This document shows positions 1 through 64,000 of a DNA stretch of 64,000 nucleotides, in pieces; position 1 is the first letter of the stretch, and each line of letters opens with the position of its first letter. The notes under the pieces are model-generated. The model did not search any database. It was not told the origin of the DNA and saw nothing but the letters and a program-made list of their open reading frames with translations. The stretch lies in contig NZ_CP047023.1 of assembly GCF_009796765.1 (NCBI RefSeq), positions 3,703,501 through 3,767,500 of the forward strand, read 5' to 3'. This stretch comes from Paraglaciecola sp. L3A3 (GTDB lineage: Bacteria > Pseudomonadota > Gammaproteobacteria > Enterobacterales > Alteromonadaceae). Position numbers and translations under genes: made by a program.

Positions 1-610
1 CTGAACCACCATCAGTACCGCCATCTGTTCCACCGTCAGTGCCGCCATCTGTTCCACCATCAGTGTTGCTTCCATCAAAAGTTTGACTATTGTTTGCAGC
101 CCCTGACGTTGCGACTGCCGCTGATTGCCAACTAAAATCTGTATACTGGCTACCCTCCGTCCCCGCTAATTGCAGAGAATAACCAACAGGAGTAGAACCC
201 GTCTCTGACACGCCGATATCTTCACTTGTCATACCTGCAGCACTACCGCCAGTTGCGGTCATACTTCCTTCATAACTTAAAAATTGAACAACCGCCCCTT
301 CTGCATCAATCAGGGCCATACCATCTGGTGCACCGTTCTGAATACCAGAATGAGGTAAAGCTGCAAATCGATACCCGTCAGTTATCGTTTGCTGACTTAT
401 GCTAAGCGTTGCGTAAGTGCTGCCATTGTTTCCGTTATAAAGTTCAACTGAGTAACCGGTCAAATCTTGACTTTCTGGTGCCACAACTTCAATAAACTCA
501 CCAACATCACCACCACTATTATCGTAGTGAATTTCATTGATAAATACTCCAGTGGCCTGAACAGAAGAAGCCACCATCAACGCCGTCAGCGCTGAAATTT
601 TATATTTCAT
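1..610 (-). CDS. Exported lamin-tail-domain protein, probable extracellular nuclease (ExeM/NucH-like), C-terminus outside window
   Basis: The gene enters from the left edge, so only about 203 N-terminal residues are visible. It starts at ATG 608-610 behind an AAAGGA ribosome site. A signal peptide of about 19 residues ends at VQA and is followed by a lamin-tail-like beta domain with the motif INEIHYDN near residue 25 and GEFIEVV near 37. From about residue 180 the chain becomes a DGGT repeat linker (positions 1-75), typical of secreted modular proteins. In Shewanella and Alteromonas this N-terminus is usual for large exported endonuclease/exonuclease/phosphatase nucleases of the ExeM type. 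The catalytic part is not visible, so the nuclease call is inference; other secreted enzymes also carry a lamin-tail domain. Confidence 0.6.
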   Translation of the reverse strand, partial: MKYKISALTALMVASSVQATGVFINEIHYDNSGGDVGEFIEVVAPESQDLTGYSVELYNGNNGSTYATLSISQQTITDGYRFAALPHSGIQNGAPDGMALIDAEGAVVQFLSYEGSMTATGGSAAGMTSEDIGVSETGSTPVGYSLQLAGTEGSQYTDFSWQSAAVATSGAANNSQTFDGSNTDGGTDGGTDGGTDGGTDGGS

Positions 611-1148
611 ATGTTTTCCTTTGTGATGTTAGTCAAAAATGACCATTAACTATCTTTAATTTGGACACAATGTTCGTAGACTTCTGTGTCAATTTCATGA
701 CAACTCGCCAGCTTGCTCGGTAAATCGAGCAACTTATTGACCATCTGGTCTAGATTAAAGCAATAACTATTCCTCTTTGTTTATTAAAAACAATTAGTTA
801 AAAACTCAAAAGATATGAAAAATTAAATTTAAATAATGAGTAAAAAGTGATTATTCAATTGGAAATAAGCAACAGCACATTAGTTTGAAAAGAAACTTCG
901 AAGAAAAGCTATTATGATCAACATATTACAGTTCAATACATAACATCAAAAAAACTTGAACTGTAAACTTCACAGCTAGCTTCATTATTTAGAAAAAGTT
1001 TTATTTTAGGAATAACACGAGAATTCAGATTAAAAAATCAAGCAAACTAGATAATTACAAAAATACTATTCATATGGCTGAAGGCCTGAAATTAGAGAGT
1101 AAGTCTTAAAAAAGTGCAAAACTCACCTTTATCGTTCAATAGCGGCAA
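611..1148. other. Intergenic region, AT-rich, no gene seen
   Basis: No reading frame with a ribosome site is visible. It must hold the promoter of the leftward gene that starts at 610. A short inverted repeat TTGCTCG (713-719) / CGAGCAA (726-732), about 105 bases upstream of that start, could be an operator. The rest is AT-rich and without recognisable structure. Confidence 0.5.
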
Positions 1149-1180
1149 AAAAGTGGCCAGAGAGATAACCGGCCACTTTT
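1149..1180 (-). terminator. Rho-independent terminator
   Basis: The stem AAAAGTGGCC (1149-1158) pairs with GGCCACTTTT (1171-1180). Read leftward it ends in a T run, 28 bases after the stop of the choice-of-anchor gene. Confidence 0.8.
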
Positions 1181-1207
1181 CTCAGGTTACCTATTACAAG
1201 TTAACCA

Positions 1208-1963
1208 CTATTTAATCCATATTCTTACTATGGCGACTGGTATAAAAAATAAGATTAACCAAGCTAAACTGCCACCACTTTCATGGATCACTACCACTTG
1301 GTCTACATACACCTCTTCGTAATCTTCACTTTCAAGAGGTAACAAATATAAATCGGCATCATTAAACCCATCTAGTGTTGCTACTAGTTGATTGCTATTG
1401 GCGTCATAAAGCTCAATTAATACTTCATAATCTGCTGCGGGGAAACCCGTTAGCAGTTCACTTTCCACTACAAAACTATCATTATTGTTGTCAGCGTAAA
1501 TATTAAAGTTTGACGTAGTATGGTATTCCTTAAAGACTTCGCCTTTAGCCAAGTATAATCGAGCGTAAACTTGGGCATGATCAAATTCAGTATCCGCATC
1601 AAACTCAAGAGTAAAATGGTTATAAAAACCATCTCTGTCATCATCAGTATGAAAACTAATCCATGCATCATATAGCCAAAATCGCTGATCTAAAGTATTC
1701 ACATATGGACGGATAATAAGCGTTTTAGCATTCTCTTTTTGCCTAACCTTGACAGGATCTATAGCTAAAACATCAGACTCGGCAGTTAGAGAATCTTGTT
1801 TTGACTGTGAGGCCAAGTTAATAACTGCACTTTTAGTCATCACTGCAATAGTTTTTTCTTGCTGTTTTTCTATCGATTGAACACTCCAATCACCTGCCTG
1901 TTTAGCCGACACTTGACTGCTTGTAAATATACAAACTGCTATCAATAAGACTAACTTTTTCAT
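1208..1963 (-). CDS. Choice-of-anchor H family exported protein with a GlyGly-CTERM-like tail
   Basis: A 251-residue exported protein. The start at 1963 is chosen because AAGGAGAG lies just upstream and the translation then begins with a clean signal peptide (MKKLVLLIAVCIFTSSQVSA). The middle holds an Asp-rich segment (SFHTDDDRDGFYNHFTLEFD) typical of choice-of-anchor H proteins, then a beta domain ending near LLPLES. The C-terminus has SGGSLAWLILFF followed by a hydrophobic helix and a terminal lysine, which fits a GlyGly-CTERM sorting signal processed by rhombosortase. The protein is probably released or anchored at the surface after type II secretion. Its function is unknown. It is monocistronic, with a terminator directly downstream. 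Confidence 0.7.
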   Translation of the reverse strand: MKKLVLLIAVCIFTSSQVSAKQAGDWSVQSIEKQQEKTIAVMTKSAVINLASQSKQDSLTAESDVLAIDPVKVRQKENAKTLIIRPYVNTLDQRFWLYDAWISFHTDDDRDGFYNHFTLEFDADTEFDHAQVYARLYLAKGEVFKEYHTTSNFNIYADNNNDSFVVESELLTGFPAADYEVLIELYDANSNQLVATLDGFNDADLYLLPLESEDYEEVYVDQVVVIHESGGSLAWLILFFIPVAIVRIWIK

Positions 1964-2112
1964 ATCACTCTCCTTCAATCTGAAACCCAGTGTGACCGAA
2001 CAAGCATGAACAAAAACTGAAGATAACCTTAATCGAGTGAAGTATTCTCTCATACCATTTTCACTAAGTTTGTGATCTAATTGAGTTATGTATTCTTATC
2101 TTAATTCTTCTC

Positions 2113-2589
2113 ATGCATAGCTTAAAAAATATCGATTTTTCGACACTCATAGCGAAGGAAAAAAATGCTCGGATGCGAGTCAGATTAATGGCCCTTTCAC
2201 ATATTCAACAAGGCGTTAATCGCACGCAAGCGGCTCGGTATCTGCACGTCAGCCGTAGAATGGTGAATGAGTGGGTGAAGCGCTTCAACCAAGATGGTTT
2301 GGACGGATTAAAGGAAAAGCCGCGCTCTGGTCGGCCTTGTGCTTTATCAGCTGAGCAACTGCAGACGTTGAAAATTTACATTGAGTCTCATGCCATAAAA
2401 CCTGATGGTGGAAGGCTCAAAGGCACACTCATCATTGACTATGTGAAGCAAGAATTTGATATTACCTATGGCCTGACTAACATATATCGTCTACTGCATC
2501 AGCTAGGGTTTTCTTGGATAACCAGTCGCTCTAAGCACCCTAAGCAGTCCCAAGAAGCTCAAGACGAGTTTAAAAAAACTGCAGATTGA
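2113..2589 (+). CDS. IS630 transposase, N-terminal DNA-binding part (orfA)
   Basis: The 158-residue frame carries the helix-turn-helix domains of IS630 transposases: AARYLHVSRRMVNEWVKRF near residue 37 and the linker motif GLDGLKEKPRSGRP near 60, followed by a second winged-helix segment with TNIYRLLHQLGFSW. It stops at 2589, before the catalytic domain. The break sits at a run of seven A at 2572-2578: the catalytic frame is +1 relative to this one and is open from before the run. Either one A was gained, inactivating the gene, or the run serves as a slippage site. No strong ribosome site precedes the ATG. Confidence 0.8.
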   Translation: MHSLKNIDFSTLIAKEKNARMRVRLMALSHIQQGVNRTQAARYLHVSRRMVNEWVKRFNQDGLDGLKEKPRSGRPCALSAEQLQTLKIYIESHAIKPDGGRLKGTLIIDYVKQEFDITYGLTNIYRLLHQLGFSWITSRSKHPKQSQEAQDEFKKTAD

Positions 2590-2599
2590 AACGATCAAA

Positions 2600-3148
2600 T
2601 TGATCCCAGGCCATGTCACACTGGATAAAGTCGATATTTGGTTTCAAGATGAGGCTAGAATAGGTCAACAGAACACCACTACACGTTTATGGGCGAACAA
2701 AGGTAGTCGCCCTAGAGCGGTCAAGCAACAACAGTTTGAGTATGCGCATTTATTTGGGGCTGTATGCCCAGCGACAGGTGAAACAGAAGCCTTGATAACC
2801 CCTGTGGTGAACAAAGACATTATGAGACAACATTTACAATTAATATCAAATCGCACACAACTGGATCGCTATGCAGTAGTGATTATGGATGGTGCGGGTT
2901 GGCATACAGACGATATTGCGCATGACCTAGATAACGTGAGTATCATCAAGCTTCCGCCCTATTCTCCAGAGCTAAACCCAATCGAGCAGGTATGGCAATG
3001 GCTTAGGCAAAATGAGTTGGCCAATCAATGCTTTGATAGCTATGAGGATATTGTCATACAATGCAGTCGGGCATGGAATAACTTTATCAGCGATAAAGAA
3101 AAGGTTATCAAATTGTGCGCCAGAAATTGGGCACAGGTGGGAAATTAA
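2600..3148 (+). CDS. IS630 transposase, C-terminal DDE catalytic part (orfB)
   Basis: This frame holds the DDE endonuclease domain. The first acidic motif is FQDEARIG, the second VIMDGAGWH, and the third PPYSPELNPIEQVW, the usual IS630 signature with all three acidic residues present. The frame is open from about 2570, so joining it to the upstream frame would give a full-length transposase. The TTG at 2600 is only the first possible start and has no ribosome site, so independent translation is unlikely. The catalytic residues are intact, so the single frame offset is the only visible defect. Confidence 0.8.
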   Translation: MIPGHVTLDKVDIWFQDEARIGQQNTTTRLWANKGSRPRAVKQQQFEYAHLFGAVCPATGETEALITPVVNKDIMRQHLQLISNRTQLDRYAVVIMDGAGWHTDDIAHDLDNVSIIKLPPYSPELNPIEQVWQWLRQNELANQCFDSYEDIVIQCSRAWNNFISDKEKVIKLCARNWAQVGN

Positions 3149-3233
3149 TTATCGTGATTGGTATCAGATTGATAAAGGTAATATCACCTTTATCAACATG
3201 ATTAAGTAATGGGATTGGTATTATATAAGGGAC

Positions 3234-3268
3234 AGTCTGATTAAATGTGGGACATTAATAATCAGACT
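3234..3268. repeat. Inverted repeat between IS630 and the LysR gene
   Basis: AGTCTGATTA (3234-3243) is exactly complementary to TAATCAGACT (3259-3268) with a 15-base spacer. The spacer and left flank also repeat GGGACA. There is no T run, so it is a poor intrinsic terminator. It may be a remnant of a mobile-element end. Confidence 0.45.
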
Positions 3269-3281
3269 TAATTTCGAATGA

Positions 3282-4202
3282 TTATTTTTCTACTTGCTGA
3301 ATAAAGTAACAAATTTCTTTAATAAGATGTCTTAAAACAGGATTTAATCGAGTATTTTTACCATTCATCACAAATAAATCATGGCCAAATTCAAACATAC
3401 TTCCGCCTACAGGAACTAAACCTAAGCCAGCAGCTTGATTTTTTAAGACATAATCAGGTAATAACCCCACATATTCGCCAGTCATAATAGCCGATAAACA
3501 AGCATCATAAGAATCAGAAAATGTTTGGATGGCCATACGTATATCGTCAGAAATATAATTCGCAGAAGACAAGCCTGATATACCTATCGCTGGATATTCT
3601 TCAATTTTAACGCTGCTAGGTAACCCTTCACGATATTTTGCTAACACATGTGAAGGGGCACAATAAAGACGACCTTTACAGGTCACTTCCACTGGATGAA
3701 AAGTAACAGATTCAGGTTTTACCATATCGTAAGTAGACAAAACTAGATGACACTCACCAGACAATGCAACGTGTTCAACTTCGTTATACAAACGAGTTTG
3801 AATATTCACATGAATATCGTTAAATTTCTTCATGGTACTTTTAACAGCTTTACTCACAGCCAAGTGATAAGAAAGCGGTAAACCAGCCATCATCACTAAA
3901 GTAATATGCCCTGAATAGTCATCGTGCAAACTTTTTAGGTTAAACACAAAGTTATCAAAAGAGTTAAAAATACGTTTGGTTTCTTGAAAAACCACCTCGC
4001 CTTCTTTGGTCATTTGAAAGCCACCTCGGCCCCTATGACATAAGACTAAGTCTAAACGTTCTTCGAGTTTTTTAATTGCAGCACTAATATTTGGACGCTG
4101 CATACGTAACACAGGTTCAGCGGCAGTAAATCCATTACATGAAGCCACAGCATAAAATACGCGTAGCAACTTGATGTCTGATTCTTGTAGGCGGTTTAAC
4201 AT
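3282..4202 (-). CDS. LysR-family transcriptional regulator
   Basis: 306 residues. The N-terminal winged helix-turn-helix lies at about residues 8-65 (FYAVASCNGFTAAEPVLRMQ, then NISAAIKKLEERL), followed by a coiled linker and a LysR substrate-binding domain. The length is normal for the family. Its inducer and targets cannot be read from sequence. Its neighbours are an IS630 element downstream and a second LysR gene upstream in the same direction with a 100-base gap. An inverted repeat lies just past its stop (3234-3243 with 3259-3268). Confidence 0.85.
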   Translation of the reverse strand: MLNRLQESDIKLLRVFYAVASCNGFTAAEPVLRMQRPNISAAIKKLEERLDLVLCHRGRGGFQMTKEGEVVFQETKRIFNSFDNFVFNLKSLHDDYSGHITLVMMAGLPLSYHLAVSKAVKSTMKKFNDIHVNIQTRLYNEVEHVALSGECHLVLSTYDMVKPESVTFHPVEVTCKGRLYCAPSHVLAKYREGLPSSVKIEEYPAIGISGLSSANYISDDIRMAIQTFSDSYDACLSAIMTGEYVGLLPDYVLKNQAAGLGLVPVGGSMFEFGHDLFVMNGKNTRLNPVLRHLIKEICYFIQQVEK

Positions 4203-4303
4203 TTGGTAGCACCACTTATAGGTATAGTTATTGATACTAAATTATAGTGTAAGAAACGTATGGGCTAATTACAACGGATTTTTATCTCAACTTGATTAAA
4301 ACC

Positions 4304-5185
4304 TCAACAATCCCTAGCCATTTGTATAAACCTCTGCAAATATTCAGGTCTTTTTTCATTTTTCCGAAACCCAAGATGAATAGTTTTATACATACCTTGT
4401 TTACCAAGACTTACTGCAGAAATAGCTAAATTATTTTGTTGGCTTTCAACTAACCACCTTGGTAACGCGGTAAATCCTCTACCCGCAGCCACCATTTGCA
4501 ATAAAATTTCTGTTGTTTCTATTTGAATATGTTTCTTAATTGCCACTCCCGCAGGATGACAAAATTGACTAAATATATCTAAACGAGAGGGTTCGACAGG
4601 GTAAGTGATTATAATTTTATTCGTTAAATCCGCTGGGGATATATACTCTTTTTGCGCCAGAACATGTTCTTTAGGCACAACCAAAACATGTTCATAATCA
4701 AATACAGGTATATATTCTAAAGCATTACTATATAAAGGATCGGGAGTCACTAACATATCAATATCATATCCTAGTAAAGCCCCCATCCCGCCAAATTGAA
4801 AGCGTTGGCGAACGTCTAAGTCCACTTCTGGATATTGCTGTAAAAATGGTCCAACTAAATTAAGCAGCCACTGATAACAGGGATGGCATTCCATACCAAT
4901 TCTTAAGTTGCCTTGCCGTCCATCAGCTATTTTTTTAATCAGCTGTTCACTATGTTCAAATTGCGGTAATAACCTTTCAGCTAAATTAAGTAAGGCACTG
5001 CCCGCTTGATTCAAGCGTAATCGCCTGCCCTCTTTTTCCCACAAAGGTGTACCAAAATAGAGTTCTAACTTTTTTATAGAATGACTCAAAGCCGATTGAG
5101 ATAAACAAAGTTGTTCTGCCGCTTGGGTTAAGGTTCCAAGTTGATCAACTGAGCGAATTATCATTAAGTGCGAGCGTTCTAACAT
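4304..5185 (-). CDS. metR: MetR-like LysR-family regulator
   Basis: 293 residues from ATG 5185, preferred over an upstream ATG at 5203 because CAGGA lies correctly before it. The N-terminus has the LysR helix-turn-helix (LTQAAEQLCLSQSALSHSIK). The binding domain carries features I recognise from MetR, the homocysteine-responsive activator of methionine genes: MECHPCYQWL near residue 103, VFDYEHVLVVPKEHVLA, IIITYPVEPSRLDIF and LLQMVAAGRGFTALPRWLV. In enterobacteria metR is divergent from metE; here the divergent neighbour is a sulfatase, so a methionine target would be elsewhere. A methionine/sulfur regulator beside a sulfate-releasing enzyme is suggestive but not proof of a link. Confidence 0.75.
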   Translation of the reverse strand: MLERSHLMIIRSVDQLGTLTQAAEQLCLSQSALSHSIKKLELYFGTPLWEKEGRRLRLNQAGSALLNLAERLLPQFEHSEQLIKKIADGRQGNLRIGMECHPCYQWLLNLVGPFLQQYPEVDLDVRQRFQFGGMGALLGYDIDMLVTPDPLYSNALEYIPVFDYEHVLVVPKEHVLAQKEYISPADLTNKIIITYPVEPSRLDIFSQFCHPAGVAIKKHIQIETTEILLQMVAAGRGFTALPRWLVESQQNNLAISAVSLGKQGMYKTIHLGFRKNEKRPEYLQRFIQMARDC

Positions 5186-5543
5186 TATATCCTGACAATA
5201 CATGAGTAAAATTCATAGTTAAGACAGTTTATACCATTATTTTAAATAATTTAACCTGGTGAATTTATCATGATTACCAAGAACCAACAGGGCAGCTCCA
5301 CACAATTTAGTATTTCCGGGCACAGAGTGAAATCGCGAATTAAAATTTTCTTTAGGCAAATTTAAACGAAAAAAAGTTAAAAAAATAAATTTCCCCCTTT
5401 AGCTAACAAAGAAACTAAAACGCCTTAAACCTAGCTTTACCTTATTTTTACAAAGCAACACGTGGATCCGCATGTTTTTTATTCGTTTGCTATGTATAAT
5501 ATTTTACATTCAAACAACATAATTTAAATATGGAATTTAAGAC
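5186..5543. promoter_or_regulatory. Divergent control region between metR-like gene and sulfatase
   Basis: An AT-rich region with no gene. A TATAAT box at 5495-5500 lies about 45 bases before the sulfatase start; no good -35 box is seen. LysR regulators commonly bind such divergent regions, which is inference here. Confidence 0.4.
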
Positions 5544-7469
5544 ATGTTTTCATTTTTTAAACAATATAGTGCTCTAATAGGACTATCATTTTTTAGCTGC
5601 ATACTTTTTTCTAAGTTTGTTCATGCAGACACGGCAAAACGTCCTAATTTTGTTTGGTTACTAAGCGAGGATAATTCTAAACATTACTTAAAACTATATG
5701 ATCCACAAGGGGCGACAATGCCTAATGTTGAGTCTTTAGCCAATGAAGGCATGATATTTAACCATGCATTTTCTAATGCTGCTGTATGTTCAACAGCTCG
5801 CTCAACTTTAGCCACAGGTTCTTATACTCCAAGATTAGCGATGGACAATCATAGACCTTATCTACAAGCTAAATTACCAGAGGGACTTAAACCTATTAGT
5901 TTGTTTTTGAAAGATGCCGGTTATTACACCAGCAATGATGCTAAAACTGATTATAACTTTTTAACTCCTGAAAAAATTTGGGATAAAAGTGCCCCAAGAG
6001 CATCTTGGAGAGAGCGCCAAACAGACCAACCTTTTTTCCACATGCAGACCTTTGGTATTACTCACGAGGGACAGCTACATTTCCCCAAAGAAGATGTACA
6101 AAATGTGCCGACCCAACACAATCCGCACAGCATAGAACTTCCGCCTATTTACCCAAATACAGATTTATTCAAATACACTTATGCTCGTACCCTAGATAAC
6201 CATCTGACTGCCGATAAACAAATTGGTGAAGTGCTTAAAAAACTAAAAGAAGATGACTTGATGGACGACACTTTTATCTTCTATTTTGGTGACCACGGTG
6301 GCGTACTGCCAGCCAGTAAAGGTTATTTATTTGAGCGAGGTTTACATGTTCCTCTAGTAGTCTATGTACCGAAAAACTTTAGACATTTACTCCATAAAGA
6401 TATGCGCCAGCTAAAACGGGCTTATATTGATGGCTTTGTTAGCTTTATTGATTTTGCCCCAACGTTAATGAAATTAGCTGGACTTCCAGCTTCAGACAAA
6501 CAAGATGGACAATCATTTTTAGGTGAAGATATCAGCCTAAAAGAACTTAAAAAGAGGGATACCACACTAGGTTACGCAGATCGTTTTGACGAAAAATATG
6601 ATGTTGTACGTAGTTTACGTAAAGGAAAATACAAATATATTCGTCATTATCAACCATTCAATCCAGATGTTTTATACAATGCCTACCGCTTTAAAAACCA
6701 AGCTTTAAAAGAATGGTATGACCTGTATAAAGCAGGTGAATTAAATCCAGTGCAAGCAGCTTTCTTTGAAAGTAAGCCTGTAGAAGCTTTATATGATGTA
6801 GAAAAAGACCCATTTGAAACTAAAAACTTAGCAGCTGACAATACACATAAACCAACATTATTAAGCCTCAGAGAAGAATTAAGCTCTCGATTGAAATCTA
6901 TGCCTGATCTTGGTTTTTTTCCTGAATCTTGGCAGGTAGAAAATGCTTTAGCAAATTCAACCAAATTCGCTAAAAACAACCAAGCAGAAATAGCTAAACT
7001 AATCGACATTGCGGACTTACAGTTACAAGACTTTGCTACGGTAAAAAATCAACTTAAGACATCCTTACAATCAACCAATCAATGGCAACGCTATTGGGCT
7101 TTAATCAGTTTAAGTCGCTTTAATCAAGACGCGATAGGGTTTTCATCGATAGTCAAACACATCATGACATCTGACAGTAATCTACTCAACAGAGCCCGTG
7201 CTGCAGAATATCTAGCAATCACAGATCAAATAAGTGGCAAAGGCATATTAGAAAACTTAGTCGAAAAAAGTAAAAATAACGTCGAAGCTTTAGAAATAAT
7301 GAATATAGCCACATTACTGCATGATACTAAAGGTACCTTATTTAACTTTTTAATGAAAACAGCTTGGCAACAAGATTACCAAGGTAAGCTAAACAAAAAG
7401 CAACAAAAAAACTTAAACTACTGGTTTAGCAACAGAATCAATCATTTAAAGCAAAATAATAATCTATAG
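5544..7469 (+). CDS. Exported S1-type sulfatase with a C-terminal helical extension
   Basis: 641 residues with a signal peptide ending near VHA (residue 28). The alkaline-phosphatase-fold sulfatase core follows: metal-binding segment WLLSEDNS near 39, the active-site stretch AVCSTARSTLATGSY with Cys82, FYFGDHGG near 248 and RGLHVPLVVY. The formylglycine motif here is C-S-T-A-R, with Thr where the usual C-x-P/A-x-R motif has Pro or Ala, so maturation to formylglycine should not be taken for granted. The last 150-200 residues form an extra helical, HEAT-like region beyond the usual core. It probably desulfates an algal polysaccharide in the periplasm; the substrate is unknown. It is a single gene with its own terminator. 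Confidence 0.85.
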   Translation: MFSFFKQYSALIGLSFFSCILFSKFVHADTAKRPNFVWLLSEDNSKHYLKLYDPQGATMPNVESLANEGMIFNHAFSNAAVCSTARSTLATGSYTPRLAMDNHRPYLQAKLPEGLKPISLFLKDAGYYTSNDAKTDYNFLTPEKIWDKSAPRASWRERQTDQPFFHMQTFGITHEGQLHFPKEDVQNVPTQHNPHSIELPPIYPNTDLFKYTYARTLDNHLTADKQIGEVLKKLKEDDLMDDTFIFYFGDHGGVLPASKGYLFERGLHVPLVVYVPKNFRHLLHKDMRQLKRAYIDGFVSFIDFAPTLMKLAGLPASDKQDGQSFLGEDISLKELKKRDTTLGYADRFDEKYDVVRSLRKGKYKYIRHYQPFNPDVLYNAYRFKNQALKEWYDLYKAGELNPVQAAFFESKPVEALYDVEKDPFETKNLAADNTHKPTLLSLREELSSRLKSMPDLGFFPESWQVENALANSTKFAKNNQAEIAKLIDIADLQLQDFATVKNQLKTSLQSTNQWQRYWALISLSRFNQDAIGFSSIVKHIMTSDSNLLNRARAAEYLAITDQISGKGILENLVEKSKNNVEALEIMNIATLLHDTKGTLFNFLMKTAWQQDYQGKLNKKQQKNLNYWFSNRINHLKQNNNL

Positions 7470-7486
7470 CAATATTGCTAATGCAC

Positions 7487-7513
7487 AAAAAAGGGCCTAA
7501 TCGGCCCTTTTTT
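7487..7513 (+). terminator. Rho-independent terminator after the sulfatase
   Basis: AAAAAAGGGCC (7487-7497) pairs with GGCCCTTTTTT (7503-7513) around a 5-base loop, 18 bases past the stop. Confidence 0.9.
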
Positions 7514-7536
7514 GTATCTTAGAGATAAACTATTTA

Positions 7537-7767
7537 ACCTGAGTTATCGATAAGAAGTATCGTTTAAGCTAAATTTAACAATATAATTCAATAGCTTAAT
7601 AACGTTCGTACAAATTACCCCACCTGAATGCTCACTCGGTGACGAAATTTCTCGTGTATAGCAAGGCGGATTGTTGTACGTAATAACGAGTTATTGCTAG
7701 ACAATCCAACGCCGCTAGGCACAAAAAGAGCGTTATCGAGAGGTTCGGCTTATCCAGGATTCAGGTT
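7537..7767 (+). repeat. MITE-like element, copy A (231 bp)
   Basis: Begins AACCTGAGTTATCGATAAG and ends with the inverted match CTTATCCAGGATTCAGGTT. The internal sequence matches the copies at 34130 (same orientation), 47064 and 10928 (opposite orientation). It contains no ORF. The right end lies two bases from the rraB stop codon, so it may serve as that gene's 3' end. Confidence 0.85.
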
Positions 7768-7769
7768 AG

Positions 7770-8135
7770 TTATTCTTGTTCGATGAAATAAGTTCCCCAA
7801 CCGTCGTAATGAACTTTGTGTTTAGTCGCAATGGCATATAATTTATCTGTATCTTGATTAATCAGTAATGGATCTAACATACGCTCAACGACTGCATCAA
7901 AACAAAAGACTTCACCACCATCATCTAATTCTAATTCTTCTGCGTCACCTACTTCAAAACCAGCTTTAAAGGCATCTACAGCTGCTTTTTCTAAGGCTTC
8001 AAAATCTGCACTGGCAAAGTGGTATTCGATGGTATGAGCTTGACTCGCATCACTTCCATCTTCAATCAAAGCTTCTACTGTTTCTTGATTAAATTCATAC
8101 CATTCAATTAATTCTGGATCTGTAAGTGCACTCAT
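7770..8135 (-). CDS. rraB: RraB, regulator of RNase E activity
   Basis: 121 residues, acidic. The segments LIEDGSDASQAHTIEYHFAS, FEALEKAAVDAFKAGFEV and HYDGWGTYF match the RraB family, which in E. coli binds RNase E and alters mRNA decay. It is preceded by GCAGGGTAAA. It starts 3 bases after the plsC stop, so the two genes form one transcript with plsC first. It is shorter at the acidic C-terminus than the E. coli protein. Confidence 0.9.
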   Translation of the reverse strand: MSALTDPELIEWYEFNQETVEALIEDGSDASQAHTIEYHFASADFEALEKAAVDAFKAGFEVGDAEELELDDGGEVFCFDAVVERMLDPLLINQDTDKLYAIATKHKVHYDGWGTYFIEQE

Positions 8136-8138
8136 ATT

Positions 8139-8879
8139 TTACCCTGCTGGTGTAGAATTAGTCTTTGAAGTATTTGCTAACTCTGTGTTTAATTTTTTAA
8201 TAGTATCACCCATTTTTTGATGAAAGTATTCGACATTTTGTTTCATCTTTTTAGTTTCATCCATCAATTCTGGCTCACTTAACTCGATTAAAAGAGTGCC
8301 ATTAGACCAGCGGTTGAGTTTTATTTTTTTGTCTAACTCACTAGCAGAGACTAGTACAATCGGTACCTTAGAGGCAGCAGCAATACGAAATGCGCCCGTT
8401 TTAAAAGGTAATAACCCTCGTCCATAACTGCGAGTACCTTCAGGGAAAAACCAAACAGACAAACGACGTTTTATTATTTTTTGTGCCGTTTTTTCTAAAG
8501 TACTCCGAGAGCTGCCTGTATTCTTGCGGTCAATCAATATATTGCCAGATAACCAGTACACCTGACCAAATAGCGGTATCCACACCAAACTTTTTTTACC
8601 GACAGAAACAGTACCTTTAACCACTCCCGCACAGACTGTAATTAAATCATAACTATTCTGATGGTTAGCTAAAAATACAAAAGGCCCACCCGATTTAACA
8701 CTAGCTGGTACCCTAAGTTCTATTTTAAGTCCTAAAATATATGCTATTGAGCTATAAAGTCTGCTGGCGATAAATACATTATCACGATGAAATGGCCTAA
8801 CTAAGCAGACTAAGATCAACACTAAATTGATAGATATAAAATAGAAAAAAATGATCACACACCTAAGTAATGCTAACAC
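8139..8879 (-). CDS. plsC: 1-acyl-sn-glycerol-3-phosphate acyltransferase (PlsC family)
   Basis: 246 residues, GTG start with AGGTG upstream. The N-terminus is a membrane segment (residues 7-28). The acyltransferase motif is NHQNSYD near residue 72 (H-x4-D), with DRKNTGSSR as block II and FPEGTRS near 146 as block III, so all catalytic elements are present. The enzyme would make phosphatidic acid from lysophosphatidate at the inner membrane. It is the first gene of an operon with rraB. Confidence 0.88.
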   Translation of the reverse strand: MLALLRCVIIFFYFISINLVLILVCLVRPFHRDNVFIASRLYSSIAYILGLKIELRVPASVKSGGPFVFLANHQNSYDLITVCAGVVKGTVSVGKKSLVWIPLFGQVYWLSGNILIDRKNTGSSRSTLEKTAQKIIKRRLSVWFFPEGTRSYGRGLLPFKTGAFRIAAASKVPIVLVSASELDKKIKLNRWSNGTLLIELSEPELMDETKKMKQNVEYFHQKMGDTIKKLNTELANTSKTNSTPAG

Positions 8880-9058
8880 TCGAACACCTATAAGAAATCG
8901 GAAAGCCGCAGAGTATAACGTATTTTATCTAAAGCCAAAGCTCTGAAGAGTAAAACAAGTTGTTTAACTTCTACTAATTTTTATTGTGAAATCAATGAAT
9001 AATAATAATAATTGGCCGATACTAGGTTATTAATACTTTTAATAAGGCAATTCACTTG

Positions 9059-10210
9059 ATGCAAACCTTTAAACCAGAAGATCTTGACGAAGATATTCTT
9101 ACCGATTTATTAGAAGAAATTAATGAACTATATGAAGCAAGTGAACAAATCCTAATTGAATTAGAACTAAAACCAGAAGACAATGAATTACAACGCTCTT
9201 TATTTCGCGCAATTCACACCATAAAAGGCGACTTAGGCCTAGTTAGTTTTTCTCCTCTGATCCCATTATTACAACACTCAGAAGACCTCCTAGATTATTT
9301 ACGCAAAGGGCAAATCCAATACACCAGCAACATGAGTGACCTAGTATTATTAACTATGGATAGGGTTAAAATATTTGTCCAAAGTTGTATTCAAGCAGGT
9401 TATACAGAATACGATGAAAATTTATTTTCTCAATTGGTCACTCATATAAAACGAATTACCCCTGACAATACTCCGCAGCATGAACGCCTATTAGCAGAAG
9501 CCGTATTATTATTAGATCCCAGTTTAGATTTTGGTCTTGACAGCGATGAGCGTAAGCAACAAAACAACAGTGAACCTGCGGTAAGTATTGCCACCACAGG
9601 CATACCCAAATCCATTAGTGGTGACAACCGTAACGATTTAGTTTTCTTTAGAGAATTAATGAAACCCATCGAAAAACGCTCAAAATACTGGGACGGTAGA
9701 GGCGATAGAATAGCTCAATTAGCGGGTTATATTAATAAAATAGCAGGCAATCTCATCGATGAGGAACAGCTAGCGGTTGCCTGTTATATGCACGACTTTG
9801 GTATGGCTTTTATGCCTATAGAAATATTACATAAATCAAGTAAGTTAAATGATGCTGAATTTAACTTAATGCGTTCCCATGTGTATAAAAGTGCCAGATT
9901 ATTAGAAAACTTAACCCAGTGGAATGAAGCAAGAAAAATAGTCATGCAACACCACGAGCGTCTCGACGGTTCTGGATATCCCTTAGGTTTAAAAGGCGAA
10001 GATATTTGTGAAGGAGCAAAGCTATTAGCCATATTAGATACCTTCAATGCCATCACACATGCACGAGCACAAGATAATCACAAACAGAGACCAAAGAAAA
10101 AAGCAGTAATAGAAATTAACCATATTGCCAAAGGGCAATTTTGCCCTAAATGGATGCGTGCTTTTAACAGGGGTATGGGAACATTGTTAACTAAGGGGAG
10201 CTCACTCTAA
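9059..10210 (+). CDS. HPt domain fused to an HD-GYP-type domain
   Basis: 383 residues from ATG 9059 (a TTG three bases earlier is the alternative). Residues 5-115 form an HPt domain with the phospho-acceptor motif RAIHTIKGDLGLV (His about 53). Residues 190-350 form an HD-GYP-like domain: YMHDFGMAFMP in place of the usual HDIGK motif, then QHHERLDGSGYP with the GYP triad intact. The HD pair is kept, but the Lys after HDxG is replaced by Met. HD-GYP proteins degrade cyclic di-GMP; an N-terminal HPt suggests control by phosphotransfer. No kinase or receiver gene is adjacent. Whether it is an active phosphodiesterase is open. Confidence 0.82.
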   Translation: MQTFKPEDLDEDILTDLLEEINELYEASEQILIELELKPEDNELQRSLFRAIHTIKGDLGLVSFSPLIPLLQHSEDLLDYLRKGQIQYTSNMSDLVLLTMDRVKIFVQSCIQAGYTEYDENLFSQLVTHIKRITPDNTPQHERLLAEAVLLLDPSLDFGLDSDERKQQNNSEPAVSIATTGIPKSISGDNRNDLVFFRELMKPIEKRSKYWDGRGDRIAQLAGYINKIAGNLIDEEQLAVACYMHDFGMAFMPIEILHKSSKLNDAEFNLMRSHVYKSARLLENLTQWNEARKIVMQHHERLDGSGYPLGLKGEDICEGAKLLAILDTFNAITHARAQDNHKQRPKKKAVIEINHIAKGQFCPKWMRAFNRGMGTLLTKGSSL

Positions 10211-10282
10211 TCCCTTTCTATTAGCGTGTCAGCAATAAAGCCTAGGCATATAGAAGTGACAGCTAGCAAGCTGGAGGTCAGG

Positions 10283-10897
10283 TTATGCCACTACTGTCAT
10301 CCAATTTTCAGCCCCTAAAGCTTTCATAATAAATTCGACTGATAACGCAGCCAATATAATTCCCATAATCCGAGTCAGGATTGAGGCCCCACTGGTGCCT
10401 ATAAGTTGAATAATTTTTCCTGATAAAAGAAACAATACTAGCGTAAAAAGTAACACTGAAAGCATCACCAAAGCAGTGGTTATTTGCTCTGTCACTGGAT
10501 GTATATGATTATCTGTCAGCAAAATGACTGCTAAAATCGCGCCTGGTGTAGCAGTAGCAGGAATAGCTAGAGGAAAGACCGCCATATCATGCCCGCTATC
10601 AGTATCACCGCCATCTTCATTAGATGAGAAAATCATCTGTAAACCAAACAAGAAAAGAATGATCCCACCTGCTAGCTGAAAGGATAATAAACTAATGCCC
10701 ATAGCAGTTAATAAAAATTGCCCAAGTATAATGGAACCTAGCAACACAGCCGCAGCATATGCAATTGCTTTATATGCCGTTTTTCTGCGCGCCAATGGAG
10801 ATAGTTTTGCCGTCAGGGCAGCAAATAATGCCATGCTTCCAATGGGATCAATAGTCGCCCAAATCACCAAAAAATCTTGAACAATTTTATCTAGCAT
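10283..10897 (-). CDS. MarC-family integral membrane protein
   Basis: 204 residues with about six hydrophobic helices. The N-terminal segment LVIWATIDPIGSMALFAALT and the central GGIILFLFGLQMIF and PLAIPATATPGAILAVILL are typical of the MarC/YhgN (UPF0056) family, whose transport role, if any, is not established. The ribosome site is GCAGG. It is a single gene: MITE copy B lies 30 bases upstream and the HD-GYP gene converges downstream. Confidence 0.85.
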   Translation of the reverse strand: MLDKIVQDFLVIWATIDPIGSMALFAALTAKLSPLARRKTAYKAIAYAAAVLLGSIILGQFLLTAMGISLLSFQLAGGIILFLFGLQMIFSSNEDGGDTDSGHDMAVFPLAIPATATPGAILAVILLTDNHIHPVTEQITTALVMLSVLLFTLVLFLLSGKIIQLIGTSGASILTRIMGIILAALSVEFIMKALGAENWMTVVA

Positions 10898-10927
10898 TTA
10901 TTCACCTGCAAGTATGATTGTATGAGT

Positions 10928-11156
10928 AACCTGAACTCGGGATGATCCGAGCCTCTGAATAACCCTCTTCTTGTGCCTAGTTGTGTTAGATTTTTTAACA
11001 ATAGTACGCTATTGCGTGCGAAAATCCGCCTTGCTATCCACAAAAAATTCGTCATCGAGTAAGTGTTGATGATACTAAAATGAATGTGTATTTGTAACCC
11101 GTTGAATTTTAATATAAATTAAATTGACACGACACGCCTTAACCCCAGTTCGGGTT
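10928..11156 (-). repeat. MITE-like element, copy B (229 bp, diverged)
   Basis: Starts AACCTGAACTCGGG and ends CCCAGTTCGGGTT. It aligns along most of its length with the reverse-oriented copy at 47064, including TTGTGCCTAG, TTGCTATCCACAAAA and CGAGTAAG, but with many substitutions, so it is the oldest copy. It fills the gap between glnG and marC. Confidence 0.7.
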
Positions 11157-11258
11157 AAGTAAAATTAGGTATTCACTTTAGCATTCGAATACCCTTCTTT
11201 TAAAATAAAATATTCACCTCTTATGGTTATTATGCAAATCAAACTCTATGCTTACATG

Positions 11259-12665
11259 CTACATATTTAATTCTTTCAGTTTACGAGTTAGGGTATTTCT
11301 GCCCCAACCCAAACGTTTTGCCGCATCTTGTTTATGCCCATGAGTATAATGTAAAGCACGTTCTAGCAATATACGCTCAAAACTCATAATTGCATCGTCC
11401 AAAATATTATTATGACCAGATTGTAGCTGATTATCAGCCCAGCTAGCTAGCAAAGCCTGCCAATCACCATCAACCGCACCTTGTTCTGACGCAGCGGGCT
11501 GCTGGTGAATTTCTGGTGGTAAATCAGTCACTAAGACTTCTTTGCCACTGGCCATTACAGTTAACCAACGACACATATTTTCTAATTGTCGTACGTTGCC
11601 TGGCCAAGGTAATTGCTGTAATACTTTACGTGTTTCTTTACCTAATATTTTAGGTTCTACTTCTAGTTCTGCTGCGGCTTTTTGTAAAAAATGGGCAGCT
11701 AACAAAGGGATATCTTCACGCCTTTCATTTAACTGTGGGATATGAATACGTATCACATTTAATCTGTGGTACAAATCTTCTCGAAATTTACCATCAGCCA
11801 CACGTTGTTCTAAGTTTTGATGGGTCGCGGCAATAATTCTCACATCCACAGATACTGGATTGTGTCCACCGACTCGATAGAATTGACCATCAGCCAAAAC
11901 CCGCAATAACCGAGTTTGCACATCTAATGGCATATCGCCAATTTCATCTAAAAACAGAGTTCCACCATCGGCTTGCTCAAAACGCCCTTGTCGTGAAGCT
12001 TGTGCTCCAGTAAATGCGCCCTTTTCATGCCCGAATAATTCTGACTCGATCAAGTCAGCCGGAATAGCCGCCATGTTTAAGGCAATAAAAGTTTTGTCTG
12101 ATCTTGGGCTGTGACGATGCAAAGCCGCTGCAACCAATTCTTTACCTGTTCCCGATTGACCGTTAATCAAGACACTTATACTAGAACGAGACAAACGACC
12201 CACAGCTCTAAAAACTTCCTGCATAGCTGGCGCTTCACCAATAATTTCAGTCGCAGCAGAAAGTTGAGGTACCTGATGTTGCTTAGATCGTTCACGAGCA
12301 TGAGTCAAGGCACGCTGTACCAAACTAACCGCTTCATCTATATCAAATGGTTTAGGCAAATATTCAAAGGCACCACTTTGATATGCGTTGACGGCACTGT
12401 CTAAATCCGAATGTGCCGTCATGATAATAATCGGAATATCTGGAAAGTTTTTATGCACTTGTTTTAATAACGTCATACCATCCATTTGTGGCATGCGGAT
12501 ATCTGACACTATTACTTCAGGCGGCTGTCCGGTCTGCAATTGTAATAGTAAATCTTCAGGATTTTCAAAACTAAAACAGGGGATATTAGCCGTTTGCAAG
12601 GCTTTTTGTAACACCCAGCGAATTGAACTATCGTCATCAACTATCCATACAGGTTCTGCACTCAT
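11259..12665 (-). CDS. glnG: Nitrogen regulation response regulator NtrC (NR-I)
   Basis: 468 residues from ATG 12665, which overlaps the glnL stop (ATGA). An N-terminal receiver domain has WIVDDDSSIRWVL and the phospho-acceptor Asp in VIVSDIRMPQMDG. The central AAA+ domain has the Walker A NGQSGTGKE, the sigma-54 contact loop GAFTGA and the sequence FLDEIGDMP. The C-terminal Fis-type helix-turn-helix ends AAKRLGWGRNTLTRKLKEL. The length equals the enterobacterial protein. It activates sigma-54 promoters under nitrogen limitation and is partner of the adjacent GlnL; the target-like sites before glnA lie in this same block. Confidence 0.97.
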   Translation of the reverse strand: MSAEPVWIVDDDSSIRWVLQKALQTANIPCFSFENPEDLLLQLQTGQPPEVIVSDIRMPQMDGMTLLKQVHKNFPDIPIIIMTAHSDLDSAVNAYQSGAFEYLPKPFDIDEAVSLVQRALTHARERSKQHQVPQLSAATEIIGEAPAMQEVFRAVGRLSRSSISVLINGQSGTGKELVAAALHRHSPRSDKTFIALNMAAIPADLIESELFGHEKGAFTGAQASRQGRFEQADGGTLFLDEIGDMPLDVQTRLLRVLADGQFYRVGGHNPVSVDVRIIAATHQNLEQRVADGKFREDLYHRLNVIRIHIPQLNERREDIPLLAAHFLQKAAAELEVEPKILGKETRKVLQQLPWPGNVRQLENMCRWLTVMASGKEVLVTDLPPEIHQQPAASEQGAVDGDWQALLASWADNQLQSGHNNILDDAIMSFERILLERALHYTHGHKQDAAKRLGWGRNTLTRKLKELNM

Positions 12666-13741
12666 TTCTCTGGATCCTTTCTTTCTATCGGTATATATAA
12701 AGTAAATTCGGTTTTCCCCTGCCAACTTTCAACGTCGATTTTACCTCGATGGTGACCAATTAAGGTCTGCGAAATTGACAGTCCTAATCCACTACCTTCG
12801 GCTTTAGTCGTCACCATGGGATAAAACAATGTGTCTTTTAGTTCAGCAGGGATGCCTGGCCCATTATCAATAATGCTTATTTTTACGCATAGAGGGAAAC
12901 AAACACCGTGGATAATCACTCTCCTGTCTATACGTGTAACGATTCTAATTTCCCCTTTTATTTCTGGGTATTGCATCAAAGCTTGCACACTATTACGTAC
13001 AATATTTAAGGTTGCTTGTTGGAACATATCTTGATCTAGGTATAAATCCGGAATACTCGGATCGTAATCTCGAATAATAGAAATAGAGTGACTCGGATCT
13101 AGGTTCACTAAAGTACATACTTTTTCTAACACTTCATGTACGTTATACCAGTTAAACTTAGGCCTAATATTGGGCCCTAGCAAACGATCGACTAAGTTTC
13201 TCAACCTATCTGATTGTTCAATAATCACTCCAGTAAACTCTTTAAGCTCTTCTGAATGCAATTCTTTTTCTAATAACTGAGCGGCTCCACGAATGCCTCC
13301 AAGAGGATTTTTAATTTCATGGGCTAATCCTCGCACTAATTCTTTCGCAGCTTGTTGTTGCGCCCATTGATGATTGTCTTGGCTAATTTTTTTCTGTTGT
13401 TCAACCAATCGAATTTCAATTAATAAATAACTTCTATTCAGCTCACGCATACTGGTTACCGAAACATCAGCTTGAGTATGCCTGCCATCTAAAAAGGTAA
13501 GTTCTACCTCACTGTCTGAAAATGACTCACCTTGCTCCATTGAATGTTTAAGCCGTTCAATATCTAGACTAGAAGTAGAAATAAATTGGTAAATGGGATA
13601 ATCCATTAACAAACCTAGACTACGTTCAAATAATGCCTGTGCGGCATGATTAGCATATCGAATATGCATTTTTTCATTTAGTTGTAGGACGGCCGTTGAG
13701 AGGTTATCCAATAAAGTTTCAGAGATTACAGAGTCGGTCAT
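12662..13741 (-). CDS. glnL: Nitrogen regulation sensor histidine kinase NtrB (NR-II)
   Basis: 359 residues, cytosolic. A PAS domain covers residues 8-120. The dimerisation/phospho-acceptor helix carries GLAHEIKNPLGG (His about 141). The ATPase domain shows NIVRNSVQAL (N box), DNGPGIP (G1) and GSGLGLSI (G2). In the family it phosphorylates or dephosphorylates NtrC under control of PII. It is translationally coupled to glnG by a 4-base overlap. Its start is 83 bases after the DUF4124 gene. Confidence 0.96.
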   Translation of the reverse strand: MTDSVISETLLDNLSTAVLQLNEKMHIRYANHAAQALFERSLGLLMDYPIYQFISTSSLDIERLKHSMEQGESFSDSEVELTFLDGRHTQADVSVTSMRELNRSYLLIEIRLVEQQKKISQDNHQWAQQQAAKELVRGLAHEIKNPLGGIRGAAQLLEKELHSEELKEFTGVIIEQSDRLRNLVDRLLGPNIRPKFNWYNVHEVLEKVCTLVNLDPSHSISIIRDYDPSIPDLYLDQDMFQQATLNIVRNSVQALMQYPEIKGEIRIVTRIDRRVIIHGVCFPLCVKISIIDNGPGIPAELKDTLFYPMVTTKAEGSGLGLSISQTLIGHHRGKIDVESWQGKTEFTLYIPIERKDPEK

Positions 13742-13759
13742 ATATTCAACAAATTAGTC

Positions 13760-13774
13760 GCACCATTAAAGTGC
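13760..13774 (-). promoter_or_regulatory. Possible NtrC-like half-site pair before glnL
   Basis: GCAC (13760-13763) and GTGC (13771-13774) form an inverted pair just upstream of glnL, like the autoregulatory NtrC site of enterobacteria, but the spacing is 7 rather than the usual 9 bases. Weak. Confidence 0.25.
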
Positions 13775-13824
13775 AGTATAAGCATTTACCACCGATAAAA
13801 TAACACTATTTGTATAAAATATAC

Positions 13825-14349
13825 TTAATTAGCATTAAACAGAGCAGTAGCCTTGTGCAGATAAAACACCTGCGATTGTGATGATGCAAGGATCTTGCCT
13901 GAATTGTTAAGAAGCTTAATTTCTATTAAATGCATGCCACGATTGATTTCTTTTAATTCAAAGACCGGCGATGTTTGAGTTTTAACTGCTTGATTATCTA
14001 TAATTAATTGAAGCTTACCTGCACCTTTTGGGGTCACATTAACTTTAATCGTCACATCACCAGCATTGTTTCTTAACGTTTCCTCATTTAAAGGAGAAAT
14101 AATGGTAACTTGGTACTGAATCTGAGACGCTTGCTTAATAACATTTTGACTACTTAAAGGCTTTTGAGATGCCGCATTATTCAACGCAGGCATTACCACA
14201 TTATTCACAGCCGACAGGTTAACTGGAACCGAACCTTGAATGGGTGAATCACTATATATTACTGTGCCATCAGCTTGAGTCGTCTTGTAAAGTACTTTAG
14301 CGGACACTTCAACACAAACCAGTAAAGCTAGCATGTAGATTAATTTCAC
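13825..14349 (-). CDS. DUF4124-domain exported protein of the gln cluster
   Basis: 174 residues, starting at GTG 14349 behind a strong GAGGGGG ribosome site. A signal peptide ends at VSA (residue 17), followed directly by a DUF4124 segment (KVLYKTTQADGTVIYSDSP). The C-terminal half is a predicted beta domain (ITIKVNVTP-like strands, VFELKEINRGMHLIEIKL). A DUF4124 protein between glnA and glnL is common in Shewanella and Alteromonas; its role is unknown. It is likely periplasmic. Confidence 0.85.
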   Translation of the reverse strand: MKLIYMLALLVCVEVSAKVLYKTTQADGTVIYSDSPIQGSVPVNLSAVNNVVMPALNNAASQKPLSSQNVIKQASQIQYQVTIISPLNEETLRNNAGDVTIKVNVTPKGAGKLQLIIDNQAVKTQTSPVFELKEINRGMHLIEIKLLNNSGKILASSQSQVFYLHKATALFNAN

Positions 14350-14487
14350 TCTTGCCCCCTCAATAAACTAATAATTATCTCTAATCCGTCTTTATGGAAT
14401 ACCGCTTATATCGTCATTGTTCCTACATGTCGTTAGCAGCAAGCCATTCTTTTACTTTTAACTATTACTTCTGCTTTTCATCTTTTG

Positions 14488-14544
14488 TAGGTCCATTTAT
14501 GGCGTCTATTGCTCAGCCTTGACGGGCTAAAGCCACGACCTACA
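14488..14544 (+). repeat. REP-like palindromic element, single copy
   Basis: Starts GTAGGTCC and ends with GACCTAC, enclosing TTTATGGCGTCTATTG and TTGACGGGCTAAAGCCACG. It is the same unit as the five copies at 54.3-55.0 kb, and its flanks (TTTTATCTTTACCTG, CTCAGC) match that array as well, so one array unit has been copied here. It lies between glnA and the DUF4124 gene. Confidence 0.8.
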
Positions 14545-14633
14545 GTGCTTTTATCTTTACCTGCTTCACTCAGCCCCACTCTGCTTAGTCTGCTTTTCAC
14601 AATCGTCAAAACAGTGTAGCTTTATTCAACGCA

Positions 14634-14659
14634 AAAAAAAGCCCGCATCTGCGGGCTTT
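14634..14659 (-). terminator. glnA terminator
   Basis: AAAGCCCGCA (14638-14647) pairs with TGCGGGCTTT (14650-14659); read leftward the stem is followed by a run of T. It lies 21 bases past the glnA stop and separates glnA from the glnLG part of the cluster. Confidence 0.9.
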
Positions 14660-14679
14660 GTTATTAAATTTTATATCTA

Positions 14680-16089
14680 TTACAAGCTGTAATACATATC
14701 AAACTCAACTGGGTGAGTTGTCATATTAAGCAATTGAACTTCTTGTTGCTTAAGCTCGATGTAAGCATCAATCATTTCATCAGTCATTACACCACCAGCC
14801 GTTAAGAAATCACGATCACTGTTAAGTGCTTCTAACGCTTCTTCTAAAGAGCTAGCTACCTGAGGGATAGCTGCTGCTTCTTCAGCAGGCAAGTCGTATA
14901 GATCTTTATCCATAGAATCGCCAGGGTGAATTTTGTTTTTGATCCCGTCAAGGCCAGCCATAAGCATTGCAGAGAATGCTAGGTATGGGTTACCTGTTGG
15001 GTCAGGGAAACGAACTTCGATACGGCGAGCTCTATCCGTTGTTACATATGGAATACGGATAGAAGCAGAACGGTTACGAGCAGAGTAAGCAAGCATTACT
15101 GGTGCTTCGAATCCAGGTACTAAACGTTTGTAAGAGTTCGTAGAAGCATTAGTGAAAGCATTAATCGCTTTAGCATGTTTGATGATACCGCCAATGTAGA
15201 ACAAAGCTTCTTCAGACATACCTGCATACTTATCACCTGCAAAAATGTTTTTGCCATCTTTAGATATTGATTGGTGAACGTGCATACCAGAACCATTATC
15301 GCCAACAATAGGTTTAGGCATGAAAGTAGCTGTTTGACCATATGCATGAGCAACATTATGTACAACATACTTATATATTTGTACTTCATCCGCTTTCTTA
15401 ACAAGGGTATTAAACAAACATGCAATTTCGTTTTGACCAGCAGTTGCTACTTCGTGGTGATGAGCTTCAACGGTTAAGCCCATTTCTTCCATTACTAGAC
15501 ACATAGCAGCACGAATATCGTGAGCAGAATCGACTGGAGGAACAGGGAAGTATCCGCCTTTAACACCTGGACGGTGAGCCATGTTGCCGTCTTCAAAATC
15601 AGCCCCAGAGTTCCATTTTGCTTCAGCTGAATCTAATTTGTAGAAAGAACCTGCCATGTCGGTATGAAATTTAACATCGTCAAACAAGAAAAATTCTGGC
15701 TCTGGACCAAATAAAGCAGTGTCACCAATGCCCGTTGCTACCAAATATTGTTCTGCACGGTTTGCAACAGAACGTGGGTCACGATCATAACCTTGGTTAG
15801 TAGTCGGCTCTAAAATATCACAACGGATATTTATTTGAGTTTCTTCAGCAAATGGGTCTAATACCGCAGTTTCTGGGTCAGGCATAAGGATCATGTCTGA
15901 TTCGTTGATCCCTTTCCAACCAGAAATTGAAGAACCATCAAACATTTTGCCTTCTTCAAAGAAGTCTTCGTCAACTTGATGAGTAGGGATAGAAATGTGC
16001 TGTTCTTTACCTTTAGTATCAGTAAAGCGTAAATCAACAAACTTAGCTTCGGTTTCTTTGATAAGGTCTAAGGCCTTTTGTGCTGACAT
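14680..16089 (-). CDS. glnA: Glutamine synthetase, type I
   Basis: 469 residues, the usual GSI-beta length. ATG 16089 follows a perfect GGAGG. Visible landmarks are [12 protein letters not shown] near residue 50, [10 protein letters not shown] with the metal-binding Glu, the [10 protein letters not shown] segment, the ATP-site Arg in [10 protein letters not shown], and DLYDLP near residue 396 with the adenylylated Tyr. It makes glutamine from glutamate, ammonia and ATP. It is regulated by NtrBC through the sigma-54 promoter and upstream NtrC-like sites given separately, and probably by GlnE adenylylation because the Tyr is present. Confidence 0.98.
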
Positions 16090-16165
16090 AATGTCCTCCA
16101 GATTAATAAATAAAAGTATTGCTTAGAGCTTAATAACCCTACTCAATAAAAAAGTTGCTTAAAGA

Positions 16166-16182
16166 AAGCGATTATCATGCCA
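16166..16182 (-). promoter_or_regulatory. Sigma-54 promoter of glnA
   Basis: Read leftward the sequence is TGGCATGATAATCGCTT. The invariant GG (-24, 16181-16180) and GC (-12, 16169-16168) are 10 bases apart, as in the consensus TGGCACG-N4-TTGC. The start of transcription would be near 16157, about 68 bases before glnA. Confidence 0.75.
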
Positions 16183-16253
16183 CAAAGATCGCCTCTTGGA
16201 ATGTCTTTATTTGGTTATTTTTGCCCTGATTAGAAAATAAAACACAAAAACAA

Positions 16254-16299
16254 TGCACCAAAAAGATCCACCGCACCACCATAGCAGTGCAACTGCACT
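16254..16299 (-). promoter_or_regulatory. NtrC-type enhancer cluster upstream of glnA
   Basis: TGCACCA (16254-16260), GCACCA (16273-16278) facing CAGTGC (16285-16290), and the inverted repeat AGTGCA-AC-TGCACT (16286-16299) resemble NtrC sites (consensus TGCACCA-N5-TGGTGCA). They lie 72-117 bases upstream of the -24 box, the usual enhancer distance. Individual sites deviate in spacing. Confidence 0.6.
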
Positions 16300-16387
16300 T
16301 GATAGTAGCAAGACGTCAGAGAATTGTTATCTTCAGGTTACTAAATTTCATTTGTTTGCTTTATTTCACAGTTATCTGCATTTGGGA

Positions 16388-16417
16388 TTCGCTTAATTGG
16401 GCATAAGACTGTACAAT
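16388..16417 (+). promoter_or_regulatory. Probable promoter of typA copy 1
   Basis: TTCGCT (16388-16393), 18-base spacer, TACAAT (16412-16417). The stretch after the -10 box (CGCGCC...AAAATTTC) is shared with the promoter of copy 2. Confidence 0.5.
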
Positions 16418-16489
16418 TCGCGCCCATAAAATTTCAGTTAATTTTGCGGTCTGTTTAAATTAGTAGTCCGCCATCATAGAGTAAAGCCA

Positions 16490-18334
16490 ATGAGTGTACC
16501 AAACACCTCAATCGAAAATTTGAGGAATATAGCGATAATAGCCCACGTCGATCACGGAAAAACCACCCTAGTTGACAAGTTATTACAACAGTCTGGCACA
16601 TTAGAAGCAAGTCGAGGTGAAGCCGAAGAACGTGTGATGGACTCTAACGACATTGAAAAAGAACGTGGTATTACCATTCTTGCAAAAAACACTGCAATTA
16701 AATGGAACGACTTCCGCATCAATATAGTGGACACTCCTGGACACGCCGATTTCGGTGGTGAAGTTGAACGTGTAATGTCAATGGCAGATTCAGTGTTATT
16801 GTTAGTAGATGCGCAAGAAGGCCCAATGCCACAAACGCGTTTTGTCACACAAAAAGCATTTGCTCAAGGTTTGAAACCTATTGTTGTTATCAATAAAATC
16901 GATAAGCCTGGCGCTCGTCCTGATTGGGTAATGGATCAAGTATTTGATTTGTTCGACAATCTAGGCGCAACTGACGATCAACTAGATTTTGAAGTGGTTT
17001 ACGCATCAGCTATAAATGGCTGGGCAACCAATGATCTAGATGTTGAAAGCGATAGCATGACTCCTTTGTTTGAAACGATTATCAAACATGTTAAGCCGCC
17101 TGCTGCCGATATGAACGGCCCATTACAAATGCAAATTTCACAACTTGATTACAACTCTTATGTAGGTGTAATTGGTATCGGTCGTATTACCAGTGGTTCG
17201 GTTAAGCCTAACCAACAAGTGACTATCATTGGTGCTGATGGCAAAACTCGCAATGGTAAAGTCGGACAGGTTCAAGGTTACTTAGGACTACAACGTCATG
17301 AAGTAGAATCTGCTGATGCCGGTGACATTATTGCTATAACAGGTGTCGGCGAACTTAAAATATCCGATACTATTTGTGATCCAAATGCAGTAGTAGCCTT
17401 ACCGCCACTTTCTGTTGATGAACCAACGGTGACCATGACTTTTCAAGTCAACAACTCTCCTTTTGCTGGTAAAGAAGGTAAATTTGTTACCTCTCGAAAT
17501 ATCCTTGAGCGTTTACAACATGAGTTGATCCACAACGTGGCACTTAAAGTTGAAGAAATTCCTACTGACCCAGATAAATTCCGTGTTTCAGGTCGTGGTG
17601 AACTTCACTTAGGTATATTAATTGAAAACATGCGTCGTGAAGGTTACGAATTAGCCGTTTCTCGTCCAGAAGTAATTTTGAAAGAAGTTGATGGTACGAC
17701 CCACGAACCATACGAATCTGTAACGATTGATGTTGAAGAAGAACATCAAGGTTCTGTTATGGAACAACTTGGTACTCGTAAAGGTGAATTAACTAATATG
17801 GCACCAGATGGTAAAGGCCGTATACGTATGGACTTTATGATACCTAGCCGTGGTTTGATTGGTTTCCAAACTGACTTTATGACGATGACATCAGGTTCTG
17901 GTTTGATGTACCACACATTTGATCATTACGGCCCACATAAAGGCGGCGTAATTGGTCAGCGTAAAAATGGTGTATTGATCGCTAACGCAACAGGTAAAGC
18001 ACTAACTAACGCATTATTTAACTTACAAAGTCGTGGACGTTTATTTATCGGTCACGGTCTTGAAGTATACGAAGGCATGATTATTGGTATTCATGCTCGT
18101 GAAAATGACTTAACGGTTAACGCCCTTAAAGGCAAGCAATTAACTAACGTACGTTCATCTGGTACTGACGAAGCACAAAGCTTAGTTCCACCAATTGTTA
18201 TGACCTTAGAGCAAGCCCTTGAATTCATCGATAATGATGAATTAGTTGAAGTCACTCCTGTCAGTATTCGTATACGTAAGAAGTTGTTGACTGAGAATCT
18301 ACGTAAGCAGGCAGGACGCCCAGCTAAAGGCTAA
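16490..18334 (+). CDS. typA: Ribosome-associated GTPase TypA/BipA, copy 1
   Basis: 614 residues. GTPase motifs: G1 AHVDHGKTT, G2 RGITI, G3 DTPGHADFG, G4 NKID, G5 SAINGW; EF-G-like domains II, III and V and the BipA C-terminal domain follow, all intact. It binds the 70S ribosome and supports ribosome assembly and stress or cold adaptation. A second full-length paralogue starts 292 bases downstream in the same direction with about 50 amino-acid differences. The ribosome site is poor (AGAGTAAAG). A rho-independent terminator follows, so the two copies are separate transcription units. Confidence 0.96.
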   Translation: MSVPNTSIENLRNIAIIAHVDHGKTTLVDKLLQQSGTLEASRGEAEERVMDSNDIEKERGITILAKNTAIKWNDFRINIVDTPGHADFGGEVERVMSMADSVLLLVDAQEGPMPQTRFVTQKAFAQGLKPIVVINKIDKPGARPDWVMDQVFDLFDNLGATDDQLDFEVVYASAINGWATNDLDVESDSMTPLFETIIKHVKPPAADMNGPLQMQISQLDYNSYVGVIGIGRITSGSVKPNQQVTIIGADGKTRNGKVGQVQGYLGLQRHEVESADAGDIIAITGVGELKISDTICDPNAVVALPPLSVDEPTVTMTFQVNNSPFAGKEGKFVTSRNILERLQHELIHNVALKVEEIPTDPDKFRVSGRGELHLGILIENMRREGYELAVSRPEVILKEVDGTTHEPYESVTIDVEEEHQGSVMEQLGTRKGELTNMAPDGKGRIRMDFMIPSRGLIGFQTDFMTMTSGSGLMYHTFDHYGPHKGGVIGQRKNGVLIANATGKALTNALFNLQSRGRLFIGHGLEVYEGMIIGIHARENDLTVNALKGKQLTNVRSSGTDEAQSLVPPIVMTLEQALEFIDNDELVEVTPVSIRIRKKLLTENLRKQAGRPAKG

Positions 18335-18363
18335 GCTTTCTAGCTTTTAAAAGATTAAATTGA

Positions 18364-18385
18364 AACCGGCGTCAGCCGGTTTTTT
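18364..18385 (+). terminator. Terminator after typA copy 1
   Basis: AACCGGC (18364-18370) pairs with GCCGGTT (18375-18381) followed by TTTT. Confidence 0.9.
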
Positions 18386-18502
18386 ATTGCCTACACTAAA
18401 GTTAAAATAAGATAATTTACCGTGAAATGACTATGTCCGGAACGATAAAGTATTTTGTATCTTTCGATAAAAATTTTTTATATCGTTTAATGTTTAAATA
18501 AT

Positions 18503-18533
18503 TTGACCGCTTTACTCTTTTAAAATGTATAAT
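18503..18533 (+). promoter_or_regulatory. Probable promoter of typA copy 2
   Basis: TTGACC (18503-18508) and TATAAT (18528-18533) with a long 19-base spacer. Downstream CGCGCGCAAAATTTC parallels the copy 1 promoter, showing that the control region was duplicated with the gene. Confidence 0.5.
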
Positions 18534-18626
18534 CCGCGCGCAAAATTTCTGCAATTTAGCTACATATTACCTTAAAGAGTAATTCGTCTTCAGTGACACA
18601 TATGTGGCCCTAACAGAGTAAAAACA

Positions 18627-20465
18627 ATGAGTTCACCCAATACCTCAATCGAAAATTTGAGGAATATAGCTATTATCGCCCACGTCGACCATGGCAAAAC
18701 CACCCTAGTTGATAAGTTATTACAACAGTCAGGCACTCTAGAGAGCCGCGGCGTAGCCGAAGAACGTGTGATGGACTCAAACGATATTGAGAAAGAACGT
18801 GGTATTACCATACTTGCAAAAAATACCGCAATTAAATGGAACGAATACCGTATCAATATAGTGGATACTCCTGGGCACGCCGATTTTGGTGGAGAAGTAG
18901 AACGTGTAATGTCTATGGCCGACTCAGTATTATTGCTAGTGGATGCCCAAGAAGGCCCAATGCCACAAACACGCTTTGTCACGCAAAAAGCCTTTGCACA
19001 AGGTTTAAAGCCAATCGTAGTGATCAACAAAATCGATAAGCCAGGTGCTCGTCCAAGTTGGGTAATGGATCAAGTATTTGATTTGTTCGACAACCTAGGC
19101 GCAACTGATGATCAACTAGACTTTGAAGTGGTTTACGCTTCCGCCATAAATGGCTGGGCCACCAACGATTTAGATGTACCTAGCGACAACATGACACCTT
19201 TGTTTGAAACGATTATCAAACATGTTAAACCGCCGGTTGCAGACATGCACGGCCCATTACAAATGCAAATTTCGCAACTTGATTACAACTCTTATGTAGG
19301 GGTAATTGGTATCGGCCGTATTACCAGCGGTTCAGTTAGACCTAATCAACAAGTGACTATCATTGGTGCTGATGGCAAAACTCGCAACGCTAAAGTGGGT
19401 CAAGTACAAGGTTATTTAGGACTACAACGTCTTGAAGTCGATTCAGGTGACGCCGGTGACATTGTTGCTGTCACAGGTGTGGGAGAACTTAAAATCTCCG
19501 ATACTATATGTGATCCAAATACGGTTGTTGCTCTACCTCCTCTTTCTGTTGATGAGCCAACGGTGACCATGACTTTCCAAGTTAATAATTCACCATTTTG
19601 TGGTAAAGAAGGTAAATATGTCACATCACGTAATATCCTTGATCGCTTACAAACCGAATTGATCCACAACGTAGCACTTAAAGTTGAAGAAATGCCCGAT
19701 CCGGATAAATTCCGCGTATCAGGCCGTGGTGAGCTTCACTTAGGTATATTAATTGAGAACATGCGTCGTGAAGGTTACGAATTAGCGGTATCTCGTCCAG
19801 AAGTTATTTTAAAAACGATTGATGGCGATATCCACGAACCTTTCGAAACAGTGACCATAGATGTTGAAGAACAACATCAGGGTTCTATTATGGAACAAAT
19901 CGGAACACGTAAAGGTGAATTAACCAACATGACTCCCGATGGTAAAGGCCGTGTACGCTTAGATTTTATGATCCCTAGCCGTGGCTTAATTGGTTTCCAA
20001 ACTGAGTTTATGACTATGACTTCAGGTTCTGGTTTGATGTACCACACCTTTGATCATTACGGTCCACACAAAGGCGGTGAAATCGGTCAGCGTAAGAGTG
20101 GTGTATTGATAGCTAACGCAACAGGTAAAGCCCTTACTAACGCCTTGTTTAACTTACAAAGTCGTGGACGTTTATTTATCGGTCACGGAGTTGAAGTATA
20201 CGAAGGTATGGTGATCGGTATTCACGCTCGTGAAAATGACTTAACCGTTAATGCTCTAAAAGGTAAGCAACTAACTAACGTACGTGCATCTGGTACTGAC
20301 GAAGCACAAAGCTTAGTACCACCTATTGTGATGTCACTAGAGCAAGCGTTAGAATTTATCGATAACGATGAATTAGTAGAGGTCACACCTGTAAGCATAC
20401 GTATACGTAAAAAGTTATTAACTGAAAATTTACGTAAACAAGCAGGTCGCACACCTAAGTCTTAA
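18627..20465 (+). CDS. typA: Ribosome-associated GTPase TypA/BipA, copy 2
   Basis: 612 residues, complete, with all five GTPase motifs identical to copy 1. Compared with copy 1 it lacks one residue in the LEASRG segment and one in the EEIPTDP segment and has roughly fifty substitutions, mostly conservative (for example DF to EY after IKWN, A to C in SPFAGKEG). Silent changes are numerous, so the duplication is not very recent, and both copies look to be under selection. The leader before the ATG (AGAGTAAAAACA) resembles that of copy 1. It has its own promoter and terminator. Confidence 0.96.
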   Translation: MSSPNTSIENLRNIAIIAHVDHGKTTLVDKLLQQSGTLESRGVAEERVMDSNDIEKERGITILAKNTAIKWNEYRINIVDTPGHADFGGEVERVMSMADSVLLLVDAQEGPMPQTRFVTQKAFAQGLKPIVVINKIDKPGARPSWVMDQVFDLFDNLGATDDQLDFEVVYASAINGWATNDLDVPSDNMTPLFETIIKHVKPPVADMHGPLQMQISQLDYNSYVGVIGIGRITSGSVRPNQQVTIIGADGKTRNAKVGQVQGYLGLQRLEVDSGDAGDIVAVTGVGELKISDTICDPNTVVALPPLSVDEPTVTMTFQVNNSPFCGKEGKYVTSRNILDRLQTELIHNVALKVEEMPDPDKFRVSGRGELHLGILIENMRREGYELAVSRPEVILKTIDGDIHEPFETVTIDVEEQHQGSIMEQIGTRKGELTNMTPDGKGRVRLDFMIPSRGLIGFQTEFMTMTSGSGLMYHTFDHYGPHKGGEIGQRKSGVLIANATGKALTNALFNLQSRGRLFIGHGVEVYEGMVIGIHARENDLTVNALKGKQLTNVRASGTDEAQSLVPPIVMSLEQALEFIDNDELVEVTPVSIRIRKKLLTENLRKQAGRTPKS

Positions 20466-20495
20466 GCTACGAGCTATGTAATTATCAAAAATTAA

Positions 20496-20521
20496 CAAAC
20501 CGGCGCTAGCCGGTTTGTTTT
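20496..20521 (+). terminator. Bidirectional terminator between typA copy 2 and the sugar transporter
   Basis: CAAACCGGC (20496-20504) pairs with GCCGGTTTG (20509-20517), followed by TTTTAT. It sits between convergent genes and can serve both. Confidence 0.88.
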
Positions 20522-20535
20522 ATGTCCTTTAAATT

Positions 20536-21933
20536 TTAGCCCTGCATCTCTTCGAGTTCTTTGCCTTTTGTTTCATATACAAACTTAGCAACAAAGAAGA
20601 TAGAAATAATGGCACAAACAGAATACAAACCATATGCCCCAGCTAAGCCGACACCTGCAAGTAAAATTGGGAAAGTCATAGTAATAATAAAGTTAGTGAC
20701 CCACTGGGCTAAACCTGCCACAGCTAAACCAGAACCACGGATTTGGTTAGGGAACATTTCCCCCAACATCACCCACATAATCGGGCCCCATGATAAGTTA
20801 AAGAAAAACACATAAGCGTTGGCCGCAATTAACGCCAAAGTACCAAACTTGCCCATATCTAAATCACCAGAAGCATCCACTCCAGCATTTAGAAATGCAA
20901 ACACCATAGTACTCAAGGTTACAGCCATACCAATAGAGCCAATCATTAAAAAAGGTTTACGGCCCACTTTGTCGATTAAATACATAGTGATCACACAAGC
21001 AGCAATACTCACGGCACCACTGATAACATTAATTAATAATGCATCCCCTTCAGAGAATCCCACAGCTTGCCATAAGACGGCACCATAATAAAATACAACA
21101 TTGATACCTACTAACTGCTGTAATGTCGCTAAGCCAATACCAATCCACATAATTTTACGTACTTTGCCTGTCGCTTTATCGACCAAATCAGACAATTTAG
21201 GTTCATGTCTGTCGCCAGCCAACGAAGATTGGATCTCAGCTAATTTTTGTTCACCACTGATACCATATAAACGAGTTAGTACTTGCCCAGCTTGTTGATC
21301 TTTTTTATTCAACACTAAATATCTTGGGCTTTCAGGGATCAACATTAATAATACAAAGAATAAAACTGCCGGAACCAGTTCTATCCAGAACATCCAGCGC
21401 CACGCTTCAAAATCCAACCAAAATTTAGCCGTAGATGCACCGGCAATATCCGCTAAAAAGTAATTACTGACAAAGGCACAAAATAGACCTGTGATAATGG
21501 CAACTTGTTGAATTGACGATAGCCTGCCCCGTAAACGTGCGGGGGCAATTTCGCTAATGTAAGCTGGGGTCATGACCGATGCAGCCCCTACCGCTAAACC
21601 ACCTAAAATTCGATACACAATAAATTCTAGTGAAGAAGTAGCAATACCTGAGCCCCAAGCGCTAACAATAAACAAAACAGAAGCAACTATGAGTAATGAT
21701 TTACGGCCGTATTTATCGGCTAGCCGACCGGCAGTGAACGCTCCTACAGCACAACCTAACAACATACTCGCTACGTTAAATCCTGTCCCCATACTATCTG
21801 AATTAAACGCTGCACTTAAGCCATCAACCGTGCCGTTAATAACCCCACTGTCAAAACCAAATAAAAAACCACCTATAGTGGCCACACAGCTCACTAAAAC
21901 GATGAATAACATATTGTCAGTATTTTGAGTCAA
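20536..21933 (-). CDS. Sugar porter of the major facilitator superfamily
   Basis: 465 residues with twelve predicted membrane helices. Sugar-porter signatures are visible: GGFLFGFDSGVINGT in helix 1, GRLADKYGRKS between helices 2 and 3, R-x-x-G-G-L-A-V-G in helix 4, PESPRYL at the end of the first half, QQLVGINVVFYYG in helix 7 and DKVGRKP in the second half. This matches XylE/GalP-type proton-sugar symporters; the sugar is unknown. The start is a TTG at 21933 with AGG upstream; an ATG seven codons later lacks a ribosome site. It is a single gene. Confidence 0.88.
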   Translation of the reverse strand: MTQNTDNMLFIVLVSCVATIGGFLFGFDSGVINGTVDGLSAAFNSDSMGTGFNVASMLLGCAVGAFTAGRLADKYGRKSLLIVASVLFIVSAWGSGIATSSLEFIVYRILGGLAVGAASVMTPAYISEIAPARLRGRLSSIQQVAIITGLFCAFVSNYFLADIAGASTAKFWLDFEAWRWMFWIELVPAVLFFVLLMLIPESPRYLVLNKKDQQAGQVLTRLYGISGEQKLAEIQSSLAGDRHEPKLSDLVDKATGKVRKIMWIGIGLATLQQLVGINVVFYYGAVLWQAVGFSEGDALLINVISGAVSIAACVITMYLIDKVGRKPFLMIGSIGMAVTLSTMVFAFLNAGVDASGDLDMGKFGTLALIAANAYVFFFNLSWGPIMWVMLGEMFPNQIRGSGLAVAGLAQWVTNFIITMTFPILLAGVGLAGAYGLYSVCAIISIFFVAKFVYETKGKELEEMQG

Positions 21934-22372
21934 AACAGGTACCTACTATCAGATTATTTTTATAATTAGAGATGTTGCAGTATTCAATCTAAGTTGTAAA
22001 TAAGTTCACGTATTAAGGTAAATAACAAGTTAAATACATTAACTCTCCCCAGCCTAAATTAAGCCGTAATTTAAGGTTTACAAGCAGATAAAATACCTTA
22101 ATATTTTTACAAAACACTTTTTGTATTGTTCAAAAAAATACTATCACCAACTTTATATTAACCTTGGTATTTAATTTTAAGTAAAAACTAATTACTTTTA
22201 TTATCCGTTATTATTCATTTATCCAATAATTAGCCCACCCAAATACATATCAATAAACAAAATAAATTGTTAACCCTCTGCTACGCTTGATCATGTACTA
22301 AATGATTAAGCGCATAATATTTATACCCAACAATTGACCTCGGATTAATTTTTACTACGGAGAGTAACAATT
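21934..22372. promoter_or_regulatory. Divergent intergenic region with an imperfect palindrome
   Basis: 439 AT-rich bases without a gene. CGCTTGATCAT (22284-22294) faces ATGATTAAGCG (22302-22312), a 10-of-11 inverted repeat about 60-90 bases before the PHP-like gene, which could be a regulator site. Confidence 0.4.
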
Positions 22373-25300
22373 ATGAATCACCAAAAGTGCTACTACTTTA
22401 TTATTTTCATCCTGTTTCATTTGTTAAGTCCTACACATGCAACAGAACAAAGAATAGGCGATTTTGAAATAGCGATAGATGCACCATGGCGAATGGAACC
22501 CAACGGTAATCTACTAGAACTTTGCCAACAAAATTGTCAAAATCAACAGCCTTATAAATATGGTGCAATACCGATAAACATCGCTATCCTAGATGCATTT
22601 TTACCTGATACCAACATCGAAAACTCAGTTCTTATACACAAAGTTTTGCAAGGATATGAGAGAAATGACTACACGCTTTCTAAGCTTATTTATAAAACAA
22701 TAAAAGAATATGCAAAACTCGGTGCCAATCCTGGCCGACTATTAACTCCGCAGGACATAGGTCTTCTAAGCGATTACGAAAAAACTAACTTACAGAATTT
22801 TTCTTCCTTTTCTGTATTTGAAGAAATAAATGGTAGCTATCAAAAGCGCGCAACTTATTCGATCAATGATTTTCACGAAGTGGAACTTACTTCAGGTTAT
22901 TGGCAATGGGCAGAGCCAAACCTTGCTCCTGCAGCCAGACCCAGTCGTATTTTATGTCGCCGTTGGAATGGTGATAATTGTTCATTAAGCACACAACTAT
23001 CTAATACCAGTGAATGGCATGCGATTGCCATGTATCAGCCTAGCAACAAAACCCCTGGGCAAGACATAAAACTCAAATTGGTACTGACACTTGAAGCAAC
23101 CGTAGATGGCAGAACCAGTGAAATTAATTTCGACCAGTATGTAAAAGTACATTTAGGCGAGGCCCCATTGCCTAAATTTAGTCAACATTGGTACTACGGA
23201 GACTTACATTATCATTCACAAGGCACTGACAATGACGGGGAATCCGGTTATTCATATCGCAGTGCATTACAAGCCATGAGCGCTATGGGACTAGATTTTG
23301 CGCTGGCGTCAGATCATGCTTCAAATAGTAAACAAATCATTTCCTTGTCATTAGCTCCATTAGGGCCTGTTCCTACAACTTTATTACGTGATTTAAGTCC
23401 GGATCGTTTTGCCGCTAATATTGAAATAGTAAATGGTATAGGTGGTGCCAATCAAGAAGTTGCGGCATACCCACGGATTAACTTTTCTTCTCCACAATCA
23501 AGCATTAACAACCTTTCATCCAACAATTTAAAAACGTTAACTGTGCCCCAAATATTTTTAGGGGCTGAAGTAGATGTTATTCCTGAAGTTCTTAAAAGAG
23601 ATGACATGCCCTACATCCATGACATTTTTCAATCCTGCAATAACCTCCCAAACATAATGGTTGTATTACAAAATGGGATCATTAATTCTGTGGTCGACGC
23701 AGGTAAAGACATATTATTTCCAACATTTGATAAAAAAAAGGGAGTATGTGGCTCTGACAATCTACTCGATCTAACCTCAGACGGCCGTTTGTTAGTGCGA
23801 GATATTCAAGGACCTCATCAAGGCGACTATGTCACTAAAAGGTTCTATGCTCGCCAACATTTATTACACTTTCCACAAGATCCACTACGCAGTGATGCTT
23901 TTATTGCCAGTAACACCAGTAAATACGGCGGTGCGACAAGGAGATTAAAAGACATACTCAACACTGAATTTAGTCAGCCAAATGGAATTTTATTTTTGGC
24001 GCATCCAGAATCTGGCGCTTCGGGTAGCGATGTTGATCGCTTAGGACCCGACATTACACCTTATAGCGAAGCATCCCTACGAGACGCCTTTGCAGCTGAA
24101 CAAGTTCTAGGTTTACAGCTGTGGAATGAAAACAGTCACCACAAGACAACTATGCAAAATAATAGTGCTCGACAGGAGCCCCCCATAGCAGATGTTCTAT
24201 CAGGAACAGCAACACTAAATGAGGCAATATCCATTCGCCCCATAAAGAAATTAAAACAAAAAGGTGAATTCATACCTGTTAGCAACCTAGGAAATTGGCA
24301 GCACGAAAAGGCAACCACAAAATCTTTTAAAGGACTATCAATGTGGGATGCAATGCTGATGTGGGGTCTTGACCCTGCATATACAAGCAACATTGATTGG
24401 CTTGCCGATGGCCAACCTAGGCGAGTATTTCTGGCTGGCGGGTCAGACGCACATGGAGATTACAATTATCGAAGGGAAGGTTATTTTGTTGGCATGCAGC
24501 AAGTCACTGACACAACCCTAGGATCACCCCGAAACCTTATTTTTGCCGGCCCCCCTGAAGGTAAAATAATCAAAAATGGCGAAATGACAGGCACGCCAGT
24601 CAGTCAGATACAAATAGTAAATGCATTTAAACAAGGTAATTTCATTGTAACTGATGGGCCTATTATACGGCTTGCCTACGATACCAATAAGAATGGAAAG
24701 ATTGACAGCTCAGATAAACATATGGGAGCAGTGGTAAATGCTAATAAATGTGGTTTTCCGCTGTTAATTGAGTGGAAATCCACAAAAGAATTTGGCCCTG
24801 TTAGAACCATAGAACTAAGTATTGGTAGCTTCTCTGATGTCCATCAAGACGGTTGGATTTTTCAGCCTTGGCGAGGCAATAAAAACGTAGTAAATCCTAG
24901 TGAAGCCATGGACTACAGTACTTTCAAAGATGAAAAAACAGGGAAAACTTTGACATCGGCCCATCCCACTTCTCCTTTTGGTTGGCGAGGTAAAAGTAGG
25001 CAATATATTTACGATCCAACTAAAGGTTTTAAAATGGTCATCAATATAATAGCTGGCGAAGAATTTCATGGTATTAGACAAATTAATATTATCCCTAAGG
25101 ATTTCGCAATCGGTAAATTAAAAAACACTAATCTATGCAAGGTCTCTAACCAAAAACATGTTTTGTTATCAAAAAAAGTGACTCAACCATATCCCAGTAC
25201 TGACATAAATTCTGCAGAAAAAGGAAAAACAAATAGAGCAAAAATAATTGATAACAACAATGACCCAAGAAGTTCTTTTGGTGATTTAGAGGTATTTCAA

Positions 25301-26011
25301 CCACCAAATATTCTACCAGTAGATCCGGCATGTATTGTGAAAACCGTAAGTGAATTGCAAACACCTGATCGAATGTACATCCGAGCTAAACTGACAGGTA
25401 AAATGAATGGCGATTTACCACGAACAGCCTTCGCTAACCCTATTTGGTTAAATTTCAAAAACGACAAACTTTCGCAATGTACAATAGTTACTGATGACTT
25501 TATGCAAGAAGTAGCTAAAAACTGTAACAGCAATAACCAACAAATCTGTGACAACAAAGGGGCAAGTTGTGAGGTTTTAGTCGCAACAGATGGTAAACAG
25601 AATGCTGTTTGTCGTTGGCCAGCAGACAGAAATATGCAGCAATGTGAAAAGGCTGGCGGAATTTGGACTACAAAACCCTCCAAATATGCCAAAAATCACT
25701 TCGGCGTAATCATTAAGGGACAAGATGCTGCTTGTATTACAGAAGTAAAAAATATCACCTGCAATAATACGGATATAAATATTTGTAAAAACTTCTCAGC
25801 TAGCTGTGATGTCATTCAAAATAGCAGCAGAAAAAAACATAATGTATGTCGTTGGCCTGATGATAAATCAGCTAATTCATGTAAAAAAACCTTAGGGATT
25901 TGGACAACAGCCAATTCAAAATATGCCAAAAACAATCCAAATGCTGTGCTCTATGGTGACTCTGGTGCATGTATCACTGATGTGGAAAATCTAAAAAATA
26001 GAATTAGATAA
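22373..26011 (+). CDS. Large exported PHP-superfamily-like protein with Cys-rich C-terminal repeats
   Basis: 1212 residues, good GGAGAG ribosome site, signal peptide ending near THA (residue 23). A central domain carries PHP metallo-hydrolase-type motifs: YYGDLHYHSQGTDNDG at about 274, LASDHASNS near 315, LFLAHPESGASG near 540 and LAGGSDAHGDYNYR near 690. These give the His/Asp pattern of a metal site, but the domain is much larger than a standard PHP phosphoesterase. The C-terminus has two copies of a Cys-rich module with ASCxV, VCRWPxD, GIWTTxxSKYAKN and ACITxV. The neighbours give no pathway. I do not recognise a characterised homologue; a secreted phosphoesterase or depolymerase-associated protein is possible. 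Confidence 0.7.
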   Translation: MNHQKCYYFIIFILFHLLSPTHATEQRIGDFEIAIDAPWRMEPNGNLLELCQQNCQNQQPYKYGAIPINIAILDAFLPDTNIENSVLIHKVLQGYERNDYTLSKLIYKTIKEYAKLGANPGRLLTPQDIGLLSDYEKTNLQNFSSFSVFEEINGSYQKRATYSINDFHEVELTSGYWQWAEPNLAPAARPSRILCRRWNGDNCSLSTQLSNTSEWHAIAMYQPSNKTPGQDIKLKLVLTLEATVDGRTSEINFDQYVKVHLGEAPLPKFSQHWYYGDLHYHSQGTDNDGESGYSYRSALQAMSAMGLDFALASDHASNSKQIISLSLAPLGPVPTTLLRDLSPDRFAANIEIVNGIGGANQEVAAYPRINFSSPQSSINNLSSNNLKTLTVPQIFLGAEVDVIPEVLKRDDMPYIHDIFQSCNNLPNIMVVLQNGIINSVVDAGKDILFPTFDKKKGVCGSDNLLDLTSDGRLLVRDIQGPHQGDYVTKRFYARQHLLHFPQDPLRSDAFIASNTSKYGGATRRLKDILNTEFSQPNGILFLAHPESGASGSDVDRLGPDITPYSEASLRDAFAAEQVLGLQLWNENSHHKTTMQNNSARQEPPIADVLSGTATLNEAISIRPIKKLKQKGEFIPVSNLGNWQHEKATTKSFKGLSMWDAMLMWGLDPAYTSNIDWLADGQPRRVFLAGGSDAHGDYNYRREGYFVGMQQVTDTTLGSPRNLIFAGPPEGKIIKNGEMTGTPVSQIQIVNAFKQGNFIVTDGPIIRLAYDTNKNGKIDSSDKHMGAVVNANKCGFPLLIEWKSTKEFGPVRTIELSIGSFSDVHQDGWIFQPWRGNKNVVNPSEAMDYSTFKDEKTGKTLTSAHPTSPFGWRGKSRQYIYDPTKGFKMVINIIAGEEFHGIRQINIIPKDFAIGKLKNTNLCKVSNQKHVLLSKKVTQPYPSTDINSAEKGKTNRAKIIDNNNDPRSSFGDLEVFQPPNILPVDPACIVKTVSELQTPDRMYIRAKLTGKMNGDLPRTAFANPIWLNFKNDKLSQCTIVTDDFMQEVAKNCNSNNQQICDNKGASCEVLVATDGKQNAVCRWPADRNMQQCEKAGGIWTTKPSKYAKNHFGVIIKGQDAACITEVKNITCNNTDINICKNFSASCDVIQNSSRKKHNVCRWPDDKSANSCKKTLGIWTTANSKYAKNNPNAVLYGDSGACITDVENLKNRIR

Positions 26012-26054
26012 AATATCCATATTAGTTATCAATTAGACTTTAAGTTTGCCGAAT

Positions 26055-26088
26055 AAATATGCCAACAAAATATTTTGCTGGCATATTT
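26055..26088 (+). terminator. Long near-perfect palindrome, probable terminator
   Basis: AAATATGCCA (26055-26064) pairs with TGGCATATTT (26079-26088); the interior CAAAATATTTTG is itself self-complementary, so almost the whole 34 bases can pair. It lies 43 bases after the PHP-like gene. Confidence 0.7.
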
Positions 26089-26111
26089 CTCTTATCTAAA
26101 ACTAAATACAG

Positions 26112-26261
26112 CTAAATTCTCTTCAGTCCACCTTCTATAAATTCCGAAGCTGTTTTAACAGAGAACTTATGAATATCAAGGTTCCTATTTTTTATATTAA
26201 ATAATTCAACTTGAATATTGGTTAACAATCCCAATACTTGTATTCTAACGAAACAAATCAT
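26112..26261 (-). CDS. Possible 49-residue protein opposite the serC promoter region
   Basis: ATG 26261 follows AAGGAT with 8-9 bases spacing. The frame reads MICFVRIQVLGLLTN..., continues as a mixed-charge stretch (KNRNLDIHKFSVKTASEF) and stops at 26112. The residue mix looks protein-like, but the frame is short, is not recognised, and would cover the serC upstream region. It may be chance. Confidence 0.25.
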   Translation of the reverse strand: MICFVRIQVLGLLTNIQVELFNIKNRNLDIHKFSVKTASEFIEGGLKRI

Positions 26262-26289
26262 TTACATTATCCTTACCTAGAGACTTTCC

Positions 26290-27411
26290 ATGCAACCAAG
26301 CTTAAAACCTGCTAATCCCAACTTTTCTTCTGGACCTTGCGCTAAACGTCCAGGTTATGACGTCAGTAAATTAGACTTATCCGTTTTAGGTCGTTCACAC
26401 CGCGCAGCCATCGGTAAAAAAGCGCTCAAGAGTGCTTGTTTAGACACAGCTAAAATACTCGGTTTACCTGAGGGTTATCGTGTTGCCGTGGTACCCGCTT
26501 CTGATACTGGAGCGATGGAAATGGCTATGTGGTCTATGTTAGGTGAACGCCCTGTTGATGTGTTGTATTGGGAATCATTTGGTCAAGGTTGGGCAACTGA
26601 CATAACCAAACAACTTAAACTTGAAAACACCCGTGTATTAAGCGCAGATTATGGTCAGATCCCTGACTTATCAGCAGTTAATTGTGACCATGATGTCGTT
26701 TTTACTTGGAACGGAACCACATCAGGTGCCCGTGTCCCTAATGCCGATTGGATAAGCAGCGACCGCAAAGGCTTAACTTTCTGTGATGCAACTTCTGCCG
26801 TGTTCGCGCAAAAAATGGATTGGGAAAAACTCGACGTCACTACCTACAGCTGGCAAAAAGTGCTGGGTGGCGAAGGTGGTCACGGCATGTTGATCCTTAG
26901 CCCTAGAGCAGTAGCAAGACTAGAAAGTTATACTCCTCCTCGGCCATTACCGAAAATTTTCCGTATGACCAAAGGCGGAAAATTAATCGAAGATCTATTT
27001 ACTGGCGCGACTATCAATACACCGTCAATGTTATGTGTGGTGGATTATTTAGATGCACTCAGCTGGGTAGAGTCAGTAGGTGGCGTAGATGGCACAGTGG
27101 CGCGTTGTGAACAAAACCTAGCCACAATAGCTGAATTTGTAGCCAGCCATGATTGGATTGATTTCTTAGCTCAAGATCCTACAATCCGCTCTAACTCCAG
27201 TGTCTGTTTAAGCTTGGATTTAAGTCCTGAGCAAGTAAAAGCTGTGGTGAAATTGTTAGACGAACAAGAAGTGGCTTACGACATAGGCGCTTATCGGGAT
27301 GCCCCAGCTGGATTACGTATCTGGTGTGGCGCAACTATCGAAAATAGCAACATCCAAGCTTTACTACCTTGGTTAGAATGGGCTTATACACAAATTAAAA
27401 CCGCAAATTAA
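26290..27411 (+). CDS. serC: Phosphoserine aminotransferase, alphaproteobacterial/archaeal type
   Basis: 373 residues, a class V PLP aminotransferase. The N-terminus [18 protein letters not shown] and [11 protein letters not shown], and the PLP lysine in [14 protein letters not shown], match the SerC subtype known from alphaproteobacteria and Methanosarcina rather than the short enterobacterial SerC. It would convert 3-phosphohydroxypyruvate and glutamate to phosphoserine. serA follows 38 bases downstream, so the two serine-biosynthesis steps are encoded together. The subtype suggests acquisition by transfer; a standard gammaproteobacterial serC may exist elsewhere. Confidence 0.88.
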
Positions 27412-27449
27412 TTATCTACTTTAAAGAAGAAAAATAATAAAGGATAGAC

Positions 27450-28622
27450 ATGTTTAAAATTAAAACGTTTAACCAAATTTCGGTCAAAGGGCTGGATCGC
27501 TTCAGCCGTGAAAAATACGAAGTGAGTTCTGATATTGGTCAACCAGACGCTATTTTATTACGTAGTCATAAACTCCATGATGAAAAATTGGCAGACTCGG
27601 TTTTAGCTGTGGCCCGTGCCGGCGCTGGGGTAAACAATGTTCCGGTAGAAGGCTATAGCAAAAAAGGCATAGTAGTGTTTAACACACCAGGTGCGAATGC
27701 GAATGCGGTAAAAGAATTAGTATTAGCCGGTATGTTGTTGAGTTCAAGAGGCATAAAACCAGGCATAGATCATGTAAAAACATTGCATGATATAAACGAC
27801 GCAGCCGAGCTTCACAAAACTCTTGAAGCTCAAAAGAAACAGTTTGCTGGTAGCGAACTAAAAGGCAAAACCTTAGGCATTATTGGTTTAGGTGCGATTG
27901 GTTCGTTAGTAGCAGATATGGCGCTAGCTTTAGGCATGAATGTAGTGGGGTTTGATCCCGCTCTTTCTATCGAAGCGGCTTGGCGTTTATCTAGTGACGT
28001 ACAACGAGCAGAAAATATGCATGCCTTATTAGCCCATTGTGATTATGTAAGTTTACATGTTCCTGCAATCAAACCGACGCTACACATGATCAACGAAGAT
28101 GCCTTAGCCCAAGCCAAACCAGGTTTAGTGTTAGTCAACTTTGCCCGTGAATCTATTGTTGATCCAGCAGCGATCGCCAAAGCGTTAGATCAAGGTAAAT
28201 TAAAAACCTACGTTTGTGACTTCCCTGAACCAATCTTTTATGGTCGTGACGATGTGATTGCGATGCCGCATATTGGCGCATCGACGGCAGAAGCCGAAGA
28301 AAACTGCGCGATTATGGCTGCCGATCAAATTATGGATTTTCTTGAAAATGGCAACATTAAAAACTCAGTGAACTTTCCTGCGGCAAGTATGCCAAGAGTC
28401 GATGGGCAACGTATTATTTTCACTAACGAAAATGTGCCCAAAGTGCTGGGCAGCGTATTATCAGTGTTAGCTGATCACAACGTAAATGTGCTCGACATGA
28501 TGAACAAAAGCCGAGGCGACTTGGCTTACAATATACTGGACGTAGAAAAAATGGAAAATGACGATGTGATTAACGCGATAAGCAATGTTGAACACGTTAG
28601 TACTGTTAGGTTAATTCCTTAA
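27450..28622 (+). CDS. serA: D-3-phosphoglycerate dehydrogenase
   Basis: 390 residues, AAGGATAGAC before the ATG. The NAD domain has the LGIIGLGAIGSLVADMA Rossmann motif near residue 148, the substrate loop RAGAGVNNVP near 68 and the catalytic MPHIGAST near 270. The last 75 residues form an ACT-like domain (NVPKVLGSVLSVLADHNVNV) that usually binds serine for feedback control. It oxidises 3-phosphoglycerate to 3-phosphohydroxypyruvate, the step before SerC. It is the short (no ASB domain) type seen with this kind of SerC. Confidence 0.93.
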   Translation: MFKIKTFNQISVKGLDRFSREKYEVSSDIGQPDAILLRSHKLHDEKLADSVLAVARAGAGVNNVPVEGYSKKGIVVFNTPGANANAVKELVLAGMLLSSRGIKPGIDHVKTLHDINDAAELHKTLEAQKKQFAGSELKGKTLGIIGLGAIGSLVADMALALGMNVVGFDPALSIEAAWRLSSDVQRAENMHALLAHCDYVSLHVPAIKPTLHMINEDALAQAKPGLVLVNFARESIVDPAAIAKALDQGKLKTYVCDFPEPIFYGRDDVIAMPHIGASTAEAEENCAIMAADQIMDFLENGNIKNSVNFPAASMPRVDGQRIIFTNENVPKVLGSVLSVLADHNVNVLDMMNKSRGDLAYNILDVEKMENDDVINAISNVEHVSTVRLIP

Positions 28623-28644
28623 GCTCCATAGTTAACTCGAAAAT

Positions 28645-28679
28645 AAAAAGCCCATGAAGATTAATCTCATGGGCTTTTT
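28645..28679 (+). terminator. Terminator after serCA (bidirectional)
   Basis: AAAAAGCCCATGA (28645-28657) pairs perfectly with TCATGGGCTTTTT (28667-28679). It lies between convergent genes. Confidence 0.92.
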
Positions 28680-28697
28680 AATTTATATAAAAAGCGC

Positions 28698-30119
28698 TTA
28701 ATGACACACCTTAAACTGTTTACATGCAAAGGAATAACTTATCGGTTTAACTCGATTAAATGCCGCCATTTTGTTATTCATAAACGACTTTTCAAATGTC
28801 GCAATGCGCTGAAAGTATTGCTCTAAAAGTACTTTTTTGGTTTGCTCATCAAGGAAAGAATAACTTAGCGAATTAGCCCCTAGTTTGACCAATTCAGACC
28901 AAGACAAATTAAAATTTGTCACCGCTGTATAGTATTCATCTGTCATATTCGAATCCCACATACCTCTATCATCAGTAGACAGAGCTACAGGTATACCTAA
29001 ACGTAAATACTCAGCAAAAGGGTGTTGAGCGTAATCATCCACATATTCCAACAGCAAGTTACTGATCAGGTTTATTTCAATCAAATATTGGTTGTAGCGC
29101 ATAAGCAGAAGCGTATCAGGATCACCTTGTAAATTAATGCCATGACCAATACGACTGGCACCTAACAACAAGGTATCTCGTATATGTTGATTAGGCTCAT
29201 CTGACTCTCCCGCATGAATAGACAAATTGACCCCATGGTATTGATGTCTTAGTTGTCTCAGTGTCGGTAAAAAGCGCAAAGGATGGCCTTTTTCGTTATC
29301 TTCACGGCCCACCATATCTAGCCCTACATATAATTTGGGGTGTGTGGCTACAAACTCGTACATCCATTTCAAGCCCTCTTCTGCATTAGGAAGAAAGCGC
29401 ACTAATGCATATTGCAAGCGTACTGTTACACCTGTTGCTAACGCATCTTTTTGGGCAAAACGATCTAGATATAATTGGTAAACCTCTTCGCTTTCGAAGG
29501 GGCTGCCATCTGAATGTACATAACCTCTCACCCCTGCATCGGTTTCTAAATAAGTTAATCCTTCCGCCCCAAATGCTTGCATATTTTTTACAATTAAATT
29601 GGCCTGCATATAAGGGTTAGCCATCAAAGAATTAATCCGTGCCCAATGAGTCTGAAAAAACTCATCTCGCCCTTCACTACTTTTATCAAGACGAATACTA
29701 TTTAGCCATGCTTGTTTTTGTTCAGGGTTGAGATCTTGAATTCGTTTATATTCAGACTGCTCACAACTATTCAGTTTTTTATACTCAAACTCTTGAATAT
29801 TAACAAACAACATTAAATACGGAGCATAACCAAATTCGTTGGTGCCATAACCCTTACAGTTATTTATTTTGACTTTGCTGTAGTAGATATAACCCTTTTT
29901 TTCTTGCTCAAGAATTTCTTCATACCACCATTCAGACAAATTAGAGCCTGTTGAATGGTTATGCAAATCCCCCCCTTTGGGCAAAGCATATAAAAAGGTA
30001 TACATCTGTTGCGCTGAAGCTGTTTGTTTGAATTTTTCAAACTCATCATCAAATGTATTGGCGTAAACAGCAGTAACTAAATTCACACACAAGATAGTTA
30101 GTAAATAAACCACTTTCAT
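28698..30119 (-). CDS. Exported adenosine deaminase-like protein
   Basis: 473 residues from ATG 30119, chosen because TTTGGAG lies 8 bases upstream and a signal peptide (ending VYA) follows directly. The amidohydrolase/adenosine deaminase motifs are PKGGDLHNHSTGS, LSIHAGESDEP near residue 300, GHGINL, and STDDRGMW with the catalytic Asp pair. This arrangement with a signal peptide resembles the ADGF/CECR1-type secreted deaminases. It would convert adenosine to inosine outside the cytoplasm. The gene lies downstream of the purine nucleoside permease-type gene by 45 bases, probably in one operon for nucleoside salvage. Confidence 0.83.
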   Translation of the reverse strand: MKVVYLLTILCVNLVTAVYANTFDDEFEKFKQTASAQQMYTFLYALPKGGDLHNHSTGSNLSEWWYEEILEQEKKGYIYYSKVKINNCKGYGTNEFGYAPYLMLFVNIQEFEYKKLNSCEQSEYKRIQDLNPEQKQAWLNSIRLDKSSEGRDEFFQTHWARINSLMANPYMQANLIVKNMQAFGAEGLTYLETDAGVRGYVHSDGSPFESEEVYQLYLDRFAQKDALATGVTVRLQYALVRFLPNAEEGLKWMYEFVATHPKLYVGLDMVGREDNEKGHPLRFLPTLRQLRHQYHGVNLSIHAGESDEPNQHIRDTLLLGASRIGHGINLQGDPDTLLLMRYNQYLIEINLISNLLLEYVDDYAQHPFAEYLRLGIPVALSTDDRGMWDSNMTDEYYTAVTNFNLSWSELVKLGANSLSYSFLDEQTKKVLLEQYFQRIATFEKSFMNNKMAAFNRVKPISYSFACKQFKVCH

Positions 30120-30164
30120 TACTTTGGCTCCAAAGGACATATTCAATTAAAAAAATAAAAATGG

Positions 30165-31235
30165 TTATTTAATTTGGTACGGCAAAACATTTTCATATTC
30201 ACCCCAATTCGCAATAATTTTTTCGATCACTGTGTTGCCCACCACATAAGCAGCATCCTTAGCGGGATAACCTCCATCAGGATAAGGAGCAGTAATACTC
30301 CAACTGGTCTTTTTATCGGCCGGAGCCATAGTGTAGTTACTCACAGTTCTTAAAACCATAACACGATTAGGATCCACTTTTTTGACCTTAGCCAAACGCA
30401 TCAGAGAGGTTAACGTACCTGAATCTTCCATATTACTGGTCATAAAGTTAGCTGAAGGTCCACCGTACAATTTCAACCAATCGTTAGCCCATTGGTTGAG
30501 ATATTTACCATGCCAATATTTGCTAGCACTCAAGGTATCACCAATAGTAACAAAAGGTGGCTTTTGCCCATTAGGATAAGTTTTATATAAAGCTCGAAAT
30601 TCTTTAATACCCTTAGAATCACTCAGTTTTACATCTTTGGTTTGTGTATACGCCCAGTCAGCCAATTCACTATTTAAGTCAAATGACACCGTATCTAAAG
30701 ACCAGCCCGTTGAAATATCTTCTGGCTCTTCAGCTGGCTCAGTCGCACCTAAAGGAATAATGCCATAGGGCCAAGATTTTGGAATTTCTCGGGCATCAAT
30801 TTGATAAATAAGATCACCATCCACTATGTGTTTAGCCCAAGCTGCACTGCCCAATGACAAATCTTCAGGATCACCACCAGCAATACCGGCAATTAACCAA
30901 TAGGCTTTACTAAGATCAAATCGAGAATCCAGTCCAAGAGCCATAATCGAAGCGGTTGCATTAGGAATCCCACCACCCACACAAATAATTAACACCCCAT
31001 CATCATTTAGATATAAATCATACATGCCTAAAGGAAAATCAAATTTATGTTTGAAGGTACCTCGCTCTAACCAAAGTTGGAGTTCTCCTGCCTCATCGCC
31101 CATTGCGTCACCCACTTCATACATAGTCACCACCACAGCTTTAATGGTTTTGATTTGTGGGGCAGCAAAACTATTTATAGAGCAAGCAGCTAATAAAACA
31201 AAAAAAGCCATTTTGGCTCTATTTAAAAATGACAT
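30165..31235 (-). CDS. Exported purine nucleoside permease (NUP)-family protein
   Basis: 356 residues with a signal peptide ending FAA (residue 25). Segments VVVTMYEVGDAMGDEAGE, ICVGGGIPNATASIMALG, WLIAGIAGGDPEDLSLGSAAW, and NFMTSNMEDSGTLTSLMRL match the NUP family (named for a Candida transporter) and show the nucleoside-phosphorylase fold, with the ME(D)SG substrate motif. Having no membrane helices besides the signal, it is more likely a periplasmic nucleoside-binding or cleaving enzyme than a permease. It is the first gene of an operon with the exported deaminase. Confidence 0.82.
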   Translation of the reverse strand: MSFLNRAKMAFFVLLAACSINSFAAPQIKTIKAVVVTMYEVGDAMGDEAGELQLWLERGTFKHKFDFPLGMYDLYLNDDGVLIICVGGGIPNATASIMALGLDSRFDLSKAYWLIAGIAGGDPEDLSLGSAAWAKHIVDGDLIYQIDAREIPKSWPYGIIPLGATEPAEEPEDISTGWSLDTVSFDLNSELADWAYTQTKDVKLSDSKGIKEFRALYKTYPNGQKPPFVTIGDTLSASKYWHGKYLNQWANDWLKLYGGPSANFMTSNMEDSGTLTSLMRLAKVKKVDPNRVMVLRTVSNYTMAPADKKTSWSITAPYPDGGYPAKDAAYVVGNTVIEKIIANWGEYENVLPYQIK

Positions 31236-31566
31236 TTATAGATTCATCCTAGTCAGTCAATCACAAGTTGACCAGTTGGTCAGCAACCTTTATACCATAC
31301 ATATCATTGTTAATAAAAACACACAATTTTTAAATGACTAACATTAACGTTTTCCCTTTAAAGTTAAAGGATATAGAAGTTATTTTTATTTGAAAAAACA
31401 CATGCTGGGATATTGCGATGACAGCACAAGAGCGAGCTGCCATCAAGCCAACTTAGTGCGTATGCTCTAATTCAGTGCACTTGATGAAATATCCCCTTTG
31501 CGAATAGAAACATGAGCGCTTTATATCTTGATATAAACACTGCATATTATCTCCGAAGAACCTAGA
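31236..31566. promoter_or_regulatory. Upstream region of the nucleoside operon with an operator-like repeat
   Basis: TGACCA (31269-31274) and TGGTCA (31277-31282) form an inverted repeat about 34 bases before the NUP-type start. A leftward TATAAA box lies just beyond it (about 31290-31295). A repressor site overlapping the transcript start is plausible. The remainder to 31566 has no gene. Confidence 0.4.
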
Positions 31567-31938
31567 CTATAGTTTGCTACGTAAAAATTTAGTCATATAA
31601 GGTTTAACTAACATATCCAAACTTGCGGCTTGCTCCGTTGTTGCTTTATTGGGATTAATTGCCTCAATTTCGCCACCAATCACCGCGAGTTCAACCAATA
31701 CTTGTTTCGCTATATCTTCACGATCTAAACCACGAGACAAAATAGTCAATTGCTGAGTCTGTTCAGAGTACATAACGGGCTGTTTAACTTTGGTATTTTT
31801 AAAGACCTTGGCACTTAACACCACACCAGTAATAGATTGAGTCCACTCTTTGGGTACCAACTTAAATAACAATGTCACCTCTTTTTTTGTTAAGGCGTGA
31901 AAAACTTCATTACTGAATTTACCTATTACAAATTTCAT
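31567..31938 (-). CDS. Hypothetical protein (123 aa)
   Basis: A complete small gene with AAGGAT before its ATG. The protein is soluble, without signal peptide or membrane segment, mixed alpha/beta, basic at the end (MTKFLRSKL). No family is recognised. It lies 63 bases after the exported 256-residue protein in the same direction and may belong to that transcript. Confidence 0.6.
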   Translation of the reverse strand: MKFVIGKFSNEVFHALTKKEVTLLFKLVPKEWTQSITGVVLSAKVFKNTKVKQPVMYSEQTQQLTILSRGLDREDIAKQVLVELAVIGGEIEAINPNKATTEQAASLDMLVKPYMTKFLRSKL

Positions 31939-32001
31939 ATTTTATCCTTACTAATATTTAAGTCTCTAGGTTAATTATAGCAAAATAGACTTGTATTCAA
32001 T

Positions 32002-32772
32002 TCATTTTAAAACTGTTTGTTCTAAGTCACCTCTAGCTGTTTTTTTCATCTTATATTTATTGGGTAAAGCTTCACTTAAAATGATACTTAACCACAATGC
32101 TTCGTTTTGGCTTAACTGTGCATCTTTCATTATCTCAGTACAAATTTCAGCTACTTTAGGGTGTTGTTTGACATTACTGCCAATCGACCAACGAGCAGCC
32201 TGAAAAATAACATCTAACTTTGCTTTACGTTCATCTTCGTTTGTTTTTTCAGAGGTTTTATATGCCTTTAATGCGCCAGAATACTCGGCGTAATTTAACG
32301 CAGAAACAATCCGCTTGATGGGTGCAGCTTCGCCCGTTGCAAAAAAGTAATACCATAAGTTATCTAACGTTTTAGGGCTTTTGATATCAATTTCTAAATA
32401 GTTAATGGCTTTGCTATCTAATAAATACTGCGCATCAACCAACTGTAAATAGGCTTTAGACTCATCAGTGTCAGCCAACCAAGCGGCATAGTGAAGAGTT
32501 TGCCTATCTTTTTGATTAAGTACAGATAGAGTTGATAACCACTGGTGGGTTTGTTTAGGGTTGGCAACCAGTATACGGCTTAGAAATACTGCTAGGCTTT
32601 GCTGGTGTTTCCCATCACTTAACATTCCTGATTGACTCAGCTTTTTAACTTGCGAGACAAACTCTTGTTGGGCTGGCGATTTGTAATAGTTAGTCAACCA
32701 CGCTTCTGACTCACCAGCCCATACTGTAAAGCTTAGTGACAATACAACTGTTGTTAGTAATATCCATTTCAT
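32002..32772 (-). CDS. Exported hypothetical protein (256 aa)
   Basis: Signal peptide MKWILLTTVVLSLSFTVWA, then an all-helical chain with several short helical hairpins (for example FLSRILVANPKQTHQWLSTL and LWYYFFATGEAAPIKRIVSA), suggestive of a TPR-like or HEAT-like solenoid. No catalytic motif is seen. It lies 26 bases after the membrane protein gene in the GntR operon. Confidence 0.7.
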   Translation of the reverse strand: MKWILLTTVVLSLSFTVWAGESEAWLTNYYKSPAQQEFVSQVKKLSQSGMLSDGKHQQSLAVFLSRILVANPKQTHQWLSTLSVLNQKDRQTLHYAAWLADTDESKAYLQLVDAQYLLDSKAINYLEIDIKSPKTLDNLWYYFFATGEAAPIKRIVSALNYAEYSGALKAYKTSEKTNEDERKAKLDVIFQAARWSIGSNVKQHPKVAEICTEIMKDAQLSQNEALWLSIILSEALPNKYKMKKTARGDLEQTVLK

Positions 32773-32798
32773 TTCACACTCTCTTGTTAGGTAAAAAC

Positions 32799-33635
32799 TT
32801 AAGCTTTGTAAACACTGTAATCGACTTGATCAAACTTCATCACTTGATAGATATAAAAAACAAATATTTGTAGGTACACACTATAAATGACGTTACCTAA
32901 ATCGCGCATATCCAAGGACGCAAGTATCAAGGAAATAGTCAGGTAGAGTGATGAAAAAATTGCCGACAAAACCAGAAGTTTAAGCACCACAGTAGTTTCA
33001 AATTTTCTATCATTTGTGGCTTTTAACGGATTGTATTTTTTACCATACAGTTTTTGGTAAATGCCAAACCCCAAACCTACATAGATCACGCTGACACCTA
33101 ATATGTTGACTAAACCGGCAAAACCATCGAAAGGATATTGGTTAAAATAAATAATAGTGGCGACACACAAAACATAAGATACAAGGGCACAAATAAGCAG
33201 CGTTTTAGGTACATAATCGGTTAACTTTCTTGGTGTTGAATCAGCGCTACGGTAGATACTCTTATTTTTATCGCGCATCAAATTTAGATAAATAAAACCT
33301 TGTACTGCCAAAAATATCATAGGTATATACTGCAACATTAAGTAGCTAACCAGTACACCTTGATCATCCCATCCAGCCAAGTCATCGGTAGTATTGAAAA
33401 TACTATAAGCAAGAATACCCAATCCTAATGCCACCACTAAGCAATTGAACAAGGCAAATAGTTTAAGCTTGCCTTGTATTACGGTGACATCGATGGGATA
33501 AAGTTTGGGGTAATCAGCACTTGGGCGCTGCATTATTGTTGTATCTATCAAGCCTAAAATTTTTCTAGGAAAATAAACAGAAAGTACAAAAATCTGCCCT
33601 AAAAACACCCCATAAAGTAAATAATTTTGCCACAT
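32799..33635 (-). CDS. Multi-pass membrane protein of a GntR-regulated operon
   Basis: 278 residues from ATG 33635, preferred over an upstream in-frame start because AGGGAC lies just before it and the gntR stop is 10 bases away. About seven hydrophobic helices are visible (for example VVALGLGILAYSIF, MLQYIPMIFLAVQGFIYLNL, LLICALVSYVLCVATIIYF). No transporter motif is recognised. YtrA-type GntR regulators often precede membrane proteins they control; this fits that pattern. Confidence 0.75.
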   Translation of the reverse strand: MWQNYLLYGVFLGQIFVLSVYFPRKILGLIDTTIMQRPSADYPKLYPIDVTVIQGKLKLFALFNCLVVALGLGILAYSIFNTTDDLAGWDDQGVLVSYLMLQYIPMIFLAVQGFIYLNLMRDKNKSIYRSADSTPRKLTDYVPKTLLICALVSYVLCVATIIYFNQYPFDGFAGLVNILGVSVIYVGLGFGIYQKLYGKKYNPLKATNDRKFETTVVLKLLVLSAIFSSLYLTISLILASLDMRDLGNVIYSVYLQIFVFYIYQVMKFDQVDYSVYKA

Positions 33636-33645
33636 GATTTTGTCC

Positions 33646-34026
33646 CTATTTATGACGATTATTAAGTAAACTGTTAAAAGCAATTCGCATCTCTGACTCA
33701 GTCACGCCAGCACTTCTAAAGCTTGATAAGACCTTATCTAGCTCTTCCAAAACCCACTCATTTAAATCAATAACACTATTCTCTTTAGCATTTAGATGAA
33801 TAAAGGTGCCACGATAACCTTTAGTCTGAATGACACCATCACGCTCCAATAATCGATACGCCTTGGCTACGGTCTTGTGGTTAATATCTAAATCATTGGC
33901 TAATTGACGAATAGACGGCAAAGCGTCTCCCGCGACTAATTCACCAGCTAATACAGCCTCTTTTATCTGCTCAGTTAATTGAGTAAATAAAGGCGTGGTA
34001 TGTTCGATGTTTACAGATATTTTCAT
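33646..34026 (-). CDS. GntR-family regulator, YtrA type
   Basis: 126 residues: an N-terminal winged helix (PLFTQLTEQIKEAVLAGEL, LPSIRQLANDLDINHKTVAK, YRLLERDGVIQTKGYRGTF) and a short helical C-terminal part of about 45 residues, the small size of the YtrA subfamily. It is the first gene of an operon with a membrane protein and an exported protein, which it likely autoregulates. The upstream promoter region contains a run of TTTA repeats (about 34103-34128). Confidence 0.87.
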   Translation of the reverse strand: MKISVNIEHTTPLFTQLTEQIKEAVLAGELVAGDALPSIRQLANDLDINHKTVAKAYRLLERDGVIQTKGYRGTFIHLNAKENSVIDLNEWVLEELDKVLSSFRSAGVTESEMRIAFNSLLNNRHK

Positions 34027-34129
34027 TTTACCTCTAGAAACTAATCAACCCCATGACCCACTAGAACAAAGGGTACGACCAGGATATAAAATAATCAAAT
34101 AAATTTATTTATTTATTTGTTTATTTATT

Positions 34130-34356
34130 AACCTGAGTTCTGGATAAGAAGTATCTTAATTTATTATTACAATTCAATAGCTTAATAACATTCCCCCAAA
34201 TCACTTCATCTGAATGCTTACTCGGTGACGAAATTTTTCGTGGATAGCAAGGCGGATTGTCGTACGTAATAACGTGTTATTGCTAGACTCTCCTCCAACG
34301 CGGCTAGGCACAAAAAGAGCGTTATCGAGAGGTTCGGCTTATCCAGTATTCAGGTT
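34130..34356 (+). repeat. MITE-like element, copy C (227 bp)
   Basis: Begins AACCTGAGTTCTGGATAAG and ends CTTATCCAGTATTCAGGTT, near-perfect 19-base inverted ends. TATT flanks both ends, a possible target duplication, though it lies in TTTA repeats. Same orientation as copy A. No ORF. Confidence 0.88.
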
Positions 34357-34547
34357 TATTACTATAAATAATCCATACTTCCCCTGAAATTAAAAGGCAA
34401 TTACAAACATCTTTGTTTACAAACCGGAAGGACGTGTTTTTGTTAGTCTACTGACTCTTGAATTCAAGCTATTTGCAATTTCAATGTCATTGTCTAAATT
34501 TGTTAATAGTCAGGATAAAGAAAAAACAATTTAAAAGGATTAACCTC

Positions 34548-35042
34548 TTGAATAGCAGAACAAAGTTTACAATTGAAGTGTCATCTATTGTTGTTGCTTT
34601 TTGCGCATTTTTTACTGCAACTTTTTTAGGTTATTCAGAGTACTTAGATAAAAGAGCCGCGGTGTTACCAATAATTACAGCCAAAATATCAATAGATACT
34701 GTGCAAAAACCCAACAAATTTACCTTATCTCTGGACAACACAGGATTTGGTGCAGCGAGAATTAGCTATATAAACCTGCTGACGGCAAAAGTTTTAGATT
34801 ACACCTCAATCGAAATTAACGGTGAAACCGAAAAAGTTTTTAGTTCTTGGAACAAAGAGTTTAAGGCTCTAGATAGAGCAATAGTTTTGAAGCCGAACGA
34901 TAGTTACGAAATTTCTATTTTTTTCATTGGCACTGACATGAGTCTAGAAGATTACTTCACGGGCTTCGGATACTCTTTTGAATGTCGATCCGTATACCGT
35001 GAAGTATGTGAAGTGTATGGAGATCAACCAAATAATATGTAG
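34548..35042 (+). CDS. Hypothetical membrane-anchored protein
   Basis: 164 residues if translation begins at TTG 34548, which has AAAGGA at the right distance; an earlier in-frame TTG at 34458 lacks one. One membrane helix (SSIVVAFCAFFTATFLGY) near the N-terminus is followed by a beta-rich domain with the segment FTLSLDNTGFGAARISYINLL, resembling small anchored proteins of unknown function. Nothing in the neighbourhood indicates a role. Confidence 0.55.
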   Translation: MNSRTKFTIEVSSIVVAFCAFFTATFLGYSEYLDKRAAVLPIITAKISIDTVQKPNKFTLSLDNTGFGAARISYINLLTAKVLDYTSIEINGETEKVFSSWNKEFKALDRAIVLKPNDSYEISIFFIGTDMSLEDYFTGFGYSFECRSVYREVCEVYGDQPNNM

Positions 35043-35142
35043 TCGAGTCCATAACATTAGAAGAATAACCATGCTTTATCTTGAGCTTAGAAACCAATAC
35101 TCGTAAGCTAGCTGTATTTTAAAGCAGATAATAAGTAGCATT

Positions 35143-36120
35143 ATGCACGGGGTATTTTTAGATCAACAAACTTTTCGTTCTAATATTTCATTACAGGAAA
35201 TTGAACAACAACTAGACTCGTTAACTAGCTTTCCTATCACTTCCAGTGAACAAGTTGTCTCACGCAGTGAAAATGCCGAGCTCATTATCACTAACAAAGT
35301 AATGTTAACTGCCGATATTCTTAAACAATTGCCTAAACTTAAGCTAATTTGTATCACAGCAACTGGCACTAACAATGTTGACCTAGTGGCAGCAAAAGAG
35401 CTAGGAATAGCTGTGTGTAATGTCAGTGGTTATTCAACCCCTTCAGTCAGCCAATATGTATTCGCGCAAATTCTCGAATATTTTAGCCAAACCAGTCACC
35501 ACAATCTCAATAGCACCCAAGATATGTGGCAGAACAGTGCCACTTTTTGTGTTCATGGTAATGGCTTTAGTGAACTGAGCGGTAAAACATTAAGCATAAT
35601 AGGCTACGGTAATTTAGGCCAAGCCGTTGCCAATATTGGCCAAACATTTGGTATGCAGGTGTTAATTGCAGAAAGACCACAGGCAACCAACATTCGTGCC
35701 GGCAGAGTCAGTTTTGACCAAGCGTTAGAACAAGCAGATGTGTTGACCTTACATTGTCCACAAACCCCAGACACTGAAAATTTAATCAACAGTGAAACTC
35801 TGAGCAAAATGAAACCATCGGCCATGCTAATTAACACCGCTCGTGGGCCACTGGTAAATAGCAATGACTTACTCAGCGCTTTAAACAAGCAACAAATCGC
35901 TTACGCTGTATTAGATGTATTAGAACAAGAGCCACCACCTGCTGATCACGTACTGCTACAAGCTATCTCACAGAAGCAATCAGCTCATCCAGCCACGAAC
36001 CTTAAGATCACTGCTCACATTGCTTGGGGCAGTATAGAAGCACAACAAAGACTATTAAATTTGGTGGCCGATAACATATCCGCTTTTAAACAAGGAAAAC
36101 AGGTCAATCGAGTCGCGTAA
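35143..36120 (+). CDS. D-2-hydroxyacid dehydrogenase (glycerate dehydrogenase-like)
   Basis: 325 residues. The substrate domain has LKLICITATGTNNVDL near residue 67. The NAD motif is IIGYGNLGQAVANI near 150. The family signature appears as DVLTLHCPQTPDT and MKPSAMLINTARGPLVN, and the catalytic Glu and His as VLEQEPPP and ITAHIAWGS. Such enzymes reduce hydroxypyruvate/glyoxylate or related acids; the exact substrate is not evident. The ribosome site is weak. It is a single gene. Confidence 0.87.
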   Translation: MHGVFLDQQTFRSNISLQEIEQQLDSLTSFPITSSEQVVSRSENAELIITNKVMLTADILKQLPKLKLICITATGTNNVDLVAAKELGIAVCNVSGYSTPSVSQYVFAQILEYFSQTSHHNLNSTQDMWQNSATFCVHGNGFSELSGKTLSIIGYGNLGQAVANIGQTFGMQVLIAERPQATNIRAGRVSFDQALEQADVLTLHCPQTPDTENLINSETLSKMKPSAMLINTARGPLVNSNDLLSALNKQQIAYAVLDVLEQEPPPADHVLLQAISQKQSAHPATNLKITAHIAWGSIEAQQRLLNLVADNISAFKQGKQVNRVA

Positions 36121-36235
36121 ACCGCCACAAGATAAGATATCAAATGTATATACATTTGCTATCTTTTGAATATATGTTAGTCTAGTGCAACTGTGAATAC
36201 AGTAATGGGTTAAACAGCATTTTTTGGAGATGATT

Positions 36236-36403
36236 GTGGAAAATAAAAAATCAAAGAAAAAGAATAGCCAACTCATTATTCGCATCAACGATATAGAAAG
36301 AGTTGAATTTGTTGAACTTTGTGAAGAACTAGATACAAGTGCAGCTCGCGAAGTACGTCGTTTTATTCGCAGCTTTGTCGCTGAACATAAACAAGCTGAA
36401 TAG
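36236..36403 (+). CDS. Small ribbon-helix-helix-like protein (55 aa)
   Basis: GTG 36236 has GGAG six bases upstream; an in-frame ATG at 36230 abuts that ribosome site and is unlikely. The protein starts with a Lys-rich tail (MENKKSKKKN), then a strand SQLIIRIND and two helices (ERVEFVELCEELD, AAREVRRFIRSFVAEH), the layout of CopG/Arc-type DNA-binding dimers. It is probably a small DNA-binding protein. It is followed by the Lys-rich mini-gene, with a shared terminator. Confidence 0.6.
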   Translation: MENKKSKKKNSQLIIRINDIERVEFVELCEELDTSAAREVRRFIRSFVAEHKQAE

Positions 36404-36448
36404 CAGATATGTTGCAGCATCTAATTGCATTATTATGGAGAAATATTC

Positions 36449-36562
36449 ATGGCTAAAGCTAAAAAAACACTTAAACAAAAAATCAAATCAAGCAAAGCTA
36501 AAATTGCTAAGCAAAAAAATAAACTAGCTAAACTTAAGAAACAACTTAAAAAAGCTAAATAA
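36449..36562 (+). CDS. Lysine-rich mini-protein (37 aa)
   Basis: ATG 36449 follows GGAG with 9 bases spacing, and a clear terminator follows the stop. The peptide (MAKAKKTLKQKIKSSKAKIA..., ending KLKKQLKKAK) is about half Lys, with Leu/Ile/Ala in a regular pattern, so it would form a single highly basic amphipathic helix. It may be a nucleic-acid-binding, histone-H1-tail-like peptide. No family is recognised. Its coding status rests on ribosome site, terminator and composition. Confidence 0.6.
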   Translation: MAKAKKTLKQKIKSSKAKIAKQKNKLAKLKKQLKKAK

Positions 36563-36567
36563 TATAG

Positions 36568-36592
36568 AAGGGGCTCACTGCCCCTTTTCTTT
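36568..36592 (+). terminator. Terminator after the two small genes
   Basis: AAGGGGC (36568-36574) pairs with GCCCCTT (36580-36586), followed by a T-rich tract. Confidence 0.85.
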
Positions 36593-36753
36593 TTGAATAA
36601 CCGCTAGCTAATACCACTATTTATTAAATTTAAAACTGAGTTTCCAACACTCTGCACTTTTTCTGCGGAAAATATTTTTATCAACAACACTTATATAGGG
36701 TATATTTAGCTTCTAAGCACTTTAAAACATAATAGGTTAACTCAGGCAAATAT

Positions 36754-38205
36754 ATGCACGGAACAACTGGTGAATCTAATTCGACAAAAGTGATTAACAG
36801 CTTAGTAAAACATATCAGTAGCCAGACATATGTTAAAGACTCCCTATTTGAAGAAGCAGCCATCTATTTTGCAACCGCAGAACAAGAAAAACAAAAGATT
36901 GCCCACTTAGAAGCTGACATTCAAGCAGCAATAAAAGATTACACACAAGCCCCCGCGTCTGCAAAATCCAGTTTAAAAGAAGAACTAAAACTTGTTCAAC
37001 GTAAACATAAATTAGAGTTTTCACGGCAGCAAGCCTTACAGGCTGAAAGACGAGAAAAAGTCATCCATATATCTAGTTTACTTATCAAAACAGCAGAAGG
37101 CGAAGATTGGGACGAAACCCAAAGTAATAGTGCCAAAGTATTAGGTACCTTGTTTTTGCAATCGCCACGACAGGGTAAAAAACTGGGAAATTTACATCAA
37201 AGACTTAAACCTGCTTATAAAGCAGTGTTGGCATTGCGCTTGTTAGACAAATTATTATTAGATGAAAAAATAACTTATCCTTACATAATCTCCCATTACC
37301 AAGCTGAAAGTCGATATAGTAAAAAATCAAAGGACCTTAGCCAATTTCAGCAGGAAGTATGTTTACCCATAGTTATAGCCGCTATTTTTCAAGATATCGG
37401 CTTACAACATCCTGATGCACAGCTATTATTAAGAGGAGAGGACGGAAAACAAGATGAGTTTAGGTTATTAGAAAAAGATACTCGTATACGTTTACTTAAA
37501 CTCAACCACAAACACACATTAGATTATCTTAAACTAGGTATTGGCGTTGACCAGTATGTGGGTAATTCGAAAATAGAAAGGGATCTTTTTGAGCAAAATG
37601 AACAAGCTAAATTAAAGTTTATTCGCACTTTAATAGTTGATGCAATAAAACCTAAGCTTGATTTAGGTAATATCATTAAAATTCCCCATATTTATAGTTC
37701 GATTATCTTTTCGACCAAAACTAATACTGACTACGGTGACACCCCAAAAGCTGGAATGGTAATAGCTAAGGCGGCAGAAAACGGCTCTGTTAACCAAATA
37801 ATAGCTGATCACTTCATTCAAATTGTTGGGCACTTCCCCCAAGGATTTGGTATTACCTATATACCGTTAGATAAAAATGGCAAGTGGTTAGACAGATATG
37901 AATATGCCATTGTGACTCATCTTAACCCTAAACAACCACAATTACCGATTTGTCGCGGCGCCACTCGTAATTTAACATTCAATTCAACAGGTCTTTTATT
38001 TTCAGTTTCTAAAGAAAGTAACCTGTACTTTTCCATAGCCAGAAAAAAGTTGTCTACCGTACCGCCAGAGCGTTTAAAGGAAATACTAAAACAGCTATGT
38101 TCCAACTTTGAAGAAAGAAAAGATCTGGAGTTAATCCCCAAATACTGGCAAGCATACGACTATTTTTCCTATATGAAGCTACAAAACTTATGGAAAAAAA
38201 CTTAA
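36754..38205 (+). CDS. Unknown 483-residue protein, possibly a degenerate HD-domain protein
   Basis: Residues 40-110 form a charged coiled-coil (EQEKQKIAHLEADIQAAIKD, KLVQRKHKLEFSRQQ). Around residue 206 the segment VIAAIFQDIGLQHPDA resembles the HDIG site of HD-GYP domains with His replaced by Gln; HTLDYLKLG near 250 and IPHIYSSIIFSTK near 310 follow in the order expected for such a fold. The C-terminal third has mixed alpha/beta segments (FPQGFGITYIPLDKNGKW). No signal peptide is present. The HD relationship is a guess from short motifs; otherwise I do not recognise it. It is a single gene. Confidence 0.6.
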   Translation: MHGTTGESNSTKVINSLVKHISSQTYVKDSLFEEAAIYFATAEQEKQKIAHLEADIQAAIKDYTQAPASAKSSLKEELKLVQRKHKLEFSRQQALQAERREKVIHISSLLIKTAEGEDWDETQSNSAKVLGTLFLQSPRQGKKLGNLHQRLKPAYKAVLALRLLDKLLLDEKITYPYIISHYQAESRYSKKSKDLSQFQQEVCLPIVIAAIFQDIGLQHPDAQLLLRGEDGKQDEFRLLEKDTRIRLLKLNHKHTLDYLKLGIGVDQYVGNSKIERDLFEQNEQAKLKFIRTLIVDAIKPKLDLGNIIKIPHIYSSIIFSTKTNTDYGDTPKAGMVIAKAAENGSVNQIIADHFIQIVGHFPQGFGITYIPLDKNGKWLDRYEYAIVTHLNPKQPQLPICRGATRNLTFNSTGLLFSVSKESNLYFSIARKKLSTVPPERLKEILKQLCSNFEERKDLELIPKYWQAYDYFSYMKLQNLWKKT

Positions 38206-38235
38206 AACAATTAAGTGATAGCCTGCAATATATAA

Positions 38236-38262
38236 AAAAGGGAAATGTCTAAACATTTCCCT
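38236..38262 (-). terminator. Terminator, mainly for the agarase gene
   Basis: AGGGAAATGT (38239-38248) pairs with ACATTTCCCT (38253-38262). Read leftward the stem is followed by six T, so it best terminates the agarase transcript; it may also stop the convergent gene. Confidence 0.8.
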
Positions 38263-38323
38263 AATAAAATATTTTTAAGACTGATCAAGTAACAATAAGC
38301 AGCCCAGAGTTAAGCATTCAAAG

Positions 38324-40687
38324 CTACTTTTGCAAATAACCATAACGTCTTGGGTAAAGGTTTTGATGCACTTCTTTGGCAGCTTCAACCATATGTTCGT
38401 ATGGCACATCGGTGACTCGCACCATTCCAGTATTATAGTTTTCTCCGTCATATGCACGACCAGCTATTAGCCCATCAGAAAACTGGAACATATGTGCCCC
38501 AACAAAATATGGATTGTCGATGACCGATTCTAAATATTTCTTCAGTTTATAACCACGATCTTTTTGATCTGCTGCTATCACAATACCAGGATGTACATGG
38601 CCCGCATCGTCTGCACCAAAACTAAATTCCCCCACTAAACTTGGCTTATCTAATTCTTTCAAAAACTCCCATTTGTTAGGAATTATCCCTTCTTGATATA
38701 CATTGTAAGTGATCACGTCACTGTTTTCTGCAGCAGCTCTAAGTATTTCCATAGGCATGCCCCAAAGTGGTAAGCGTGAACCTAAATACAGGTGATTAGG
38801 CATTTTAGACTTCATGGCTTTATTTACTGTAGAGAAGTATTGGGTACCATAATCATAAAGTAAATCAGCATAATCCTGTTGCTGAGTTTCTGTGTTAAAA
38901 CTAGCATCGATACCCTTGGCAAATTCATCCCAAGAAGCGATGTTTTTATTCCAGGCTTTATTTAAAGCAGCAATAGTCTGGTATTTGTTTTTCAAGGTTT
39001 TGGTAAATGCAGCTTTAGCATGCACTTCTGCGGCATCACGAGTTAAAGTATTTAATATAATGCCATAACGAGTTTCTGGGCTAGTGCTACGACCGAAACT
39101 TTGTTCGTTATCCATAAATACCCCCATACACCAAGGCGTGTTATTGATTTGTGCTGCAACATGTTCAGCAGCAATTACTGCACGTGCATAGAATCTAGGA
39201 TCATAAGCATCAGGCACACCATGCCAAAAATCAAAACCACTACTTAAAGTACCAAACTCACCAATAATGTCGGCAAAAGCCACAAATGGAATTTGATTAT
39301 TGCCATAATATTCTTCTTGAGACCAGTTACCTAAAGAAGTAAAACCCCAATCTTGCATACGTCTTACGTTCACACTACGCCAAGTATCTAAGTAAGATTC
39401 TTTATAGGTTTCGCCATAACGACGCTCTAGGTTGGCACTATAAAAACTAAAAGTTTCGCCTTGTTTTAATGGGCCGCTTTGTGTTTCACGACGGTAACCG
39501 AAGTGATTACCTAAATCATCGTTATAATCAGGTAACCAGTTAAATACGCTAGCACGAGTTTCGTTAGTCACATGGCGACTTGGCACCGCTTCGTCGTTGA
39601 CTCGGTTAAGAGGTTGATCGTCTTCTGCAACAGTCATGTCAGCAGTACGTTTAGCAATAAACTTTTCATCAAAGCCATAACCCGTCATAGTTGACGAGTT
39701 AGATAAACGCATAATGTCGATACCTGTCGAGAAGTACAAATAACCTTCAGGATCAACCAATGCCCATTTACCCTCTACTTTTTCAGTACGGAAAAACCCG
39801 GTCGCTTCCAGCTTAGGCCCGTCTTTCCAACCGTGGAATTTAGAACGGTCAGCCATTGACTCACCTTTGAGGGTGGCTAACTCTGCAGCGGTAACTTGTT
39901 TTAACTCTTCTTCAGAGTGAATTTTTCCTGGATAATCTACTTTGGCATTTTGACCAAATTCATCGATTAGTCCCACTAAGAATTTTTGATCCATTTCAGG
40001 GTTTTGACGTAAACGGATGTTGTCGATAGTGAATTGTCTGTTACTTAATAAACCTTTGCTGTTAAAGGCAATAGCAGTAATACCTGCAATATTCAGACGT
40101 TTTTTACCCCAAAAAGAATAAGCTTGTTTATCGTCTGATTGCCAAGTAACAGGATTGGAACGAAAACCCGATTCAAAATTGAACTCTGTGTCAGAACCCC
40201 ATTCTGGATCTTTTTGATCATGGCCATCCATTTTTGCATAATGAGTTTGGCTTTTACCCACTGGCACCACTAACCCGCGAGTGTAAAAGCTACCATCGAT
40301 ATCGCTAATGGTTAAGTCAATCTGCACTGATTCAGTACCATGATTGGTTAAATCAAATGCTAAGTTAAAATCACTATACTCACTCCAATCAAATGGCGTG
40401 GTTGGCCTAAGTACTAAACCAGCCTGATCGCTTGTAAAATTAACTAATAATGAATGTTTACCCTCAATGGCTTGCTTATCTGAGGTTAAGCTTGAGTTAC
40501 CATTATTAACTTTAATTTCAGCAGGGACTTGACCATTTTCAAAGTCATACAAAACCACATCATCAGTGACAGTCACAACTGCCATATGATTGTTGGTATC
40601 TGTGGCGTTACAGCCAAGCAGAATAGGAGATAAAAACGAAGCAAGTAACACACTTGTTCCGAGTCTTTTGTTTGGTTTAATAATCAT
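38324..40687 (-). CDS. GH50-family beta-agarase, lipoprotein
   Basis: 787 residues from ATG 40687 (CAGGA upstream). A lipoprotein signal ends in SPILLGC, so the enzyme is membrane-anchored. Residues 40-230 are a beta-sandwich, carbohydrate-binding-like domain (VVLYDFENGQVPAEI, FTIDNIRLR). The TIM-barrel follows: DPEGYLYFSTGIDIMRL, SVNVRRMQDWGFTSLGNW, GVFMDNEQSFG with the likely acid/base Glu, and SLVGEFSFG with the likely nucleophile Glu. These match GH50 beta-agarases, which act on agarose or neoagaro-oligosaccharides. It is the only gene on its transcript, divergent from a hybrid sensor kinase. Confidence 0.88.
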   Translation of the reverse strand: MIIKPNKRLGTSVLLASFLSPILLGCNATDTNNHMAVVTVTDDVVLYDFENGQVPAEIKVNNGNSSLTSDKQAIEGKHSLLVNFTSDQAGLVLRPTTPFDWSEYSDFNLAFDLTNHGTESVQIDLTISDIDGSFYTRGLVVPVGKSQTHYAKMDGHDQKDPEWGSDTEFNFESGFRSNPVTWQSDDKQAYSFWGKKRLNIAGITAIAFNSKGLLSNRQFTIDNIRLRQNPEMDQKFLVGLIDEFGQNAKVDYPGKIHSEEELKQVTAAELATLKGESMADRSKFHGWKDGPKLEATGFFRTEKVEGKWALVDPEGYLYFSTGIDIMRLSNSSTMTGYGFDEKFIAKRTADMTVAEDDQPLNRVNDEAVPSRHVTNETRASVFNWLPDYNDDLGNHFGYRRETQSGPLKQGETFSFYSANLERRYGETYKESYLDTWRSVNVRRMQDWGFTSLGNWSQEEYYGNNQIPFVAFADIIGEFGTLSSGFDFWHGVPDAYDPRFYARAVIAAEHVAAQINNTPWCMGVFMDNEQSFGRSTSPETRYGIILNTLTRDAAEVHAKAAFTKTLKNKYQTIAALNKAWNKNIASWDEFAKGIDASFNTETQQQDYADLLYDYGTQYFSTVNKAMKSKMPNHLYLGSRLPLWGMPMEILRAAAENSDVITYNVYQEGIIPNKWEFLKELDKPSLVGEFSFGADDAGHVHPGIVIAADQKDRGYKLKKYLESVIDNPYFVGAHMFQFSDGLIAGRAYDGENYNTGMVRVTDVPYEHMVEAAKEVHQNLYPRRYGYLQK

Positions 40688-40775
40688 AATAATCCTGTTT
40701 GTAAACAACCGCGCACAATAATAAATATTCACTAAAACATGATAATATAACACAGGTCAACCCTATGTTAATAGT

Positions 40776-40791
40776 ATATTGTTAACAATAT
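40776..40791. promoter_or_regulatory. Perfect 16-bp palindrome upstream of the agarase
   Basis: ATATTGTTAACAATAT lies 88 bases before the agarase start, in its likely promoter region between the divergent genes. Size and position suit a repressor or activator dimer. Confidence 0.4.
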
Positions 40792-41014
40792 GTATAATAA
40801 AATTGAATTAATTTATAACAGTATTTTTGTTCTATTTTTGATTATAAGACAACGCTGACCATCCTCACCTTGGTGACGCCTATTATCCGAGCTAATTTAT
40901 CACAGCTTGTATTTTGACAATATCTAGCTATCCACCTATATTGGTCTTCTTCATGCTGTAGGTAATACTATAGTTCTGATTTACCTCGAATTTAGATATA
41001 ACTTAGGCTTCACT

Positions 41015-44000
41015 ATGATGAACAGTTTTACCTTTGGACTTCGTGCTAAGACAACTGTGATATTAGGCGGTCTAATTGCAGTATCGCTCTTAATTATCAG
41101 CTACACCAGCAACTTGCAATCAAGAAATATCGCCGAGACTAAGGTTCTGGAGCTAGAGCAAAGTAAGTCTTCAGTACTTAAGCATACGATTGAAGTCGCC
41201 TTAGAACATCATCATCAAACCTTACAATCCTTGAGCGATACACCACCTATCCAAGCCATAATAAGAGCTCGTGCTAATAATGGCATAGATCCGCTAAATG
41301 GCGATACCTTAGAAGCATGGCGTCAACGCCTAACAATCATTTTAAAGGCCTTTATCACCAACCATACTGAATACCAGCAGTTAAGATTCATCGATGCCGC
41401 AGGTAAAGAAATAGTTAGAGTTCAGCGCAATGGTAATGGTCAGATAAATGAAGTGACACTGAATGACCTGCAAAATAAAGCCGATACAGCTTATGTAATT
41501 GAAACACTAAAATTAAAAAACCGAGAAACCTATTACTCTAGTGTCAACCTAAACAGAGAATATGGTGCTATTCAATTACCCCATACTCCAGTATTAAGGA
41601 TAGCGACCCCCGTTTTTGCGGCCGATGAAACAGTATCTGGGGTTATGGTATTAAATTTATCGACCGAACAATTATTTGCGGGGATAACTTCTGATATAAA
41701 TGGCACACAACGAACAATTGTTGATGAAAATGGATTTTATATCAAACACCTTGATGCCTCTAAAACCTTCGGATTTGACTTGGGCATCGACTACAAATTA
41801 AGCACCGATGAACCTTTTATGGCTAAAACCATACTCAATCAGGATTCATTTATACGCTATGATAAAAACGAAAAGGAGCTGGAAGGATTTGAGAAAATAT
41901 TTTTCTCCCCCTTAGATAAAAGTCGATATTGGGTGTTGATCTTTCATATTCCAGAAAACTTAGTATTTTCAGAGATCACCACCTCTTTACAAAAAATATT
42001 GATATTCAGTTTACTTATGGGCATATTGTCGATTGTATTTGTCATTTGGTTTATTTCACGAAAAATCCTCACTCCAGTTGTAACAATGGCGCAAGCATGT
42101 GATCGTTTTAAGGGCGGTGATTTGACAGTGCGTCTTGACACTGGCTCCGTTAGCGATGAAATTCTTACCCTATATCAAGGCATCAATACCTTTGTTGAAA
42201 AGCAACAACAGGCAACCGCCCTATTGAATAATGAAGTTATTGCTAAAACCAAGCGTCTTTCTGCGGTCATCGATAATATTGTGGATGGCATAATTACTAT
42301 CAGTGAGCACGGCATAATCGAATCATTTAACCCCGCAGCCAGAAAAATTTTTGGTTATACAGACGAAGAAGTGATTGGTCAGAATATCAAAATCCTAATG
42401 CCTGAACCTTATCAGAGCGAACATGATAATTATCTGCGTAACCATGTAACAACGGGAGAAAAAAAGGTTATCGGCATTGGTCGTGAATTTATCGGCCTAC
42501 GTAAAAATGGCTCTACCTTTCCTATGGAGTTAGGGGTGAGTGAACTTGAAATCGATAATATCAAACATTTTGTGGGTATTGCCCGTGATATCACCGAACG
42601 TAACCAAACCGAAATAGCGCTAAACAAGGCCAAACTCAATGCCGAACAAGCCAGCTTGGCCAAGAGTGAATTCCTCGCTAACATGAGTCACGAAATCCGC
42701 ACGCCAATGAATGGGGTGATAGGTATGACCAATCTATTGCTAGACACAGAACTCACCCCAGAACAGTACAACTTCGCCAAAGTAGTGAAAAACAGTGCCA
42801 AATCATTGATGGTCATCATCAATGATATCCTCGATTTTTCTAAAGTAGAAGCCGGTATGCTGGAAATGGAAGCCATCGACTTCGACATGGGGTCGCTGAT
42901 GAATGAGTTCGGCAACAGCATTGCGGTTCGTGCCCACGAAAAAGGGCTGGAATTGATTTGCCCAGCTAACCCGGTGATAAATCAGTGGTACAACGCTGAT
43001 CCTGGGCGTATCCGTCAAATACTCAACAATTTGGTAGGTAACGCCATTAAGTTTACTGAAAAGGGCGAAGTAGCAGTGTATTTCACCATACAGCAGCAAA
43101 CTGAATCGCGTACTCAAATGATCATTGAAGTGACCGACACAGGAATAGGACTGAGCGCTGAACAACAAAGTGGGCTTTTTGAACGTTTCAGTCAGGCTGA
43201 CGGGAGTACCACCCGTAAGCACGGGGGGACTGGACTAGGGCTAGCTATCAGTAAACAATTAGTTGAACTAATGGGCGGAAACATAGGTATTAGCAGTATA
43301 GAAGGCATAGGTTCTACTTTCTGGTTTACTCTTGATCTTGAAAACGCTGACGCTTCAGCATCCGAACATCCTGAAGCTGAACTACACGGGCAAAAAATAT
43401 TAGTGGTAGATGACAATCTTACCAACCGTAAATTACTTGGACATTTACTGACTCACTGGCAAGTGGAACATGAGCTAGTTGAAAATGCCAGAGACGCACT
43501 CACAAGTCTTACCGCTGCGATTGATAACAACGCCCCTTTTAATATCGCGATAATCGATATGCAAATGCCTGACATGGATGGAGCACAACTAGGTGCGATG
43601 ATCAAAAGTACCCCTGATTTAGCCAAAACTCATTTAATGATGCTTACATCTCAAGGTCAGCGCGGTGATGGCAAAAAATTAAAAACAGCGGGATTTAGCG
43701 CGTACCTCAACAAACCCATAGATCAATCCATTCTTCGTAACTCACTAATGCAGGTTGCAGGGCTCACTTCTGATGAAGGTCCATTAGTCACGGCATACAC
43801 AGCCCGTAAAAAACTCCAATTTAAAGCCAGAGTGTTAGTAGTAGATGACAATATGATCAACCAGATCGTCGCCCAATCTTTACTAGCACAATTTGGCATA
43901 CATTCTGATTTAGCTGCCAATGGCGAAGAAGCGCTAGCGGCACTAGAGAATTTACCTTATGACTTAGTGTTCATGGATTGCCAGATGCCAATAATGGATG

Positions 44001-44212
44001 GCTTTGAAGCCAGTCGCTGTATTCGTGCCTCTCAGTCCAAAGTGCGTGACAAAAATATCCCTATAGTTGCCATGACTGCCAACACTATGCGGGGTGACAA
44101 AGACAAGTGCCTAGCAGCAGGTATGAATGACTTTATCTCAAAACCTGTAGAAACACCTAAACTGCAGCTGATATTAGAGCATTGGTTATCTGACTTTCAA
44201 ATACTGGATTAA
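41015..44212 (+). CDS. Hybrid sensor histidine kinase with two receiver domains
   Basis: 1065 residues. Two membrane helices (about 15-35 and 325-345) flank a large periplasmic dCache-like sensor region. HAMP (360-400), a PAS domain ([22 protein letters not shown]), a phospho-acceptor helix with [15 protein letters not shown], an ATPase domain ([26 protein letters not shown]) and two receiver domains follow: [14 protein letters not shown] with [11 protein letters not shown], and [14 protein letters not shown] with [13 protein letters not shown]. Both receivers keep the Asp. There is no HPt domain, so a separate phosphotransfer protein is needed; the HPt/HD-GYP protein at 9 kb is one candidate. 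It may sense a polysaccharide cue, judged only from the agarase neighbour. Confidence 0.92.
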
Positions 44213-44283
44213 GGGGCCGTCTATTTTACTTGTTCAAAAGTCTAAAACAGACTACTGTATAAAAAAACACTAAAAATATTTTT

Positions 44284-46284
44284 ATGCGACTTTTTATTGC
44301 TGAAAAACCCAGCTTAGGCCGTGCCATTGCCGATGTATTACCCAAACCCCACAAAAAAGGTGATGGCTACATTAGTGCTGCCAATGGCGATACCGTCAGC
44401 TGGTGCGTCGGGCATTTACTCGAACAACAACAACCCGAAGCTTACAACCCTCTGTTTAAAAAATGGAGCCACGAACACCTGCCCATTATTCCCCAGCACT
44501 GGCAACTGGCAATAAAAAAACAAACTGCCAAACAACTAGGGGTATTACGCACTTTAGTTAAACAAGCTGATCAGCTAGTACATGCTGGCGATCCTGATCG
44601 TGAAGGGCAACTATTAGTTGACGAAGTAATCAATTTTTTAGGCGTAAAGGGAGCTAAAAAAAATACCATCCAACGTATACTGATCAACGACTTAAATCCC
44701 TCGGCAATCAAACAATCACTAAATAAACTACGTGACAACCGAGATTTCATCCCCTTGTCTACCTCAGCTTTAGCCCGATCTCGTGCTGACTGGTTATATG
44801 GCATCAATTTAACTCGCGCTTATACCTTACAAGGACAAAAAGTCGGCTACAAAGGTGTGTTGTCTGTAGGGCGAGTACAAACCCCTTTATTAGGCTTAGT
44901 GGTGCGCCGAGACCAAGCCATAGACGATTTTGTTAGTAAACCTTTTTATGAAGTTTGGGCCCAGCTCGAAACCCAAAAAGGCGAAACCGAGACAGGTGAG
45001 CACTTTAAAGCCAAATGGCAACCCAGTGAACATTGTGCTAAATATCTCGACGAACAAGGGCGTAATTTGTCACAAGCCCTGGCGCAAAATGTGGCAGGCC
45101 GAGTGAGTCAACAAGCAGCAAAAGTTAAAAACCTTAAGCGAGAGCACAAAAAACAGGCGCCTCCCCTGCCCTATAATTTATCTTCATTACAAATTGATGC
45201 CAGCAAAGCCTTTGGTTTAAGTGCCCAGCAAGTATTAGATGTGTGTCAGGGCTTATACGAACGACATAAATTAATTACTTACCCTCGTTCAGATTGCCGC
45301 TATTTACCCTTAAGCCATTTTAAACAGGCTAAAGAGGTACATGCCGCCATAATGGCCAATAGCCAACATTTGGCTCAGCAAGGTAATCTGTTTAGCCAAA
45401 CCCAATTTGATTTAAACCAAAAGTCTAAAGCTTGGAATGACAAAAAGGTCGATGCTCACCACGCTATTATACCCACCCAAAAAATCAGTAATAACTTGTC
45501 TGGTAATGATGCCAAAGTATATAGCTTAATATGCAGAAACTACTTAGCCCAGTTTTTACCCCACCATGAGTTTTACGCAGTACGGGTTGAAGTAGAGATA
45601 GCCGCAGGTCTCTTTGTGGCTGTGGCTAAAGAGCTAATTAATCAAGGCTGGAAATCCATATTCGTACAAGGCCGAAGTAAAGCTAACGAACAAAGCTCAA
45701 AGGCCAACAGCAATAATAACGACGAGCAACAACTATTACCTAAATTAAGCCTTGGTCAAAACCTTAAATCATTACAGGCAGAAGTGTTAGAAAAACACAC
45801 CTCGCCACCCAAGGCATACACAGACGCCACTTTATTAGCTGCCATGACAGGCATTAGTGCCCATGTTAGCGACCCACAATTACGAAAAATACTCCGCGAC
45901 ACAGACGGACTAGGCACAGAAGCCACTAGAGCGGGCATTATCGAACTATTATTTTCGAGAGGATTTTTAATCCGTAATGGTAAAACAATTAGCTCAACCA
46001 TCACCGGAAAAAGTTTGATTAACGCCCTACCCGACGTCGCCACCTCCCCAGACATGACAGCTCGTTGGGAAGCCGAATTAACAGCGATTAGTGAAGGCAC
46101 TAGCCAATATCAAAAGTTAATGCTCCCGTTAGAACAACAACTGAAAGACTTAGTCATACAAAGCCGCCAAGTGTTACCCCAAGGCTTAGCTGGTTTAGGT
46201 ACACAAAGCTTTGCCAAAAAACGTAAAGGCCAAGGCCGCAGTGGCAAAAGTGCTAAGTTTACTAAGAAAAGCAACAAGCCTTAA
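44284..46284 (+). CDS. topB: DNA topoisomerase III
   Basis: 666 residues. The TOPRIM start is FIAEKPSLGRAIADVLP with the acidic DPDREGQ motif near residue 103, and the catalytic Tyr lies in LITYPRSDCRYLP near 335. The type IA gate segments SVGRVQTPLLGLV and LGTEATRAGII are also present, and the C-terminus is Lys/Arg-rich (AKKRKGQGRSGKSAKFTKK). It relaxes negative supercoils and decatenates DNA. It follows the kinase by 71 bases; a functional link is not implied. Confidence 0.96.
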   Translation: MRLFIAEKPSLGRAIADVLPKPHKKGDGYISAANGDTVSWCVGHLLEQQQPEAYNPLFKKWSHEHLPIIPQHWQLAIKKQTAKQLGVLRTLVKQADQLVHAGDPDREGQLLVDEVINFLGVKGAKKNTIQRILINDLNPSAIKQSLNKLRDNRDFIPLSTSALARSRADWLYGINLTRAYTLQGQKVGYKGVLSVGRVQTPLLGLVVRRDQAIDDFVSKPFYEVWAQLETQKGETETGEHFKAKWQPSEHCAKYLDEQGRNLSQALAQNVAGRVSQQAAKVKNLKREHKKQAPPLPYNLSSLQIDASKAFGLSAQQVLDVCQGLYERHKLITYPRSDCRYLPLSHFKQAKEVHAAIMANSQHLAQQGNLFSQTQFDLNQKSKAWNDKKVDAHHAIIPTQKISNNLSGNDAKVYSLICRNYLAQFLPHHEFYAVRVEVEIAAGLFVAVAKELINQGWKSIFVQGRSKANEQSSKANSNNNDEQQLLPKLSLGQNLKSLQAEVLEKHTSPPKAYTDATLLAAMTGISAHVSDPQLRKILRDTDGLGTEATRAGIIELLFSRGFLIRNGKTISSTITGKSLINALPDVATSPDMTARWEAELTAISEGTSQYQKLMLPLEQQLKDLVIQSRQVLPQGLAGLGTQSFAKKRKGQGRSGKSAKFTKKSNKP

Positions 46285-46485
46285 GTTTAACTAGCTAGCT
46301 GATGTATCAAACTGAAGAACCTTAGATAGATTGAAGTCACAAAAACTATTTGCTGAAATTTACTAAATATTAGCTTTGAGCAAAAGTGAAGATGTACATA
46401 TTTGCTGCTATTATCTTATTTTGTGATGGTGAAAAAAATCTCAAAAATCAAAACAATAAGCATATTGACAGGGAGCGGGATTAAA

Positions 46486-46947
46486 ATGAACGGAAACAAA
46501 CGAATTATAAATGTTTTAATATTTGCAGCGCTGTTTTTCGGCACCTATTTGCTTTTAGTTGGCTTTGATTTAGCGGTAGATTTTCAGACTGGTTTACCGA
46601 TTTTTTATGGTCTGTTATTTTTCGTCTACGCCCTGATGTTGAAGTTTGGCTGGATTGAAAAACCCACCCCGCAAAATCGAAAAAGCGTAGCAGACCCCTT
46701 TAATCATCTGAAAATTCAAGATCACGATTTATACATAAATAAGCATAAAATCCCTTTAGTTAAAATCAAAAAAATAGTGCTCGATAAAGTCAAAGCCTTA
46801 GATGGCAATACAGAACAAGGTTTAGTGCAATTGCCTTTTAACCAACAAAAAGGACAAATCCCAGAATTATGGTTTGACGCAAAGCATCTTAAATCCTTAA
46901 AGGATTTTCTCAAACAACACATACCTCAAGCTGAATTTATTAAGTAA
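46486..46947 (+). CDS. Hypothetical membrane protein (153 aa)
   Basis: ATG 46486 is chosen for the GGGAGCGGGA upstream; longer starts lack one. Two membrane helices (residues 8-28 and 38-55: IINVLIFAALFFGTYLLLV, GLPIFYGLLFFVYALML) precede a soluble C-terminal domain of about 90 residues that looks PH-like (ILKI-type strands, IKKIVLDKVKALDGN, final helix LKSLKDFLKQH). Function unknown. Confidence 0.65.
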   Translation: MNGNKRIINVLIFAALFFGTYLLLVGFDLAVDFQTGLPIFYGLLFFVYALMLKFGWIEKPTPQNRKSVADPFNHLKIQDHDLYINKHKIPLVKIKKIVLDKVKALDGNTEQGLVQLPFNQQKGQIPELWFDAKHLKSLKDFLKQHIPQAEFIK

Positions 46948-47063
46948 CGTTTAGCGCTTCACTTTTTTTGAAGATTTAATAAAAAAATGAACCTGCAAAT
47001 AAATGTTCGTCTGTGTATTTTCAACAGGTATTAGCAACCTCTTTCTAGAACGACTACTAATTT

Positions 47064-47298
47064 AACCTAAATACTGGATAAGCCGAACCTCTCGATAACA
47101 CTCTTTTTGTGCCTAGCCGCGTTGGAGGAGAGTCTAGCAATAACACGTTATTACGTACGACAATCCGCATTGCTATACACGAAAAATTTCGTCACCGAGT
47201 AAGCATCCAGGTAAGGTGATTTGGGTGAATATTATTAAGCTATTGAATTGTAATGATAAATTCAGATTATACGATACTTCTTATCCAGAACTCAGGTT
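47064..47298 (-). repeat. MITE-like element, copy D (235 bp)
   Basis: AACCTAAATACTGGATAAG at the left faces CTTATCCAGAACTCAGGTT at the right. AATTT directly flanks both ends, a possible 5-base target duplication. Opposite orientation to copies A and C. It ends 12 bases before the photolyase stop codon. Confidence 0.88.
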
Positions 47299-47309
47299 AA
47301 TTTAATTTG

Positions 47310-48887
47310 TTAAATTTTCTCTAAGTTTTGCAAATAATAGTTAGCTTTATCTAACGTAGCTTGTTGTTGCTCTATGGGTTGCTTTCGCCAATTTTTATAG
47401 ACCATAGCTTGTCGAGGATTCGATTCAAATAGCAGGCTGTGTTTTTCCATAAAGTGCCAATAAAGGCTATTTAAGGGGCAAGCATTGTCTGTGGTTTTTT
47501 GTTTGACGTCATAATGACAACTTTGACAATAATCACTCATTTTATTCACATAATTACCGCTGGCGGCATACGCTTTGGACGCAATCAGTCCACCATCGGC
47601 AAATTGACTCATGCCCCGAGTGTTGGGTAATTCAACCCATTCAATGGCGTCGACATAGATACCCAAATACCAGCGATCAACTTGTACAGGGTCAATACCC
47701 GTGAGTAAACAAAAGTTACCTGTGATCATCAAACGTTGAATGTGATGGGCATAACTATATTGTAATGATTGTTTGATGGCATGATGTAAACAATTCATTT
47801 TTGTGTCACCGTTCCAAAACCATGAAGGTAAGTCGTTATTTGCTTGTAACGCATTCTTTGCATGATATTGCGGCATGTTAATCCAATACATGCCACGAAT
47901 AAATTCACGCCAACCTACAATTTGTCTGATAAAACCTTCAACCTGAGCAAGGTTAATTGCATCATCGGCTTGATAATGTTTAATTACAGTATCAACCACA
48001 AGTTTAGGCGATATCATTTTACTGTTTAAAGAAAAAGACAGCCTAGAATGATAAAGACTCCATTGCTTCTGGGTAATAGCGTCATCGGCATTGCCTGTCA
48101 TTGCGTCTTGAAAAGTACCAAATGATGGAAGTAAATAACGGCAAAAGAAATCAAGTAATTGTAAACTTTGCTGACGATTAATTGGCCATAATAATTGTGA
48201 ATCACCATCCCCCATTGTATTGATTTTATGGCGTTCAATACGCTCATTGATCTGGCTCACATCATGACTAAAAACCAATGGAGCAGGAATCAATGACATA
48301 TCCTTTTTTTTCAGCTTATTACGGTTTTGTTGGTCAAAATTCCACTTACCGCCATCTGGGTTATTGTTTTGGTCGACAAGTAGCTTAAAACGCTTGCGCA
48401 TATAGCGATAAAAAAACTCCATTCTGTGACTCGTTTCAGCTTTAAAATGCTCAGGTAATTCTTTATGCGGTAAGTAAAAATGTTCAGATTCAACACAAGC
48501 GAATAAAATATTTATGCCTGCCAATTGTTGGCAAAATTTAGTCAGTTGCTGAGATAATCGATATTCATCAGGTTGCTGATATTCGAACAGCTGCACATCA
48601 TTTTTTAATAAATCTGTTAATAGTTCGGGAAGATCAGTGTATTTTTTGGTCTCATCTAAGGTTAAATGCAACACTCGATGCCCTGCGCTTTTTAAAGCGT
48701 CAGCAAAAGCCGTCATAGCGGCAAAAAAAGCCTGAATTTTTTGCACATGATGTGTCACATAAGAGGTTTCTTGATGCAACTCGGCAATGACATAAGTACA
48801 ATTTTCATCCACCTCTTTAAACCAAGAGTGAGAAGCGTTCAATTGGTCGCCTAAAATAAGGCGTAATGTATTTTGCTTATGATGCAT
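47310..48887 (-). CDS. FeS-type cryptochrome/photolyase (prokaryotic 6-4 photolyase type)
   Basis: 525 residues from ATG 48887. It begins [16 protein letters not shown], typical of the FeS-BCP/CryPro group (COG3046), which has an N-terminal antenna domain and a FAD-binding domain ([45 protein letters not shown]). Conserved Cys residues for the iron-sulfur cluster are visible in [16 protein letters not shown] and in NCLHHAI. In characterised members these enzymes repair 6-4 photoproducts with light. An upstream GTG at 48944 is a less likely start. Confidence 0.9.
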
Positions 48888-49163
48888 GCGTTCTTTTCTC
48901 GTTGAAACAGCGTTTTGAACAATAGATAACGTTCTGCCAATCACGTTGCCATTTTTTACGCCAGTAAAATGGCCTGTGGCAGTTAGCGCATAGCTTTTGG
49001 GGTAGAGCCGCTTTCCCCTTATGCTTGTGTTCTCGATTGGGCATATTGTTTCCGTGGAATAATCGTTAAAATCAACTCTTGTGCTAGTGCTAACGACTTA
49101 ATTGACTTATATACGTATCAACAGTGTTTTTTGATTAGTTCACTTGTTCTAATTTTGTGCATT

Positions 49164-49178
49164 CGCACATTATGTGCG
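49164..49178. promoter_or_regulatory. Short inverted repeat in the region before the guanidine operon
   Basis: CGCACAT (49164-49170) and ATGTGCG (49172-49178) flank one base. The surroundings repeat related GTGCA/CGCAT words. Possible regulator site; no known consensus matched. Confidence 0.3.
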
Positions 49179-49272
49179 CATTTTCGCATACATCTAATTA
49201 CGACAAAAACTTTTAACCTATTGTTAATTAAGATTATTATTTTCCATTTGTTTATGGCGCATATATTGCTTT

Positions 49273-49316
49273 TTTTAATCACACAGTCACAGAATTCTGT
49301 GACTGTGTGATTAAAA
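49273..49316. repeat. Perfect 44-bp palindrome before the guanidine riboswitch
   Basis: The centre is GAATTC (49292-49297) and the arms read TTTTAATCACACAGTCACA outward-in and its exact complement; all 22 base pairs match. It begins and ends with TTTT/AAAA, so it could act as a bidirectional terminator upstream of the riboswitch or as a large operator. It ends 10 bases before the first riboswitch hairpin. Confidence 0.85.
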
Positions 49317-49326
49317 TAGATTAAAA

Positions 49327-49378
49327 CCCGGGACGACTCGGGGTAGGCATAACCTACTAACTTCTCTGGACGGCCAGA
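49327..49378 (+). ncRNA. Guanidine-II riboswitch (mini-ykkC)
   Basis: Two hairpins with the diagnostic ACGR loops: P1 CCCGGG-ACGA-CTCGGG (49327-49342) and P2 TCTGG-ACGG-CCAGA (49365-49378), both closed by G-C pairs as in the guanidine-II family. The linker can form a third small hairpin, GTAGG (49343-49347) with CCTAC (49353-49357). The ribosome site of the first gene (AGGAG) lies about 21 bases after P2, so control of translation start is likely. The ligand in the family is free guanidine. Confidence 0.85.
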
Positions 49379-49409
49379 TAACATTTTGATTTTATATCAG
49401 GAGATTGTT

Positions 49410-50465
49410 ATGACGCCACATCCCTCAAAAGATAAACATACTGCATTCCAACAACTTCCCATTGTGGATATCAGTTTATTATCATCAGCCGATCTTTCAG
49501 AACGTAAAAAAGTAGCTGAACAGCTAGGCAAAGCGGCAAGTGAGGTGGGCTTTTTATATATTACTGGACATGGCATTTCAGCAGATATAATTAACCGACT
49601 AAAAGATAAAACCCGTGAATATTTTTTACAGCCTTTAGACACAAAGATGACCGATTATATCGGCAACTCTATTAACCATAGTGGTTACGTGCCCGAAGGT
49701 GAAGAACAACCTGACGCAGAATCAACTATGGTTGATAACAAAGAAGCCTATGATGTGAATTGTGATTTTTTAGCAGAAACAGGCCGCCGACCTATGTTAG
49801 GACCAAATCAATGGTCGGAATTAGCAGGCTTTAAAGAAGATATAAAAGCTTACTATGATGAAGCTATTGCTCTTAGTCATCGATTATTTAAAGGATTCGC
49901 TTTGGCACTAGGTTTAGCCGAAGACACCTTTGAATCAATTGTGACATCGCCGCCAAGTCAATTACGTTTAATTCATTACCCATACAATGAAATCAGCCCC
50001 GAAAATAGGCCTGGTATAGGGGCACATACAGATTATGAGTGTTTTACCATTTTATTGCCCACCGCCCCAGGCCTTGAAGTATTAAATGGAGCCGGTGATT
50101 GGATTGATGTGCCTTTAGTTGACGGTGCCTTTGTCATTAATATTGGCGATATGTTAGAAATACTAAGTAATGGTAACTTTGTAGCCACCGCTCATCGCGT
50201 AAGAAAAGTAGCAGAAGAGCGTTATTCATTCCCGCTATTTTGTGCTTGTGATTACGACACTGTTATCTCCCCCCTACCTGAGCTAATCGATCCTGATAAG
50301 CCAAATAGTTATAGCCCTCTGGCTTGTGGTGACCACCTTTATGCACAAACCATTCAATCTTTTGCATATCTAAAAAAACAACTTGCCGCAGGTGAGATCC
50401 AACTGCCAGAAGGATCAAAAAGTTTATCGTCATTTGGCTATAAGGCAAAGGAGAGCAATACATAA
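49410..50465 (+). CDS. 2-oxoglutarate/Fe(II)-dependent oxygenase (isopenicillin N synthase-like)
   Basis: 351 residues; ATG 49410 has AGGAG 7 bases upstream. The N-terminal segment LPIVDISLLSS and VGFLYITGHGIS, the metal ligands HTD in GIGAHTDYECFTILL near residue 207, the distal His in VATAHRV near 264 and RYSFPLFCACDYD with the 2-oxoglutarate-binding Arg show an intact active site of this superfamily. The family includes the ethylene-forming enzyme, which releases guanidine from arginine. Because a guanidine riboswitch precedes it, the substrate is probably guanidine or a guanidino compound; that is inference. Its stop overlaps the next start (TAATG). Confidence 0.85.
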   Translation: MTPHPSKDKHTAFQQLPIVDISLLSSADLSERKKVAEQLGKAASEVGFLYITGHGISADIINRLKDKTREYFLQPLDTKMTDYIGNSINHSGYVPEGEEQPDAESTMVDNKEAYDVNCDFLAETGRRPMLGPNQWSELAGFKEDIKAYYDEAIALSHRLFKGFALALGLAEDTFESIVTSPPSQLRLIHYPYNEISPENRPGIGAHTDYECFTILLPTAPGLEVLNGAGDWIDVPLVDGAFVINIGDMLEILSNGNFVATAHRVRKVAEERYSFPLFCACDYDTVISPLPELIDPDKPNSYSPLACGDHLYAQTIQSFAYLKKQLAAGEIQLPEGSKSLSSFGYKAKESNT

Positions 50466-51427
50466 TGCATTTACAAGAATTATTAGCCACTGAGATTAAA
50501 CCTGCAACCCAAGGTGTGCCCGACTGGATGCTTGGGTACTTTAAACGTTATGCCATTAGTTTTGCTGATGGACGAACCGATTTAGAAACCAATGTGTGTT
50601 GGTTACAAAGTCGGAATTTCACCCTCGATTTACGCTTACCTATTGCCACCCAACAAGTCACCGCTAAAGCTTGGCAAGATTACACAAAAGATGAGTTACT
50701 CGTAATGGCTGATTATGAAGGATGGGAAGCATTATGCGACTGGAAAGATGACATATTAAGTTGGCGAAACACAGACACTTCATTGCAACTTCACAATCGT
50801 TGGGTAGAGCCAGGAGTGCTGAAACGTATTGGTAATTGTATGATTGAATTATCACCAAGTGGGGCTTACGTGGAAGACTGGCGATTACAACCTTCTAGCC
50901 CAGGTCATTTAGTTGGCTTACGTTTACTAGAAGAGCGAGTAATTGAAACAGGCGAAGTACGACATAGTGGCGGTGGATTAATATTCTGTGGTGATTATGC
51001 AGGGCTTGTTTTAGGCCGTTCACAAACCGTAACAGCCACACAAGCATATAATTCATTAAGAGCTCAAGTTGTAGAAGCTCACGGACAGCCTGACAAATTA
51101 GCCGCTTTATTTAATTTTGAAACCTCTGTTGCCCAAGGTTCAATTAGCCAAGGTTATCGCATATCAATGTCAACCAAACCAGAACGTGTAGGCGAATACA
51201 TATGCCCACTCGACGGGTTTGAGTTTGTTGATATTAGTAGTTCAGAAGCACAATTAATTCGTCAAACATTAACCTTTCAGGGTGAACTTTGTGAACGCAT
51301 ATTTGAGGTCGATACGATCGAGCAAAACGTGGGATACGAGCAAGTAACTTCATTCACTCCCGAAGCTAAAACATGGTACCAGCGCGAAGAGAAAACCCTT
51401 ACCCGCTACTCAAAACCCATATTTTAA
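50465..51427 (+). CDS. Unknown protein of the guanidine-riboswitch operon (320 aa)
   Basis: Translationally coupled to the oxygenase by a one-base overlap and preceded by AAGGAG. Soluble, without signal peptide. It is beta-rich, with segments such as VLKRIGNCMIELSPSGAYVEDW, and SGGGLIFCGDYAGLVLGRSQT, and many regularly spaced Trp residues, which suggests a lipocalin-like or related barrel. I do not recognise a characterised family. Tight coupling to the oxygenase suggests a shared step or a partner subunit. Confidence 0.75.
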   Translation: MHLQELLATEIKPATQGVPDWMLGYFKRYAISFADGRTDLETNVCWLQSRNFTLDLRLPIATQQVTAKAWQDYTKDELLVMADYEGWEALCDWKDDILSWRNTDTSLQLHNRWVEPGVLKRIGNCMIELSPSGAYVEDWRLQPSSPGHLVGLRLLEERVIETGEVRHSGGGLIFCGDYAGLVLGRSQTVTATQAYNSLRAQVVEAHGQPDKLAALFNFETSVAQGSISQGYRISMSTKPERVGEYICPLDGFEFVDISSSEAQLIRQTLTFQGELCERIFEVDTIEQNVGYEQVTSFTPEAKTWYQREEKTLTRYSKPIF

Positions 51428-51470
51428 TTGTTAGCAAAAGCCATATTAAAAATATAAACGAGAAATAAAT

Positions 51471-52550
51471 ATGAAAAATTACCAAGCACAATTTTGTAAA
51501 ATAGTGATTATTTTAGTATCAGTATTCAGTTTAAGTAGCACAGTAAGTGCAAGCCAGAAAAAAGATTCTTTTAAGGTCGCTTGGTCGATTTACTCAGGTT
51601 GGATGCCTTGGGGTTATGCCACTGATAATGGCATCATCGATAAATGGGCTAAAAAATATGACATTAAAATAGAAGTCGTAAAATTGAATGACTACATTGA
51701 ATCAATTATTCAGTACACAGCTGGAGAATTTGATGCCTGTGGCATGACCAACATGGACGCTTTAACCATACCAAGTGTAAGTGGAGTAGACACTACCGGA
51801 CTTATTCTAGGTGATTACTCAAATGGTAATGACGCGGTCCTATTAAAAGAAGGTAAAACCTTTACTGATATTAAAGGGCAGCACGTTAATTTAGTTGAAC
51901 TATCCGTGTCACACTACTTATTAGCGCGAGGTTTAGATACCTATGGCATGTCAGAACGAGACATAAGAGTGGTGAACACTTCAGATGCTGATATTGTGTC
52001 TTCTTATGCCACGCCAGATGTGACCGCTGCTGCAGTTTGGAACCCACAATTAAGTATGATCCTAGATCAATATCCAGATGCCACAGCCGTTTTTACCTCA
52101 GCAGAAATTCCAGGTGAAATTATCGATATGATGGCGGTCAATACCGAGGTATTAAAAGCTAATCCAGACTTTGCTAAGGCACTAGTAGGAGCATGGTTTG
52201 AAACAATGCAGTTAATGTCAGCAAATACCGATGCCGCCAAAGCTGCACGCACATCTATGGCGCAAAATTCAGGAACAGATTTAGCTGGCTATGACGCACA
52301 ATTAAAACTAACTGAAATGTTTTACACCCCAGCAGCGGCATTGGCATTTACTACCAATAAAACCTTATATAACACTATGGATAAAATTCGTAAGTTTTCA
52401 TTCGATAAAGGTTTATTTGGCGCTGATGCATCCACACCAGATATAGTAGGTATTGAACTGACCGACGGTAAAGTATTAGGTGACACAAGCAATATTAAAT
52501 TACGTTTTAACTCTAAATTTGTCGAAATGGCAAAAAATGGTGAATTATAA
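51471..52550 (+). CDS. Periplasmic solute-binding protein, urea/guanidine-carboxylase-associated type
   Basis: 359 residues with a signal peptide ending VSA. The sequence FKVAWSIYSGWMPWGYAT, YIESIIQYTAGEFDACGMTNMD and GDYSNGNDAVLLKEG resembles the NitT/TauT-like binding proteins found beside urea (now guanidine) carboxylase genes. The role would be binding guanidine or a related compound for an ABC importer. No permease or ATPase gene is adjacent, so the partners are encoded elsewhere or are missing. It is third in the riboswitch operon, 43 bases after the previous gene. Confidence 0.8.
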   Translation: MKNYQAQFCKIVIILVSVFSLSSTVSASQKKDSFKVAWSIYSGWMPWGYATDNGIIDKWAKKYDIKIEVVKLNDYIESIIQYTAGEFDACGMTNMDALTIPSVSGVDTTGLILGDYSNGNDAVLLKEGKTFTDIKGQHVNLVELSVSHYLLARGLDTYGMSERDIRVVNTSDADIVSSYATPDVTAAAVWNPQLSMILDQYPDATAVFTSAEIPGEIIDMMAVNTEVLKANPDFAKALVGAWFETMQLMSANTDAAKAARTSMAQNSGTDLAGYDAQLKLTEMFYTPAAALAFTTNKTLYNTMDKIRKFSFDKGLFGADASTPDIVGIELTDGKVLGDTSNIKLRFNSKFVEMAKNGEL

Positions 52551-52799
52551 GCTTCTACAGTAAATGAATAATATTCAACAAAAATCGTAAGTCCCCCTAA
52601 AAACGGCAGTTTGCAGCTATATTTAACACTCATTAAATCAAGTTGCATTCTGCTTTTTGTTTATGCTTCGTAACATTACGGCGGCAATCACATACTCTGC
52701 ATTGAACCGCTCTTTTTATCGTCTTGATGATGTGCTTTTAAATTCTCGCTGAGTGTACTTTTAGCGATAACTCAGATTATTCATTGTCTTATCATCAAA

Positions 52800-52833
52800 C
52801 TGTCATCCTCCTGACGCATTTCATTCGTATTAT
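52800..52833 (+). promoter_or_regulatory. Pho box and -10 element of nptA
   Basis: CTGTCAT-CCTC-CTGACGC (52800-52817) matches the PhoB direct repeat (CTGTCAT-N4-CTGTCAC) with two changes in the second half. TATTAT (52828-52833) follows after 10 bases, the spacing of PhoB-dependent promoters. It lies before a phosphate transporter, which fits. Confidence 0.7.
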
Positions 52834-52863
52834 CCGCCTGATAAATAAAATTGGAAGATACAA

Positions 52864-54024
52864 ATGAGTGAATTAACGAGCACAATTACAGCGGGTAATT
52901 CAGTTCGCACCTCGAATAATATTTCACAGTGGTTAACTGTTGCTGTTTTGGTTTACTTACTTATATGTGCGGTCAGCATAATTGGTGGCGGTTTTAAAAT
53001 GGCCACAGGAGGGCATGCTAAAGAGTTATTTGAATTTGCCAGTAACCCTTTCGCTGGCTTAGTCATAGGTACAGTCGCCACGGCACTGATTCAATCATCG
53101 TCAACGGTAACCGCTATTATAGTCGGATTAGTAGCTGGTGGATTACCGGTTTCTGTAGCTGTTCCTATGGTAATGGGTGCCAATATTGGTACCTCTATCA
53201 CTAATACCATAGTGTCTTTAGGTCATGTTAAAGCTAAACAAGAATTTGCTAGAGCATTCTCTGCAGCCACTGTTCACGACTTTTTTAATTTATTTTCTGT
53301 GTTGATATTTTTACCACTAGAAATTGCATTTGGATTACTCGAAAAGTTAGGCTCTATGCTAGCTCAGTTAGTTTATGGCGGTAATCAAGTGTCAATTGAT
53401 GGCTTTAATTTTGTTAAGGCAGCCACGTCCCCTGTAGTCAACAATGTAAAATATGCATTGCAATCATTTGGCGATCAGACTGGTGGTATTATCTTAATAA
53501 TATTCGGCATTGTACTAATTTTTGTCTCTATCACTATAATGGGCAAACTATTAAAGAAACTGATGGTGGGTAAGGCTAAAGAAATTATGCATTCAGCCAT
53601 TGGCCGCAGTCCGCTTTCGGGGATATTTTCAGGCACTATGGTCACTGTGTTAGTGCAATCATCCTCTACTACCACCTCACTTATGGTACCGCTTGCTGGG
53701 TCTGGAGCATTTAGTTTAAAACAAATATATCCATTCACACTTGGCGCTAATATAGGTACTTGTGTCACAGCTGTACTCGCCGCCACTGCGGTAACGGGCA
53801 ATAGTGAAGCAGCCCTCCAAATTGCCTTTATTCACCTAACATACAATATTTTAGGTGTAGTATTAATCTATGGCGTGCCCTTTTTCCGTTATATTCCAGT
53901 AAATTGTGCCCAATGGATGGGACGCAAAGCCTCAGAAAATAAAATGATAGCGCTAGCCTACATTCTATGTGTGTTTTTTATAGTGCCAGCCTTATGCATA
54001 CTTGTTTCTAATCAATTTCAGTAA
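52864..54024 (+). CDS. nptA: Na+/phosphate symporter
   Basis: 386 residues, GGAAG ribosome site. The PNaS-family hallmark repeats are TALIQSSSTVTAIIVGL near residue 75 and VTVLVQSSSTTTSLMVPL near 260, each followed by a GANIGT motif. Eight or so hydrophobic helices are visible. It imports phosphate with sodium, as NptA of Vibrio. A Pho box lies upstream, so expression should rise on phosphate starvation. A 78-residue partner gene follows 12 bases later. Confidence 0.92.
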   Translation: MSELTSTITAGNSVRTSNNISQWLTVAVLVYLLICAVSIIGGGFKMATGGHAKELFEFASNPFAGLVIGTVATALIQSSSTVTAIIVGLVAGGLPVSVAVPMVMGANIGTSITNTIVSLGHVKAKQEFARAFSAATVHDFFNLFSVLIFLPLEIAFGLLEKLGSMLAQLVYGGNQVSIDGFNFVKAATSPVVNNVKYALQSFGDQTGGIILIIFGIVLIFVSITIMGKLLKKLMVGKAKEIMHSAIGRSPLSGIFSGTMVTVLVQSSSTTTSLMVPLAGSGAFSLKQIYPFTLGANIGTCVTAVLAATAVTGNSEAALQIAFIHLTYNILGVVLIYGVPFFRYIPVNCAQWMGRKASENKMIALAYILCVFFIVPALCILVSNQFQ

Positions 54025-54036
54025 GGAGTTAAATGT

Positions 54037-54273
54037 ATGACGAATATCAATGTACTCAGCACCGAACGTTTGCGCGCTTTAATTGAAGACACAGAAGCCA
54101 CATTAAAACAACTAACGGTAGAACTAGAAAGACGCGAATTTATGCAACAAGCAAATGAACTTGAACATCTAGAAGAACACATGATTGGCGCTGAAATAAG
54201 TTTAAATACTATTCGCCAGTTTTTGGCTTACCTTGTGAATGACTTAAAAGACAAACAAGATAAAGCAGTTTAA
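54037..54273 (+). CDS. Small coiled-coil protein co-transcribed with nptA (78 aa)
   Basis: AAGGAG precedes the ATG. The whole chain is helical and acidic: LRALIEDTEATLKQLTVELERRE, then a second helix ELEHLEEHMIGAEISLNTI. It has no signal or membrane segment. Placement 12 bases after nptA suggests a link to the symporter, perhaps a regulatory role like PhoU; this is a guess. A hairpin terminator overlaps its stop codon. Confidence 0.7.
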   Translation: MTNINVLSTERLRALIEDTEATLKQLTVELERREFMQQANELEHLEEHMIGAEISLNTIRQFLAYLVNDLKDKQDKAV

Positions 54274-54283
54274 AACTGCTTTT
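54262..54283 (+). terminator. Terminator of the nptA operon
   Basis: AAAGCAGTTT (54262-54271) pairs with AAACTGCTTT (54273-54282), followed by T; the stem includes the end of the upstream gene. Confidence 0.65.
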
Positions 54284-54296
54284 AGCCTTTTCTCTG

Positions 54297-55090
54297 TGCC
54301 CGCTGTGACAAATCCATTCTTCTTTTGTAGGTCGTCCATTTATGGCGTCTATTGTGCAACATTGACGGGCTAAAGCCACGACCTACATCGCTTTCATCTT
54401 TACCTGATTCGCTCAGCTTCATTCTGCTAAGTCTGATTCATTCTGCTTCACGCTGCTTTTCGTCTTTTTCTCTGTGCCCGCTGTGACAAATCCTTTCTTC
54501 TTTTGTAGGTCGTCCATTTATGGCGTCTATTGTTCAACATTGACGGGCTAAAGCCACGACCTACATCGCTTTCACCTTTATCTGATTCGCTCAGCTTCAT
54601 TCTGCTTCACGCTGCTTTTGCTCTTTTCTCTGTGCCCTCTGTGGTTCAAATTCTTTTCTTCTTCTGTAGGTCGTCCATTTATGGCGTCTATTTTTCAACA
54701 TTGACGGGCTAAAGCCACGACCTACATCGCTTTCACCTTTATCTGATTCGCTCAGCTTCATTCTGCTTCACGCTGCTTTTCGTCTTTTTCTCTGTGCCCG
54801 CTGTGACAAATCCTTTCTTCTTTTGTAGGTCGTCCATTTATGGCGTCTATTGTTCAACATTGACGGGCTAAAGCCACGACCTACATCGCTTTCACCTTTA
54901 TCTGCTTCGCTCAACTTCATTCTGCCCCACGCTGCTTTTCGTCTTTTTCTCTGTGCCCGCTATGGTTCAAATTCTTTTCTTCTTTTGTAGTTCGTCCATT
55001 TATGGCGTCTAACTTTCAACATTGACGGGCTAAAGCCACGACCTACATCGCTTTCATCTTTATCTGCTTCGCTCAGCTTCATTCTGCTAA
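54297..55090 (+). repeat. Tandem array of five REP-like palindromic units
   Basis: Five near-identical 60-bp cores lie at 54327-54386, 54505-54564, 54666-54725, 54825-54884 and 54987-55046, with a period of 159-178 bases. Each core starts GTAGGTCGTCC (TTCGTCC in the last) and ends CCACGACCTAC, complementary ends, with TTATGGCGTC and GACGGGCTAAAGCC between. The spacers (TTCTCTGTGCCCGCTGTG..., CTGATTCGCTCAGCTTCATTCTGC) are also conserved, so whole units were duplicated. A single further copy lies at 14488. No gene is seen between 54284 and 55176. Confidence 0.9.
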
Positions 55091-55176
55091 GTCTGATTCA
55101 CTCTGCTTAGTCTGACTTAATAAGGTAAGATAACCAGTATAAAGATTTATCTGGACACCCTTTGGTACATATAAGC

Positions 55177-56997
55177 ATGACAAACAAACAACCTCAAAAA
55201 AACGCAGCATCTATATCAACACTTAACGAGCTAGCAGCCTTGGCCAACTATTCCCTAATGGACACACTCAACTGTGATCCTGATGCCACCCAAAACGGCG
55301 TTGACCATGCGCCTCGACAAGTTTTCTCGGGCCATTACGTGCCAGTTAACCCCACGCCTATAAATGATCCAGAGTATGTAGCCCACAGCAAAACCTTGTT
55401 CAGTGAACTTGGCTTCGCCGACACTATGGCCCAGTCAGATGACTTCATGCGTATGTTCTCAGGCGACACATCAAGAGTGCCAGCACCAATGCGCAAGACG
55501 GGTTGGGCAACGGGGTATGCACTGTCAATTTATGGTACCGAATACATCCAGCAGTGCCCGTTTCGAACAGGCAACGGCTATGGTGACGGTCGCGCAATTT
55601 CTGTACTTGAAGCAGTGATTAACGGTCAACGCTGGGAAATGCAGCTCAAAGGAGGCGGTCAAACGCCATATTGCCGCGGTGCAGACGGTCGCGCAGTGTT
55701 GCGCTCAAGCATTCGCGAGTTCTTGGCCCAAGAACATATGTACGCCCTAGGCGTACCCACATCACGATCATTAAGTTTGTACGTTTCAAAAACCGATACA
55801 GTGCAGCGTCCGTGGTATTCGCCGGGTTCGCTATCGCAAGATCCCGATAGATATATTTATGAATCGACAGCCATATCAACACGTGTTGCGCCGTCGTTCT
55901 TGCGGGTTGGCCAACTTGAACTTTTTGCACGTCGTGTTCGCTTCAACCAACACCCCACAGCCATGCAAGAGCTCGAAAAAATCGTGCTACATGTAATTGA
56001 ACGTGAGTACCCAGGCGTTATCGACAGCCAATTGTCTACCCCTGAAAAAATAGTGTTACTGGCCCGCAAATTTCAAAGCCGACTGGCATCACTGGTAGCG
56101 AATTGGATCCGTGTCGGTTTTTGCCAAGGTAACTTCAACAGCGATAACTGCGCAGTTGGGGGCTTTACCCTTGATTATGGTCCTTTCGGTTTTTGCGATA
56201 TGTTTCAACCCTATTATCAACCCTGGACTGGCGGTGGCCATCACTTCTCGTTCATCAACCAACCCAATGCAGCACAAAAAAACTTCGAGATGTTTTGTTC
56301 AGCCTTACGGCCTTTACTGGCAGAGAAGCCCGACTATTTGCTCGCCCTCGAACAGGTTGAAGATGAATTTTCGCAGGTCATGCAAGCGCAAATGAAAACC
56401 ATGTGGGCCGCCAAGCTAGGTCTTAGCGCGTTGACTGCTACTGGTCACAACAATACCGACTCAGATCAAGCCGCTTTCAACGCAATGCTCAGCGAATTAC
56501 ACACACTGATGCAACACACGCCTGTGGATTACACTATTTTCTTCCGAGAGCTGTCTTCAATACCCAACGATATTAGCCCGTTAAAGAAAAGCTTCTACGA
56601 AAACGTGCCTAATAACGCCTCCAAAAACACTACCAATGCTACAGACAATGATACAAAAAGCGCTGAGCTGGACAAACGCTGGACACAGTGGCTAGAAAAC
56701 TGGAAAACACTGCTGTTTAGCGCCAGTAACACCAATGCCACTTCACCCCGTTCGAGTGACGAAATTTCTAAACAAATGAAGCTAGTTAACCCAAAATACA
56801 TTTTGCGCGAGTGGTTTGTGGTGCCAGCTTATCAACAAGCAAGTTCGGGAGATTATACGCTAATACAAGAACTGCAAGCTGTGATGACTCAACCCTATGC
56901 AGAGCAATCGAAATTAATTGAAGACAAATACTATCGCTTGAAACCAGCTGAATTTTTTGAGGTAGGCGGCTTGTCGCATCTTAGTTGCTCATCGTGA
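55177..56997 (+). CDS. selO: Protein adenylyltransferase SelO (YdiU)
   Basis: 606 residues from ATG 55177, longer than the 478 of E. coli. The pseudokinase-fold landmarks are [54 protein letters not shown] with the metal-binding Asn/Asp, and [11 protein letters not shown] with the catalytic DYG. The C-terminus ends SCSS, as in the E. coli protein, keeping the conserved terminal Cys. It transfers AMP to Ser/Thr/Tyr of proteins, linked to redox stress. A roughly 60-residue insertion with Asn/Thr-rich low complexity lies around 490-540. The ribosome site is weak. Confidence 0.95.
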
Positions 56998-57115
56998 TTT
57001 TATAAACTTAAAATGAATATAAAAAAGTAGTGCACTTTGACATTGAACCGGGAAGTAAAAAACAATCGTCGCTATGATGACAGCCCCTAATAAATATCTT
57101 TCTCCGGACGTCATT

Positions 57116-57152
57116 CCAGTCATTCCTGCTAACTACTTACAGGAATTACTGG
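57116..57152. repeat. Imperfect REP-like hairpin between selO and hipBA
   Basis: CCAGTCATTCCTG (57116-57128) pairs with CAGGAATTACTGG (57140-57152) with one mismatch, resembling the ATTCCTGC-type REP hairpins common in proteobacteria. It could end the selO transcript. The rest of 56998-57319 shows no gene. Confidence 0.5.
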
Positions 57153-57319
57153 CCTTGAGGTTGGCTGATAATCTTATACCTAATCCCAATTTTTAAACTA
57201 TGTCCTACCTCCTATCCCCTAAAATCTGCTGTTACTTTCTCTGTGTAGCGCAGCCTCTGTGTTCTTTGTGGCTCATAGATTTTCAGGCTTTAATTACGCC
57301 TTCCATCAACAAAAAATAA

Positions 57320-57373
57320 ACACTATTGTATCCATAACAAACAATTAAAGGCTATAATGGACACTATTATATC
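57320..57373 (+). promoter_or_regulatory. hipBA promoter with a direct-repeat operator
   Basis: ACACTATTGTATC (57320-57332) recurs as ACACTATTATATC (57361-57373), 41 bases apart (about four turns), on either side of a TATAAT box (57353-57358). The first repeat includes the HipB-type word TATCC. Autoregulation by the antitoxin is likely. Confidence 0.55.
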
Positions 57374-57388
57374 TTTTTTGTGGCGTAT

Positions 57389-57679
57389 ATGAGTTTTTCA
57401 CTTTTAGACGATACCGATGTTAGTCAAGCTTTTGCTATCCATTTGCGTGATTTACGTAAAAAAGCCAAGTTATCACGACAGGCCCTTGCCGAGCGCAGCT
57501 GTGTGCCTGCTTCTACACTTAAAAAGTTTGAGCTCACAGGACAAATTTCATTTCGCCAGCTGCTGCTATTGTGGCAATCATTAGATTCACTTGATCGGCT
57601 CTATCAATTGACCCAAGCAAGTTCTACTCGTTTAACTATACCAACCAGTATAGAAGAGGTGCTCAAAGATGAGCTTTAA
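57389..57679 (+). CDS. hipB: HipB-like antitoxin
   Basis: 96 residues from ATG 57389. The Xre-type helix-turn-helix covers residues 10-65: IHLRDLRKKAKLSRQALAER, VPASTLKKFELTGQISFRQL. It neutralises the adjacent HipA kinase and binds the operator ahead of the operon. Its end overlaps the hipA start by 11 bases, so the two are translated together. Confidence 0.85.
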   Translation: MSFSLLDDTDVSQAFAIHLRDLRKKAKLSRQALAERSCVPASTLKKFELTGQISFRQLLLLWQSLDSLDRLYQLTQASSTRLTIPTSIEEVLKDEL

Positions 57680-59072
57680 ATCAATTCAGCGGCTAGATGT
57701 ACAGCGTACTCTCGCAACGGGAGAAGTTGTCTCGGTAGGTGTGTTAGCGCAAAACAGTCAGGGAGTTTTCTTCCAGTACAATGAAGACTATATTGCTAAG
57801 TTTGGCAATTTGTCGCCTTTTACTTTGCAAACCGATGCACGACTACAGCCTGCCCCCAAACAACCACATCAAGGTATTCACGGCGTTTTTGGCGATAGCC
57901 TTCCCGATGGTTGGGGCTTGCTATTGCAAGATCGCGTGTTCCGTCAGCAAGGAATTCTACCTGCACAAGTGACGGCTATGGATAGGTTAGCGTTCATCGG
58001 GCTCCAAGGGATGGGAGCATTAACTTTCACCCCAACATCGGATTTCTGTCTTGATAATAACTCTGATATTGACTTAGCAACACTAGGGCTAGAAGCGCAA
58101 ACTTTATTTGATCAATCTGTGCTTGACTATAACCAAGCAGATGACTTAGACGGCAACACTCAACAGGTACTGGCAACTTTGGTTGCCGCAGGAAGTTCTG
58201 GAGGAGCTCGGCCAAAAGCACAAATCTATATGCCCAATGGAGATGCTCAGCATTGCCGCATTTATGCTGAGCAAGGAGATGAAGCTTGGTTAATTAAGTT
58301 TACCTCAGAGAACTTAGCATTAGGTCATGAAGAAGGCTTGTGCGAAGCCGTTTATTTACAAATGGCCGAGCAGGCAAAATGTCAGCCGCCTATTTGGCAG
58401 TTAATCGAAGCCCCCTCAAGCAGCGGTGCAAAAGCGTGGCTGGCACTAAAGCGTTTTGATTACTTACCTAATGTACAAAAACTCCCATCTAAATCTAAGG
58501 AGCCAAACTTACCAGGTGCTGGACGTTTACATGGAAGCGCTGGACGTTTAAATGGAAGCGCTGGACGCTTACATATGCACAGTGCTTGCGGGCTATTAGA
58601 TGCCGATTTTCGTAGCCCCAGTTTAGATTATAGCGACCTCATTAAAGCCAGTCGCCAATTATGTAAGTCACCTGCTGCTGGGCAACTTCAATTTCGTCGC
58701 GCTATGTTTAATCTATTTGCCGCTAATCAAGATGACCACAGTAAAAACTGGGGCTTTTTACAAGAGGATAACGGTAACTGGCAACTGGCACCTTTCTATG
58801 ATGTAACCTTTAGCCCTCACCCATTTAATCAACATGCTACTGCCTATGGTGGTTACGGAAAAACGCCACCGCTTAAAGTGATGCAAAAGCTGGCTGCCAG
58901 TGCAGGATTTGCAACTTGGAGTGATGCGCAAAAGTGCATCAAAGAAGTGGTTGAGGCAATTAACCAATTTACTCGACTAGCTCAGCAACAAAATATCAGC
59001 AAAACAACCATATTAGCGATACAGAAAACACTGGTTCAACGAAGACAAGAAAACGCAGTATTGCTGAGTTAA
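57669..59072 (+). CDS. hipA: HipA-like serine/threonine kinase toxin
   Basis: 467 residues. The N-terminal HipA domain (GIHGVFGDSLPDGWGLLLQD) is followed by the Gly-rich loop AAGSSGGARPKAQIY near residue 177, ATP-site Lys in WLIKFTSE, the catalytic loop AANQDDHSKNWGF near 353 and the metal-binding YDVTFSP. All kinase residues are present. E. coli HipA phosphorylates glutamyl-tRNA synthetase and causes growth arrest. An unusual in-frame triplication, AGRLHGS/AGRLNGS/AGRLHMH, lies at residues 284-304 just before the conserved HSACGLLDADFR motif. Confidence 0.88.
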   Translation: MSFKSIQRLDVQRTLATGEVVSVGVLAQNSQGVFFQYNEDYIAKFGNLSPFTLQTDARLQPAPKQPHQGIHGVFGDSLPDGWGLLLQDRVFRQQGILPAQVTAMDRLAFIGLQGMGALTFTPTSDFCLDNNSDIDLATLGLEAQTLFDQSVLDYNQADDLDGNTQQVLATLVAAGSSGGARPKAQIYMPNGDAQHCRIYAEQGDEAWLIKFTSENLALGHEEGLCEAVYLQMAEQAKCQPPIWQLIEAPSSSGAKAWLALKRFDYLPNVQKLPSKSKEPNLPGAGRLHGSAGRLNGSAGRLHMHSACGLLDADFRSPSLDYSDLIKASRQLCKSPAAGQLQFRRAMFNLFAANQDDHSKNWGFLQEDNGNWQLAPFYDVTFSPHPFNQHATAYGGYGKTPPLKVMQKLAASAGFATWSDAQKCIKEVVEAINQFTRLAQQQNISKTTILAIQKTLVQRRQENAVLLS

Positions 59073-59095
59073 TTTAAATATATGGGTAACCCAAT

Positions 59096-59152
59096 ATGAA
59101 ACTAGGTCGAAATGAACCTTATCCGTGTGGCAGTGGTAAAAAGAACAAATAA
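59096..59152 (+). pseudogene. SEC-C motif remnant
   Basis: A reading of 18 codons gives MKLGRNEPYPCGSGKKNK and a stop. This matches the start of the SEC-C zinc motif (GRNEPCPCGSGKKYKxCC), but the first Cys is Tyr and the terminal Cys/His are lost. It is probably a decayed tail of a former gene. Confidence 0.5.
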
Positions 59153-59223
59153 GTAGGGAAATATCCGACTTAATGATTTAATAGGTAGTCATAAAGCCTT
59201 ATTAAACTTGCGCACTCACAGTC

Positions 59224-59643
59224 ATGAATGAAGATATTATCATTGTGCTGCCTTCTCTCATTCACCGAATTGGCAGCGAGACCGCTAAACAAGCAAAAGC
59301 AATAGCATTGCAGTATGAATGCGAATTAAAACGAGTACGTCGTTCAAGAAACTGGAGTGTAACGGGTGATGCGATAAAGGTTCAAACTTACGCCATACAG
59401 CTAAAAGCACATCAAATGATTTCACATAAGTTAAATAAACAAGGTAATGGTGAGTTTCATTACCTTATCAAGAAGATTGAAACTGCTTTATTGGGACATG
59501 CTGATAAATTAGAAACATTAGAAGCAAAGTTGATTCGATTGATCACGCAAACCCCAAGTATTACGTTATCAAAATTGGTATTACTTACCCATTGCACCGA
59601 GGCAGAAGCAAGAGTTGCTCGCTTTGAAGCTGAAAGCTGGTAA
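59224..59643 (+). CDS. Small conserved protein, 'ribosome recycling factor family'-like
   Basis: 139 residues. It starts EDIIIVLPSLIHRIGSETAKQAKAIA, continues CELKRVRRSRNWSVTG and ends with a helical SKLVLLTHCTEAEARVARFE. I recall this pattern from small proteins annotated as ribosome recycling factor family in Vibrio and Alteromonadales; the basic RRSRNW segment suggests nucleic-acid binding. No clear ribosome site. Function unproven. Confidence 0.6.
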   Translation: MNEDIIIVLPSLIHRIGSETAKQAKAIALQYECELKRVRRSRNWSVTGDAIKVQTYAIQLKAHQMISHKLNKQGNGEFHYLIKKIETALLGHADKLETLEAKLIRLITQTPSITLSKLVLLTHCTEAEARVARFEAESW

Positions 59644-59823
59644 TGAAATACCCAGTACAATTCGCAACACAGTATTTCACCGGTTACTCAGTAAAGAACA
59701 GTCATATTTAAATCTCTGAAACAAGAGCCTGATGTTGCTATTTTGGTGGCAATTAATCAATGAGACTATTGAATCGAGAACTGAATAGAAGAATTGAATC
59801 CAAGAAATAAATGGAAGTAATAA

Positions 59824-60510
59824 ATGCCTACAGAAACACGCAGCTTTTTAATCACTGATTCCGATAATCGCCTTAAAGATAAAACAGGCAAGGTTTATTC
59901 AGTACCCTCTGGTTGGCAAAATTTACCTGCCGGAGATGCCTCGGTGACACGCAAATTAAAATCCCTAGGGCCGACTTGGACAGTTCAGGAAAAAAAAGGC
60001 CGCAAGGCTTTTTCGCACGGGGTTTGGGCTGCAAAAGAACAAATTGAACAAGCAATAACACTGGTCAAAGCGCAACGAGCCGATCCCAAACATCAAAAGA
60101 AATTAGCCCAGGCCAAAGTTATCCGCCAAGCAAAAGAAACGGTCTTTGGCGAAGACTTCCAACAAGCGATCATGCAATTTCTCAACTTCGACCCCAGATA
60201 TCAGCTTTTGGTTGAGCAGTTATCAAAGTTGGTAAAAGAACACGCGGTGCCTGTTGGTAGCGGTACAGTAGCCCGTAGCTCATCAGTCACCTTAGAAGAT
60301 AAGGCGGCCTTGGCAGTCATGGCCTGGATGCGCCATAAAACCAGTACTTATGATTCAACACCTGTCCCCCGTGTTAAGGGCGCAAGACGCGAATTAAGGC
60401 GAAAAATAGCCCGTCAATCGGAACGAATTCTAGCAAAGTACCGCAGTGGCGCTGATGTCGATGTCGATGTTAAGGCTTGCCCGCTTTATAAGGCTTTGCA
60501 TACAAAATAG
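59824..60510 (+). CDS. DUF2293 domain protein
   Basis: 228 residues with GGAAG upstream. The N-terminal half is basic (VTRKLKSLGPTWTVQEKKGRKAFSHGVW). The C-terminal half carries the DUF2293 pattern LAVMAWMRHKTSTYDS, followed by VPRVKGARRELRRKIARQSE. The family occurs across bacteria and fungi without a known role; the basic character suggests nucleic-acid contact. It is a single gene, with a shrunken MITE copy following. Confidence 0.75.
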   Translation: MPTETRSFLITDSDNRLKDKTGKVYSVPSGWQNLPAGDASVTRKLKSLGPTWTVQEKKGRKAFSHGVWAAKEQIEQAITLVKAQRADPKHQKKLAQAKVIRQAKETVFGEDFQQAIMQFLNFDPRYQLLVEQLSKLVKEHAVPVGSGTVARSSSVTLEDKAALAVMAWMRHKTSTYDSTPVPRVKGARRELRRKIARQSERILAKYRSGADVDVDVKACPLYKALHTK

Positions 60511-60541
60511 GTTGATTTCAAGTGATGTTAATACTCTAGTT

Positions 60542-60602
60542 AACCTGAATACTGGATAAGCCGAACCTCTCGATAACGCTCTTTTTATCCAGAACTCAGG
60601 TT
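60542..60602 (-). repeat. MITE-like element, copy E, internally deleted to 61 bp
   Basis: AACCTGAATACTGGATAAGC...GCTCTTT is joined directly to TATCCAGAACTCAGGTT. Both inverted ends and about 25 internal bases remain; the rest of the roughly 230-bp element is gone. AGTT flanks both ends, a possible 4-base target duplication. Same orientation as copy D. Confidence 0.85.
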
Positions 60603-60765
60603 AGTTAACTTGCATGAAATACACCTGAAAGTTGTTTAGTCTAATGTGGCTATAGACTAAAGTAGCCTTTCACAGTTTGCTTCCTTGGTATAAACCTATA
60701 GCCCAGTAAGTAAACTGTTGTTGCTATAACTACTATTTGGCTTATTTCACCTTTGAGGTTCATTC

Positions 60766-61449
60766 ATGCGTCAATTTAGCGCTTTATATTTTTTACTTTT
60801 TTTTGTGGCTTGTACGGCTATGGCGCAAAAGCAAGAACGGCCCACAGATATGATATTTTCATATGTAGAACACCCTACTATGATTAATTATCTGATCCCT
60901 TTAATTAAATCTAGCTACCAAAAACTTGGCATACACACACATTTTATCCCCCAGCCCTCTAATCGTAATTTGCGTTTAGTAGAAAACAATAAAATAGATG
61001 GTGACGTGGGATATATGCGTATCGTGTTAGGAGGCTATAACAACTTAATCACTGTTGAGCCGCCCATAGTATTGGGAATTTTCACTTTACTATGTCAACC
61101 CCAAATCCCCTGTAATATAGAGGTATTAGCAGATGAAACTGTCACATTAGTGTCGACATCAGCTACACAAAAAGGCTTAGAGAAAGGTTATAAAGGGAAG
61201 TTAAAGGCACAATTTTATCCAGTGAATAATATATCTATCATTCCAGAATTTATTAGTTTAAAACGCTTTAAGTACGCAATTTACCCCACCAGCGAAAAAG
61301 ACCTGTGGCGTCTTAATACGGCTGATTATCAGTTTGTTAAATTATTCGACTCTGCTCTTTATCATGTATTGAATAAGAAGTATCAGTTTATGGCAGATGA
61401 TGTAGGAAAAGCTCTGCAAAAAACGATTGATGAAATGCAGGTTAAGTAA
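60766..61449 (+). CDS. Periplasmic solute-binding-like protein (family 3 type)
   Basis: 227 residues with GAGG before the ATG and a signal peptide ending AMA. After it comes a fold resembling the extracellular family 3 solute-binding domain: MINYLIPLIKSSYQKLGIHTHF, PQPSNRNLRLVENNKIDGDVGYMR with the 'N-x-I-D-G' type motif, and a C-terminal helix KALQKTIDEMQ. Many such short forms in Alteromonadales act as sensors or orphan binding proteins. No transporter genes adjoin it. Confidence 0.75.
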   Translation: MRQFSALYFLLFFVACTAMAQKQERPTDMIFSYVEHPTMINYLIPLIKSSYQKLGIHTHFIPQPSNRNLRLVENNKIDGDVGYMRIVLGGYNNLITVEPPIVLGIFTLLCQPQIPCNIEVLADETVTLVSTSATQKGLEKGYKGKLKAQFYPVNNISIIPEFISLKRFKYAIYPTSEKDLWRLNTADYQFVKLFDSALYHVLNKKYQFMADDVGKALQKTIDEMQVK

Positions 61450-61528
61450 AAGTGGCAGTATGCCAAAAAATAATTGAAACGGCTTTGTCGACAAAGGTTT
61501 AGTTGTACTAGCTTAGTTTTTTCTAAAG

Positions 61529-61680
61529 CTAAATGTCAGTGTCTTGACCTCCAATAATAGCCATAATATCTAACTGTTTATTGTTTACTCGAAAAAATAT
61601 GCTATCGCAACCTACCACACAGCGTCTGTATTCTGGCCGAACACTATGATGGCTGTCCTGATAATTCCTAACTGAACTGG
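61529..61680 (-). pseudogene. ParE/RelE-type toxin, C-terminal fragment
   Basis: Read leftward, the frame gives SVRNYQDSHHSVRPEYRR, then CVVGCDSIFFRVNNKQLDI and MAIIGGQDTDI before a stop. This matches the C-terminal half of ParE toxins (R-x-RPE-R, GxxxIFYRV, ILHG.D). It has no start and is cut off at 61680, exactly where a 34-bp palindrome begins. The N-terminal half lies at 62553-62678 on the same strand. Confidence 0.65.
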
Positions 61681-61713
61681 CTTTGTATTAATAACTAGTT
61701 ATTAATACAAAGC
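61680..61713. repeat. Perfect 34-bp palindrome at the junction of the toxin fragment
   Basis: The arms are GCTTTGTATTAATAACT and its exact complement, centred on CTAG (61695-61698). It marks the edge of the toxin C-terminal fragment and lies downstream of the SGNH hydrolase gene, where it may act as a terminator or be an end of the inserted segment. Confidence 0.8.
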
Positions 61714-61780
61714 GCTCATTTTAGCGTATTAATTATATGCCTATAAATTATCGCTGAGTGAGCATTTATTAGGGTTGGCT

Positions 61781-62491
61781 TTATTCGTATTGTGCTTCTA
61801 TGGGCATCAAAGCGGCTTTGATAGTTTGCCCCCAAATCTGATAACCTTTGTCGTTTAAATGCTGCATATCATGTATGAAAATATCGTCTCGTATTGTGCC
61901 GTTGAGATTAAGTAGCGGGCTAGCAATATCAATGTAATAAACTAAAGGTTCTTCATCTGCAAAGGCTTTGAACTCCTTGTTCACCTCCTGAGCTAAAGGC
62001 CAGACAGATTTATTGCCAATACTTGGTTTTATCGATAGAAGGTAAAAACGAGTATCAGGTAAGGTACTGTGAACTTGACTGATGATTTGTTTAAGTTGAC
62101 TTAATATTTGAGTTTTAGGGATAGGCGGCGTTAAAGATGTGTCGTTATCTCCTTCATAAATTAAAATGGCTCTAGGTTGATATTTAATCGCTACACGGTC
62201 GATATAATATAGTAAGTCATTCATATTGCTGCCGCCAAAACCACGAGGTATAACAGTTAAAGGGGCTAAAGCTGTATGAGCTTTTTTGCTCCACTTGGCA
62301 ATACTTGAACTACCTGTTATTACAATGGCACCTTTGGCGGGCATAGTGACGGCGTCTTGCTTTTCAAACTTCTGAATAGACTTTTCAAATCTCGTTGGAT
62401 TAGGTACTTGAGCAAAGGTACCAAAACACATACACGCAAGTGTTAGTGTAAAAATAATAATTTTAGCTAAATAGCATTGTTTGTACTTCAT
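61781..62491 (-). CDS. Exported SGNH/GDSL-type hydrolase
   Basis: 236 residues from ATG 62491 (GTGGAA upstream). A signal peptide ends near TFA. SGNH blocks: VITGSSSIAKW (block I Ser), GFGGSNMNDLLYY (Gly), YEGDNDTSL (Asn) and HDMQHLNDKGYQIW (catalytic Asp/His). It is an esterase or lipase, possibly removing acetyl or other ester groups from a glycan. It lies between the two halves of a parE-like toxin gene and in the same orientation, so it seems to have been inserted there. Confidence 0.85.
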   Translation of the reverse strand: MKYKQCYLAKIIIFTLTLACMCFGTFAQVPNPTRFEKSIQKFEKQDAVTMPAKGAIVITGSSSIAKWSKKAHTALAPLTVIPRGFGGSNMNDLLYYIDRVAIKYQPRAILIYEGDNDTSLTPPIPKTQILSQLKQIISQVHSTLPDTRFYLLSIKPSIGNKSVWPLAQEVNKEFKAFADEEPLVYYIDIASPLLNLNGTIRDDIFIHDMQHLNDKGYQIWGQTIKAALMPIEAQYE

Positions 62492-62552
62492 TAGTAGTTC
62501 CACTATAAAATATTACGATCTGTTATCTTATACCAATCGCATTAATAAGTTT

Positions 62553-62678
62553 TTAGTAAAGATCAATTACAAATTGATCGGCAATGGCAAAATTTAGGCT
62601 ATCTTCAAAAATGTAATTTTTAATATTGATTAAGTCTTCTCTCGATTCAGGAGAAAAAATGAGTTGGTAATTTCTCAT
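62553..62678 (-). pseudogene. ParE-type toxin, N-terminal fragment
   Basis: ATG 62678 overlaps the antitoxin stop (TAATG). The frame reads MRNYQLIFSPESREDLINIK, then NYIFEDSLNFAIADQFVIDLY and a stop; beyond the stop KLINAIG continues in frame. This is the usual ParE N-terminus (strand, then two helices), ending where homology resumes at 61680. It is inactivated by both a stop codon and the break. Confidence 0.65.
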
Positions 62679-62917
62679 TAACTAGCTGGTGTTATACGGC
62701 TTCTTGCATCGAATAAAAGATTATTTATGAAAACATCATTTGCTTCATAAAATTGCCCATTTTTAACTTGCTCTTGAGCACGAGCTAATTTTCTCTCTAA
62801 AGCTCGTTCAGATACAGCAGACAAGATCATTTCTTCCGCTTCTATAACAGATGAAACTTTACCCGTTTTGACTTATTCATCAATAAATATATCAATAGGT
62901 TGTATTAGTGCACTCAT
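62678..62917 (-). pseudogene. ParD-type antitoxin with an internal stop codon
   Basis: ATG 62917 has AAGG upstream. The 79-codon frame has TAA at codon 15 (62873-62875); after it VKTGKVSSVIEAEEMILSAV and RALERKLARAQEQVKNGQ continue as in ParD-like antitoxins. Normal coupling to the toxin start is preserved, so this was once a complete parDE operon. Confidence 0.65.
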
Positions 62918-63349
62918 AGGAAATACCTTAAAAGTAATACTTCTATTTTAGAAGTTTACAGTAAAAATCAATAGATGAAAAATCACTCAATAGATAAGCA
63001 ATGTTGGTAACTAACAAATATCATGCCTGTCCTGTTAATTCATTGGTGTGCTTTTTAGCCGTAATTTCATATGTTTATAGGTGTCGCCAATCTATTAGAA
63101 AACTATGGCTTTATGAATTTTTTATAACACTTTTAATATGTAACACAGCTGTATCTTCTCTCTGCTACCGTTCTTCTAACATCGTTATCTATTCTTAAAA
63201 TGTTCAATCTGAAAGCAATATTCGTTGCGTTTCAAAAGAGGTTAACGATGTTAAGAATTGGTTTGCTCGGAGTGAGTTTAGTACCAAAAGGAATCGGTTT
63301 ACTTTGGCCACATTAAAAAATTTAACGCATATTTGATGGAAAAAACACA
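62918..63349. other. Intergenic region, no convincing gene
   Basis: AT-rich. A 65-codon frame at 63001-63198 has no ribosome site and a composition unlike a protein gene, so it is not called. The promoter of the lipoprotein gene at 63350 should lie here. Confidence 0.5.
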
Positions 63350-64000
63350 ATGAAAACTAGATTTATTAATTCCCGATCCTTTGGGGTTATTTGTTTGGCA
63401 ACGATGCTTTTTGGCTGTGACGACGATAAAATCGTCGAAGTTGAAGTGCCGGTAGAGGTTAATGCCGAACATGCATTATTAACAGACCCATTTTTACAAG
63501 TCCCAACCGATAGCTCAATTAATGTTGTGTGGTTCACTAATTTTGAAGGTACAGAACATAGTTTAACCTTTGGAGACACTTCAACTACTGATGTAACCAC
63601 CACACAGTTAAGCCGAATGATGGAAGATGCTTCTTCACAGCAATTTAGTAAAACCTATGACGCGGTAAGTTATCGTGAGGTTTATCGTCATGAAGCGACA
63701 GCTGAAGGATTAACCCAAGGTGTACGACTAGACTATTCAGTATCAAGTAAAGATGAAGACGGGTTCGAATTCACAAGTAATACATTTACTTTAGCCCCAG
63801 CGCCAGCGAAAAATGCGCCGTTGAAAATATTATTAACCTCTGATTTGCAGTCAAAAAAGAACGTTGTGGCTAACTACCAAAAAGTGGTTGAAACAGTTGG
63901 CACACCTGATGCTGTTTTATTCGCTGGAGATTTTGTAAACGTACCAGACCGCGCCTCAGAATGGTTTGACCAAGCTAAAGATAACGCACCTGGTTTTTTT
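63350..64000 (+). CDS. Metallophosphoesterase lipoprotein, N-terminal part (runs off window)
   Basis: 217 residues visible. A lipoprotein signal ends in MLFGC, followed by an Asp-rich stretch and a fibronectin-like beta domain of about 130 residues (SINVVWFTNFEGTEHSLTFGD). From about residue 158 the metallophosphoesterase domain begins with PLKILLTSDLQSKKN and DAVLFAGDFVN, giving the first Asp and the GD metal motifs. This layout resembles purple acid phosphatase-like exported enzymes. The rest is outside the window. Confidence 0.78.
   Translation, partial: MKTRFINSRSFGVICLATMLFGCDDDKIVEVEVPVEVNAEHALLTDPFLQVPTDSSINVVWFTNFEGTEHSLTFGDTSTTDVTTTQLSRMMEDASSQQFSKTYDAVSYREVYRHEATAEGLTQGVRLDYSVSSKDEDGFEFTSNTFTLAPAPAKNAPLKILLTSDLQSKKNVVANYQKVVETVGTPDAVLFAGDFVNVPDRASEWFDQAKDNAPGFF

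Follow-up and report, generated by a model that had tools for sequence, protein, structure and literature searches.

What might a 2-oxoglutarate/Fe(II) oxygenase, a 320-residue protein and a TIGR03427-type periplasmic binding protein do together behind a leader with two small hairpins? The locus that raises this question (Table 1) lies in a 64-kb window, the whole stretch of DNA that was analysed, which covers positions 3,703,501-3,767,500 of a 5.31 Mb genome in a single contig. All three genes follow the leader on the plus strand. An earlier note had read them as one operon under a guanidine-II riboswitch and proposed a new oxidative pathway for guanidine or a guanidino compound. The single operon was confirmed, but as biochemistry the pathway is already published: the enzymes MgdH and MgdL of Vreelandella boliviensis, which convert methylguanidine to guanidine and formaldehyde, were described in 2025 (Sinn et al., Nat Commun, PMC12508155; our statements about this article refer to excerpts of it). 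We consider it highly probable that the operon studied here is a stand-alone methylguanidine demethylation module. The substrate used in the window's organism, the role of the binding protein and the details of the switch are what we infer from the comparisons below.

Table 1. Features of the riboswitch-mgdH-mgdL operon (positions in the window).
Feature	Position	Strand	Basis
P1 hairpin of guanidine-II riboswitch	49327..49342	+	CCCGGG-ACGA-CTCGGG, 6 pairs, loop ACGA
Linker hairpin GUAGG/CCUAC, directly 3' of P1	49343..49357	+	minimum-energy folds
P2 hairpin of guanidine-II riboswitch	49365..49378	+	TCTGG-ACGG-CCAGA, 5 pairs, loop ACGG
Predicted ligand-free expression platform, AUAACAUUUUGAU paired with AUCAGGAGAUUGUUAU	49378..49411	+	fold prediction
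mgdH, 2-oxoglutarate/Fe(II) oxygenase, 351 aa	49410..50465	+	domains, homology, invariant residues
mgdL long form, 320 aa	50465..51427	+	homology, D55 and R57
Orphan periplasmic binding protein, TIGR03427 type, 359 aa	51471..52550	+	curated model, neighbourhood

Both hairpins, one with an ACGA and one with an ACGG loop, were present where the earlier note had placed them. A scan that required two ACGR loops, each on a stem of 5 or more pairs and spaced by 12-60 nt, returned the leader as the sole site on both strands of the window. In dinucleotide shuffles one such hairpin pair was seen in 1 of 60, and in 457,384 bases of other loci (each at least 9 kb) the scan gave 16 matches, all of them upstream of mgdH or gca. 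An Rfam search of the window yielded no match above the cut-off, and the guanidine-II model RF01068 scored the leader at 18.9 bits against a cut-off of 32 (E 0.32 for 1 kb, 0.40 for the genome). Other matches below the cut-off, to miRNA and snoRNA families, fell on a palindrome described at the end of this text or on A+T-rich DNA and were taken as chance.

Since the Rfam score alone leaves doubt, the leaders of relatives were compared. The set consisted of 14 loci found with the 320-residue protein in named genomes and three more from the window's family; one locus, whose contig starts inside mgdL and lacks mgdH, was left out of the riboswitch count, which gave 16 relatives with a complete pair. 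An ACGR hairpin pair precedes mgdH in all 16. It is also present at an Acinetobacter plasmid locus, so that 18 of 18 loci carry it when the window is included. In an alignment of the leaders of the 16 relatives and of the Acinetobacter locus (17 in all, window excluded), 97.4% of the cells were paired and compensatory changes occurred in 5 of 12 pairs, while control structures slid by 1-3 columns gave 23-56% pairing and 0-2 compensatory pairs. A measure of further pair types on this alignment showed no excess over shuffles (469/500). A covariance model, R1, was then built from the 17 relatives' leaders, with the window left out. In the window it matched the leader with 30.4 bits (E 8.3e-6) as the sole match at E ≤ 10, and in the genome the leader was the sole match at E ≤ 1 (E 6.9e-4; 150 of 587 first-look candidates scored), the genome's two other guanidine-II sites not being reported by R1. 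Covariation, the R1 match and the hairpin scan rule out chance hairpins. Judged by these comparisons, the leader at 49327-49378 is a guanidine-II riboswitch, with ligand binding as a predicted property.

The mgdH leaders share with RF01068 the two GG-ACGR-CY hairpins. They differ from it in a longer linker (loop to loop 33 nt in the window and 26-47 in 17 relatives) and, often, in a third hairpin after P1. When RF01068 was run on 17 genomes and the places were matched by hand, one of the 17 mgdH leaders exceeded the Rfam cut-off (G934, 33.0 bits), and those of G038, G050 and G078 were absent at E ≤ 0.5. Standard RNA annotation therefore misses this switch.

The ligand-free fold predicted for the window's leader (z -3.35) lacks P2 and covers the Shine-Dalgarno sequence AGGAG (49399-49403) together with the first two bases (A and U) of the start codon. 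Among the predicted folds of 18 leaders, the Shine-Dalgarno sequence was mostly paired (at least 3 of its 4-5 bases) in 16 and exposed in two. P2 was unformed in 12 of them and formed in the other six (L006, L007, L009, L020, L021 and L030). In 15 of the 18, P1 was predicted to be followed at once by a helix inside the linker with 4 or more pairs, whose letters differ between leaders. These predicted folds fit translational control in which the ligand stabilises P1-P2; the leader would sense guanidine, and probably methylguanidine, and free the ribosome-binding site of mgdH. In V. boliviensis, the guanidine-II riboswitch accepts both methylguanidine and guanidine as ligands (83 and 93 µM), and guanidine-I does not bind methylguanidine (PMC12508155, excerpts). 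That the mgdH leaders of all 16 relatives belong to class II fits with class II, and not class I, accepting methylguanidine.

For comparison of the enzymes, reference sequences were obtained by searching 275 genomes of one family with a published primer. Of the 3 matches, locus L044 carries every one of the four published cloning primers without mismatch and was taken as V. boliviensis; it has gca upstream and atzF downstream of the pair, as published (PMC12508155, excerpts). The oxygenase of the window contains the DIOX_N and 2OG-FeII_Oxy domains, in agreement with its first assignment as an Fe(II)/2-oxoglutarate oxygenase, and is homologous over its full length to V. boliviensis MgdH (57% identity, 346 columns). 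H206, D208, H262 and R271 are invariant among 18 aligned relatives; two rows of this alignment (L013 and L014) start only at the first Met and are shortened, and L046, which stops in frame at the coordinates used, was left out of the protein alignment, and plasmid rows were omitted from the structure alignment. By homology, the oxygenase is MgdH, a methylguanidine hydroxylase.

The 320-residue protein, which the earlier note did not recognise, had indeed no sequence match in Pfam, NCBIfam or PDB; two single-member Pfam matches (E 0.061 and 0.099) were weak and were taken as chance. In a class-wide sample it was found in 2 of 369 genomes, the window's genome being one, and no match was found in the phages searched. 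A pairwise comparison revealed 25% identity to V. boliviensis MgdL (E 5e-9), a protein of 250 residues, i.e., 70 shorter. Profile-profile comparison of 15 long MgdL sequences with a set made up of the V. boliviensis protein and 7 divergent sequences, where the V. boliviensis protein stood on one side only, gave a probability of 99.8% and E 6.5e-28. In V. boliviensis MgdL, D49 and R51 are essential, and their variants are inactive (PMC12508155, excerpts). Their counterparts in the window's protein are D55 and R57, invariant in 19/19 and 50/50 sequences. The predicted structure (pLDDT 94.1) consists mostly of strands with lipocalin-like matches, and D55 and R57 lie in or beside strand 52-58; a Foldseek search with the model gave no match at E ≤ 0.001. 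The chain may form a beta-barrel, and it may share most of its fold with yeast Hri1 (YLR301w). Sequence homology thus identifies the 320-residue protein as a long, divergent MgdL, an N-(hydroxymethyl)guanidine lyase. This bears out its proposed role as partner of the oxygenase. The TAATG coupling cited for a joint function, an overlap of the mgdL start with the mgdH stop, is real and is the same junction as in V. boliviensis mgdH/mgdL. Most likely, the two enzymes strip the methyl group from methylguanidine and so open it to nitrogen use: MgdH would hydroxylate the methyl group with 2-oxoglutarate and O2, and the products of the MgdH/MgdL pair would, by homology, be guanidine and formaldehyde.

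Most of the work in assigning this probable substrate is done by the riboswitch and the MgdH identity. The earlier note had tied the genes to a guanidine riboswitch. This holds for the 18 close loci, none of which lacks one, but not for 9 distant pairs without guanidine-II hairpins, namely those on 2 Novosphingobium plasmids and at 7 loci of one family whose neighbours are a LysR gene and an importer of the polyamine type. Because such distant pairs lack the hairpins, the substrate cannot be assigned from the presence of the pair only. It could be argued from these divergent pairs with other transporters, and from the low MgdL identity, that the enzymes act on another small N-methylated guanidino or amidino compound, e.g., N,N-dimethylguanidine, with methylguanidine as a side substrate. 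V. boliviensis MgdH also accepts N,N-dimethylguanidine. However, according to the excerpts of PMC12508155, this compound has no action on the guanidine-II riboswitch, and MgdL does not accelerate the decay of its hydroxylated products; in addition, the riboswitch is constant upstream of mgdH in the relatives. We regard this alternative as improbable.

Even less likely, in our opinion, is that the oxygenase hydroxylates arginine or homoarginine at the position adjoining the guanidino group and so releases guanidine, as the ethylene-forming enzyme or plant 2-ODD-C23 does, which would make the operon a guanidine producer. Among solved structures, an ancestral ethylene-forming enzyme (9ovh, 168.5 bits) gave the best match to the oxygenase, which favours this reading. 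Natural ethylene-forming enzymes among the matches listed reached 42-60 bits. The oxygenase is closer to MgdH than to the ethylene-forming enzyme/arginine hydroxylase, and on the whole-length MgdH identity this reading was rejected. The MgdL partner with its catalytic pair and the import-type binding protein also argue against it.

Demethylation of methylguanidine would leave guanidine to be degraded. The earlier note had found no guanidine-catabolic enzymes, which is correct for the window but not for the genome. At a distance of 0.7 Mb we found a guanidine-I riboswitch, genes of a binding protein, a permease and an ATPase, cgdA, cgdB, a guanidine-II riboswitch, gca and atzF; the gene names rest on homology and order, those of gca, cgdAB and atzF being taken from the published operon. 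Through Gca, CgdAB and AtzF, the guanidine released would be converted to ammonia and CO2. That guanidine itself is oxidised by a new route, as suggested by the guanidine riboswitch and by a window without a guanidine-cleaving enzyme, is the least probable reading and was rejected on finding this carboxylase operon, with cgdA also present in all 16 other genomes that carry the mgdH-mgdL pair. The idea of an oxidative route is thus retained for a guanidino compound, by homology methylguanidine, and abandoned for guanidine.

The association of the two pathways was also seen in a sample of the family: among its 295 genomes, 18 had cgdA (E ≤ 1e-40) and 4 had MgdL (E ≤ 1e-20), the latter all within those 18. 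The probability of this overlap by chance is 1e-5, or 1.6e-4 without the window's genome, with relatedness ignored in both values. In one genome (G038) the pair is located directly upstream of the carboxylase operon. In the other 15, 1.2 Mb separates pair and operon or they occur on different contigs, among them draft contigs of G078 in which the two may still be linked. In seven carboxylase operons of other genomes (L025 and L092-L097) a guanidine-I riboswitch leads in every case. The third guanidine-II riboswitch of the window's genome (36.7 bits) precedes a 104-aa exporter of the small multidrug-resistance type.

The third gene product was assigned by the earlier note to the periplasmic binding proteins of the urea/guanidine-carboxylase-associated type, and its score with TIGR03427 (putative urea ABC transporter substrate-binding protein), 516.2 bits at a cut-off of 333.9, agrees with this. 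The same riboswitch precedes this arrangement in other genomes too, with the binding protein as third gene in 13 of the 16 relatives; it is missing in three family members. No permease or ATPase homologues were found beside it in nine Pseudomonas and two Gilvimarinus loci, and two Haliea loci have only more distant ATPase homologues, on the opposite strand. With its paralogue in the carboxylase operon of the same genome, the window's protein shares 60% identity. The two belong to the same family as in guanidine carboxylase operons with a TIGR03427-type ABC importer, but the window's protein lacks an adjoining permease and ATPase and groups with the orphans of mgdHL operons. In the tree, one branch (support 78/96) splits orphan from carboxylase-operon binding proteins, and 99% of the bootstrap trees separate them by a single change; the L018 sequence is shortened to start at its first Met. 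We take the orphan for a candidate methylguanidine receptor that shares the importer of the carboxylase operon: in the periplasm it would bind methylguanidine (or guanidine), probably passing it on to the permease and ATPase of that separate operon. A bolder proposal, which we hold to be rather doubtful, is that the leader effectively works as a methylguanidine sensor. It would belong to a subtype of guanidine-II with a long linker, a third hairpin and scores mostly below the Rfam cut-off, which would serve mgdHL operons because class II accepts methylguanidine and class I does not, and which may even prefer methylguanidine. With a dedicated methylguanidine-binding protein it would then form a complete sense-capture-demethylate unit feeding the separate guanidine pathway.

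The window's operon thus resembles that of V. boliviensis in the order mgdH-mgdL, the TAATG overlap, guanidine-II control, MgdH identity and the essential residues of MgdL, and differs from it in the length and divergence of MgdL. In V. boliviensis, the pair lies inside the carboxylase operon, between gca and atzF, and both reactions as well as methylguanidine binding by guanidine-II have been shown there (PMC12508155, excerpts); here it stands apart from that operon, under a guanidine-II leader of its own and with its own binding protein. Free-standing riboswitch-mgdH-mgdL operons were found in Pseudomonas, Gilvimarinus, Haliea and the window's family. We found no description of such an operon in the open-access literature; in PMC12508155 the word Pseudomonas appears in the reference list only, and the supplementary homologue alignment of that article may include these proteins. 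The free-standing operon with a dedicated binding protein, rather than the biochemistry, therefore looks like the new element. The same article names Vreelandella and Salinisphaera, a few halophiles, as methylguanidine users in the excerpts cited. The present data would extend this use to the groups listed above, whose free-standing operons suggest that methylguanidine is met in ordinary habitats. They also give a name to an orphan protein family, provide a directly testable candidate in the binding protein, and raise the division of labour between guanidine riboswitch classes as a testable point.

Upstream of the leader, a palindrome was observed at 49273-49316. No terminator was found when looked for at this site; both arms are unique in the genome, which contains in addition one half site with 2 mismatches.

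A divergent MgdH/MgdL-like pair was found in 7 of the 275 genomes searched in one family (loci L028 and L038-L043), including the genome taken as V. boliviensis (G860). The pair is accompanied by a divergent LysR gene and a polyamine-type ABC importer, and a class II aldolase also lies beside it at most of the loci. Guanidine-II hairpins were sought at all seven loci, and none were found. Alignment A4 revealed that the catalytic Asp and Arg are retained in all eight of its rows. This pair possibly demethylates a compound other than methylguanidine.

The mgdH-mgdL pair is also carried by plasmids. On the Acinetobacter plasmid (L030), atzF and a binding protein gene are located on the strand opposite to the tabulated elements. 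Each of two Novosphingobium plasmids (L029 and L031) contains the pair, at which a search for guanidine-II hairpins found none; a TetR gene is positioned 5' of the pair in L029.

Features and their coordinates
Feature	Location	Context
Guanidine-II, mgdH, mgdL and small multidrug-resistance-type exporter	L030, 6874-9163	Acinetobacter sp. NCu2D-2 plasmid
Perfect palindrome, 44 nt	window, 49273-49316	just 5' of the riboswitch

For 16 of the 17 genomes, the guanidine-II leader of the mgdHL operon (L003 to L030) scores too low to pass Rfam's threshold. The linkers of these leaders are often predicted to fold into a third hairpin. Within the window palindrome, which may be an operator or a leader hairpin, a T-tailed terminator was looked for and not found. 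The genome search showed this palindrome to be single-copy, except for one half site with two mismatches.

Elsewhere in the window (57380-59072), a small helix-turn-helix-like ORF overlaps a larger HipA-like ORF, both named by eye, and the latter contains the short in-frame repeat GSAGRL.
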